A stretch of DNA of 64,000 nucleotides from Caenorhabditis elegans (Eukaryota > Nematoda > Chromadorea > Rhabditida > Rhabditidae): positions 12,462,001-12,526,000 of the forward strand of contig NC_003282.8 in the NCBI RefSeq assembly GCF_000002985.6, given 5' to 3'. The notes under the pieces are model-generated. The model searched no databases, was not told where the DNA came from, and saw nothing but the letters and a program-made list of their open reading frames with translations. This document shows positions 1 to 64,000 of this stretch, one piece after another; within the stretch, counting starts at the first letter, position 1; each line of letters starts with the position of its first letter. The position numbers and the translations under genes were made by a program.

Positions 1-356
1 TTGATTTCTAGAGGATGGTGAATGCGCGAAGGCCAGTAGTGCTATCTCGTACTAGTAGTATAATAAAAATAAGAGTTGCAAATCTTTAAAAAAATTGCAG
101 ACCGATGAAATAGATGTTGTAGATCATCTTAGTTGATTCTGGTGCTGATTCAAGTATTGGGCGCCGCGCAACGCCCTCTAACATAAAATTAGGCGTTTCA
201 GGACAATTTTAGAGATCCTATGATTTTCCACGGATAAATTTCTTCTGAAAATTGATTTGCAAGATGTCTGGATCAGTTTGAACTTAAGTCATGAATAAGT
301 TGTTCTTAGAAAAAGCCAAAAAAAGGGGATTTTATTAGAAAAAATCAAAAATTCGA

Positions 357-558
357 GGGGGCGCTATAGAAGTTGGGCGGTCGTTTTAGAGACTTTTTGA
401 CCTAGTCTCCTCAGTCTATTGAATTTTTTGATGAAAATTTTGGACAGGGGGTTTTTCGACATTTGGAATCGAATGGCATTAGCAGTTTTTGTAAAAAATG
501 TCAGAAGGTGGTGAAATGAGAAAAAATAGGGGGCGCTATAGAAGTTGGGCGCACTGTA
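357..558. mobile_element. Right end of a Tc3-like Tc1/mariner transposon, left end outside the window
   Basis: Read on the minus strand from 558, the end is TACAGTGCGCCCAACTTC, then TATAGCGCCCCC. It resembles the Tc3 end at 47829 (CAGTGTGGG, then TTCTATAGGACCCCC). The core GGGGGCGCTATAGAAGTTGG occurs at 529 and again at 357, an offset of 172 bp. In the Tc3 of this window the inner and outer sites are 173 bp apart. A further match to the Tc3 repeat (ATGGCATTAGCAGTTTTT) lies near 474. The TA at 557-558 fits a TA target. How far the element extends left of 357 cannot be decided, and no matching left end is present. Confidence 0.75.
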
Positions 559-564
559 GGAAGG

Positions 565-1412
565 CTAGGAAATCTTGCAACAAAAATTTTTAAAAACTAA
601 CTTATTAGTGATTGCATCGAAATAATAATCCAATGAATCTGGCATATTCGGTGCACCATTTCCCAACAAATACTTCATATCCACCAAATCATTTTTCTTA
701 AACTCCAACCGAGTTTCCAATTGAATCGTCTGCGCTTTCTTCTTTGCTTCAGCTATCAACGTCGATAAATCTCTTTCGAATTGGGTATTCTGTAGAGTTG
801 TATAAGATCTATGATCCATTCGACCTCTTCGTTCAGCCGGAGCAATTGGAAGTCCATCGATAAAGTACTTGAGACTCTTCTTAATACTTCCATCGGAACC
901 CATCGCTTTCACTTTAAAGTATAGTTTGTGAAGTGGTGGGTATGAATCACGGACTCCTGATCCATTCAGCGAGATTACCCAATTAGATTCACGCGAGTGA
1001 AGGATGTGTCCAGCAAATTGTTTGTGGAGTTGAAGATCCCTAAAACTCATAAAATTAAAAAATATTTCTGAAAAAGCACTAACCAATCGAGCATAGTGCT
1101 TTCAAAAATCGTGGAAAATGCTCCTTTTGCTCGAACATCTTCTGGACCCAGTTTAAATTTGAGTAGATAATTGAAATTGATAAAATTGTCCGCTAGTTGA
1201 TACTCTGAAAATTTAGCCTTGTAGATTTCTGAAAAATTCGGACTAAATGCGTCTACAGTTGAGCTCTATCGGTAATCAGTTCGTGTACTCCACATGGACA
1301 GGAGCCTTGCCTATGTTTTAGCGACCCAGAAGAGTCTAGTTCTCATGGAATGTACCACGCAACTCTGAGCCCTTACAAACAACTTACTTTGCTCCATATG
1401 CATCGCTTTCAT
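565..1412 (-). CDS. Unrecognised 206-aa protein, three exons
   Basis: I do not recognise the family. Exons 1412-1388, 1204-1084 and 1039-565 join in one frame through GT-AG introns: GTAAG/TTTCAG, then GTTAGT/TTTTAG (44 nt). Together they give 207 codons including the stop. The tiny first exon (MKAMHMEQ) is the least certain part. The last exon is rich in charged residues, with a Lys/Glu-rich helix-like stretch in the middle (around EAKKKAQTIQ). No signal peptide or membrane segment is visible. The stop codon lies 7 bases from the end of the Tc3-like transposon, so the last residues may be encoded by disturbed sequence and the gene may be 3'-truncated. Confidence 0.5.
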
Positions 1413-1833
1413 TTTGAACAGCTTTTTCTTGCAATATAAATAGGAATAAATTGTGTTGGAAGAATGTGCTGGAATTTTTATTTATTTTTATTTACGTGGA
1501 ATTATTTGTAAGGCAAAGTATATTAACTTCTTTTTTTTTAAATAATAACAAAAACTCCGATAATAAAGGCCATATTACGCCTAGTTTTTGCATTGTTCTC
1601 GGTGTCTGTATCTAAGCAGATAAAAACATGGTGCATCGCAAAAAGATTCACCTATTGGCAGGTAACATGTTATTGAAACAAATCTAAACAACCCTATAAA
1701 CAAACTTTCATTCAAATTTTGAAACAAAAAAAGAAATATATTTTTTTGTTAAAATACTTAGTTTTCGATTTCAAAAAAAGTGATCACGTGACACGACCTT
1801 TTGTCCTAGTTTTTTATGGCCTTATCAATTCAG

Positions 1834-1842
1834 TATAAAAGG
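1834..1842 (+). promoter_or_regulatory. TATA-box-like element
   Basis: TATAAAAGG stands about 100 bases ahead of the small open frame at 1943, and a CACGTG E-box (in GTGATCACGTGAC) lies about 50 bases further upstream. The pair looks like a core promoter, but transcription is not shown by sequence alone. Confidence 0.3.
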
Positions 1843-1942
1843 TCCAATTCTCGTTAGTCTTGTTCATATTTCGTCAGAAATCTTGGATCAATCGTCTTTT
1901 GAATCGCCAGCCAAAGCTGCCAAGAAGAAAACGAGCAGAAGC

Positions 1943-2327
1943 ATGGGTTCAAGTGATGTGCCAGCAAGATGTCAAAAATCGCAACGTCTAGCTCGAATAA
2001 AAATTTTGTCTGAATCGCTTCTTCTGATTTTTGAAAAAAATTAAATTAGTTTATAGTTACAAGATAGAGAACCGGACATTGTACCATTTTTGCTTTTTGA
2101 TTTCAGTTCCAGAGTCTATTGGTGTTTTGTTGTGTTGCTATTTTTTCCAAATGTTAGTTATAAGAAACGAGCAATTTGTCGATCCAGGCTGTTACATCAA
2201 ACTAAACCTGACGTTTGGTTTCCGGATTCGGACCACCTGGTTCCTGTTGGAGTTGTTACAGACGATTTTCAAGAAATTTTACAATTACGATGTTACAATA
2301 CTTTGAAACTATGCTTTCAACATGAGT
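1943..2327 (+). CDS. Possible small two-exon gene or gene relic
   Basis: A basic open frame starting MGSSDVPARC at 1943 follows the TATA-like box. A good acceptor (TTTGATTTCAG, ending at 2105) precedes a second open stretch that ends at 2327. I could not find a clean GT donor joining the two in one frame; the first frame hits TAA at 2042. It may be a decayed gene, or two unrelated open stretches. No family is recognised and confidence is low. Confidence 0.15.
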
Positions 2328-2334
2328 AGAGCCT

Positions 2335-5300
2335 GGAATGTAAAATGAATACTCGAACATTACATTTGACAAGCCGGACGTTATGTTTGCCAGCCCAACT
2401 TCAAACTTAAAAATGCTTTATTTTCCAATTTACTATAATATATTTACAATTTACTATTGTGAATGGTATGTAGTCGTTTCAAAGAAAACATTTAGTGCTT
2501 AACAAAATATAAATTTTAGTCTAACAAGTGAGTATTCCCCGTTAGGCCAACTTCATAAAGTTGATTTTTTTTAATTTTAGTTAACCAAAAATCCTCATTT
2601 GTAAAAGTTTATAGTTTCCAAAACTTGTACTGAAAAAGTTCAAAAATCTACAAATTTTTGACGTGTTTTATCATTAAGTCATTTTAGAACACATTAAGTT
2701 CAGACTAAATCCCCACTGACAATATTCCACCTTCAAGCTTATAATTCCAGCTAACGATGACGCTCCGTGAATCCAATAGTTCCAAATTACCCAAAAATAA
2801 TTTTCTCAAACGTTTTTTTGCAATATATTTCATGTGACAGCCCATCAAAAAACACTTTCTAAATATCAAACGAAAATTCTAACAATGCGAATTATGTTTA
2901 ACCTGAATCAGTTCCGAGAGGGAAAAAGCACATGAAATTCGGCGAAAAGACGCAGAGAAAGAAAAGAACGTTGTCTGCGCATCTGCTTGGCACCACCAGA
3001 CAAACGGACACTCTCTTCCCGTTCTACTTTCAAGTTTTTTGCTCACTGCTGCTGCTGTTGCTCAAAACAACAAATAAGCACAGAACGAGAGAGCTGCGCG
3101 GAGCAACACAGACACGAAGAGCGAGAGCCATTTCCCCCAATTGTGGTAAAAACACGAGACACTCGCTCTTGTCACTCTATCACCAACAAAACCTTTGGTC
3201 ACTTCTCTTGTTTTCTAGCACATCTAGTCTCTTATGCTTGGTTGCGTGTATACCGGAAAGCGGCGAGTCCTTGTAGCCCGTCCACTTTAAAATCAAAATT
3301 TCTATCGTTCTGAAAGCATTTGTTTCCCGTTTTCACATCAATAGATTCCAACTAAATTCCCGTATTCTTGTCGTATGTGATTCCTCGAACGAACTTGATA
3401 CTTTGAAACGGCTTGTCTCTGACAAACAGCTACGCATGTTTTTTCTTTCCCTCATGTGCTTTTATAATTTTTAGCCGTGCTGTTTAATAGTGTTTCAATT
3501 TTAAGCAAACTGGTGCACAATATTCCCAAAATTACCTTGATTCTTTTATTAGTCTTGCACCCAAATTATAAATAGCTTATAAATAGCTTATAAGTAGATT
3601 CTATTTGGTCTTTTGGCGGCAATTGTGAACATAAATTTTTCAGTGTTTCTGAAAAATTCCTTATTACGGGATGCTAAAAAAGTTATAATTTTTTTTAGTT
3701 CAAAAATTAGAAGAGGAGCTTAAAAATCTAGAATATTATCTATTTTTTTTGAAATTTGAAATTAAATGAAATTCATTCCAAACTTTTCAATTTGAAATAA
3801 AAACTATTTTCAAATTGATGATTAAATTTTTTACATTTTGAAACGTGATTATAACAAGAAAATTAAAATCCAGTTTCCAAAAAATAACCGTATCTTCTCT
3901 ATTAGCAGCACTCTTAACGTTGACTGCTTATATCTAAATTCATTTTCATTTTACTAATAAATGTTGAACTACAAAACTATAGAAAAATGAATAAACTCTA
4001 TTTTGCTAGTTGACAAATGTTTTGATAAATCAAAAGGCAACCGAAATAAGAGCAGTCAAAGTTGACCAATGCAGTCAAAGTTGACCGTATGTTTTTCATT
4101 AACTTTCCAATGTTCATATTCCAATGTTCCTTTCTTCGTTAAATTCGAAATTTCGTATTTTGTTCATTCATTCATTATTTCTTTTCTTCCCTCTCCATCC
4201 CATTCTCTCCTGTTTTCCAACACCAGCACCCGTTTCAAAAAGTATGTCACTTTTTTTTGTCGTCGTCTACTTGTCCAAACATTCAAAAGACACCCGAGAC
4301 AGATTCTCAAGGTGATTTGTCAAATTTTCTGTGTGACCTGATCACCAAATTCTCGTTTACTTGTTATCATCTTTCCAGCTATAATCTCTCAATCTTGATC
4401 AGCTGTTCAAAATCTCGTACTTCCTCTATTAGTCTTGCACCCCTTTCTCACTTCATTTTGACAGTTTATTTTCAACATTTATTAAAATTACTGACAACGA
4501 TTTATAGAGAAAGCAATTATCAAAAAATTGTTCGTTGATAATTTTTTGATAAAACCTATGTCAAATGAGATATGAGCTTCCAAAGTTTGTCAATTGAATG
4601 CAGGATGATTTTCAAATTACTTCAAATTTTTCTATATTACCAAATGCCCAATTAAAAAATTATCAAAATTTAAATTTTCACTCACTCATAATTAAAATTT
4701 AAAATTTGAATCTACTCATCGCGGCGTTGACAAAAAACACCTTCAAAATTTATTTCTACTTTTCTACTTTTTACAGTCTACTTTTTGTGTCAAATAAAAC
4801 CCCCATTGGGACCATTGGCTCTGCAATCATTTTGATTTAAAACCATTAATTTTATGGGTGGGCAACCTTCCGGGTACATACTTCGAATTCTGCAGAATTA
4901 TTTTGCTTAAAAATTGCCAATTGATCAGTTTTAACACCGGTGATTTTGGTGGTCACAATAAAAATGTTTTCTACAAGTTCCTAAAAAATATATATTTTAA
5001 TTATACTAAAATCTTACTCTAAATTTGCCGAAAAACTCCATAATTTTCAAATTGGCAATGTACCAAAACTTAAACTAAAATTTTTGAAAAATCCAATTTT
5101 TTAAAACCCACCTTTGAAATATTTTCTCATGAGAAATCTACAGTTCTTTTCTTGAAAAAAACTATTTCCCTTTTTTCAAATTTTTATATCGATGTTTTCT
5201 GATAGATATTTTGCATTTGAATGGAGCACTTGACAGATATACCAATATTTTGCTTCAATTTTAAGATAGATGAACATATTTAAATTTTCGAAGTAACGGC

Positions 5301-6669
5301 ATTTTCTTTTTCAGAAACTAGAAATTCCTAATTTTTAAGATTATTTTCATGAGGCAAAACATTTTTTTAATCTGTAACACACAGTTTTATCTTGATTTCA
5401 AAGTCATAAAATTTCTTGAAAATTGGCCCACAAAATGCTGTGTAAAACTTATAAAATTAAAAATTTTTTCAAATGCCTGAAATAGATCGGAACTGAATCT
5501 GAAATATTATATTTATCAGAAAGATAAAATATTGCTCTACATTTTTACAAAAATCCTCGTTCAAAAATATTTTCATAAAAAATAGAAAAAATGGGATATT
5601 ATGAAGTGCCACAAATCTCATGGCTCATGAACACATGCACATTCTAATATATGACGTGTTCTAGATATTAATCTATGAGTCTATGCGAAACAGTCAGTGA
5701 GAGTGTGCAAGACGCAGGCCATCTGGAAAGAGAGGTTCATCTAGATCTATGCGCGTTCGAGACTCTACAGAGTATTGCTATAATCTTGCTATTCCGAAAT
5801 TTAAATTAATTGTTTCTTTTTCTTCTATAATATATATTGGGTTTTTCCCCTCTCCATTCTTCCCTACTTGATTACTTATCCGTGTTCTCATGCCAAGGTC
5901 GTTCGATCCCTTTCAACAAAAAATGGGGGGTCTTCTCTTCAGTCTGCGTCTCTCATTTCGACCTTTCCCTAATCTTCCCATGTACCTGTATCGACCCGAT
6001 TTGCAACGCCGTATTTTTTGGAGTGTATTATCGATTCCAACGTCGTCTGTGTGCGCCCATTCTTATTATTTTTCGATTCACAGTCTTGTGAGTTCTGTCT
6101 CAATTTCCCCCCAGCGGACACCTTTATAGCCTCCCTCTCACAATATCGCACATGAATTATTAATTGGAAAACTCTTCACTTGTCAACATTTCCTATTTCC
6201 CATTTCCACCTGTCTCCAAGTTGAAACTTTATTTCGTAATGTCAGCGGGGTTAGGTAGTCCTGCCCATTTGTTGGCTTTCAAGATAGATTTTTCTCAACC
6301 ATCTTCAGTTTTTTCTTGTTAGCTCAGGAAATTCAGTCATCCAAATTTACGAAACAGTCTCACCCAATGATTAGATTTATTTGGTATTTTACATATCACT
6401 AAATTTACCAAATTTTTTGGTTTTTTCTTCGCTATTAATTGCCTTCTTGAAACAATTTAGAGCATAATTTCCACAAGTGACAGTCGTAAACTTGCTTTTT
6501 TATTCTTATTCTTCTAAAAGCTTGGCACTCATATTTTCCAAAGTTCATTTTAATTGCTGTTGTCTCTCAACTTGCTTTGTTTTTCTTCCTCCCATCTCTC
6601 CTATGTTTCTTCAAACACTTTACAATAACAACAATTCTTCTTTACTTTTTACTTTATTTTTCAGTGGCC
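2335..6669. other. Long upstream region of igdb-1 without a convincing gene
   Basis: About 4.3 kb with no reading frame that shows splice structure or recognisable protein. A GC-richer stretch at 2920-3310 with GAGAG/CTCTC runs, and another at 5830-6130, look like promoter-type or first-exon sequence rather than coding DNA. A small hairpin (TTATCAAAAAATT and its complement) lies at about 4518-4554. The region presumably holds the regulatory DNA of igdb-1, and a distal 5' exon is possible because TTTTCAG directly precedes the igdb-1 start. Confidence 0.5.
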
Positions 6670-8188
6670 ATGATGAGGTGGCGTCTAGCCGTCCTCTTTC
6701 TGACGCTTCTGGCGTCAACCACCGGAGACGATACGACCACGAAGGCTTCGGTTTCAACTACAACGAAAAAAGGAACCGATGGCCCACACTTGACGACCGA
6801 TGACGAGGGATTTTTGACTGTAATCCAGGGATTTGCAACTCAGCTTCAGTGCGTCTTGAATACATGCTCAAAGGATGTGATTTGGTACAAGGATGGATCT
6901 CAAATATCCAAAGGATCACAATTCTTGAATACAACTTCAGAGAAAGCCTACAAAATTCAACATTCGATAGAAGTTGATTACGAAAAAGGATGTTCTGGAG
7001 AATGTGACGATTCGAAGCCATGTGGGGATGGCTTCTCGTGTGTTGACAATCAATGTTGCTCGTGCCGGAGAGAGGAGTTTACGTTGGTGCTTCGTAATCT
7101 CACATTTGACGAGTCGGGTAGATATCGGTGTCAATTGGGCAATAAATCCGAACTGCTCGAGTTTCAAGTGGAAGTTCTTGGTGAGTTTTTGAAATTAAAA
7201 TTCAAAGAAAATTTGTTATTTCGGTATGATAATCCAACATGTATTCGAGAAAAAAACAAAAAAAAAGCGTTTTTGTTTTCAATTCGGCTCATTTCCCTTT
7301 TCTACAAAAATTAAAAGTTCATAATTATGGACCAATCAGCAATTCGCTCCACCAACTTTTCAACCAATAAGCATCTTCGGGCTCCGCACAATCTTTCTGA
7401 TTGGTCCAAAAGTTGGCTGAGCCAATCGTTAATTGGTAACGGTTGTCATTTTGGAGGGATTTCAAAATTTAAAATTTTCATTCTTGCTAACTTTTCCATT
7501 TTCCGTTTGTGTAATTTCTCTATTTTTTTTTGACAATTTGGGGTATTTTAAAGCAAAACAAAATATTCACGATCCACTTTTAAATTAAAAAAATTATTTG
7601 GCAAAGGCCGGTTTTCCAGGTTTTCACTTGAATTTTCGGTTTTAAAAGTTGGATTATTATGTTAAAATATGTAGTTTAGTAGATTTGAAGCAATACTCTG
7701 GATATTTTTTTCCTGATTCAATTTTAAAACTCAATATTTCAGAATCCGGACTAAAGGGTGGTTTCCATGAGAACATCTCATATGACCATTCAGAATGTTG
7801 TCAAGAAAAAGGAATTTCTCCGCTATGCCGTGGAATGTGTAAACCCTCGGAAATGGACCAGCACCATTTCGACCCAACAAGCTGCAAAACCGATGACTAC
7901 AAACATTTCCTGTCCTGTGCCACAGAAGACGGAACTCGTTCTCATGTTCATTGCTGCAAGACTCAGCTCGTTCCGAGCTTCTGCTACGATTTCTGCTCGG
8001 GAGACTTCCAGATGCTCCGTCGATCACATCGTCTCTGCCTCTACTATCTTCCAGAGATATTCTCGTGTTTGGATCGTGCCTACCGTATGTTGTCCAACGA
8101 AAAAGGGGGTGTATCCTCGGCTCGTGGTGGTGCTGGTGGAGCCGCCCATCTTTCTGCTTTTATGATTGACAAACCTGTCCGTGGATAG
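6670..8188 (+). CDS. igdb-1: Candidate short secreted isoform of igdb-1, 318 aa
   Basis: If intron 2 is not spliced at 8085, exon 2 stays open for 104 more bases. It adds a Gly/Ala/Ser-rich tail ending MIDKPVRG and stops at 8186-8188, giving 318 residues with only the signal peptide, Ig domain and first DB module. A canonical AATAAA follows at 8281. The read-through segment is clearly richer in G and C than the rest of the intron, which argues that it is used. This would be a membrane-free form; the frame and signal are visible, but use is inferred. Confidence 0.5.
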
Positions 8189-11100
8189 AGAACCCTCTTC
8201 TTCTCTCTTATTTTGTTGTACATTCCAATCTGTTTTCGGTCCTTTTTCTTTGTTTTGCATGTTGATAGTGTGTCCCTCAGAATAAAAGTCCCTGCATGTT
8301 TTCGTTCAGATCATCCCAAATGGAAGAGGCAGCACAGAAATGAGATCTACGGGATGAAGATTTAATCACGCTTTTCTCGATTTTCTTTTTGCAGATCTAC
8401 GTTTCCTAGATCTTATTTTTGTGTTACCTCAAACGAATCACGATAGACCGGCTCTACTTTGACAGCTCATAACTTGATTTTATTTGATTTTAACCAAACT
8501 CACTATCGAAATATAGGAAAATCTTTGGAACATATTTTATATGTCGAAATTTTTTTGATAAAACCAAAGACAACCGTGATATAAGCTGCGAAAGTAGAGC
8601 AATTTCAGAATTAAAGAATTGAAATTGAGAAACTTTAAAAAAAAAGTGCATGCAGCTTGATAATAACATTTTCAATTTTCTAATCACTTTTTTTCAGTGC
8701 CGTATCCTGATCCGCCGACAGCAATTGAAGTGAATGCTGTGGAGCACGATAAGCTATCCGTATGCTGGAAAGAGCCGGAAAAGCACGAGTCGAATAAGAT
8801 GTTCCCGATTCTCGACTATGCAGTTTATTTCAAAGAAATTCCCAATTTCCCATTACTCGGCGGTGATATGTAAGTCAATTATTTTACTGTACCTATAACA
8901 TTTTTTTGACAATTTGCAGGGGTCTTCCTTTGTTAACTGGAGACTATTCGGACATTGGGGATATTCAGGAAGACGATTATCAACAGGAGGAAGATGACGC
9001 GGAAGAAGTTGTCAAAGACTCGACGATTGCACCACGTGGAAAACGAGATGTCGACTTTGAGTCTGATGGAGTCAAGGTTCAGATTCGTGAGAAGCGATCT
9101 ACAATGGTTATTGTGACCAGAGATGATGTGACGAATTCGACGACGATTCGCGAGTTTGCGTTCCAAAATGTTAATACCACAGAAAGATGTGTCACTTTAT
9201 CGGATCTACGATCATCGACAAGATACATTGTCTACGTGACTGCTAGAAATGAGTACGGTACTAGTGTTCCGTCGGTTCGAAACATTGCATCTACCAACGT
9301 TCATATGGTCAAGAACAATGCGAGTTTGCCAGACTCGATGAGTAAGTATTCTTTTAAATTTCTTTCAAGATCAAGCTGAACCATCTGACATGTCTACTCC
9401 ACTTAAATTCCAACTTTAAATTTTTGCAGAATGTTGCACTGATGCAAATGTCACCTCGTTCTGTTCATCAAAAATGTGCAATGTCGCAGAAGATCCATCT
9501 TCATTCTCGACCATCACAATCGCCACTACTTGCCGTGCCGAATGGCCAAAAGTGTCTCCCTGCATTGCCGACGGCCGGAACCATACTGATTGTTGTCTGA
9601 AGAAGGGCGTACAACACGATTGCCTTGAAATTTGTTCGGGAAGCACAAAAGAACTCGGTGTGCATTCAGTTCTTTGCCTCAATCTTGATCTTCAAGCAAT
9701 CTATCAATGCATCAGACAAGGCTATGAGACACATCCATCTGCACCTGGGAATGTGACGATTTCGGAGTTAACAGCTCACAGCGTGACTGTTCAGTGGACT
9801 GAGCCTAATTCAAATGCACATCTCGTCGAGAACTACACACTTTTTATTCGGAAAAATGAACACGGAGAAGCTGTCCGAACAGTGAAGAACGTAATTTCAC
9901 CACATGTTGAACTTGGATTGGATCCAGATTCCGAGTACGTTCTTACTCTTCAATCTCATTCCGCTAATGGTACATCTCTACCTTCAACTGCAAAATTGTT
10001 CTCAACACTTCCAACAACTCGTCCTCCATTGTGCACAATTGGGGAACCAATCTACATGAATGATGGTCGTGTCATGATTTGCGATGCTGTGAATCCTTGT
10101 CCAAATGGATTCAGATGTACTGGAGCTGGTTCTGATCTTTCATATTGTTGCCCACACGATGGAACTCATTCGTCGGAAGAGTTCACTTCCTGTTGTAAGG
10201 AACAGAAAATGCCAGAAAGCTGTATGAGCAGTTGCCAATACAACATGACGCTTCCCGAGAGTTGCAAGGAAAATCTGAATACTTGGGTTCAATGTGCTTC
10301 TGAAGGTCATGATCATTTAAGATGCTGTCTGCAAGAAGAAGTTTCAAAACCATGCCAAACCGCTTGTATGCATCCATTTACTGTACCAGCAGATGAATGC
10401 TTTAGTGAAGTTTCAAAGTATAGAACATGCTTCAGTGCTGCCCATCAAGCCCTTCCAGCCGCTGTCAGGAATGTGGAAGTATCTTCTATCAGCAAGGATT
10501 CCGCGACAATTTCCTGGGAAGATCTCGAAGCGAACATCATTGTTTTCCGTGTTCAATTATTTGAAAAAGGAGGAAATTTGATTAAGACGGAGAACAGTTC
10601 TGCAGACATTTTCCGATTCATTGATCTAGAGCCTAACAAGGATTATTCTGTTCGCGTTACTGCCATCAATTTTTTGGGAGAAGGTCCACCATCATGGAAT
10701 GCTACCTTCACAACCAAGCCGGCGCAGATTTATGAAGGAGATCGACCAGTTGCTCCAGAAAAGCTCAGAATCTCATGGAATTCAGGACCACGCGTAAACG
10801 TCACCTGGGACCCTGTCTCAGTCCGTCGTAACGCTGAAGTGGTGACCAAACCGATTGAGTACACCATTTACTACTTGGATACAGAGCAAAGCTCTACATG
10901 GACAACGTTGAGGACCAATCAAACTTGGGTTGTGATGAGAGATCTTCGCAAAGATGCACTGTATTATGTCTACGTAACAGCAAAGGAAGACAATCGTACC
11001 AGTCGTAGTTCATCAATAATAACTATTCTTGCTCAAAAAGACTCTCCAGGACTTCCAGAGCCAACAATTGTCATTGAACCGGATCACAAGGATGGAGTGT

Positions 11101-12889
11101 TTTCTCCTGGAGAAAAGATTTCCATTAATTGCTCCTTGCCGAACATCAAGAAGCATCTCAACATCGATCTGACTGTAGGATCACATGTCGTGCAAAATGA
11201 TCATGGTGCACTGTGGGTTATCCTGGAAACTGAAGCAGACGAGGCAATGGACACTGCTACCTGTGCTGTATCGGACACCGACGGTCGTCAGCATGTTGCT
11301 ATGAAGCATCTGGTGTTGGAGAGAAAGGCGTCAGTTACGATGAAGAAGGACAAGATCCGTGTGTTGGATGATCAGTCTGTGGAAATTGAGTGTATCTATC
11401 GAGGTGGAGGTCTTGATCCGAAGATTTCATTCGAGAAGGATGGAAAGAAGGCATCACGGGGATTCTTGAACCTGAAGAAGACTGAAGCTGGATACGTGGC
11501 CAAGTGGCATGTAAGTTAAAATTGTTTTCAAACCCTCTTCAAAATGAACTCTGGAAAAATTCTAAAAATTGAAAAAACTTCAAAAATATTGAGCCTGATC
11601 CGTTTCTCACCTTTATCAATTATGTATATCTCAGCTGCCTTTTGTTTTATCAAACACTTGTTAGCTAGAAAATTCCTTTTCAGCTCTGTCTCAACTGTTT
11701 TGTAGTTGAAAATTTATTGATAAACTAAAAATTAACTTTTCAGATCCGCAAAGTTAAGCAAGAAGATGCTGGATTCTACAAATGTGTGGTCACTTCTAGT
11801 GATGGTTCTCGAGTTGAGGCATCGTCCGAAGTCATTTTCTCCACTGAAACACTTCCAGTCAATCCAAAACTCATTCTCCAATGCTGCGAAGACGAGGGAA
11901 TCACTGGAGATTGTCTGCAAGCTTGCAACATTGGACGTACATCACTTTCAATCAAAAATCAAAATTGTACTCGTTTCGCTGTCTCACTTCTCAAGTGCGC
12001 ATCAGACATTCGTGATCATTCTGATTGTTGCATCGCGAGCGGTGTCACATCGAAATGCCTTCCACTGTGCTCTGGAGATAGCTTCTCTCCGGATATTGAC
12101 TGCTCCGAACACGCGGTTTCTATCATGACATGCTCTGTGAAGAGTCATGAGCATGCTCCATCAGAAGTCAGTAATGTTCGTATCAAGGCATCAGAAGGAA
12201 AAGTCAACATTGAATGGGATTATCCACTTACGAAAGACTATAAATATTTTGCTGTCTACTATCGAAAAGCTCACGATGACCACGAGGATTGGCACAAGTT
12301 GAAGACTATTCAGCAGAATGTGAGTATTTTTTTGTAAATTATAATTAATTGAAAAACTATTATTTCAGATCGAACTCGACGTGGATCCTTCCGAAGATTA
12401 TGAAGTTGGAATCCTCGCAGCCAACGCGCTCGGTCACAGCAGACTGATGTATTCCGCGATTCCTAAGGATTCCGAACCTCGACGATCGGCTTCAAAGGGA
12501 TCTTCCTCTGCTTTCTGGATTGTTGTAATTCTTGTAGTCTTTGGAGTCTTGATTGCGGGATTAGCTGTTCTGAGCAAGCGACGCGAGCTTCCATATCCAA
12601 TTGGAAAGTTTATTGGAAGAAGAAATGACCCGAATCAGCCGACTGTTGCATTTGAAAATCCAGCTTACGGAGAGCCCTGGGGCGGTAAGAAGATATCTTT
12701 TTTTTTCTAAAAAATAACTTTTTTTCAGGAGCCGAAGTTGAAATCCGAGGATTAGGTGGCTCAGCCACAACTGGAACAGCTGCTGCAACCCAATCTGAAT
12801 GGCAAAGTGCCAACCTCGAAGCGAACAGTACAACTGATAACAGCCACGAGTACCGAAACGGCATGAGATATGCTAAACTTGAGACCTAA
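6670..12889 (+). CDS. igdb-1: Ig / DB / fibronectin III type I membrane protein, 1526 aa
   Basis: Eight exons (6670-7180, 7743-8084, 8698-8869, 8920-9341, 9430-11510, 11744-12319, 12369-12684, 12729-12889) join in frame to 1526 residues. The product is probably a cell-surface adhesion or receptor protein. In order it has: a signal peptide (residues 1-20), an Ig domain with a Cys-rich insert, a nematode DB module with CC pairs (about 175-285), an FN3 domain with an acidic insert, a second DB module, FN3, an EB-like Cys-rich stretch plus a third DB module, two FN3 domains, two Ig-like domains, a fourth DB module and an FN3. It ends with one transmembrane helix (FWIVVILVVFGVLIAGLAVL) and a cytoplasmic tail. 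A TTTTCAG acceptor lies 5 bases before the first ATG and may be a trans-splice site. The symbol is recalled from the domain mix. The sequence from 9470 on recurs at 17007. Confidence 0.85.
7331..7442. repeat. Inverted CCAAT-containing repeat in igdb-1 intron 1
   Basis: GACCAATCAGCAATT near 7331 is answered by CTGATTGGTCC near 7398, and CCAACTTTT by AAAAGTTGG. The result is a hairpin with several CCAAT/ATTGG boxes. Similar CCAATCA-plus-CTCCGCCCA sequence occurs in intron 1 of the sru genes at 34611 and 40622, so this is a dispersed family. Confidence 0.6.
8281..8286 (+). terminator. Poly(A) signal AATAAA in igdb-1 intron 2
   Basis: A canonical AATAAA followed by a T/G-rich stretch lies 93 bases after the stop codon of the short igdb-1 frame. 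It is well placed for cleavage of the short transcript, upstream of exon 3 at 8698. Confidence 0.5.
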
Positions 12890-13309
12890 TTATTTACTAT
12901 TTATAATTATTTTTTCTCTACTTCCTACCACATTTTTTCTCAACAGTTTCATTTTCAATTTCTTGTCCTATAAGATATCTGACATTCCATGTAATCTTAT
13001 TTCTGTTCCATAGTCACCACCATTTTCCTTGTGTATTTGTGTGATTCAGTTGTGCGTGTTTTGACTTTTTGCGGGTCGATGTTCATTTTCTTTTTTTCTA
13101 TACACTCATTTTTGCAAATTTTGACAACATTTCGGTTTTCTACTTGTCTGCAATTTTTGAATATTTGATTGTATTTATTTTACATAAATTCATTTACGTT
13201 TCAATTGAGGGGTGTAGACTTTTTGTTAGAATTTTTCTAGAATGACATTTTGCATAGAGAAAATTTGATACCTTTCTAAAGAAATCATGTTTATTTAAAT
13301 TTCAAGTTA

Positions 13310-15042
13310 TCAGTAAAATGTCGGTTCATCTAATGTAATCTCTCCTCTAAGTACAGTGACAGATGGTCCATTTAATATAACTCGTCCATCGTGGAAGCTT
13401 AAACGGAACAGACCTCCTCGAGTTGGATATGCCTGGAATATTAAGGACGATTAAAAAACCTTTAAAAAGCCATGTGCCCAGATAAACTCACTTGAAATGC
13501 ATATAGCGACTTTTTTCCCGTTATCTTTGACCAAAAGGGACCCATTGCACATTGTGCATGCCCTGTTGCTGGATCCTCATTTATTCCAACCCAAGGAGCA
13601 AAGTAACGACAAGCATAGTCAAATGGTTCATCAGAAGAATCGGTGAATCCTTGAATTAATGCATTCTTCGGTCTCAACGTCAATGCAATTCCTTGTAGAA
13701 AACCGTTATCGTGAATTTGAAGCATTCGTGTAACATCGATTTTAACTGCTTCCAATTCAAATTTTGTTGTAAGAGGATCTACTACGACTACCAAGACTCG
13801 AGGTTTCGCTGCGTACACGCAAGCTTCGATTGCCATCTGAAGTACAAGATTTCGAATTTCCAGTGGAATTTTTGCTGTCTGATACATTATTTTCCATATA
13901 ACTGTTCTATTACTGGATCTAAATCAGTGCAAATTGCACACAAAAGTTACGGTATCCACTCTAGCCACGAGTTTAAGAATTCAATAAATATGTAGACTAT
14001 TTTGAAACCTTATTTAGTTTTTCATAACAAATAACTCAAAGAACATTCAATTGATAAAAAATTTTCGCAACGCACTCTAATCTCAAAGCATTTCAAGTTT
14101 ACTATCTCTACGTGATTTTCTTCTAGTTCAAAATATCACAAACCTCAGTTGGAACCACACACTTTACAATATCAAATAGGAAATGCGGCGCCTTGAATTC
14201 AGAGAAAATCCCATGAAGTGGGTTCACTGTGTGATGAAACTTGATAGACGTCAAATCATATTCGGGCAAATTCAGCTCAACATTTCCGATACTATCCCTT
14301 CTCACAACCAATAATCCTGTCAGTGTGTCAAACTTGAGCTCCTTATTCTCATTTCCAATTTCATTGAATAACACGTGTGAAGTGGCAAGTGTCGCGTGAC
14401 CACACAATGGAACTTCGGCAGTTGAAGTGAACCAGCGAAGGGAAAAATGAGCACATTTCTTGTAGTCTGATGAGCCAATTGGAACTGGAAATGCTGTTTC
14501 AGAGACATTGAATTCGGCAGCTATTTTTAAGTATTCGTCATCCTTTTTTGCCTGGAAATTTGGAATAATCTAGTTGGTACTAACTTGAGCAAGGCTATTC
14601 AAAGGGGCCCGTATTTCGCCCGGAAAACGCCTCCGATGAAGTAAAATGGATCGGAAAATTGCATGCTATTTCTCTAAAAGTCAGGAAAAATTTTTCTAAT
14701 TTTATTTCCAGAACCATATTTAATAACATTTAAAATTTAAGCTATTTTTCAACTTTTCAAAACAGTTTCTACGACGTATTTATTGCCGTCGAGTACTTTT
14801 TCAAATGAATCAAATAAAATAATTTTCCGGTAGAAACTTATAGTTTGCTTTCAAAATTCTATCTTTTTAATCCATTACAATGTAAAAGTTATTTTAAATA
14901 CATATTTCATACTCACCATCTATATTAGAAAAATAAAACTTTTGGGACCTACCTGTGGTATAAGACAAACCGCAGCTGGATTTCCAGAAAATCTCTTCTT
15001 TGCAAAAGCATCGACAATGTACGAAGGATAGTGTTCAGTCAT
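13310..15042 (-). CDS. PhzF-like isomerase family protein, gene 1, unit 1 (321 aa)
   Basis: Exons 15042-14953, 14551-14144, 13836-13492 and 13432-13310 join in frame to 321 residues. The family (PhzF / PBLD, diaminopimelate-epimerase fold) covers cytosolic isomerases of mostly unknown substrate in animals. Visible motifs are VDAFAKKRFSGNPAAVC at the N-terminus with SETAF following (the family's catalytic Glu region), LCGHATLA in the first half, and DPATGHAQC in the second. The last differs from the usual DPATGSAQC of its neighbour, with His for Ser. It lies 330 bases downstream of PhzF gene 2 on the same strand, so an operon is possible. It converges on igdb-1 with 420 bases between the stops. 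In this unit the native promoter of the pair is absent. Confidence 0.9.
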
Positions 15043-15372
15043 CTGTGACAACGTGTCGAATGGCTAATGAAATTCCAAATAAACGTCGTTTGCCAAAAGA
15101 AGTGAAAAAAGGAAAAAGATGAAGGACATGGGGTCAACAGTTGGTCTTGTAAAGGTGGAAAACATGTGAAAAGAAAATGAAAAGAAGGGGTTGTAGTGGT
15201 TGTGATTGTGTTGTTGCAGATTCTTTATACGTTTGGAAATTTGTTTGAAAGTACTTTGGAAATGGGAGAAATGTGAAATGAGAAGATAAATTTATTGATA
15301 GTCATCAAAAATCAAAAACTTTGAGGGTGGAGTAGAGTTCTTGGGAATTTTACTTCAAATTCATATTGAAAA

Positions 15373-17000
15373 TTAGTTCAACGCAAGCTCTCCCCGGAGC
15401 ACTGTGACAGAAGGTCCGTTCAAAATCACACGGTCATCTTGAAGACGAATCCTGAATTGAGCTCCTCGAGTTGGAAAAGCCTACAAATCAAAATTATCAT
15501 TGAAAAAGCTCCATAATGATAATTACCTGAAAAGCATACAACTCGTTCTTCCCGAGCATCTTCGACCAGAACGGTCCCATAACACATTGCGCAGATCCAG
15601 TTGCTGGATCCTCATCGATTCCAACCCACGGAGCAAAATAACGGCATGCATAGTCATATGGTTCATCAGAAGAATCCACAAATCCTTGAGCCATTGGATT
15701 TGATGGACGAAGAGAAATGGCAAGGCCCCTTACAAAACTTCCATCGTGAATCTCGAGCATTTTTGAGCAATCAATGCGAACGGCTTCAAGTTCAAATTTG
15801 GTGGTTTCTGGATCCACAATGACGATTAGTTTGCGAGATTTTGAAGAGTACACCACTGATTCGATAATCATCTGAAATATGAGCTGATTGAAAAAGAAGG
15901 GACTGGATTACGATTTTTAAACGTGCATTTTTTGGATTTTCAGATGTAAAATTCCAGTTTTTCAGTAATAAATTTTAAGACGGTTGGACAATAATTTTCA
16001 TACTTGAATTTATTTTAGACGAAAAGTTTCATGCTTTCAGGTATAGATTTACAAAAATTTTGACGTATGTTATCAGATTTTCAGACACAAATTTCAGATT
16101 TACACACGTCAATTTCCTGGTTTTCAGGAGGAATTTTCCAGGTTTGTTGTCGTAAATGTTCAGATTTTCAGAATAAAATACTTTTCACGAAAAATTATCG
16201 GAATAAGGCCTGCCTGCCTGCCTCGTGCCTACCACATTGCATGAACACCAAACACCGGAGTTCTAGCTAGGAAGGCACTTAAGCAGGTAGGCAGGCACTA
16301 CCACACATACCCAATAAAACTACAAAAATTCACCTCAGTTGGAACAACGCACTTGATAACTTCAAACAGGAATGATGGTGCTTCGAACTGAAATTTCAAT
16401 TTTCTCGAAAAGACTTTTGAAATATTTTATAAAATATTACCTCCGAAAAAATGCCCTGCAATGGATTTGGGGTATCATTGAACTTCACTGACGCCAAATC
16501 GTATTCGGGAAAATTCATCTCCACATTTCCTTTTTCATCTCTTTTTGCAATCAAAACTCCGGATTGGGTATCGAATTTAATCTCCTTATTCACATTTCCA
16601 ACTTCATTGAACAGAACGTGTGACGTTGCAAGAGTTGCGTGACCACACAACGGAACTTCAGTTTTTGGAGTAAACCAGCGTAGGGAAAACTGAGAGCAAG
16701 TCTTGAAGTCAGTTGAACCAATTGGAACTGGAAATGCTGTCTCGGAGAGATTGAATTCGGCAGCGATTTTCAAATACTCTTGGTCTTTAAAAACCTGGAA
16801 ATAAAACTAAAACAATGATTAAAGATGGAGTGTCATCATTGGAAATTATAAATCAATTATTTTTAATTAAATACAAACCATATACTATGGTCCAAATTAT
16901 TACTAATTACCTCTGGAATAAGACAAACTGCTGCAGGATTTCCTGCAAAACTCTTAGTTGTAAATGCATCAACTATGAAAGACGGAAATTTTCTCGACAT
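15373..17000 (-). CDS. PhzF-like isomerase family protein, gene 2, unit 1 (316 aa)
   Basis: Exons 17000-16911, 16794-16441, 16387-16334, 15871-15527 and 15480-15373 join in frame to 316 residues. It carries the family marks NPAAVC near residue 21, SETAFPVP, LCGHATLATSHV, and DEDPATGSAQC followed by MGPFWSKM. It is a paralogue of gene 1, which has lost the intron between the second and third exons. The duplication junction falls exactly in its 5' acceptor: read on the minus strand, TTTTTTTTCAG directly precedes the ATG. Beyond that the sequence is antisense igdb-1 exon 5. The coding region is intact, but its native upstream DNA is present only at the copy ending at 24537. Confidence 0.9.
16206..16300. 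repeat. CCTGCCTG-type repeat in a PhzF intron (copy at 23743-23837)
   Basis: GCCTGCCTGCCTGCCTCGTG is followed about 70 bases later by the inverted GCAGGTAGGCAGGCAC. The same CCTACCTGCCT motif recurs in this window near 25853, 26148-26212, 58489 and 63812-63965. It is a dispersed nematode repeat with no coding content. Confidence 0.7.
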
Positions 17001-17010
17001 CTGAAAAAAA

Positions 17011-20000
17011 ATGTGCAATGTCGCAGAAGATCCATCTTCATTCTCGACCATCACAATCGCCACTACTTGCCGTGCCGAATGGCCAAAAGTGTCTCCCTGC
17101 ATTGCCGACGGCCGGAACCATACTGATTGTTGTCTGAAGAAGGGCGTACAACACGATTGCCTTGAAATTTGTTCGGGAAGCACAAAAGAACTCGGTGTGC
17201 ATTCAGTTCTTTGCCTCAATCTTGATCTTCAAGCAATCTATCAATGCATCAGACAAGGCTATGAGACACATCCATCTGCACCTGGGAATGTGACGATTTC
17301 GGAGTTAACAGCTCACAGCGTGACTGTTCAGTGGACTGAGCCTAATTCAAATGCACATCTCGTCGAGAACTACACACTTTTTATTCGGAAAAATGAACAC
17401 GGAGAAGCTGTCCGAACAGTGAAGAACGTAATTTCACCACATGTTGAACTTGGATTGGATCCAGATTCCGAGTACGTTCTTACTCTTCAATCTCATTCCG
17501 CTAATGGTACATCTCTACCTTCAACTGCAAAATTGTTCTCAACACTTCCAACAACTCGTCCTCCATTGTGCACAATTGGGGAACCAATCTACATGAATGA
17601 TGGTCGTGTCATGATTTGCGATGCTGTGAATCCTTGTCCAAATGGATTCAGATGTACTGGAGCTGGTTCTGATCTTTCATATTGTTGCCCACACGATGGA
17701 ACTCATTCGTCGGAAGAGTTCACTTCCTGTTGTAAGGAACAGAAAATGCCAGAAAGCTGTATGAGCAGTTGCCAATACAACATGACGCTTCCCGAGAGTT
17801 GCAAGGAAAATCTGAATACTTGGGTTCAATGTGCTTCTGAAGGTCATGATCATTTAAGATGCTGTCTGCAAGAAGAAGTTTCAAAACCATGCCAAACCGC
17901 TTGTATGCATCCATTTACTGTACCAGCAGATGAATGCTTTAGTGAAGTTTCAAAGTATAGAACATGCTTCAGTGCTGCCCATCAAGCCCTTCCAGCCGCT
18001 GTCAGGAATGTGGAAGTATCTTCTATCAGCAAGGATTCCGCGACAATTTCCTGGGAAGATCTCGAAGCGAACATCATTGTTTTCCGTGTTCAATTATTTG
18101 AAAAAGGAGGAAATTTGATTAAGACGGAGAACAGTTCTGCAGACATTTTCCGATTCATTGATCTAGAGCCTAACAAGGATTATTCTGTTCGCGTTACTGC
18201 CATCAATTTTTTGGGAGAAGGTCCACCATCATGGAATGCTACCTTCACAACCAAGCCGGCGCAGATTTATGAAGGAGATCGACCAGTTGCTCCAGAAAAG
18301 CTCAGAATCTCATGGAATTCAGGACCACGCGTAAACGTCACCTGGGACCCTGTCTCAGTCCGTCGTAACGCTGAAGTGGTGACCAAACCGATTGAGTACA
18401 CCATTTACTACTTGGATACAGAGCAAAGCTCTACATGGACAACGTTGAGGACCAATCAAACTTGGGTTGTGATGAGAGATCTTCGCAAAGATGCACTGTA
18501 TTATGTCTACGTAACAGCAAAGGAAGACAATCGTACCAGTCGTAGTTCATCAATAATAACTATTCTTGCTCAAAAAGACTCTCCAGGACTTCCAGAGCCA
18601 ACAATTGTCATTGAACCGGATCACAAGGATGGAGTGTTTTCTCCTGGAGAAAAGATTTCCATTAATTGCTCCTTGCCGAACATCAAGAAGCATCTCAACA
18701 TCGATCTGACTGTAGGATCACATGTCGTGCAAAATGATCATGGTGCACTGTGGGTTATCCTGGAAACTGAAGCAGACGAGGCAATGGACACTGCTACCTG
18801 TGCTGTATCGGACACCGACGGTCGTCAGCATGTTGCTATGAAGCATCTGGTGTTGGAGAGAAAGGCGTCAGTTACGATGAAGAAGGACAAGATCCGTGTG
18901 TTGGATGATCAGTCTGTGGAAATTGAGTGTATCTATCGAGGTGGAGGTCTTGATCCGAAGATTTCATTCGAGAAGGATGGAAAGAAGGCATCACGGGGAT
19001 TCTTGAACCTGAAGAAGACTGAAGCTGGATACGTGGCCAAGTGGCATGTAAGTTAAAATTGTTTTCAAACCCTCTTCAAAATGAACTCTGGAAAAATTCT
19101 AAAAATTGAAAAAACTTCAAAAATATTGAGCCTGATCCGTTTCTCACCTTTATCAATTATGTATATCTCAGCTGCCTTTTGTTTTATCAAACACTTGTTA
19201 GCTAGAAAATTCCTTTTCAGCTCTGTCTCAACTGTTTTGTAGTTGAAAATTTATTGATAAACTAAAAATTAACTTTTCAGATCCGCAAAGTTAAGCAAGA
19301 AGATGCTGGATTCTACAAATGTGTGGTCACTTCTAGTGATGGTTCTCGAGTTGAGGCATCGTCCGAAGTCATTTTCTCCACTGAAACACTTCCAGTCAAT
19401 CCAAAACTCATTCTCCAATGCTGCGAAGACGAGGGAATCACTGGAGATTGTCTGCAAGCTTGCAACATTGGACGTACATCACTTTCAATCAAAAATCAAA
19501 ATTGTACTCGTTTCGCTGTCTCACTTCTCAAGTGCGCATCAGACATTCGTGATCATTCTGATTGTTGCATCGCGAGCGGTGTCACATCGAAATGCCTTCC
19601 ACTGTGCTCTGGAGATAGCTTCTCTCCGGATATTGACTGCTCCGAACACGCGGTTTCTATCATGACATGCTCTGTGAAGAGTCATGAGCATGCTCCATCA
19701 GAAGTCAGTAATGTTCGTATCAAGGCATCAGAAGGAAAAGTCAACATTGAATGGGATTATCCACTTACGAAAGACTATAAATATTTTGCTGTCTACTATC
19801 GAAAAGCTCACGATGACCACGAGGATTGGCACAAGTTGAAGACTATTCAGCAGAATGTGAGTATTTTTTTGTAAATTATAATTAATTGAAAAACTATTAT
19901 TTCAGATCGAACTCGACGTGGATCCTTCCGAAGATTATGAAGTTGGAATCCTCGCAGCCAACGCGCTCGGTCACAGCAGACTGATGTATTCCGCGATTCC

Positions 20001-20426
20001 TAAGGATTCCGAACCTCGACGATCGGCTTCAAAGGGATCTTCCTCTGCTTTCTGGATTGTTGTAATTCTTGTAGTCTTTGGAGTCTTGATTGCGGGATTA
20101 GCTGTTCTGAGCAAGCGACGCGAGCTTCCATATCCAATTGGAAAGTTTATTGGAAGAAGAAATGACCCGAATCAGCCGACTGTTGCATTTGAAAATCCAG
20201 CTTACGGAGAGCCCTGGGGCGGTAAGAAGATATCTTTTTTTTTCTAAAAAATAACTTTTTTTCAGGAGCCGAAGTTGAAATCCGAGGATTAGGTGGCTCA
20301 GCCACAACTGGAACAGCTGCTGCAACCCAATCTGAATGGCAAAGTGCCAACCTCGAAGCGAACAGTACAACTGATAACAGCCACGAGTACCGAAACGGCA
20401 TGAGATATGCTAAACTTGAGACCTAA
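17011..20426 (+). pseudogene. 5'-truncated copy of igdb-1
   Basis: Exons at 17011-19047, 19281-19856, 19906-20221 and 20266-20426 copy igdb-1 exons 5-8. The copy begins inside exon 5. An in-frame TGA (17002-17004) lies just before the first ATG, so the longest product would be 1029 aa. It would have no signal peptide, N-terminal Ig or first DB module, but would keep the FN3, Ig, DB and transmembrane parts. Its start lies 10 bases from the divergent ATG of PhzF gene 2, leaving no room for a conventional promoter. The frame itself is undamaged. It is most likely non-functional, or makes a mis-sorted fragment if transcribed. Confidence 0.85.
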
Positions 20427-20846
20427 TTATTTACTATTTATAATTATTTTTTCTCTACTTCCTACCACATTTTTTCTCAACAGTTTCATTTTCAATTTCT
20501 TGTCCTATAAGATATCTGACATTCCATGTAATCTTATTTCTGTTCCATAGTCACCACCATTTTCCTTGTGTATTTGTGTGATTCAGTTGTGCGTGTTTTG
20601 ACTTTTTGCGGGTCGATGTTCATTTTCTTTTTTTCTATACACTCATTTTTGCAAATTTTGACAACATTTCGGTTTTCTACTTGTCTGCAATTTTTGAATA
20701 TTTGATTGTATTTATTTTACATAAATTCATTTACGTTTCAATTGAGGGGTGTAGACTTTTTGTTAGAATTTTTCTAGAATGACATTTTGCATAGAGAAAA
20801 TTTGATACCTTTCTAAAGAAATCATGTTTATTTAAATTTCAAGTTA

Positions 20847-22579
20847 TCAGTAAAATGTCGGTTCATCTAATGTAATCTCTCCTCTAAGTACAGTGACAGA
20901 TGGTCCATTTAATATAACTCGTCCATCGTGGAAGCTTAAACGGAACAGACCTCCTCGAGTTGGATATGCCTGGAATATTAAGGACGATTAAAAAACCTTT
21001 AAAAAGCCATGTGCCCAGATAAACTCACTTGAAATGCATATAGCGACTTTTTTCCCGTTATCTTTGACCAAAAGGGACCCATTGCACATTGTGCATGCCC
21101 TGTTGCTGGATCCTCATTTATTCCAACCCAAGGAGCAAAGTAACGACAAGCATAGTCAAATGGTTCATCAGAAGAATCGGTGAATCCTTGAATTAATGCA
21201 TTCTTCGGTCTCAACGTCAATGCAATTCCTTGTAGAAAACCGTTATCGTGAATTTGAAGCATTCGTGTAACATCGATTTTAACTGCTTCCAATTCAAATT
21301 TTGTTGTAAGAGGATCTACTACGACTACCAAGACTCGAGGTTTCGCTGCGTACACGCAAGCTTCGATTGCCATCTGAAGTACAAGATTTCGAATTTCCAG
21401 TGGAATTTTTGCTGTCTGATACATTATTTTCCATATAACTGTTCTATTACTGGATCTAAATCAGTGCAAATTGCACACAAAAGTTACGGTATCCACTCTA
21501 GCCACGAGTTTAAGAATTCAATAAATATGTAGACTATTTTGAAACCTTATTTAGTTTTTCATAACAAATAACTCAAAGAACATTCAATTGATAAAAAATT
21601 TTCGCAACGCACTCTAATCTCAAAGCATTTCAAGTTTACTATCTCTACGTGATTTTCTTCTAGTTCAAAATATCACAAACCTCAGTTGGAACCACACACT
21701 TTACAATATCAAATAGGAAATGCGGCGCCTTGAATTCAGAGAAAATCCCATGAAGTGGGTTCACTGTGTGATGAAACTTGATAGACGTCAAATCATATTC
21801 GGGCAAATTCAGCTCAACATTTCCGATACTATCCCTTCTCACAACCAATAATCCTGTCAGTGTGTCAAACTTGAGCTCCTTATTCTCATTTCCAATTTCA
21901 TTGAATAACACGTGTGAAGTGGCAAGTGTCGCGTGACCACACAATGGAACTTCGGCAGTTGAAGTGAACCAGCGAAGGGAAAAATGAGCACATTTCTTGT
22001 AGTCTGATGAGCCAATTGGAACTGGAAATGCTGTTTCAGAGACATTGAATTCGGCAGCTATTTTTAAGTATTCGTCATCCTTTTTTGCCTGGAAATTTGG
22101 AATAATCTAGTTGGTACTAACTTGAGCAAGGCTATTCAAAGGGGCCCGTATTTCGCCCGGAAAACGCCTCCGATGAAGTAAAATGGATCGGAAAATTGCA
22201 TGCTATTTCTCTAAAAGTCAGGAAAAATTTTTCTAATTTTATTTCCAGAACCATATTTAATAACATTTAAAATTTAAGCTATTTTTCAACTTTTCAAAAC
22301 AGTTTCTACGACGTATTTATTGCCGTCGAGTACTTTTTCAAATGAATCAAATAAAATAATTTTCCGGTAGAAACTTATAGTTTGCTTTCAAAATTCTATC
22401 TTTTTAATCCATTACAATGTAAAAGTTATTTTAAATACATATTTCATACTCACCATCTATATTAGAAAAATAAAACTTTTGGGACCTACCTGTGGTATAA
22501 GACAAACCGCAGCTGGATTTCCAGAAAATCTCTTCTTTGCAAAAGCATCGACAATGTACGAAGGATAGTGTTCAGTCAT
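20847..22579 (-). CDS. PhzF-like isomerase family protein, gene 1, unit 2 (321 aa)
   Basis: Exons 22579-22490, 22088-21681, 21373-21029 and 20969-20847 are the exact counterparts of the gene at 13310-15042, and the protein is the same. It includes the unusual DPATGHAQC. This copy lies 330 bases behind the PhzF gene 2 copy that keeps its native upstream region, so it is the likelier expressed allele of the two. It converges on the truncated igdb-1 copy. Confidence 0.9.
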
Positions 22580-22909
22580 CTGTGACAACGTGTCGAATGG
22601 CTAATGAAATTCCAAATAAACGTCGTTTGCCAAAAGAAGTGAAAAAAGGAAAAAGATGAAGGACATGGGGTCAACAGTTGGTCTTGTAAAGGTGGAAAAC
22701 ATGTGAAAAGAAAATGAAAAGAAGGGGTTGTAGTGGTTGTGATTGTGTTGTTGCAGATTCTTTATACGTTTGGAAATTTGTTTGAAAGTACTTTGGAAAT
22801 GGGAGAAATGTGAAATGAGAAGATAAATTTATTGATAGTCATCAAAAATCAAAAACTTTGAGGGTGGAGTAGAGTTCTTGGGAATTTTACTTCAAATTCA
22901 TATTGAAAA

Positions 22910-24537
22910 TTAGTTCAACGCAAGCTCTCCCCGGAGCACTGTGACAGAAGGTCCGTTCAAAATCACACGGTCATCTTGAAGACGAATCCTGAATTGAGCT
23001 CCTCGAGTTGGAAAAGCCTACAAATCAAAATTATCATTGAAAAAGCTCCATAATGATAATTACCTGAAAAGCATACAACTCGTTCTTCCCGAGCATCTTC
23101 GACCAGAACGGTCCCATAACACATTGCGCAGATCCAGTTGCTGGATCCTCATCGATTCCAACCCACGGAGCAAAATAACGGCATGCATAGTCATATGGTT
23201 CATCAGAAGAATCCACAAATCCTTGAGCCATTGGATTTGATGGACGAAGAGAAATGGCAAGGCCCCTTACAAAACTTCCATCGTGAATCTCGAGCATTTT
23301 TGAGCAATCAATGCGAACGGCTTCAAGTTCAAATTTGGTGGTTTCTGGATCCACAATGACGATTAGTTTGCGAGATTTTGAAGAGTACACCACTGATTCG
23401 ATAATCATCTGAAATATGAGCTGATTGAAAAAGAAGGGACTGGATTACGATTTTTAAACGTGCATTTTTTGGATTTTCAGATGTAAAATTCCAGTTTTTC
23501 AGTAATAAATTTTAAGACGGTTGGACAATAATTTTCATACTTGAATTTATTTTAGACGAAAAGTTTCATGCTTTCAGGTATAGATTTACAAAAATTTTGA
23601 CGTATGTTATCAGATTTTCAGACACAAATTTCAGATTTACACACGTCAATTTCCTGGTTTTCAGGAGGAATTTTCCAGGTTTGTTGTCGTAAATGTTCAG
23701 ATTTTCAGAATAAAATACTTTTCACGAAAAATTATCGGAATAAGGCCTGCCTGCCTGCCTCGTGCCTACCACATTGCATGAACACCAAACACCGGAGTTC
23801 TAGCTAGGAAGGCACTTAAGCAGGTAGGCAGGCACTACCACACATACCCAATAAAACTACAAAAATTCACCTCAGTTGGAACAACGCACTTGATAACTTC
23901 AAACAGGAATGATGGTGCTTCGAACTGAAATTTCAATTTTCTCGAAAAGACTTTTGAAATATTTTATAAAATATTACCTCCGAAAAAATGCCCTGCAATG
24001 GATTTGGGGTATCATTGAACTTCACTGACGCCAAATCGTATTCGGGAAAATTCATCTCCACATTTCCTTTTTCATCTCTTTTTGCAATCAAAACTCCGGA
24101 TTGGGTATCGAATTTAATCTCCTTATTCACATTTCCAACTTCATTGAACAGAACGTGTGACGTTGCAAGAGTTGCGTGACCACACAACGGAACTTCAGTT
24201 TTTGGAGTAAACCAGCGTAGGGAAAACTGAGAGCAAGTCTTGAAGTCAGTTGAACCAATTGGAACTGGAAATGCTGTCTCGGAGAGATTGAATTCGGCAG
24301 CGATTTTCAAATACTCTTGGTCTTTAAAAACCTGGAAATAAAACTAAAACAATGATTAAAGATGGAGTGTCATCATTGGAAATTATAAATCAATTATTTT
24401 TAATTAAATACAAACCATATACTATGGTCCAAATTATTACTAATTACCTCTGGAATAAGACAAACTGCTGCAGGATTTCCTGCAAAACTCTTAGTTGTAA
24501 ATGCATCAACTATGAAAGACGGAAATTTTCTCGACAT
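22910..24537 (-). CDS. PhzF-like isomerase family protein, gene 2, unit 2 (316 aa)
   Basis: Exons 24537-24448, 24331-23978, 23924-23871, 23408-23064 and 23017-22910 repeat the gene at 15373-17000, with the same protein. Upstream of the ATG the minus strand reads TTTTAATTTTCAG, a normal nematode acceptor (SL trans-splicing or an intron). It is followed by about 1 kb of intergenic DNA unique to this copy, which should contain the original promoter. It is therefore taken as the functional parent of the pair. Confidence 0.92.
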
Positions 24538-24978
24538 CTGAAAATTAAAATTTAGAAATGAAGTAATTATAGAAGTTTGGCAGTTGTGTAGTGAATTTGA
24601 AAACTTGAAAAAAATAAAGTGCTTCAAGATGTTGACATTTAACTAGTTGTACCGATGAACAAAAAACAAAAAATATATATAAGGAGAAGAAAGATGACAA
24701 CACAACAGTCACGTTTCTCTATCTCTTCGTCTGAATCGGAAAAGGATACTTCTTATCAGAAAAATCTAATAAACCTTTCTAAGGTGATATCGGGTCAAAA
24801 ACATAGAGTTGAAACCAGTTGATTGAAATATTATGAAAAATATGCATATCAGGGTGGACGGCAATTCAAAGTTTTGGCAATTTTATAATTCGGCCGAAAA
24901 TTTAAAATTATAGATAATTTGAAAACTTGGCATTTGCCGATAGTCAAAAATAATACAACTCGGTGAATACGTGAATAC

Positions 24979-25184
24979 TAAACATTTTTGAATTTCTGAA
25001 AATTTTATTCAAAGTTTTGGTAATTGTCAAATTTACGAGAACATTTTGGCGTATTAGGTTGTGGAAGTGTTGTATTTATTTTGAAATAAATACAAAACTT
25101 CCACATCAATACGTCAAAATGTTCTCGTAAATTTGATAATTACCACAACTTTTAATAACATTTTCAGAAATTCAAAAGTGTTTA
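24979..25184. repeat. Palindromic MITE-like element, about 100-nt arms
   Basis: The left arm (TTTGAATTTCTGAAAATTTT ... TTTACGAGAACATTTTGGCG ... AATAAATAC-like loop) is matched by its complement on the right, around 25083-25184. The whole element can fold into one long hairpin with few mismatches. No open frame is present. Confidence 0.75.
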
Positions 25185-25578
25185 GAGTTTTTACAATTAA
25201 CAAAAAACCAATTGGTCAATTTTCAACATTTCAAGGTTATCCAGAAAACTTTTTAAAGTTTTCTCTTAATATTTGATAGTTGTTGCTACTCCACCTTTCA
25301 TATTTTGTTTTCAAATTGTAGTTCTCACCTTTAAACTCGAATAAAAACTTTCAAATAACATTTTCAGTAGCCAAAAACCTCCGAATCTTTCTTGATCAAA
25401 AAAGTGCCAATTATCTGGTTTTCTAGCTTGCTCTCTAAACCTATTTATAGGATATTATCTCATATTAGGTGCAACTCGAGAGCAATTTCTTCTCTAAAAT
25501 GTGCTTTTCTAAACCTGTGATTAATATATTTTTCGCGACGGCACGGCTTTCATTTGTGAACTTCCCTGTCTCCTAAAA

Positions 25579-27721
25579 ATGTTCACACTTCCGCCGGTTT
25601 TAAATTCTTCATATGTTGGAATTCACGGAAATTCGACTTTTATTAACTTTGAATTCTCATTTTACACACTTCCTATGCTTTTTCTATTAGTTCCAATACT
25701 TTATATTCCCATAACAATTATCATTATTTTGCGGATATTGGTCAAATTGTATTATGCCTTTAGAGATAGAAATAACAATGTATACTTGTTGAGTGCAATT
25801 AGTATTTCTCAGTGCATGGTGAGTTGGTTGGAAAAGTTGACATATTTTCAAGCCTACCTGCCTACGAGGCGGCCTATATATGCCTTGCAACATTCTTTTA
25901 TGGAGAGAAATTCGAATGATCTCAATTTTGTGATGGGATTTTCTCAGACAAATAATTCTTCGAGAACTTCAAATTTTCTCAGAGAACACAAATTTGATTC
26001 AATTTAGTTCTTCTTATTCAATTTAGTTCTTCTTATTCTCAAAATTCAACGACACAAACTATTTTTGAAAAACCTAAACTTTCTTTAAAAAAAAAGAAAT
26101 ATGACCGATTATTTTCAAGAAAACTTTAGAAAACTATTCATGACTTTTCATGCCTACATGCATGCCTACCTTAATGCCGTAGGTACGCGTGTAGGTACAA
26201 GGTAGGCCTACTTCGCCTTGTAGACTGGAGATTTTAACCATTTTTGGCCAGCTTGAATGTCATTCAATTTCCAGTGTCTTCTATTTTTTCTCGCCGATTT
26301 CTTATACCTCCGTCTACCAACATCTGGTTTGCTCACGAGTTGGTGTGCCAGTATCGAGCCTAATCGTTTCATAACAATTCTAACTATTTTCACATATCAT
26401 ATCAATTACTCCACGATGATTTTCCCATTTCTTGTGTCTATCATGCGTCTCATTTTGATAATTTCACCCAAGAATCACAAGAAAGTGAGTCAATTTGAGC
26501 TAGACACCATAATTATCCCAATTTTCAGTTTAACGGCCAGCTTCTTCGATTTTCTATCCCGTTCATATGTGTGTACCCAATAATTTTTACATTTTTCATG
26601 TTTCCAGCAATTGGATACTGTTCCTATGCGGCTTATCCATTCCCGTTTGGTGCAATCATTTTTAGAATTGAACGAACTTTTTTTGGGGTTAGAATTTAAG
26701 TTAAAAAAATCAATCACATACACAGAAAAAAACGTATAAAAATGCTTTATTGACTAGAAAATATTGAACAAAAAACCTGCAATACTTCCCAATTTTTTGG
26801 AAAAAGATAAATTTCAGCCAGAAATTCAGTTTTTTGTTTTTTACAAGTTTTTCAGCAAACTACTATTTTCAATTCAACCAATTTTTTTGACAATATCAAT
26901 TTTTTTCAAATAAGATTACCCTATTTTATTTCAGTTAGTCAACAATTTCTCCCTACTATTCAACACTTTATTCTGGATGACATGTTGTATTATAACCAAC
27001 TTTATATTATTATTGTTGCTCATAAAATCAAGATGCTTATTGAATGCTCAAACAAGATCGATGCATTCATATAAAGTGGAAGTCTCACTCAGTCTCACAA
27101 CATTTTCAATGATATTCTCATATCTTTCAAATGCGATGATTGTGGTAAATTATATGGTTTACAAGGGAAAACTTTGAACTTTAGTTTACACTTTTAGGAA
27201 TGAAAATTTACATAGACTAATAGTTCGTTTGGAAATTTTGAAATTAGCATTAAAAGTTGGTGGTTCTAATTTTACATAGATCTCCGAATGAAAGGCACAT
27301 TTTTGTTTTGTAAAGAGGAAAAGAGGAAAAATAGAACAATTTTGGAAAAAACAAGAAAAATCAAGAAATTCAAGTAGCGTTTGAATTTCATTTACACTAA
27401 AAACTAGGCTTTTAACCTGATGGAGGCGTTACGGAGGCGCTTCTAGACTGCCTCACCCTCGCGAAGGCATTTGAAGGCGCGAGCGTGCGTTGCTACCCCG
27501 CAAAACTCTTTTAAAAAATAACCCCTAAATATATTCACAATATCTCATATTTCTAGATATGCAGTTTCTTCTTCTGGAACTACACATCGTTGGCCATTAT
27601 GCTTCGCCCATTTGGTAATGATTTGGATACTTGCGTTGCACCTTGGGTCTTCTATCTAACTCATCCGGTTTTTCGGAAGAAAGTTGTTCAGAGAATATTT
27701 ATTTTTAGGCCTGACTCATGA
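25579..27721 (+). CDS. Seven-transmembrane chemoreceptor, probably class U (sru), 327 aa
   Basis: Exons 25579-25818, 26275-26484, 26529-26687, 26935-27144 and 27557-27721 join in frame to 327 residues. These nematode GPCRs are expected in chemosensory cilia. Visible class marks are GIHGNSTFINFEF near the N-terminus, LRLPTSGLLTSWCASIEPN in the second exon, FMFPAIGYC, and the C-terminal LRPFGNDLDTCVAPWVFYLTHP. The hydrophobic segments fit seven helices. Exon 4 is not split, unlike in the genes at 34-45 kb. AATAAA starts two bases after the stop codon. Class V is the alternative assignment. Intron 1 carries a CCTACCTGCC repeat and intron 4 a GC-rich stretch (27420-27500). Confidence 0.85.
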
Positions 27722-28183
27722 TAATAAAGTTTCGATTTATTTTCTATAAGTCCGCAGAGATTGAAAAGTGGCAAATTTGATTTTGCTTATTCCATAAAAG
27801 TTATCTCTACTTAATTAATTTTATCATGTTTTATGCAATTTTCAAAGTAATGTTGGTGCGCCAAAAAATTCTACTTAAGCTTGAAAATTTGAGATGAAAC
27901 TCTAAATTGTATGCAGTTATTTTGGTAATACAGCTTTCAAAACACAGAACTTGCATCTTTTGATCATTTCTAACAATGTAGCCTTCACCTAATTTTAGTT
28001 CCCAGAAGTTAACTCAGACGGATAATGAGCGTTTTAAATTTTTGAATTTCTGGTTTTGCCGCCAATACTTAACAAGAGCACACGCTATCTTGAGGAAAAC
28101 AACTACCTGAAAAGGGGCGTAGTCATTTAGTTCACACTTCTCTGTGCGTTTTTTTAAATAATGTTAGTTTCCAAAAATTTTTA

Positions 28184-28414
28184 GAGACCCGAAGAACTCG
28201 GGGGATGTCCAATTGGGGGGATTACCAACTCGGGGGACACGGTTTTAAAATTATTTTTTCTTGTTAATTCTCGCTCTATTGAGAAAAATACAGTTTTAAA
28301 ACCGTGCGGCAGTTGCAGAAATGGGCGTATTGCAAGCCACGGTTCTGTGGGCGGGGCCAATCCCCCGAGTTGGTAATCCCCCCAATTGGGCATCCCCCGA
28401 GTTCTTCGGGTCTC
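28184..28414. repeat. MITE with about 50-bp terminal inverted repeats
   Basis: GAGACCCGAAGAACTCGGGG at the left end is mirrored by CCCCGAGTTCTTCGGGTCTC at the right. The inverted repeat continues through CCAATTGGGGGGATTACCAA. The centre holds a second inverted pair (ACGGTTTTAAAA / TTTTAAAACCGT). AATTTTTAG-like sequence flanks both sides. It sits 380 bases upstream of him-6 and has no coding capacity. Confidence 0.85.
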
Positions 28415-28797
28415 AATTTTTAGAATTGTTTAAAAATAATAATGCCAACCCAAAGCACAAAATCCCTGCCTCTTAAGTGACAGTCTTCATTCTCCGAGTT
28501 TTGAATTCCAGGCGTGTGTGACGACTCATTCAAATTATTGTTTTTGTTTTTTTTTCAGATTCTCACTCAATTTTGAAATTTTCTGCGTTTCAAAAGGTTT
28601 TTTCGGAATATTTTTTAATTCTAAAGCTTCAAAAACTGAATTAAAAGAATTTTCTCCTAAAAAGTCGCCGAAGAAACGCAGAGAAAATCGGCAAAAGGCG
28701 GCAAACATTTTATTTTCAAATTTTATCCGCTTTCCCTTGTGTTTATCTTTATTTTCCCTCAATTTGCTTAACCGAAACGTCTGTTTTCAGAATATAA

Positions 28798-33140
<4,343 letters not shown>

Positions 33141-33374
33141 AAGATTGCTATGAATAGTAACTATTGAATTTTTAATAGAATGTTTCTGTAAATATTTTGC
33201 CTCTATATGTCCTTTTTTGTTGATCTTCTAGATTTTTTGTTTCCTTTTAAAGTCTTAAATCTTGCCAAATGAATCGTGTGTCATTTTTCAAAACCTGCAA
33301 GTGGACTACTATTCAATTTTATATAAAAAAGAAATTGGCAAGATGGAAATTGCCCTCAAAAAGATTAGTTATTC

Positions 33375-33500
33375 AATTATCCAATATATATGATATGATG
33401 TATGATATTATCATGTATGATGTATCATATCATATATACATGATATGATCCAATATATATGATATGATTATCCAATATATATGATATATTATTCAATTGT
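33375..33500. repeat. AT-rich minisatellite (TATATGATATGAT type)
   Basis: Repeats of CCAATATATATGATATGAT and close variants, with internal palindromes (ATCATATCATATATACATGATATGAT-like), run for about 125 bases downstream of him-6. Confidence 0.7.
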
Positions 33501-33659
33501 GTCAGGCGAATTTTCAGACATGGGTCCTGGCACGAGAGAAACTTTTGCGCTACAGTAACTTTCAACTCTCATCCTTGGAAGTCATTTTGATTATATTTGA
33601 AATCAAAACCAAATCTAAATAATTTCCATTCATTAAATTGTTAATTCTTATCGATGGAA

Positions 33660-33900
33660 ATTGTTTAGAGAAATTGGAGTTTTATGTATTTGCAGATAAA
33701 CTAAAACTGAAATTTCAGTCCATTTTTGAACGGGGGCTAACAATTTTTTGTGTTTATATTATTGTTCAGACATATTTGAGTGAATTTGTGAAGTTCAGAA
33801 AAATTTGGGTGTTTGGTTGTGAGGAAATTAATTTTTGGAAAATTGGAGTTTTTATTTATTGGCAGCTAAAATAAAACTGGAATTTCAGTCAATTTTGGGT
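33660..33900. repeat. Imperfect direct repeat, about 170-bp spacing
   Basis: The stretch AAATTGGAGTTTTATGTATT...GCAGATAAACTAAAACTG...AATTTCAGTC near 33670 is repeated as AAATTGGAGTTTTTATTTAT...GCAGCTAAAATAAAACTGG...AATTTCAGTC near 33840. The open frame across it has no protein character. Confidence 0.5.
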
Positions 33901-34207
33901 GTTTTGTATTCAATTAAAATCAATATAACTTCCATATTTAAATTTGTTATCCATGGAAAAATGTAATTTCTGATAGTCTGCCAATCCGATTAATTGAAAT
34001 TTATTTTTCCCGTGTTTTCGTTTTGCCTAGCTTATGAAATCAAAAATGAGTCAGGGTTGCTCAGCTGCTGTTCGGCTAGAATTTTTTTTCACAAATTTGT
34101 GAATGTTTTTCTCCAACTAAACCGAGCCTAGTCTCTAATTCAATTCATTCAGAATTTTTTATATTCATTCCATTCCATTTCATATCTCTCGACTTTTTGA
34201 AGTTACA

Positions 34208-35844
34208 ATGAATGAATCGAGTGACTCTAGTCCAGGAATTATAATCAACTTGAATTCCAATTATTCGAATTATCAATTTGACCCCTTTACTATTCCCGTA
34301 CTATTGAATATTATTCCATTTATTTATATTATTCCCACTTGCTTTGTTATTTTCCGAATTATTCAAGTTTATATTGTAAAAGGACTACGGAATAATGATG
34401 AGATTGTCAATAAAAGTGTTTTCTTGGTTATTATACTTTCACAGCTTTCGGTAAGATTTTACACCTATAATTGTCAAAAACACGAAATTAACATGAGTTC
34501 ACATCTTGGTAACTTTTGTTCAAATTACATTATCCAATAATTATTAAAAATTGAAGAAAAAGGTCTTCTGATCCACAAATTCAAAATTCTTTCGATATGA
34601 TAACTTCCGACCAATCAGAGTTTAGCTCCGCCCATTCTTTGAAGAATCAGCGCGCGGAATAGATCATTGGTTCAAAAATGAGGGGCAAGCCGTGATTAGT
34701 CTGAGGTTTTTTATCTTGAAGGAAATTCATGAGAATTTGCAAGAGGGATTTCTGATAGCGTTTGTAATTTTATATTCAGTAACACAATCTCAGATTTTGA
34801 AGATTGTCTCCGAACCCGTATCAGTTTTATCAGTTCAGCAATTACACAGTTGCTAGATAATTATCTGAATTTCAGTGTCTCTGCTTCTTCCTGTCCGACG
34901 TTCTGATTGTCCGGCTCCCCACAACTGGAATTCTGACTAAATGGTGTCAACAGCAACCAGCAAATCATATTCTAACAATCGTATTCACATCCCAAATATA
35001 TTTCGCCTATACTTTAATGATCTACCCGGTTTTGTTGATTGTAGTACGAATAACCCCGATTCAGTATCCACAAAGTCATCGAGAGGTTCGTTGCGATTCT
35101 AGTCTAATACTTTATTAGTTGAGAATTTAGATCAACTCGAAAATACTTGCCTATAGTATTCCATTCATTCACATCTACCCTATATTCTTCATACTCCACA
35201 TGATACCAGCTTTAGGGGTCTGCCGACAATTATGGAAACCATATCCATTTGGTTGTGCTTTTATACACTTTTATGGGTCTTGGCACGATGTAGGTTGACT
35301 TTACACGTCTGCATTTATTTCATATTTTCAGCTCAAAAACTCTCCATTTGAAGTGATAAATTCTGTTTTGTGGCTTATAATATTTCTAATTTGTAACTTC
35401 AAGCTTTATCAGAAAATTCAGAACTTGAAAGGGACTTCTCGTGGGTGAGCACAATTATTTTGAATTACATGGATGATTATCCTTCACTTACCATTCTATG
35501 ATCCGTCTCTTTTCAGCAACTCCAACGTGAATCAAAGTTCAAGATATCGCAGAGCTGAGATCTCACTGACACTGACTTCAGGTTCAATGATCCTAACATA
35601 TATTGTGAATTTTATATTTCAGGCAAGCTTGAACCAACCGAAAATCTGGAATTTACCTTTTTTTCAGGGAACTTTTATAATTAATTTCACTCTGATGACA
35701 TATAGTTCGTTCTTCCGTCCATATGGATATGATCTCGAGACATGTGTAGTTCCATGGATGCTCTATTTAACTCATCCAGCATTTCAAAAACGGAAAGAAT
35801 CAATCACTGTGACACCAAGTCTACAAAGAGAGAGGATTCCATAA
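34208..35844 (+). CDS. Seven-transmembrane chemoreceptor, probably class U (sru), 335 aa
   Basis: Exons 34208-34450, 34876-35085, 35131-35289, 35332-35444, 35517-35622 and 35668-35844 join in frame to 335 residues. Marks are GIIINLNSNYSNYQFDPFT at the start, VRLPTTGILTKWCQQQPAN, IPALGVCRQL and RPYGYDLETCVVPWMLYLTHP. The last intron (35623-35667) reads CAG|GCAAGC ... TTTCAG. The closely related gene at 40300 has an ordinary GT intron at the same place, so this is read as a GC-AG intron. It is 45 nt and lacks a stop, so retention would insert 15 residues. Intron 1 contains the CCAAT repeat (34611-34690). AATAAA follows at about 35896. Confidence 0.85.
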
Positions 35845-36537
35845 GTTTAAAATGTGTTTTTATTTCAGCAGCACATTTTTAGTATAGATGCATCTTAATA
35901 AAGTTTGAAAAATTCCACAAAAATATGTACATAGAAGAGGGAGAACAATTCTATTTTTCGTTCCAAAAAAGTCATTTTTACTATTTTACTACGGGAATTA
36001 CAAATTTAAAATTATATATGTCCTCGTAATCTGAGTTAATTTGGCTAAATGCAAAACCTGATTTCGATGAGATGATGAACGAGTAGAGCAGGAACAGATC
36101 ATTTTCAGAGAGACGCAATTTGAAATTTTTAAAACGATAATTGGCAAATAACTTCGATTGCCGCCCAACAGTGATTGAAAGTATTAAACTCTGACAAACA
36201 AATTTAATGTATTTTAATAATCCTGGAGTATGCTATAAATTCTTCATTACTCATATTGCCTTCTGACATTTGAAACGTGCATTGCACCTACAAGGAAACT
36301 AAATCTGAAGTCTGCCAAAAAATTAAATTAATATTAGTCGTTGTAATGTTGTTGGGGCAAAAAGTTAGTGGAGAAAATAACAAACTATTGCATTTTATTA
36401 CTACACTCTTGAAATCATTTACGCATTGCTTTAGTCAATAATTATGCAGCGCATGCCTTTGAAAATAATAATTACAGCGTCTGATGTGAATATTGAATTT
36501 TGAATATCACTCTCAAATTTTCGTTGGAATTGCAAAA

Positions 36538-38413
36538 ATGGTGAATGGACAACTTGGAGCCGTCGTGAATGAGAATCCAATCTACAAAGATTTTCAGTTC
36601 AATCCATTCACAATCGAATCGTTTTTGTCCTTTTCCCCTTTTATTTATATTATTCCTACTTTTGTGATTATTTTCCGCATTTTTCGAATATTTTTAAATA
36701 CTGTTTTATGGAAGAAAAAGTCACCTATTAACCATAGTGTATTTATAGTTTTGGTTTTGTCACAGATTTCAGTGAGTTTTTGGGCGCAAGTTTAGCGATT
36801 TACAGGCTACTAATTGTATAGCTTTTTGGATGCTTTTTTGAAAATTGAAAACAAAATTTTTTTGAAAAATTATAGTTCATCAAAGGGATTTTTATTGTTT
36901 TTTTTTTAGAAAATGAGCTGAAAAACCAAAAATCAATACCCTAAAAAGTGTTATGAATCGGTTTTCTTAAGAAGAAAAAATCAAGAACTTGACAAACCCT
37001 CGAGTTACGAATTGACATTTTCTTGCTACAAAATTAAAACCATAGTATGTTTGGGATAGTGCCGGATTACTGTAGCGGTACCGTAGTAGTATTTTTGTAA
37101 AGTACTGCTCTACCAGCCAGCATAAGACTGTCACGGGGCCCCTGTCTTTTAAGTGCCAATTCCATAAAAATTCCAGAGTCTTGGCTTCTTCCTCGCTGAC
37201 CTATTTGTCATCCGAATCCCACCATCTGGAATAATGACTTCTTGGTGTTATAACCAACCACCGAGTCATTTGTTGAATCTTCTCTTCAATACCCAAGCAT
37301 ATTTCAATTATTGTGTTATGCTATATCCAGTTCTCTTTTCAACTGTTCGTTTGGTAATCACCTACTTCCCAAATCGACACGAGGAAGTGAGTATATCTTC
37401 AAATTGAGCAAATAGTTTCTAGCTATATTTTCAGATAAATAGAAAAATATTGAAACGTGTCATCCCATTGATCCACGTTTACCCACTACCTATGTTATTC
37501 TTCATGTTTCCAGCTCTTGGAGTTTGCCGGCAACATCATTATCCTTATCGTTTAGGAGCTGTTTATGTTCATTTTATTGGATCATTTAATGGAGTAAAGA
37601 AGATGTTACAATTCTTTTTAAAAAATTAATATTTAGATTATGAGTGCACCAATTACAATTTTAAACTCGGCTATTTGGCTAACAGTCTGTTTGATTTTAA
37701 ATTGGATACTATATAGAAAACTAAGAAAAATTAAGCTGTCACAGAGGTTTAAAAAAAAACATTTTCGATTTGAAGAACTTTTCTTTCAGCATATCTCAAT
37801 TGAGCCAAGTCGGAAAAAGCAGAAAAATTGAAATATCATTGTCACTTACTACAACTGCAATGTTTTTCGCATACACTACCAATTTATTCTTTTTGGTATG
37901 TCATTTTTAAATTATTAATTCAATTCTAAAACACAGATTTTAAGGGAAATTTAGTTGCAATCGTAGAGTTAGTAAAATATATCGAAATCAAAGGTTCAGT
38001 AGCTTGAATTGGATTCAGAAATACCACAAAATAAAAATGAGAAAAATCGAGCAAGATTAAAAATCCTACTAACTGTTTAACTGGTGATACTTTTTTATAG
38101 TTCACAATTTTTTGACCAACTCGAAATTATCTATCATTCTGTTTTTGAAAGTTTTTTCATCGTTGTATCCTTTTTTGTAAAATTGACAGGCACAAAATAA
38201 ACTCAAAATTTTGAAAATTTAATTGAATTTTAGGGTTCATTCATCATTGACTACAATATCGCCACGTATCTTGTGGTTTTCCGTCCCTTTGGTTATGATT
38301 TGGAGCTGTGCGTTGTTCCGCTGGTATTTTATTTCACTCATCCGGCATTCAAGAGGAAAAAGTCAGAGTCAAGAATTTCTGTGAACCCGAGGAATCCTGG
38401 ACTGTCTACGTGA
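36538..38413 (+). CDS. Seven-transmembrane chemoreceptor, probably class U (sru), 332 aa
   Basis: Exons 36538-36771, 37177-37386, 37435-37593, 37637-37746, 37790-37895 and 38234-38413 join in frame to 332 residues. Marks are FQFNPFTIESFL, IRIPPSGIMTSWCYNQP, FPALGVCRQ and FRPFGYDLELCVVPLVFYFTHP. The start chosen (MVNGQL) aligns with the short N-termini of its neighbours; an in-frame ATG at 36493 would add 15 residues. Exon 2 starts SLGFFLAD where the paralogues have CLCFFLSD, so a Cys is lost there. Two large introns separate the ends from the core. A 27-bp repeat with six AATAAA boxes lies about 100 bases downstream. Confidence 0.83.
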
Positions 38414-38510
38414 AATATGTACAGTGATGTTTTACGAAAATAGTGCAAATTTAAATAAAACTGCTTCTACTTCATCCATAAAAATTTGTCTAATTATACA
38501 GCATACCCAC

Positions 38511-38668
38511 AATAAAGTACTATGTATTACCGTATACAATAAAGTACTATGTATTACCGTATACAATAAAGTACTATGTATTACCGTATACAATAAAGTA
38601 CTATGTATTACCGTATACAATAAAGTACTATGTATTACCGTATACAATAAAGTACTATGTATTACCGC
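38511..38668. repeat. Tandem repeat, 27 bp, six copies
   Basis: The unit AATAAAGTACTATGTATTAC-CGTATAC begins at 38511, 38538, 38565, 38592, 38619 and 38646, and the last copy diverges at its end. The copies are identical otherwise. Each contains AATAAA, AGTACT and GTATAC. The array lies 98 bases after the stop of the sru gene ending at 38413, so it could act as a cluster of poly(A) signals for that gene. The period is a multiple of three, which creates spurious open frames on both strands. Confidence 0.95.
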
Positions 38669-40299
38669 ACCACAGAAATATACTTATGGAGAACTAAGTT
38701 TCTCCTTATAAACCCAGATTTTCAGATTTTTCCTGCAAATATACAGTAATCCGATTTTCCTAGTTCAGTGAGTAAATTTCTCGTTCCGCGCAAGATGATT
38801 AATGCGCTTGATAACTAACGAAACGAGATTGTAAGGTTTGGTGATATTGTCTTTTTTGTAGTTGATTCCCAAGAAACAATATGTACCACGTTGTGTAAGG
38901 AAGGGATTCTGAAACTTTGTTCCGTTTCTGAACAGTTTTAACTTTGTAATAGTTATTAAAATCAAGTAACATTACTAATCACAACGAAAAATTAACACAT
39001 GACACTTTGCATACAAATATATAATTGACAAGCGATTCATTGTTTATTTTTTTATCGCTCATCTCTGGTTACACATTTGGTCTGAGAACCTGCACAGCGT
39101 GTATTTGAGAACTCAACTTAGTTTCTAAACAATCTTGAAAAAGCAGAACGCAAACTACTTTTTAAAAGTTGTTTTCCTGCAAACTCAAACGCAATGCTTC
39201 AAACTTACCAGTTTTCATAATCCGAAAAATACTATTTTTAGATAATTGGCATTCCTTGCTATCATGGCGCCAAATGAAAAGTTCATGTCGAGAACATTTG
39301 TGATAAATCGGTTGAGATGATGCAGGGAAAACCGATTGAGGTATATCGTTTGTCAGCTAATTCCGCCGAAACAAAAAAAAGAAAAAAACGACCACCCAGC
39401 TTGGAAACTAATAGATTGGGACGGTAAATCGAGATAAGAGGAATCTTGAGTGGTATAAATTAGGAAAAACTAACATCGGAATGATTAAAAAAAAACAACA
39501 ACAACTGTCTAGACATATCAAACACATCGAATAACCAATGGAGTGGAGATACTCTTTCTAGGGATGGAAAATTTTGTAATATGGGAACGAATTAGAACAT
39601 CATGAGTCTATTTCACCAGGTAGATCAAAAATATATTTTGTGAAAAATTAGAGGCTGAATTCTTTCCGATATTCTCTCCAAAAAATCCTTTGATATTTAA
39701 TTGATAAAACTTGTTCTGCTCTCCCGATCCATTCATCGTTCATTTTAAAACATCAGGGGTGTACGTCAATTGCCGACCGGCATTTCTACAAAATGAGAAA
39801 GTGTGGTATGTTCCCCCAAAAGTGTTTTATTGAAATTTAGTGAAAAAAATATTTTCATCTCATTGTGAAAAATGTTTCTTATTTTATTTTTTTGGAACAA
39901 CTGAAAAAGTGCTCAAAAATTATCTGAAAGTTGAACATTGACGCAAAAAATCAGATATCTATCGAAAAAATTTCCGGCAATTTTTGAGCACTTTTCTGTT
40001 GTTCCAAATTAAATAAAGGGGTTTTTTAGCATACCAGCTCTCTCTGAACGCTCTAAAAAGCTGTTCCTCTAGAAAAAGATCGCACGAAAACAAGATACGA
40101 ACGCTTCTTTCCTATTTCCTCTTTGCTCTCCCTCCCTTCTTTGCTGGGCCTGGCTTATTTTCCATTAGGTGGACAGATATTTTTCTATTTCCCTATTTTT
40201 TCAACTATACTGAAACTGAGTCCATAATTAAATTTACTCAGAAATAATTATATTCATTCCATCCTTCACAGATCTCTTGATTACTTTGAGTATACCTAA
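38669..40299. other. Intergenic DNA between sru genes
   Basis: No convincing gene. It contains one palindromic repeat (39881-40017). The last 250 bases, before the sru start at 40300, resemble the region before the gene at 34208 (TATATTCATTCCATTCC-like), which suggests a shared promoter duplicated with the gene. Confidence 0.4.
39881..40017. repeat. Small palindromic MITE-like element
   Basis: TTTTTGGAACAACTGAAAAA followed by GTGCTCAAAAATT on the left is mirrored by AATTTTTGAGCAC and TTTTCTGTTGTTCCAAATTA on the right, leaving a loop of about 50 bases. No coding content. Confidence 0.7.
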
Positions 40300-42055
40300 A
40301 TGAACGAATCAAATGAATCTAACCCAGGTATTATAATCAACTTGAATTCTAATTATTCCAATTTTCAATTCGATATCTTTACTATTCCTGTATTATTGGC
40401 TATTGTTCCATTTATTTATATTATTCCCACTTGCTTTGTTATTTTCCGAATTATTCAAGTTTATATTGTGAAAGGACTACGGAATAATGATGAGATGGTC
40501 AACAAAAGTGTTTTCTTGGTTATTATACTTTCTCAACTTTCGGTAAGATTCTAATATGATAGATGAAAAAATATATTAGTGCAATAGCCAGACCCTCTTC
40601 AAATTTTTCCGAGTGAGAGCATCCGACCAATCAACGCTTATCTCCGCCCACTCTTAGACCAATCAGCATAAAGTGGACCGTTGTCTATTGGTTTAAAAAT
40701 GAGCGGCCCCGGACTATGAGATTTTTGCAACTCAAATTTTTGCCTAATCATGGGTTAGAGCAAGTTGCAATTTTTACCAATACCTTAAAAACTAAATTTT
40801 TCTAAAACTGTAAAAATTGGTTTTGAAACAAAATCATGGTTTGGATTACCATTTCTTTTGAAAAACACAACCTATAGTAGAATAGGAATTTTTTAATTTC
40901 AGTGCCTCTGCTTCTTCCTTTCTGATTTCCTGATAATCCGCCTGCCCTCAACGGGAATTTTAACAACATGGTGTCAACAACAACCGGAAAATCATTTTCT
41001 GGCGATGCTCTTCACAACTCAAATTTATTTCAGTTATGCTTTAATGATATATCCGGTTTTGTTGACGATAGTTCGAATAACGCCAATTCAGCTTCCACAT
41101 CGCCATAGAGAGGTATGCTTTTTTATTTTTTGGAAAATTGTTTTGATAGGTTTTTAAAAACTATAATACTGATAATGAGAGAATTGTATTTCTTAATATC
41201 AAAAAATACCGAATAACCCCATTATATGGATAGACGAAATTTATTTTGAATTCGAAAAATTAATTCAACAATGTTTTTGTTTCATTATTCAAATTCGCAT
41301 AATTTGATCAAAAACTTCCAGATAAACTCGAAAATTCTTGCCTACGGCATCCCATTTGTTCACATCTACCCTCTATTCTTTATATTCTTCATGGTTCCAG
41401 CACTAGGGGTCTGTCGGCAATTCAAGAAACCATATCCATTCGGATCAGCTTTCATACACTTTTATGGGTCTTGGCACGATGTGAGTTCACTTTATCTAGA
41501 TAATTTTTCTGTAAGATTGTATTTTCAGTTCAAAAATGCTCCATTTGAAATGATTAATACTGTTTTTTGGCTGATCACTTATCTACTCTGCAACTTCAAG
41601 CTTCATCAGAAACTTCATTATTTAAAAGTGAACTCTCAGTGGTAAGTTGAAATTTTGCGAGGGAAGTGGGTTAGACGTTCTCTTCTGACAACCCTCGTTG
41701 GTATTTATAGCTTTATCAAAAGCTTATTTCCAGCCACCAGAACCAGAGTGCAAGATATCGAAGAGCGGAGATCTCGTTGACATTGACTTCAGTTTCAATG
41801 ATCCTTACATACATTGTGAATCTAGCATTTCAGGTAATTGGAATAATAAAGCTTGGTCTCAAAACAATTTACAATTTCCAGGGAACCTTCCTAATTGATT
41901 ACAATCTCATGACATATAGTTCATTCTTCCGTCCATATGGAAATGATCTCGAGACTTGTGTAGTTCCATGGGTATTTTATTTAACTCATCCAGCATTTCA
42001 AAAGAGACAAGGATCAATTATGTCATCAAGTCATCAACGGGCAACACGCACATAA
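40300..42055 (+). CDS. Seven-transmembrane chemoreceptor, probably class U (sru), 332 aa
   Basis: Exons 40300-40542, 40903-41112, 41322-41480, 41529-41641, 41734-41833 and 41882-42055 join in frame to 332 residues. It is the closest paralogue of the gene at 34208; exon 1 is nearly identical, from PGIIINLNSNYSN to IILSQLS. Marks are IRLPSTGILTTWCQQQPEN, VPALGVCRQF and RPYGNDLETCVVPWVFYLTHP. Its last intron uses a normal GTAATT donor, in contrast to the GC donor of its twin. Intron 1 carries the CCAAT/CTCCGCCCA repeat (40622-40705), as does the twin, so the repeat predates the duplication. The AATAAAAATAAAAATAAAAT run at about 42098 is a likely poly(A) signal. Confidence 0.86.
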
Positions 42056-43696
42056 GGTTTTTGCTTCCATCATGAAGTTCATTTTTGTAATTGGTAAAAA
42101 TAAAAATAAAAATAAAATATTGCACCTGTCAAAATCCGAAAAATAAGCCCGCAATGAATTATGCCTATATTTGTCTGTTTCCGTTGTTAGTTTTCAGTCT
42201 TCTATTTGAATTTCCTTTCTTCATTGAGTCCAGAAAGACGTCTGAATTTGTTAATTAACTTTTTTCAGCCTATTGTAATAAGCTCCCTTATTCAACCAAA
42301 TAACAAAAGTTCAAAGGATTATAATAATTTTTCAGATAAAATTAGATTGTCTATTTGAATTTGGTTATTTTGTTCTAAGAAGCAAATAGAAATTAAAAAC
42401 TTTCAAATCCCTTCTGCACTTCTTTTTCTGATTGCACTTTTGATAGTGCCTAGCGGAGTTGCAAAGGCGGGTCAGGTTTCAAGTGTATCTGAAATATAAG
42501 AAGGGTCTGGGAGAATTAATATGAGTTTTTTTTTGTTCTAATTTTTAAAATTAATTTTAAAATCCAGTATAATTCTCTTTGTATTTTTATGATAAAAAAT
42601 TAGTTTATTTTTTCAAAATCCTTGTCTTTTACATCAAAGCTTTCTAAAATACTATATTTCATTTTCGAATTTGTAAATTCCTGCATCATGGCAGAGAAGT
42701 GACGCCACTCGCCACTCGGATCTCATAATTTTAGCTCATTATGTCAGTGTTAAAATATCAGAATTTTCAATATTTTAACACAAGCGAATTTTTAATGTTT
42801 CATTTCAAATACATAACCATTTATAAAGGACACTTCTTTTTTGAGTTTTCAATCTTTTTTTTAATCAATTTTTCCTTGAACTACAAACAAAAATAAAAAT
42901 TATGGAATTCCGGAAATGTTTTGATAGATTTGGATTCTAGATTTTTTAAAAATATTATTGGTACGTTTGTGGGACAGGAAAGTAAATTTAAGCCGCGCTA
43001 GAGAGGTTTTTGTGTCGAATTCCAATTTTCGCAAAAAATTTTCCCTATAACGAATAACGTTTGAACTATTTTCCCCTACTGGCAATTTTTATTTGAAGTT
43101 CCGTTCTATCCATTAAAAAATGAAGAACAGACATTTTATATTGAAAAAAATCGTCTTCCTTCTCCATTCCAAAGAGTTCAATTTGATTTCTAAAAAAATG
43201 CATAATGATAGAAATAATATTATGTTTTTAATCTTCCTTTGTTCCTTGTGTTCACTCTTCAACAAAAATAATGATCTTGATGGCTCGGATAAAAAATTGC
43301 AAAGAAAATAATAATGGAACTTCGAATCGAAAAGAGTCTTTTCATTTTACTTCCGTTGTCTTTTCATCACTGTTTTTCATTAAACCTTAAAAAACATCCA
43401 GTTTTTTTCTGCTTTTGAATATTTCATATATCCCTTAGGAAAATCGGGATGGCATAGGGTTTACAACGACGAGTTTTGAATATATGAATCACAAGTTCGC
43501 CTGGAAATATTGAAAATAAACATGAAATGCTCTCTGGATGTTTTCTCAAAATTTATAAATCAATTAAAACGGTAAAAAAAATTACCAAAAATTAAAGCAC
43601 AAAAATCAATATTGATTATTTTTACGAAGTTAACCGCCTGGTACATACGTAAATATATTATGATCTTAATGTATTTTATCCTTCCAGCCAGCCGGA
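42056..43696. other. Intergenic DNA, no gene seen
   Basis: AT-rich sequence with only short open stretches that lack splice structure. CTTCCAGCCAGCCGGA immediately precedes the next sru start (43697) and supplies a possible trans-splice acceptor ending at 43687. Confidence 0.4.
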
Positions 43697-45381
43697 ATGT
43701 ACACGTCGAAACTTGGATTGATTGTGAATTTGAACTCAAACTATACCAATTTCCAATTTGATCCATTTACGGTTCCGGTCTTTGTCGAATTTATTCCATT
43801 TATTTATATGATTCCAACATGTTATGCTATTCTTCGAATTATTCAAGTTTATATTCAAAAAGGGCTCCGAAGAAATGATGAAACTATTAATCGAAGTGTG
43901 TTTCTAGTAATTATTCTAACTCAGCTATCAGTAAGTATTCTTTAAAATACAAAACATTTTGAATTTTTTATTTTTTTGAAATTCGCGCCCAAATAAAGTT
44001 GGTTCCGACCAATCAGCGTTAGACACAGGGCGTGACCAAAGACGCTAACTGGTTACACCCTTTTGTGCGAAGCTATTCAGAACTACAGCCAAAAAAGTTT
44101 TCAGTGTCTCTGTTTCTTCATCGGAGATTTTATCACACTTCGCCTCCCATCCACTGGAATTATGACGTCATGGTGTCAGCAACAAGAGCCCAGTCGATTT
44201 TTGACTCTTATCTTTTTGACACAAATATTCTTTGGATATCCAGTTATGATTTACCCAGTACTTCTCAATGTTGTTCGCTTTGTGCCAATACATTATCCGC
44301 TGAATCATAAGAAAGTGAGTAAAGTCGATTTTTCTGAAATATGCCAACAACGCTGATAAGCCCCAACACAGCAAATATAAAAATTAACTAGACTATTTCA
44401 GATAAACGAGAAAATCCTCCGCTACAGTATCCCATTTATACATTTATATCCATTTCCGTTTATTTCTTTTATGTTACCTGCAATTGGGGTGTGCAGACAG
44501 CTCAGAGGACCTTATGAGTTCGGCTCGCTCTACATTCATTTTAAGGATTCTTGGCATAATGTGAGCAACAGGGCTATTGCAAAAAAAAAATTGGTCCAAA
44601 AAACAAACAACAAAAAATCGAAACAAAAATCGAAACAAAAAACGGCAGCCCTGGTGAGCAAATTGAATTGCCGGCAATTTACCAGGTTGTAAAATTTTTA
44701 ATGTTCTGAAAGTCCCAAAAACCAAAAATGTGTGGAATTCTTGCGAAACAAAAATGCCAAAACGCAAAATCCAAGTTCTGGGCGGAGCCTTTAATTAAAA
44801 AAATACACCTAAAATCCCAAAACAGCTCCGCGCTTATATTTAAAGGTAAAAAAAAAACACTTTCTGATATAAAAAATTATTTTTCTATTCAGGTAATAAA
44901 TGCTCCATTCTTGGTGCTCAATTCAATCATTTGGCTTATCATCTGCCTAATCACCAACTATTTTCTTTATCGAAAAATTCGAAATTTAAAAGTCTCAGCT
45001 AGATGGTGAGTATTCACACTTTTTCATGAAAACATGCTGTTTTTCTTGCACATTTTCAGCCAGTTGCACGTAAACAGGAACACCAACTACCAAAATGCAG
45101 AAGTCTCTTTGACACTCACTGCCACTTCAATGATTCTTGCATACATTACGAATCTTGTTTTTCTGGTAAGAGAAATGAAATATATTCAAAAGAAAAATAT
45201 GCATTTTCAGGGAAATTTCATGATTGATGAGCAGACTGCAACCTATTTTGCAATCTTTCGTCCGTTTGGAAATGATTTGGAAACTTGTGTAGTGACGTGG
45301 ATATTCTATTTAACTCATCCGGCTTTTCGAGAAAAATCGGAGGACAGGAATAGTCAAGAGAGCAGGAGACAATTATTGTGA
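43697..45381 (+). CDS. Seven-transmembrane chemoreceptor, probably class U (sru), 330 aa
   Basis: Exons 43697-43930, 44105-44314, 44402-44560, 44893-45005, 45060-45165 and 45211-45381 join in frame to 330 residues. Marks are IVNLNSNYTNFQFDPFTV, LRLPSTGIMTSWCQQQEPS, LPAIGVCRQL and RPFGNDLETCVVTWIFYLTHP. Thr replaces the usual Pro in the last motif (VVTW for VVPW). Intron 3 is unusually long (332 nt) and carries an A-rich low-complexity run, so an insertion is likely. A glutamate dehydrogenase fragment begins only about 20 bases after the stop codon. Confidence 0.85.
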
Positions 45382-45398
45382 TTTTATGAATGAAAGTT

Positions 45399-45720
45399 GT
45401 TAGAGCGTATCACAGGAAAGCCAATTGTCAGTGGAGGAATTCACGAACGTGCTTCCGCCACCGGACGTGGAGTGTGGAAGGGACTCAAGGTGTTCACCAA
45501 CGATGCTGATTACACGAAGATCGTAGACCTTGACATCGGACTCGCTGGAAAGACCGCTATCATCGCTGACACCTTCGCCAAATTGGACAGAGTAAGTAAA
45601 AATTGTTTTTGGCTCGTTAGTAATTTTGGTCGCTCCGCCTTGCATCACATGAAAGTAAATTGTAAGCGGAGGTGTTCATGGACGTGTTCTCGACAATGAG
45701 AACGCTGAAAGAATTTTATT
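45399..45720 (+). pseudogene. Glutamate dehydrogenase fragment
   Basis: From 45403 the sequence encodes [20 protein letters not shown], then [15 protein letters not shown] and [12 protein letters not shown]. These match the start of the NAD(P)-binding domain of animal glutamate dehydrogenase (compare GKP..GG.HGR.SATGRGV and GLAGKTAI). The match ends where the family's GFGNVG motif should begin, being replaced by ADTFAKLDR. No other GDH exon is seen on either side. A second weak echo (VSGGVHGRV) lies at 45661-45690. It is a partial, non-functional copy; the parent is probably gdh-1 elsewhere on the chromosome. Confidence 0.75.
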
Positions 45721-46034
45721 TTGAATTTTTTAAAGTGTAAAACAAGAAATTCGTTCCGTGTTTTTCGAAAAAAAATTGGAAACTCGTTATTTTTACTGAA
45801 TAATTTCGGTATTAGACTGTTTAGAAGATAAGAATATTCACAAAATTAATTTTTTGCATTTTAATAACGAGCATTTATTAGGAAATAGAAACTTGTGTAC
45901 GCAAATCAGAAATTTTTCCTTTAAAAAGCTTGCGCCAAAATAGATATTTTATCGAAATACGTTATCAATTTTGAAAAAGTACGACAAATTTAACATGAAC
46001 AATTCATTAAACTAACACAACTTCCAATTGGTTT

Positions 46035-46412
46035 TTATTTCCCACAAGTTGGCCACTTCGAATTGCTTGACGTGGAGGTAGTTGGAAAAGTGTCAGCATG
46101 CATTCTACCTGAGGACATGTTTTTGACAACATGGCAGGAGAGCTCGAACTTCTTTATTAAATTTTTCACTTTTCCGCTTACTTTGACGCCTTGTTCTTGT
46201 ACGTATTGTACACCTTGGTCAAGTTTCTCAGCCATTTTCTCTGGTACAGATTGTTGGCTGAGATCTTCTTTCAATTTGTCGATATCAGCTAAGACAAGAG
46301 CGATGACTTTCTCTTTTGATAAGGTTCCGTTTTCAGCTTCAGCACTAGCCTTCTCGTAAAATCGGTCTAGTTTCATCTTAATTTCTCGGCGGTCTTTTTC
46401 CGAAATGGACAT
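46035..46412 (-). CDS. Unrecognised 125-aa helical protein
   Basis: An open frame begins MSISEKDRREIKMKLDRFYE at 46412, with an acceptor (CAATTGCAG) ending two bases before the ATG. Residues 1-90 are highly charged with heptad-like spacing, suggesting amphipathic helices or a coiled coil. The last 40 residues are Ser/Thr-rich. The stop codon TAA is embedded in an AATAAA poly(A) signal (46033-46038). Family unknown. A CAG|GTAG donor near the C-terminus leaves open that the gene once continued. It may be a real small gene or a fragment, like its neighbours. Confidence 0.45.
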   Translation of the reverse strand: MSISEKDRREIKMKLDRFYEKASAEAENGTLSKEKVIALVLADIDKLKEDLSQQSVPEKMAEKLDQGVQYVQEQGVKVSGKVKNLIKKFELSCHVVKNMSSGRMHADTFPTTSTSSNSKWPTCGK

Positions 46413-46802
46413 TTCTGCAATTGTATGTATGACAGTAGGTAAATGTATTTGAAAAGGTTTGAATATTAATTATTCAGAAAATTGCAAAAACAAAAATACT
46501 CATTTCCGAAAAGTCCGTTTAAATGTAGTGAGATGGTACGATCGGTGTTAAAGGCACAGGGAGCTTTTTGTTGATATGGTTTCACAGCGCCATATCATCA
46601 GTGAATTTTAAGATTGCAGTAGTGCCAGTGGGTAACTTAATTTTTAAAAATGGTACCACAGTGACCAAATGTTATACTAAAAATTATATATTTTTTCTGA
46701 AAATTTAAAAAATCTCAAATGAAATTTGAACCTCCCTCCAAGTGATTTGTTAGATCGAGCGCGCTTGCACGTTTTATTTTTATTTAATTTTATTTATTCT
46801 CT

Positions 46803-47066
46803 TTTTTTATTGATTTTTCATGTTTTCAGTTCAATTTTAATGGAAATTTGGAAAAAAGGCAAGATGAATGCACATTTTCGATTAGAATCAATTTTACGCG
46901 CGTAGATCTGTGAAATTATTTATTCCAGGCTTGATTTCGTCGAAAAGCGTTACTTCTCTTTTTAACCCTTGTATAGTTGCTTTTTAAATCGAAATGTGCC
47001 TTCATCTTGACATTTTCTCCAAATTTTCACTACAATTAAACTGAAAACAATCGGTGAAAAAATAAC
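46803..47066. repeat. MITE-like inverted repeat, about 110-bp arms
   Basis: The left arm (TTTTTATTGATTTTTCATG, TTTTCAGTTCAATTTTAATG, GAAATTTGG, CAAGATGAATGCACATTTTC) is complementary to the right arm, from TCGAAATGTGCCTTCATCTTG to ACTGAAAACAATCGGTGAAA. The match is imperfect but spans nearly the whole element. No coding capacity. Confidence 0.75.
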
Positions 47067-47826
47067 ATTAAATATCAAAGGGTGCAGATGAAGATTTAAA
47101 TTTCTGCATTCTTCTTTTATCATAAGTTATCACTCCCTGTATTTGGAAAAAAAAGTGTTCTTGAAAAAAGTCTCGAATCAAAGCGGAGACACGTTGTATT
47201 TGTTAACATGTCACGTCAGACCCGATGCTTTTTTTTTAAACATCAATAAAACTTTTTTGCAGAAATGTCGCTGGATCCACCGGAATAGCGCCCCACAAGT
47301 CTCCAGGACCAAGAAGTGGCTTCTGAAAAGCAATACGAGTTCAGGTCAAATGGAACGAGAAACCCGCGGAAAGGTTGATGTTGAAGAAATGAATGGATTT
47401 TTTGCTCGGATGTAGGTTAAATGTTGAATTTTTGTTTAAATCCCCACTTTTCTGCTCAAAAACGGACATCACAATGCACTTTTGAATCAATTTCTGTCCC
47501 ATTTGCGCAAAAATACAATTTCACACTAAAAAGCTCGAATTTCTACTTAAACTGCCTGAATGTGTGATTACTGGATAAACTCAATCAATAATTCAACTAC
47601 AGTACTCTTTCGCGGCACACAAGGCACCGTATCGAAATGAAGGCCACCATATTTTAGATAATTTTATTGGAAATAGGGTTATTTTTCATATTGAAACATT
47701 TTCCTTTAAACCCCTTAATTTGTCCTGAAAACTCACAAAATTTGATCTTATTTTTTCAGGTGAAACTTCAGATTACAGATCGATTACAGAAGCCATCCAT
47801 TCACAGTCATCTACAGGATGCCTATA
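47067..47826. other. Gene-poor stretch left of Tc3
   Basis: An acceptor-like TTTTTTGCAG (ending 47264) precedes an open stretch up to a GTAGG donor near 47414. A second TTTTTTCAG at 47759 precedes an open stretch running to the Tc3 insertion. The encoded residues match no family I know, and the frames do not join cleanly. It is possibly a decayed gene into which Tc3 inserted. Confidence 0.3.
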
Positions 47827-47828
47827 TA

Positions 47829-50165
47829 CAGTGTGGGAAAGTTCTATAGGACCCCCCCTAATTTGAAGGTTTGAGGAACTTCCGAAAATTTTTTCGAAAA
47901 ACTGCTAATGCCGTTCGTTTTTAAATTGAAAAAAACCTATATACATTTTTTTCCAGAAGTTTATCTCAAAAACTGAGGTCGCGCTGGAAAAAACGTCAAA
48001 ATCCAGTGTGAAACTTCTATAGGACCCCCCGTTTTTTTTCACGATTTTTACTAAAATCAACAGATTTTGGAATTTTTGACAAAGCTCAAATCAAGTTTGA
48101 GTTAGAAATGAGTTCAGATAAGCAGTTTTGACTTTAAAAAATTAATACGAAATGTTCTCGTGGGATCTCCAGACTGGTTCTGATTCTTCCGATCTTTGAT
48201 GTTCAAGTCTGTTTCAAGCTTCCTGGTGCTCTCGGTAATGCCAAAACTTGATAAACTCTCTTTAACAAGTTCCTACTAAAATTCCTAGCACGCACTTTAG
48301 ATGTTTCGACTGTGTAGTCAAGCTGATTTGGCAAAATATGCAGCAGGAAACAATGGAAGGCTTATCAGGAATCAAATCGTTTTTCTTTGATTACAAGGTT
48401 CCATGGGACCAATATTTCAAGTTAAATTGTCCCTCACAGATGTTATTTACTATTTTTTGCGTGAATTATTAAATGTGGAATTGTGGCATGTGTTGTGGCA
48501 CACATATAGAGGCTGGAAAGCTTACTTCGAAAGCAGTCTAACTTGCAATGCCTCGAGGATCTGCCCTTTCGGACACTGAACGCGCTCAGCTGGATGTTAT
48601 GAAATTGCTCAATGTGTCCCTGCATGAAATGAGTAGGAAAATTTCCCGTTCTCGACACTGTATTCGCGTGTATCTGAAGGATCCGGTGAGCTACGGTACA
48701 TCTAAAAGAGCTCCTCGTCGCAAAGATCTCTCCGTGCGTGACGAACGAAATGTGATTCGTGCTGCCTCCAACTCCTGTAAGACGGCAAGAGATATTCGCA
48801 ATGAGCTTCAATTGTCTGCTTCAAAAAGGACCATCCTCAATGTCATCAAACGATCTGGTGTAATCGTTCGTCAGAAACTTCGCCCTGCTCCGTTACTCTC
48901 TGCAGACCATAAACTCAAGCGATTGGAATTTGCTAAGAACAATATGGGAACGAATTGGAGTAAAGTGAGAATTTAAAAAAGCAAGAGTGAATAATTAGGA
49001 TCATTGTTTTAGGTTGTCTTCTCCGATGAAAAGAAATTCAATCTCGATGGGCCTGACGGTTGCCGCTACTATTGGCGCGATTTGCGCAAGGAACCAATGG
49101 TTTTTTCGAGACGTAATTTTGGAGGAGGAACGGTGATGGTTTGGGGAGCGTTCACGGAGAAGAAGAAGCTTGAGATACAGTTCGTCAGTAGCAAGATGAA
49201 CAGCACTGACTATCAGAACGTCTTGGAACTGGAGCTCTCCAAATATCTTCGTCACTACTCCAGAAAAGACTTTAGATTTCAGCAGGATAATGCGACAATC
49301 CATGTGAGCAACTCAACCCGCGACTATTTCAAGCTCAAGAAGATCAACCTTCTTGATTGGCCAGCTCGAAGTCCTGATCTCAATCCAATCGAAAATTTGT
49401 GGGGGATTCTTGTCCGTATCGTGTATGCTCAGAACAAGACTTACCCAACAGTTGCATCGTTGAAGCAAGGAATTCTCGACGCTTGGAAGTCTATTCCGGA
49501 CAACCAGCTGAAAAGTTTGGTCAGATCAATGGAGGACAGACTGTTTGAGATCATCCGCACACAAGGAAACCCGATTAACTATTGATCCTTTCTTGATTTT
49601 AGTATATGAATGTTCTGTTGTTGATCAAAAATAACTGCAACTTGTTAATACGCTGTTTCTGACTGGTTTCTTGGGGATGGCGTAAAAATGTTTATGGTGT
49701 GTGTGCTAGGAATTTTAGTAGGAACTTGTTAAAGAGAGTTTATCAAGTTTTGGCATTACCGAGAGCACCAGGAAGCTTGAAACAGACTTGAACATCAAAG
49801 ATCGGAAGAATCAGAACCAGTCTGGAGATCCCACGAGAACATTTCGTATTAATTTTTTAAAGTCAAAACTGCTTATCTGAACTCATTTCTAACTCAAACT
49901 TGATTTGAGCTTTGTCAAAAATTCCAAAATCTGTTGATTTTAGTAAAAATCGTGAAAAAAAACGGGGGGTCCTATAGAAGTTTCACACTGGATTTTGACG
50001 TTTTTTCCAGCGCGACCTCAGTTTTTGAGATAAACTTCTGGAAAAAAATGTATATAGGTTTTTTTCAATTTAAAAACGAATGGCATTAGCAGTTTTTCAA
50101 AAAAATTTTCGGAAGTTCCTCAAACCTTCAAATTAGGGGGGGTCCTATAGAACTTTCCCACACTG
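47829..50165 (+). mobile_element. Tc3: Tc3 transposon, apparently complete (2,337 bp)
   Basis: The element starts CAGTGTGGGAAAGTTCTATA and ends with the complement, flanked by TA on both sides (47827-47828 and 50166-50167), the target duplication of the Tc1/mariner family. The terminal inverted repeats are about 463 bp (47829-48291 and 49703-50165). A second copy of the end sequence lies 173 bp inside (48004-48030, GTGTGAAACTTCTATAGGAC), matching the two transposase binding sites known for Tc3. Total length is close to the 2,335 bp I recall. Both ends and the transposase gene look intact, so the copy may be mobilisable. Confidence 0.97.
48548..49585 (+). CDS. tc3a: Tc3A transposase, 329 aa
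   Basis: Two exons (48548-48964 and 49013-49585), split by a 48-nt intron, give 329 residues, the normal Tc3A length. The N-terminal bipartite helix-turn-helix (MPRGSALSDTERAQLDVMKL, then SRKISRSRHCIRVYL) binds the inverted repeats. The DDE catalytic region shows VFSDEKKFN, FQQDNATIHVS and NPIENLWG, carrying the three acidic residues of a DD34E transposase. The frame has no break. The enzyme cuts and pastes the surrounding element at TA sites; in C. elegans soma and germline its activity is usually limited by silencing. Confidence 0.96.
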
Positions 50166-50491
50166 TATTATACTTTATTTTTTTCTCTGTAGAAAAAACC
50201 GAAAGAGAGTCACTACTGATGAGACCGTGCTCCTTTTCTGAAAATTGAACTCCTTAAAGTCCTAGTCTAGTGGTAACGGTCGAAACAAGGCATTTTTGTA
50301 CTTTCTGAATAAACTTTTTTAATATTTTCTGGTGTTTTCCTTCTTTATTCACACTTCTGCCTTGATTTTTGCAGTTAATACCTCAGAATTTAAACCTTTT
50401 TGTTCAGTGAATATTTATTGAGTGGAAACATTAGTTTTAAAAAAAAGTTATCCGTCCGTCCTTTTGTTTGAGCTTCTTCGCATGCTATCAC

Positions 50492-50793
50492 GGGAACACA
50501 AAATTCTGAGAATGCGTATCGCACAACATAATTGGCGCGCAAAATATCTCGTAGCGAAAACTACGTTGAGAAAACTTCTTTAAATGACAACTGTAGGGCT
50601 TGGGTAGATTTACGGGCTCGAATTTTGAAATGAACAAAAAAGAAAGTGATACTGAGAAACGATTTCAAAGAGCTCGTAAATCGACGCATACGCTACAGTA
50701 GTCATTAAAAAGAGTTACTGTAGTGTTCGCTACGAGATATCTTGCGCGTCAAATACGTTGTGCAATACGCATTCTCAGAATTTTGTTTTCCCC
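50492..50793. repeat. Long inverted repeat of a common nematode palindrome family
   Basis: GGGAACACAAAATTCTGAGA and ATGCGTATCGCACAAC on the left are mirrored by GTTGTGCAATACGCATTCTC and AGAATTTTGTTTTCCCC on the right. Internal pairs are GCGCGCAAAATATCTCGTAG against CTACGAGATATCTTGCGCG, and GTAGATTTACGGGCTCG against GAGCTCGTAAATC. It starts about 325 bases right of Tc3. No coding capacity. Confidence 0.85.
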
Positions 50794-51168
50794 TAATACA
50801 ATTAATTACCCATGAAATTTTGAAATTTAAAAAGTACTCTAATTGGGGATCATTATGGCACTTTTGGCATTAAACATGTTTTTTGTGCCGGTTTATTTAG
50901 AAAATTCCTTTTTCTATTTTAGAAAATTCCTTTTTCTTCAAAATTTTTTTTCTCAATTTTTCATTCAAAATTTAAATATTTTAAAGATTTGAGTAATTTT
51001 CTCTGTTCCATCTGGTAAAAAACTCCTGCATAGACTATTAAAACTCCTACATAGATTTCAGCAATTCATCCGTAAACACTGATTTATCGTGTTTTTCTTT
51101 TCAGATATGGTTCAAATACCCAAATTTGAGGCTTCGTTCACGGATTCCCGTCTCGAAGCTAGTCAACC

Positions 51169-51309
51169 ATGCAAGAAAAGGTGAATAAACGCTTGAATAG
51201 AAAAAATTGTATGTAAAACTTATCGACTTCGTCTAATCATTTCATTTTTCAGTGGCGTAAGAAGCGTATGCGCCGTCTTAAGCGCCTGAGGAGAGCCGCA
51301 AAGAAGTAG
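51169..51309 (+). CDS. RPL41-like basic peptide (23 aa), probably a decayed copy
   Basis: ATG CAA GAA AAG (51169-51180), a GTGAAT...TTTTCAG intron, then 51253-51309 read MQEK|WRKKRMRRLKRLRRAAKK. Ribosomal protein eL41 is a 25-residue peptide with the core KWRKKRMRRLKRKRRKMR. The first 13 core residues are kept, and the C-terminus has changed. It lies among broken genes and has no obvious promoter, so it is more likely a relic than an expressed ribosomal gene. A different start at 51114 gives an unrelated frame through the same splice. Confidence 0.6.
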
Positions 51310-51838
51310 ACAAGCTGATTAATCTCCAAGACGTTCAATTTTGCTGTTAATCTGCGATTTCGGGCACCATCTCTTCAGCAATCTTTTGACAAATGAACGA
51401 GGAAATCGACTGAGTAAGAGAAAAGAAGGTAAGATCTACTGCATAAGGCACCATACTTTGTGGCGCGAAAATAGCGGCAGCAGAGAGATCAAAACGACCA
51501 GACATCATAATAAAACACTCCAAAAAGTTTTAGATTTTTCATAATTGCCGGTCAAAATTTTGACAAATACGAGCTTTTGAGGAAATCCAAAGCAATGTCG
51601 CACGTTCCGATCCCTACAATGTTTAATACGAATAATTAAAACATAATCCCAGTACAAAAAATGTAGAAACAATTTTTTTTTGGTGGACTCCCAAAATTAT
51701 GAATGGCAAAAACAGTAATTATCACTTTTTGACACCTTTCAAAAAATTTCAAACACATTTTGTGGCAGGTCAGAATATCGGGAAAACACATTTTGTTAAA
51801 ATCTGAAATTAGCGGAATTTCAAATTTTTGCAAAATTT

Positions 51839-51840
<2 letters not shown>

Positions 51841-51870
<30 letters not shown>
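51841..51870. repeat. (CT)15 microsatellite
   Basis: Fifteen uninterrupted CT units, followed by TTTTCGAT. Confidence 0.97.
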
Positions 51871-51873
<3 letters not shown>

Positions 51874-52080
51874 CGATATTCTGAGCAACCATAAGAATTT
51901 TTAGAACTTTTTTGAAAAGTGTTTTGAAATTTGACTGTTTCGTCGGGCCAGCTTTACTATTAGTCTATTTAATTTGAAAAACCGCCACAAACTCCCCTTT
52001 TACCTTTTCATTTCTCTAATAAATCCCAATTCAACTCGCTGTATCAAAAAATTCAATATCCAAAAAATGCAATATTTCAG

Positions 52081-53538
52081 GAAATCTTCCCAGGACAGTT
52101 CGCACCATCTGTTTCACATCGATTTATCAAAGAGCTTGAAACATCTGGTCGTCTTCTTCGAAACTACACTCAAAATATCGATACATTGGATCAGACTGTA
52201 GCATCAGACTGTAATTAAAAGAGTTGTAGAATGTCATGGATCCTTTTCAAAATGTACATGTACACGCTGTGGACAACGATATGATGGGAATGAGATTCGT
52301 GAGGAAGTTCTTGATATGCGTGTTGCCCATTGCAAAGTTGTCAAGGAGTCATCAAACCGAATATTGTATTCTTTGGAGAGGATCTCGGAAGAGAATTTCA
52401 TCAACATGTTACAGAAGACAAGCATAAAGTAGATCTTATTGTAGTGATTGGATCTTCTCTAGAAGTTCCACCAGTTGCATTAATTCCTCATTGTGTTGAT
52501 AAGAATGTTCCACGAATTCTAATCAACAGAGAATCCCTCCAACATTATAATGCGGATATTGAATTGCTCGGAAATTGTGATGGCACCATCAGAGATATCT
52601 GTTTCAGTCTTGGAGGCTCCTTCACTGAACTGATTACATCTTATGATTCAATTATGGAACAACAAGGAAAATCGAAATCACAAAAGCCTTCACAAAACAA
52701 ACGACAGCTTATTTCACAGGAAAACTTTTTGAATATATGTATGAAAGAGAAGAGTAATGATGATTCGAGTGATGAGCCAACATTGAAGAAACCGAGAATG
52801 TCGGTCGTTGACGATTTGATGGATTCCGAGAAGAATGATTTCCAGGAAATACAAAAGCATAAGTCAGAAGATGACGATGATGCACGGAATTCGGACGCTA
52901 TCCTAAAGAAAATAAAGCATCCAAGGCTGCTGAGCATTACTGAGATGCTCCATGACAATAAGTGTGTTGCGGTGAGTAGTTTTGGAAATTAAAAAGTCAA
53001 AAGTTAGAAAATATTTCTAAACAACCTACCCTACCAGCCTTACAACTAATAATTTTTTGTTCAGATTTCTGCTCATCAAACTGTCTTTCCTGGGACTGAA
53101 TGCTCATTTGATCTAGAAACGTTGAAACTAGCTCGTGATGTTCATCACGAGAAACATTGCGAAAGCTCGTGTGGTTCGTATTGATCATCAAATGCCGATT
53201 CAGAAGCAAATCAATTGTCTAGAGCACAATCGCTAGATGACTTTGTACTATCCGACGAGGTTAGTTCATCATTTAAAAAACTTTCTTGAGGTGCTCTTAA
53301 AAGTATCGAAAGAAAAATTGAAAATGTAAAGCTGCAGATCAGTTTTTGAAATTTTAAACACTACCTCTGCCATTTCTGCCAACACCTATCTATAAATCAT
53401 TAATTACAGGATCGAAAAACACGATACATCTGGACTTGCAACGAGCCGATTCATGTGATGGAGATTTTCAGTATGAACTATCTGAAACGATTGATCCTGG
53501 AACATTCTCGCATTTGTGTGAAGAAATGCGTATTTGAA
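52081..53538 (+). pseudogene. Broken copy of the Sir2-type deacetylase gene sir-2.1
   Basis: After an acceptor at 52080 the sequence encodes EIFPGQFAPSVSHRFIKELE, LRNYTQNIDTLDQT, HGSFSKCTCTRCGQRYDGNE, GVIKPNIVFFGEDLGREFHQ and DLIVVIGSSLEVPPVALIPH. These are the NAD-dependent sirtuin core with its zinc site. The acidic C-terminal tail follows, ending CEEMRI at 53538. All are nearly identical to SIR-2.1 as I recall it. Damage includes loss of every 5' exon, extra duplicated bases at the join near 52190-52215, a one-base loss after HCK near 52336, a TAT/TGA stop near 53180 and another frame slip near 53420. The intact stretch 52330-52992 encodes no full catalytic domain. Confidence 0.88.
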
Positions 53539-53687
53539 ACTCATGTTGAAAAAGTTCAATTTTACGCCAAATCCCACTGAAAAACGCGTTTTCATCTCTT
53601 GTTGAATAAGTGATTATACTTTTACAACTTTAAATTGTTTTTCAATTCTGTGCAAACATCAAAATAACATTACAAAATTTCATTCTA

Positions 53688-53882
53688 TTACGTCCATATT
53701 GAAAACCGATGTTCTGTGTAGAGTATCATGGCTGGAATAATGAGAACACCAAGTTTCAAATATGAAAAGTCGGGCTCTTTGGGTCGAAGGTGTTTTGCAA
53801 AAGCTTTTCTTGATGGCTTTGCTGCTTGTCTGATCCTCCATTCAATAAGTTCTTCGTGTGGAATTGGTGTATCAGAAAACAT
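53688..53882 (-). CDS. Small single-helix protein, 64 aa, possibly a fragment
   Basis: The frame begins MFSDTPIPHEELIEWRIRQA at 53882. It is basic in the middle (KPSRKAFAKHLRPKEP) and has one hydrophobic helix (YLKLGVLIIPAMILY) near the C-terminus. The layout resembles small inner-membrane subunits of respiratory complexes, but I do not recognise it. It lies between the sir-2.1 and GPKOW copies, so it may be the corresponding neighbour gene carried along in the same duplication. Upstream exons may be missing. Confidence 0.4.
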   Translation of the reverse strand: MFSDTPIPHEELIEWRIRQAAKPSRKAFAKHLRPKEPDFSYLKLGVLIIPAMILYTEHRFSIWT

Positions 53883-54083
53883 TCGGGAGAATTTTTCGCA
53901 ATTTTGGGTATATCTGAAACAATATTAGTTGATCTACTGTGCCTACAGTGATCTATATAATTATAAAATCACAGGATCACTAGAATGATTAATGTTAAAT
54001 ACCGTCAATGGTAATTTAGTTTTAAAACATTCCTACTGGTTCCAAATTCCAAGATTTTGGCGAATTTTTAATTCTTGCCCCTG

Positions 54084-54353
54084 TTTTGAATTGCCGCGCA
54101 TTTGTATCAAAACCACGCCCATTTTTCTGTGCCCCACGTTTTGACCTCCTTTTTCTAATTTTCTAAAGAGAAAATCCGACAATTTTTGCTCTTAAAAGTA
54201 TCCGACAATGACGGTTTAGGATTGACTGTTTTGGAGAAAAATATTTTATAGGACCTTTTTCTCTATCAAAACTTAGAAACAGGTTTCAAAACCAAACAAA
54301 TTGCGGCACGGAAAAATGGGCGTGGTTTAGAGACAAAAGCGCGGTAATTCAAA
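54084..54353. repeat. MITE-like inverted repeat
   Basis: TTTGAATTGCCGCGCATTTG and ACCACGCCCATTTTTCTGTG on the left pair with CGGCACGGAAAAATGGGCG and AAAGCGCGGTAATTCAAA on the right. Its right end coincides with the point where the UGT fragment stops, so the insertion probably helped to truncate that gene. Confidence 0.75.
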
Positions 54354-54609
54354 TAATGAGATTGGAAAGAGTTAAGAGTTGCAAAATCGGCAGAATCGTC
54401 GGTTTTTTTTCAAGTTTAATGCATTTTCTATCAACTTGAGCAAGAAGTACCGTAACCTGATGACCAGAAGTAGCAAGAAGTTGAGCCAATTTTGTATTGA
54501 ATGAGATATGACTATGGGATAATGTAGGAACATAGAATAATATATTCAGTGTATCAAATTCATTGATTATTGTGCAAACCAACAAAATTTTGAATAAGAA
54601 TTGAGTCAT
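54349..54609 (-). pseudogene. N-terminal fragment of a UDP-glucuronosyltransferase
   Basis: From 54609 the frame reads a hydrophobic signal peptide (MTQFLFKILLVCTII), then LNILFYVPTLSHSHISFNTK and LAQLLATSGHQVTVLL. This is the typical start of nematode UGT enzymes, which conjugate lipophilic compounds in the ER lumen. About 60 residues of homology are followed by unrelated sequence and the MITE at 54084-54353. The UDP-sugar binding domain and membrane anchor are absent nearby, so it cannot be functional. Confidence 0.75.
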
Positions 54610-55109
54610 TCCATAGAGTTGAGGGGAACTGAATGACCGGATATGAATAATAGACTCGGATATAATTACCCGAGATGAACGAGAGAAATGAGAATGACCG
54701 AGAATTGGTAGGAAGTCGCACTTTTCAATTCAATATAGATAATTAGTTGAAGAAATTGGAGTGAAAGTTTGGATTTTTGACAAAAACACGTTAGACGTGA
54801 CGATGAAACTTTACAAAGTACAGTAGATTCTACACCTCGCTGCTTTGCATAAATTTCGAAAGAAATCGAGTGAAATTGCAGTGCAGGAAGGTGTGGAGAC
54901 TACTGTACCTCTCATACACATTTTTTGATCTTTCCGAGACCCGATACCGTAGTTTTGCTTCGAAGAATCGTAACATCTGTAAATGAACCGTAACTGGATT
55001 AAATTGTCACTGGTTATTTCAAGAGTTCACTATCAAGTTTCAAACATTCATTGAAGTATAATGAATTAGTATTTTTCGAGAAACATCATCGGGGAATGTC
55101 CACATTTAT

Positions 55110-55749
55110 TCACTCGTACTCTTCTTCGTGTCGAATCTTTACTGCACAAACATCTTCAAAGTACGCGGTAACCACATCGTTTGTCGCCACAAGACGTGCT
55201 GTCAATTTTTCTTTCCGTTTATCCTTACCAAGCATCAAAGCTAGCTGGCCACTACGTTTACCAGCGACAATCATGAGCTTTTCACCGATTTCTCGAGGAA
55301 TTACAGTTTCCAACCAGGATTGCCTGATATCTGAAATAATTTATAATCACGGATTTTTGAAATTTGATAGCAAAAACTATGAATTACTATCAAGTCTATC
55401 AAAATTTTCAAAATTTCCCACTAAAAGAAGTAAAACTCACTGTAATGAGTATTCCCTCGATCTTCAATCGTTACGTCATTATATCCAGCAACATCAACTA
55501 TCCGAACTTTTTGTTTGTATAATGATCCTCGCTTGAAGTCTTCATCAATGAATCTAACAAGAAGATCCGTTCGAGCCCACATTTTATTATTTCTTTCGTA
55601 TTCAGACGAATTTTTGTCATGTTTGGAAGACGAAGACTTCGATTTGTAGTCCTTTGAAGATTGTGACGTGGACGTTGATGGTGGTTGAGATTCAAGCTTC
55701 TTCCGTTCTATTTCAAGCAGATCTTTTTCTTTGTCGTATTCGCTTTTAT
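55110..55749 (-). pseudogene. C-terminal fragment of a GPKOW (G-patch / KOW) gene
   Basis: Exons 55749-55441 and 55330-55110 join in frame. They read a Ser/Lys-rich linker, WARTDLLVRFIDEDFKRGSL, KVRIVDVAGYNDVTIEDRG, then SWLETVIPREIGEKLMIVAG and a KOW-type end (EDVCAVKIRHEEEYE). This is the C-terminal part of GPKOW, a spliceosome-associated RNA-binding protein. The G-patch and first KOW motif should lie upstream, but no exon for them is seen to 56100, so the gene is 5'-truncated. I recall gpkow-1 (R11A8.2) as a close neighbour of sir-2.1 (R11A8.4), which supports a joint duplication. The surviving frame has no stop. Confidence 0.75.
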
Positions 55750-56213
55750 CTGAATAAAACTTGATGGTTATGAAAAAACTTTTGGAACTCAGGAATTGAA
55801 TTTTTAAAAATTCTAAAATTTTAAACAAAAAAGGATTTCATCAAAGTTTATACAATTATTTGTGAATTATTTCAGAAAAGAGATGAAACATTTACCAGAC
55901 ACGTTACAGTTCAAAATTCTTATTTACGAAAATCCTAGAATCGAACTGATGTAGTTTAAAGGGGTTTAGAGATATATTGTATTATTTACAATATTAAATT
56001 TTTTTTTTGAAAGGATTAAATAACCTTTTTAAATCAATTTCAAATCTTGATACAGCTTGCTCATTTTCAGGCTGCTAGAAATGTGAAAACTCACTTAGAC
56101 ATTTCGAATCTCGTTCCCTTCTTAACATGACTCTTAACTCAGATTACAGTCGAAAATTGAGGCATTACTTGTTTTTCAAATATTCTAAAGCTTCTTATAA
56201 TTCGAATTCTCAG

Positions 56214-56957
56214 AGTATTTGCTACATGATTTCTGATTACTTGACAATACGAATTCCATTTACTGGAGCTATAACTTCTTGGTGTGCATCTCAACAACCA
56301 AATCATCTCTTGAAAGTCTTATTTTTCTTTTCAACATACTTTACTTACACTGGATGGATATTTACATTTCTTTTGACTACATTGCGGCTAGTCTCATTAT
56401 ACTACCCATTTCAACAGGACGAGGTAGAGATTTTTGAAACTAGTTACAAGCATTAAAAAATTACAGCTTTGCGCTCGGATAACAAAGTTCTCACTTCCAT
56501 TCATCTACATCTGGCCACTGTTCTTCACATTTACCCTATTTCCAGCTCTTGGCTTCTGTCGACAAATTCTAGGTCCTTATCAGTTTGGTGCCATTTATTT
56601 TTGGTTTAGTGGAAATTTGTTTGATGTTTGATAGAGCTTTCAACTTAAAATCAATGTTTCCAAAATTTCAGATAAAATTAATATAAGGTCTTATTGGAAA
56701 TTTATTATTTTGGTTCATCCTTTGCACTACTTCAACTTTGTTGCTCTTTATAAAACTGGAAAAAAATGAAAAACCAACGAAATAGTGCTCCCGTTCAAAA
56801 AGCTGAGCTATCGCTTTCTCTAACGACTTTATCAATGCTGTTTTCATTTATTTTTCATTTTGTCGGAGGGGTAAGCATTTCCTTTAGAAATTGCTTTCAA
56901 TATTATATTTTTTCAGCTAATATTTATAATCAAACAGAAAATGTTTAAATATTTATT
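56214..56957 (+). pseudogene. Broken class U chemoreceptor (sru) gene
   Basis: Exon-2 (56214-56423, 210 nt) and exon-3 (56467-56625, 159 nt) equivalents keep the family's sizes and motifs (IRIPFTGAITSWCASQQPNH and FPALGFCRQ). Exon 4 begins at 56682 and hits an in-frame TAA at 56694 (IKLI-stop, where the gene at 59239 has IKLING). It then shifts frame before KAELSLSLTTLSML. Exon 1 and the final RPFGND exon are absent. The closest relative is the intact minus-strand gene at 59239-60621, with which it forms an inverted pair around the tetraspanin. Confidence 0.88.
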
Positions 56958-57170
56958 TTGTAAATTTTAGTTTTCAAGAAAAAGGCAGCGTCGTCATGAT
57001 TTTGAAATAGGTACTACCCGCCTGCATTTGTGCCTTTCTGGTGACGTTGTTGTAGAATAGATAGCCCAGCTTTTTGAATTTATCTTATATCAGGAAATAT
57101 TTGAGAGGCAATACTGAAGATGTTTTGAAAGTTTATTAACATGAAAGTAACAAAAAACTGGAATTTAAAT

Positions 57171-58231
57171 TCATCCAACTTTCTGAATTGCACAAGGTTC
57201 TCTTCTGATTCTATCAATGACTATTGCGGCAAAAATCATCAATCCAAGCTCAATCAACATGCAGATCAATCCAAGGAAAGCAACTTGGAGTGTTCCATCT
57301 TCAAATACTGCCCAAGTGATGAGAGCACATCCTTCCATACGTACCATTGCATTCTTTGTACCACATTCACAAGATGTTGGAAAATTGCCGGCTGGTAAAA
57401 AGTCTTCACAACCGTTTGCTCCACAGCATTTCAACTGAAAACATGCTAGAAATATCAAAAACAAGTTTGAATTGGGCATTACAAATGAGTTTAAGATATA
57501 ACATATTTTGGGGAAACTTACACTAGTGTGAACCCAATCAAGAGTGTTTTTAGTTCGTGAATTGTTATGATAGTTTGCAACCAATTCGTCACGATAAACA
57601 CCGACAAACTCTCTTCGAAGCTGAAAAACGTATTTTATAAGATGGAAAAGAGATTAAGCTAAAATCGACATTTTTCTTTTATTCAATTAAAACTTTTTGT
57701 TGTACTTTTTGGTAGTTTATTGCAAAAAATTATGTTTAAGTTTAGTGAAATCTTCACACGAGTTTAATTAAACTCACATGATCTTTATTCGCTAAAAACA
57801 TCACAATTGCCACAATTTTTACGACGAAAACTAAAAAAACCAATACGAGATGTACGGACAACGCAGTTTTGCTTCCAAAGCACACTGCGAAGCAGCCGCA
57901 TAAACCGAGAACTACCATACATCCCCCAATCATTATAGAAATTGTCCGGTATACATAAAACTGAAAATACATTCTCAATTTTGGAGAAGCAATTGGAAAT
58001 TATTACCCATTCAATATTGTCCACACTCAAAAAACTAACAAGACTTGTTCTGGCAACTGTTACTTCGAATTGGTGAAGTATCATCCATATAGAGTACCAA
58101 GTTATCATTACTCCAACAACCTATAGTTTAGCTACATTTTTTACATAAAGCCAAAATTGACTCACGATTAGTCCCAAGTTGAGGATGAAGAAAAGGAAAT
58201 TGGCTAATTTCCCACAAACATTGTAGGCCAT
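57171..58231 (-). CDS. Tetraspanin, 241 aa
   Basis: Exons 58231-58166, 58120-58007, 57960-57778, 57620-57522 and 57434-57171 join in frame to 241 residues. Four hydrophobic segments are visible: LANFLFFILNLGLIVVGVM, then MIGGCMVVLGLCGCFAVCFG, VHLVLVFLVFVVKIVAIVMF, and a last one in VAFLGLICMLIELGLMIFAA. The large loop between helices 3 and 4 has the family signature CCG (LKCCGANGCEDF) and further cysteines (SCECG, EGCAL). The loop is short for the family. Tetraspanins organise membrane microdomains. The protein begins with MAYNVCGKL, with juxtamembrane cysteines. AATAAA occurs about 30 bases after the stop on this strand. Confidence 0.9.
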
Positions 58232-59238
58232 GTTTTCTTCTGTGCTGAAAGCTGATTTGTCTTATATTACAATTGCTTTACTTAGACAGATTATATCTCG
58301 GTTGCTCTTGGTTTTATTTGAAAAAAAAACGTATTCAACTTTTAAGATATACAGAAAGTTTTGGCACGTATTTTGTCTGTTCATATTTAGGCATCCGGGA
58401 TATAGGATGCCAAAGTCGGGAAAAATGGGTGTGATAAAAAGTTGCTGTAAATGCGCAACCGACATCAATAGCGCCGTCACTAAAACGCCTGCCTACACGG
58501 AACTTTGCCTACTTGAGCACGATTTTTCGTTACGCCAAGGACAGGTAGGGTTTATCTTAGAAGATGTTAGGATTACTGTAAGCCAAATATGAATGTAATG
58601 TTTTACCAGCTACCCGTAGGTGTATATATATACGTAGTTGCAAAATATAATGACTAGTAACCTAAATTGTTGTTTGTATTTTTTTCAATTAAAAATAACA
58701 AAAGGAGTTTTTCTGATATGAGACAGAGAACATTAAATTTGCAGGAAAAACGTTTTGCCTAACAGCTAAAGAAATGTTTTGTTGAGAGGTTTAACTAGTC
58801 CTCAAAATGGCTTATAAAGCAACTTAAATACATTTCAGACTGATTATGAAATGTTTGGCGTCGTTGTTAATGGAAACCAAGCTAATAGATGATGTGAAGC
58901 AAAAAATGGAAAGTTCAAAAACTCAACTGCGCACACATTGGGTACGTGATTTTATTACGAAACCTAGTTTGAGCAGACTAGACATTTTGCTCTGACATCT
59001 AACTTCATATCTTGCTAGAAAACACATGCTACTTCTAATGTAATAATATTAATCACAGACCCCTTCTAGCATGAAATCGTTTGATAAAGGTGTGGGTTCA
59101 AATTGATGATTATAAAAAAAAACATTATTTCAATATTTGGATACTTATACAACATAGTTCCTCATGATAATGTCATGATAAAAACTTCTCAGTCCATAAC
59201 TTTCATTTTTAAATTTTTACAAAATGTGAATATATTTA

Positions 59239-60621
59239 TTAAGTTGTATGAATAGTTCCAATTTTCGATGCATCTTTCCAAAATAAAATTTTCTGTTTTT
59301 TAAATGCAGGATGTGTCATATAGAAGATCCACGGACCAACACAAATCTCACAATCATTTCCAAATGGCCGAAGAGCAATGAAATATGCTGTCAGTGATGG
59401 AAATATTAAGAATATTAACTGAAAAAAGAATGTTTTCAAAGAAAATTAAACATTTTTATAGACTTACTGCACATGCCAGGTTTGTCAGAAACGATAAAAG
59501 CATGGATAATGTTGTCAGCGATAGAGATAATTCCGCTCGTTGGAGAATTGCACTTTTTCGATTATTTTTTAACTTCTTCAGTTTTATTAAAAGTGTTAAA
59601 TTTGAAATAATGCATAGGAGAAGCCAAATGGCCAAATTGAGCACTAAGCCATTTATCAACTTTATCTGAAAAATTTGAATTTTTCGATAAATAAATTTTA
59701 AATTTGCTAACATCAAACCAGTTCCCCGTAAACCAAATAAAAATAGAACCAAATTTATAAGGGCCCAAAAGTTGTCGACATGATCCTAGAGCCGGTATCA
59801 GGGAGAATGTAAATATGAATGGGTAGAGGTAGATGAATGGAATTGCAAAATTAGATAGCCGGGCGCATAGCTAAAAAAAATTTAGCAATTGAATATTAAA
59901 ACATGAGTTACTTGATTATGTCTGCGCGGGAAATAAACGGGAATCAATCGTAACGTTGATAAAAGGAATGGAAATAGCCATGAAACATAAGTGAAATATA
60001 TAGAAAAGAAAAATAAGACTTTTAGGAAATGATTTGGTTGTTGAGATGCACACCAAGATGTCATGATTCCGGTGAATGGGAGACGGATAGTGATATAATC
60101 AGATATCATGTAAAATACGCTCTGAAAATAAGAACCATTTCATGAACTTTATGTGTTTTTGAAGTTAATCTTGTCGCTGCGATGGGTAAATTGCTTTAAA
60201 ATACTGACTATAAGATAATACTAAAGCAAAAGAGTATCAGAGAGCTTTGAAAATTCACAGGACACGTTCACAAATAGGTGTTAAAATTTTTTAATGAAAA
60301 ATACAAAGGAACGTTTGTCGGATTTTTCTTTTTTAAATTTCTTCGGGAATTTGCGAAACCACTTTAGTTTATTTTTCTCTCAAACCCCACCGTAAGCTGA
60401 GCCATAACAATCACAAAAAATACGTGTGGATTCATAGTTGCTTCCTGTTTTCCAACCAAATTCCTATAGTAACATTTGAAAACTTTTAAAATAATAAACG
60501 CAGTTGGTACTAAGTATGTCATCGGAACACATGCAACAAGCACTGGAAATGTGAAAAAATCAAATTTATAGTCGATATATCGTTGATCTCCTTGAATTGA
60601 TACATTGTTCATAATGTCCAT
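59239..60621 (-). CDS. Seven-transmembrane chemoreceptor, probably class U (sru), 325 aa
   Basis: Exons 60621-60391, 60121-59912, 59870-59712, 59665-59468 and 59418-59239 join in frame to 325 residues. Marks are VSIQGDQRYIDYKFDFFTFP at the start, IRLPFTGIMTSWCASQQPNH, IPALGSCRQLLGPYKFG, and RPFGNDCEICVGPWIFYMTHP. Gly replaces the usual Val before PW. Exons 4 and 5 of the 34-45 kb genes are fused here (198 nt), as in the gene at 25579. It is the only intact sru on the minus strand in this window and is closest to the pseudogene at 56214. Confidence 0.87.
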
Positions 60622-62477
60622 AAATTAAAATCTCTGGAATTTTTAAATTTATTTGAAACGTCTAAAATATGTCATAAATGAGCAAGAAAAATATTAATTT
60701 GAGGAAATAGATAAAACGCAAAATTGACCAAATCCTAATTGATATGCTCATGAGTGCAGTTAAACTTAAAAAGCGCACGTTTTTCTAGACATTTCCGTTT
60801 CCAAAATAACCCAAATTATCTTGATTTGAATAATAAATTTTGCGAGGGTTAAAGACTGGAAATGTTTCATTTTGGTGATTAGATTAGGGTAAAAAAGGTG
60901 AGAAGAGAGTGCATATTTTTTGACTAAATCTGCTAAAAATAAATGTAGGTTAGAAGTTAAAATTATGCTCCTCTACATCTTTACATTAGAGCATTATTTT
61001 GTTGCCAAAAAGCTTATCTTTCCTCAAAACCTTGTTTTTTTTGCTAGAATTTTTCATTGAAAAATGTCAGGGAAAGATTACTAGACACGCAATTATGAAA
61101 ACCTGGCAACACACAGTGATTCAAAACTTAGAGTAATTATGAGTAGTGCTCCTCACAAGACATATGTACAAAAGATGATGCATTTTATGAAAAAGTGTTT
61201 TAATGGTTGCAGAAAACAGAAAATGTAGAAAAACAAGGACTTTCCCGGTGGGAAATTTTGAATTGGCAAATACTGGGAATTATAAATGGTAAACAGCTCA
61301 TAAAAAGGGTAATGGTTTTTGCAATATCAAATATTGGTTCCGCATAAAAAAATAGGTGAAAATATAATTATCTAACAATTGGAAAATCGGAAATCATTTT
61401 ACGGAAAGCTAAGGTTGATGTTTTTTTTAAAATAACCACAATAATCTTCTCAAATTTAAAATTAAATTTTGTAAAAGTTGGAAATTCCGTTATTTGCATT
61501 CATTCATGCGTCATGAAAAGTTTTTAAAAATTAGGAAAATGTTTTTGTAAGAAATACTCAAGGTTTAAGATGTGAGTTTCCAAAAAAAATTGAAAAACTT
61601 GAAACCGTTTGAAAATCTGCTCTCAAAAACTGATTCAGATTTATGGTAACAGCATCAAGTGTGCGAAACAGCAAAACTACACGTTTTTGCTATAATTTGT
61701 TATGAAATAAAATTCAGACACACTTTGCTAGACATGACGAGCAATTGAGAAAATGTGGCATCACATGAGGTATAATTCAGGGATTCGAAGTTGGGCGTAA
61801 TTATGAGTTGAGATCACCGCACGACACATGTGCTGAAAAATGTACTCGATTTTTCGAAGTTTAAGGTTTTTGTGATTACAGTCAAATATCAATACCGACG
61901 CATCAGGAAGAACAAGTAGTTTTTACTTTTTTTAGCCATATACTTTGGCTCATCATCAGACTTGGTCAGCAACCACAAAATTCTGTTCAATTGGAATATA
62001 TGGTGACATAATTTAAATCTCTCAACAAGTTTCACTCAATTTTAATCTTAAATCGGATGTTTTCATTTTGAAAACAAATCTAAATTTCCAAATCTAAGGC
62101 TTATAAATTTAAAAGTTTCACATCTACTCAGGACCCATTTCTTGCCTAGGATCCTACCACGAAACCTCTTGGCCACTGTATCAAAATTATTAAAATATTG
62201 TTTTTAAATTATTTTTTTCTGTCTTTTTATTCGTCCCATGATTATACATAATATGAAAACCGAAGTTCGAAAAGTATTTTTTTCTTTACAATTGCTTCCT
62301 TTTCTATAATTCTTCTAACTCTTGGCTGTCTAGACATACATTGCAAAATTAAAGAATATTATGTATTACTGAAAAATGTTGATTTTGTTGTAGTTTTATT
62401 GAAATTCAAAAAAGACTGAACTACAGTAACTAATGGGGAAGGATAAGAAAACGGCAGAAAAAGAATGACAATAAAAA
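60622..62477. other. Intergenic DNA containing a diverged direct repeat
   Basis: About 1.85 kb with no convincing gene. Two segments, about 61030-61200 and 61683-61860, share an ordered series of matches (TTTTTGCTA-AATTT, CTAGACA-GCAATT, GGCA-CACA, GTAATTATGAG, ACA-ATGT-C-AAAA). This indicates an old local duplication of some 170 bases. A GAACAAGTAGTTTTT stretch near 61910 stands alone. Confidence 0.4.
61030..61200. repeat. Diverged direct repeat, copy 1 (copy 2 at 61683-61860)
   Basis: Shares TTTTTGCTA, CTAGACA, GCAATT, GTAATTATGAGT and the surrounding order with the copy 653 bases downstream. Function unknown; it is not coding in any frame. Confidence 0.45.
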
Positions 62478-63509
62478 TTACAACGGTGTTCCAGGATCTT
62501 CCAGCTCGTCCTCCACAAACTCTGTAATCGAGTCAGGGTTGTGCTTCAGTGCGTCCCTGTATGTCCTTTTGAAGTGAAAGATGATCTGCTCGGCCTGCAT
62601 AATCTGGAAGTCCACCTTGACTTGCGCGTCTTCAAAGTTCGGATTGAAGTGCATGCCGAGACGTTGGATTGCGATTTTCAGATCCGCAAGCAGCAAGTAG
62701 GCATCTCGTGCCAGATTCTTCCGGTACTCCACGAAGCTGTCAAGGTTCCATGCCGATTCGCGGAAGAAGTGCTCGTACACTCGTCCCATTTCGTCGACGG
62801 TCAAGCGGCAGTTCTAAATATAATTAAATTTTTCATGTAAAATAGAGGTTAAGGAATTTGATCATATTGATACATTCCCGGGATCTGGCTCTAGCTTCTT
62901 GTCCAAGTTTGACCCAAAAAATATTAACTTGGATTAGAAGTTGGCTAAACTTGGGCAATAGTTGGGCATGACTTTGGCGCGCCAGAATGAATGATTTTGA
63001 CAGTTACGCAACCCGTCTGATTTCCCTTAATCCCTTCCGAAATACCACTCACCATAACCTTATCAGCCAGTGGATCATCTTTTGTGTAGGCCTGGAAAAT
63101 GTCTTCAAGGCCTTTGTCAAGCTCTTGAGAAGTCTCCAAAATCTTGTTGAGCGTCGCCTCATAACGATCCGCATAGATCTGAACATCCAGTTGCATTGCA
63201 CGCCTTCCGGCTGGACACTGAAATTATTGAAGGTTTTTTTCAAAATTAAATTGTGAAAGATCTCACCTCAACGAGCTCACAACGAGCATCATAGAGTCGC
63301 TGAAACTCTTTCTTATCCAAATCCTCAGTCATCAACCGCGGTGCCTGTGGGAGTAGATAATAGTCGACTTGGGATCGTGCAGCCCGACGTTCGTATCTTC
63401 CTGGGGAATACCGGATAAATGCATCATGACACTGCGACTCCGGCTGAGGAATATTCGGAAACTCCTGTGACGCCATGATTCGGCGATGAACGGCAAGGCA
63501 TTGTCCCAT
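62478..63509 (-). CDS. Unrecognised 247-aa protein with a possible N-myristoylation signal
   Basis: Exons 63509-63267, 63217-63053 and 62813-62478 join in frame to 247 residues. The start MGQCLAVHRR has Gly2 and Cys4 followed by basic residues, which fits N-myristoylation plus palmitoylation. A second Met (MASQEF) lies 11 residues on. The remainder is charged and mostly helical: AMQLDVQIYADRYEATLNKI and ETSQELDKGLEDIFQAYTKD, then a long helical region ending in an acidic tail (EDELEDPGTPL). No catalytic motif is seen. The higher GC content and clean splice sites argue that it is expressed and conserved. It is likely a peripheral membrane or scaffold protein by inference only. Confidence 0.75.
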
Positions 63510-63811
63510 GATGGTGGGGAGGAAGTAAGAATGAATGGGGGAAATTGTCGAGATGGTCTGGGGCTGCTAATTGTTTTTTGTCTTTTTATATTTTTTGACC
63601 AATTTTTCTCAGAATTCATACATATTTTCGATAACAAGGAATACTGTAAATTAGGAAAAGGGGAAGCAATAAAAATTCGTAAAATTATAACAAAAGTGGA
63701 GTGAGACACAGAAATTTGGAAAGGGAAGTGGATTTAAATTGCTGTGGGAACAGTCTGAATTCTCCTTAAAATTTAATTTACCGGATTATGAAGAAATTTC
63801 CCAAATTCCAG

Positions 63812-63965
63812 TAGGCAAGCACGTTTCCTCCTACTGTATTCTTGCCTGCCTACAAGCTTGCCTACTGCCTAGGCATCTGAATTTTTGCAAACAATTAAAG
63901 GATCGGAAATAATTTTGCAAGTCTATAGGCACGTTTTGTAGGCAGGAATCAGGTGTAGGTCTCCT
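63812..63965. repeat. CCTACTGCCTGCC-type dispersed repeat
   Basis: AGTAGGCAAGCACG, CTTGCCTGCCTACAAGCTTG, CCTACTGCCTAGGCA and GTAGGCAGGAATC form scattered direct and inverted copies, of the same kind as at 16206 and 26148. No coding content. Confidence 0.6.
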
Positions 63966-64000
63966 TACAAGGCAGATGTGAATTTTTACGAAGCAGATCG

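Follow-up and report, generated by a model that had tools for sequence, protein, structure and literature searches.

A 64,000-nucleotide stretch of chromosome IV of Caenorhabditis elegans (contig 4:12,462,001-12,526,000; hereafter the window) contains a 7,537-bp unit twice, in abutting and head-to-tail arrangement. The two copies are identical to the last base, with 0 mismatches over 7,537/7,537 bases in a direct base-by-base comparison of 9470-17006 with 17007-24543. We consider it likely that the pair is a genuine, single and recent tandem duplication in the sequenced N2 lineage. The relevant features, in window coordinates, are listed below.

6670..12889, plus strand: igdb-1, complete gene, its 3' part inside copy 1 (hand-built model).
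9470..17006, plus strand: copy 1 of the 7,537-bp unit (0/7,537 mismatches against copy 2).
13310..15042, minus strand: PhzF-2, copy 1, whole 321-aa CDS plus 330-bp upstream spacer (gene model; PF02567).
15373..17000, minus strand: PhzF-1, copy 1, whole 316-aa CDS (gene model; PF02567).
17000..17013, no strand: region of the junction 17006/17007, with the PhzF-1 start (minus strand) 6 bp leftward and an in-frame igdb-1 ATG (plus strand) at 17011.
17007..24543, plus strand: copy 2 of the 7,537-bp unit (0/7,537 mismatches against copy 1).
17011..20426, plus strand: igdb-1 fragment in copy 2, about 1,030 codons (copy comparison and gene model).
20847..22579, minus strand: PhzF-2, copy 2 (copy identity and gene model).
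22910..24537, minus strand: PhzF-1, copy 2, identical CDS, with the original upstream region retained (24544 onwards).

A preliminary description of the window had noted an apparently identical tandem duplication of 7.5 kb at 9470-24543, carrying part of igdb-1 and two PhzF genes, and had proposed the alignment reported above. The alignment was run and gave no differences, all coordinates proved exact, and the content was borne out as roughly the 3' two thirds of igdb-1 on the plus strand and a PhzF pair on the minus strand. At an offset of 7,537 the run of identity covers 9470-17007 (7,538 positions), so that a single A could belong to either side of the break; beyond this run identity ends abruptly in both directions, the outside flanks being unrelated. 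Chance is far too weak to explain a match of this length. At 7,537 bp and 100% identity, and with abutting, head-to-tail copies, the pair is a tandem segmental duplication in the sense of Vergara et al. (>1 kb, >90% identity, neighbouring copies).

The genome (100,286,401 bases, 7 contigs) was searched with pieces of the unit and with a probe for the junction. Each of the two pieces (4,107 and 3,430 bases) matched at 100% in at least two places, both at this locus, and neither had a third near-identical place among the genome matches listed. Elsewhere in the genome, again among the matches listed, the igdb-1 piece gave short matches of 92-111 bp alone, and the PhzF piece gave a diverged relative at about 4.32 Mb on contig 5 (72-77% identity). 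A 221-bp probe crossing the junction occurred whole in the genome once; as would be expected of a tandem pair, each half had a further match at an outer edge.

The left break is 40 bp inside the igdb-1 exon starting at 9430, which leaves about 494 codons before it in the shortest gene model and up to about 532 in the longest. Across 24 versions of the N-terminal part, where the splice sites are uncertain, the predicted protein ranges from 1,524 to 1,562 aa, and it carries DB, fn3 and Ig domains as well as a transmembrane helix judged by eye. The name igdb-1 was taken over from the preliminary description; Ig and fn3 domains are described in a filarial relative of igdb-1 and igdb-2 in the text available from PMC10187950. 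Since the left break cuts an exon, copy 2 holds only a fragment of igdb-1, which opens at the in-frame ATG at 17011 and lacks the signal peptide, the igdb-1 promoter and, according to which model is used, roughly 494-532 residues at the N-terminus. This 3' fragment is probably non-functional.

The two PhzF genes were modeled by hand with worm-like splice sites, and both match PF02567 over its full length (profile positions 1-281/281), PhzF-1 with 177.4 bits and PhzF-2 with 161.9 bits against a curated cut-off of 27 (E-values 5.8e-52 and 3e-47). A genome search with the family returned 10 exon-level matches, eight of them in the four gene copies described here and two on contig 5. The latter sit close together, and one of them has an in-frame TGA when read without introns. 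PhzF-1 and PhzF-2 are identical at 224/321 aligned positions and differ at 53/101 shared fourfold sites, and, as judged by this divergence, they form a tandem pair older than the 7,537-bp duplication.

PhzF-2 is complete in both copies of the unit, each time with its 330-bp spacer. The right break, on the other hand, falls 6 bp upstream of the PhzF-1 start codon, and the CDS of PhzF-1 in copy 1 is thus intact while its upstream DNA from -6 has been swapped for an antisense igdb-1 exon. In copy 2 the original upstream sequence of PhzF-1 ends in TTTTAATTTTCAG, directly followed by the ATG; at the junction in copy 1 the corresponding sequence ends in GCACATTTTTTTTCAG. Both resemble worm (trans-)splice acceptors.

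A splice-acceptor-like TTTTTTTTCAG directly precedes the ATG of PhzF-1 in copy 1, and an open minus-strand frame spans the junction (16863-17228). One reading of these features would be that the junction created a new, functional version of the gene, in which copy-1 PhzF-1, now preceded by antisense igdb-1 sequence, is expressed in a new pattern and is possibly extended at its N-terminus. We give this reading a very slight chance; if it were true, the duplication could be a laboratory-selected change in N2.

The preliminary description had also presented the block as a natural gene-dosage variant, a proposal that fails for igdb-1, whose extra copy is without N-terminus and promoter, and may stand for PhzF-2 and, at most, for the CDS of PhzF-1. 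Neither igdb-1 nor PhzF-1, given the upstream region of the latter in copy 1, gains a complete extra gene with promoter. The dosage of igdb-1 is therefore expected to be unchanged, with one whole gene and one 3' fragment. In the case of PhzF-2 the duplication possibly supplies an extra gene copy with promoter, and its dosage would be doubled if the 330-bp upstream spacer suffices. PhzF-1 in copy 1 is expected to rely on new or read-through transcription, and its dosage would be doubled only if some other region drives transcription of that copy. Should PhzF-1 and PhzF-2 share an operon, the original promoter would be missing from both genes in copy 1.

The breakpoints were inspected for traces of the event. 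At the junction the two ends overlap by one base, with no insert. The outer breakpoints share no repeat: the longest exact match between the two regions (600 x 600 bp) is 9 bp and lies away from the breaks, and we therefore rejected a flanking repeat as the cause. By our own estimate a shared word of 9 bp is about what chance would give. When the two 1-kb flanks were each scanned alone, short direct repeats and weak inverted repeats were found, none of them terminating at a break. NAHR would be expected to leave a direct repeat shared by the junction and the two outer breakpoints; none was found in these regions, and the published table entry for this pair (see below) has 'NO' under transposons.

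The lack of a shared breakpoint repeat, together with the one-base overlap, fits end joining better than unequal crossing-over. A one-base overlap without insert is compatible with TMEJ-like joining without being diagnostic of it, and a single base is too small an overlap to name a pathway. As described in the consulted text of PMC8654963, a single base pair is often enough for polymerase-theta joining in C. elegans. The route that we regard as most likely would start from an intermediate, possibly of failed replication or of recombination, whose ends were joined with almost no homology, e.g. by a polymerase-theta-type reaction; crossing-over between flanking repeats would not have been the route. 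Around the right break there are also weak A+T-rich inverted repeats with arms of 14-25 nt that are 72-86% complementary. They resemble the setting described, in the portion of the literature at hand, for duplications in helq-1 mutants, which suggests that another route is also possible, but they deserve little weight in A+T-rich DNA.

The proposal that the event is very young is supported by the complete lack of differences, which extends to the final base at each edge. If mutations arise at 2e-9 per site per generation, as assumed here, 0 differences in 7,537 bp would place the 95% upper bound of the age at about 1e5 (about 99,000) generations, and the approximately 2,530 non-coding bases alone would place it at about 296,000 generations. 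Perfect identity could also have been kept in an old duplication by gene conversion or unequal exchange, as homogenisation of tandem repeats is possible, and the locus does have a history of duplication in that the PhzF pair in each unit is older. However, identity shows no decay toward the edges, and the older PhzF-1/PhzF-2 pair was left unhomogenised. We accordingly hold this explanation to be most improbable.

An artefact would itself yield perfect identity, and zero differences cannot tell an artefact of clone propagation from a young event. In this case the worm would carry one copy, and the second would stem from a mis-joined clone overlap or from rearrangement of a cosmid in E. coli. 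The only PCR check that the available text of Vergara et al. describes covered the largest of their pairs (PMC2728738). Against a misjoin stands the sequence at the breaks, which is not GATC, the nearest GATC being 22-23 bp inside the unit. Sau3AI and MboI sites were used in making worm cosmids, and a misjoined clone overlap at such a site was rejected, the breaks being without GATC. In addition, shotgun assembly tends to collapse perfect repeats rather than to expand them.

A further argument comes from the neighbouring genes. A RecQ-type helicase gene, recognised from its motifs by eye, starts 4.3 kb beyond the right end of copy 2, and we take it to be him-6. In the literature as available, igdb-1 is T04A11.3 (PMC10751425) and him-6 is T04A11.6. 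With these genes on either side, both seemingly named for cosmid T04A11, the junction should fall inside one clone, and a misjoin of overlapping clones is hard to fit. This argument rests on gene names and on the reading of the helicase as him-6, and rearrangement of the cosmid clone itself is possible. The preliminary description had left an assembly artefact as an option; the gene names on both sides and the lack of GATC at the breaks make it the less likely one, and we now rate it as unlikely overall, although not to the degree of long-term gene conversion. Structural variants are reported to be up eightfold in him-6 mutants, but nothing links the position of the helicase gene to the duplication event.

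We infer that the tandem duplication is physically present in N2 stocks. A strain polymorphism, which the preliminary description had also raised, is possible; a laboratory-derived polymorphism, present in some N2 stocks only, would be a sub-case of a recent duplication in the N2 lineage and does not exclude it. A duplication on chromosome V is present in 29/76 N2 stocks and absent from CB4856, according to the text of PMC2728738 at hand, and zero differences permit an origin of the present pair within laboratory time. The upper bound of about 1e5 generations, on the other hand, equally permits an origin in the wild, and we put the chance of a laboratory-derived polymorphism among N2 stocks at slightly under even.

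The practical consequences are those of any perfect repeat. For the PhzF genes, and for igdb-1 where it is duplicated, the reference offers two identical targets to any reads, probes, guide RNAs and RNAi, and pipelines restricted to uniquely mapped reads would be expected to forfeit the signal over the 7,537-bp block. The arrays of Maydan et al. 2010 left out probes with non-unique 20-mers, and recent N2 duplicates are, according to the portion of that paper available, probably among the unrepresented genes (PMC2822765). Because of this exclusion, that survey should be blind to the block. If the duplication is polymorphic among N2 stocks, it would be one more hidden difference between laboratories. 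Overall, its value is that of a modest practical warning for work on igdb-1, PhzF-1 and PhzF-2.

The pair itself has been published before, a point absent from the preliminary description. Table 2 of Vergara et al. 2009 (BMC Genomics 10:329, PMC2728738) holds 31 tandem segmental duplications, and row 4 gives IV:12471444..12478970 / IV:12478981..12486507 with 7,527 matches, forward orientation, three genes each and transposons 'NO'. Addition of 26 to the two published starts gives 12,471,470 and 12,479,007, i.e. 9470 and 17007 in the window, and the spacing is 7,537 in both data sets. The shift presumably reflects an assembly revision. From the constant shift and the equal spacing it follows that the published row is the present duplication, and its existence and size have thus been known since 2009. 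This independent listing also speaks for a genuine duplication. The published row agrees with our description in being head-to-tail, with three genes per copy and no transposon, but its ends stop 10 bp short of the true ends, and the accessible text of the paper offers nothing on this pair beyond the row, with neither breakpoint anatomy nor promoter loss nor genotyping. The breakpoint anatomy given here, with no shared repeat, a one-base overlap and the identity of the cut genes, is new detail.

Among the 31 rows of Table 2, as available, there are 20 whose matches equal both lengths, and the present pair is the longest of these. We dropped a claim that no perfect tandem pair in the genome is longer, as two listed pairs, those on X and at 13.13 Mb on IV, proved longer than printed once their DNA was read. 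The DNA was compared for the present pair and for four of the other 30 pairs. A pair on chromosome X (9.4 kb, head-to-tail) has 5 mismatches and 3 gaps, and a pair at 13.13 Mb on IV (5.6 kb, head-to-tail) has 1 mismatch. An inverted pair at 5.24 Mb on IV matches over at least 4,522 bases at 99.978%, and for a pair at 1.25 Mb on III, set among short tandem repeats, the best alignment covers 6,727 bases at 98.766%. With other near-perfect head-to-tail pairs in the genome (those on X and at 13.13 Mb on IV), the class is an ordinary one. These two are slightly more diverged than the present pair, although counts this low are no proof that the ages differ.

A preprint on N2 and CB4856 lineages (PMC10634987) neither supports nor refutes the pair. 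Its available text does not name the pair; two duplications are given as differences between its assemblies of N2 and CB4856, with the largest on III, and copy gains are tallied apart from losses. The lengths of its N2 chromosome IV (17,493,838) and of the reference one (17,493,829) agree to within 9 bp, an agreement that we do not count as evidence since it may stem from a reference-guided step.

A comparable case is the largest pair of Vergara et al., of 108 kb on chromosome V, which is the only one for which the accessible text gives genotyping (PMC2728738). Like the present pair it is near-identical and head-to-tail, lies in the N2 reference and has its junction within genes. In contrast to the 7,537-bp unit, for which no flanking repeat was found between the breakpoint regions, the 108-kb pair is flanked by Cemar1 and is ascribed to unequal crossing-over; it is also polymorphic in N2 stocks and has formed a chimeric gene with EST support. 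With respect to size and junction, comparison can be made with duplications in repair mutants. As far as the consulted text of the two reports goes, the tandem duplications of helq-1 mutants measure about 100 bp to 10 kb and have single-base-type junctions (PMC8654963), and those of brc-1 brd-1 mutants measure 1.6-500 kb with a median of about 12 kb (PMC8078821). These duplications arise in mutants, whereas the 7,537-bp unit sits in the wild-type reference, but its size falls within both ranges and a junction with minimal homology is common to both.

The junction between the two copies of the tandem duplication (17006|17007) is spanned by an open frame on the minus strand (16863-17228), in which an antisense exon of igdb-1, the plus-strand gene with its 3' part duplicated, is joined in frame with exon 1 of PhzF-1. 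Judged from sequence, this could possibly represent a fusion confined to copy 1.

Other features of the window were as follows, the helicase and transposase frames being judged by eye:

28798-32350, plus strand, RecQ-type helicase reading frames, beginning 4.3 kb to the right of the duplication
38509-38667, tandem repeat, 27-bp unit, 5.9 copies, 100%
48542-49582, plus strand, Mariner/Tc-like transposase reading frames
52315-52989, plus strand, sirtuin-like frame

By eye, we take the helicase to be him-6/BLM (T04A11.6), and the sirtuin-like frame is presumably sir-2.1. One of the PhzF genes (13310-17000 / 20847-24537) may be T04A11.1, which PMC10959373 places in the metabolism group of genes up-regulated under over-active HIF-1.

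Elsewhere in the genome, three further near-identical pairs were found:

chromosome X, 225632-235043 and 235048-244460, 9.4-kb tandem pair, nearly abutting, 99.915% identity
chromosome IV, 13128136-13133736 and 13133728-13139328, 5.6-kb tandem pair, one mismatch, copies overlapping by 9 bases at the join
chromosome IV, 5241000-5245520 and 5250223-5245702, inverted pair, at least 4.5 kb, 99.978% identity, arms separated by a spacer of about 180 bp

Compared with the lengths printed in Table 2 of Vergara et al. (PMC2728738), the 9.4-kb pair is twice as long, and for the 5.6-kb pair the printed length is 3,579.
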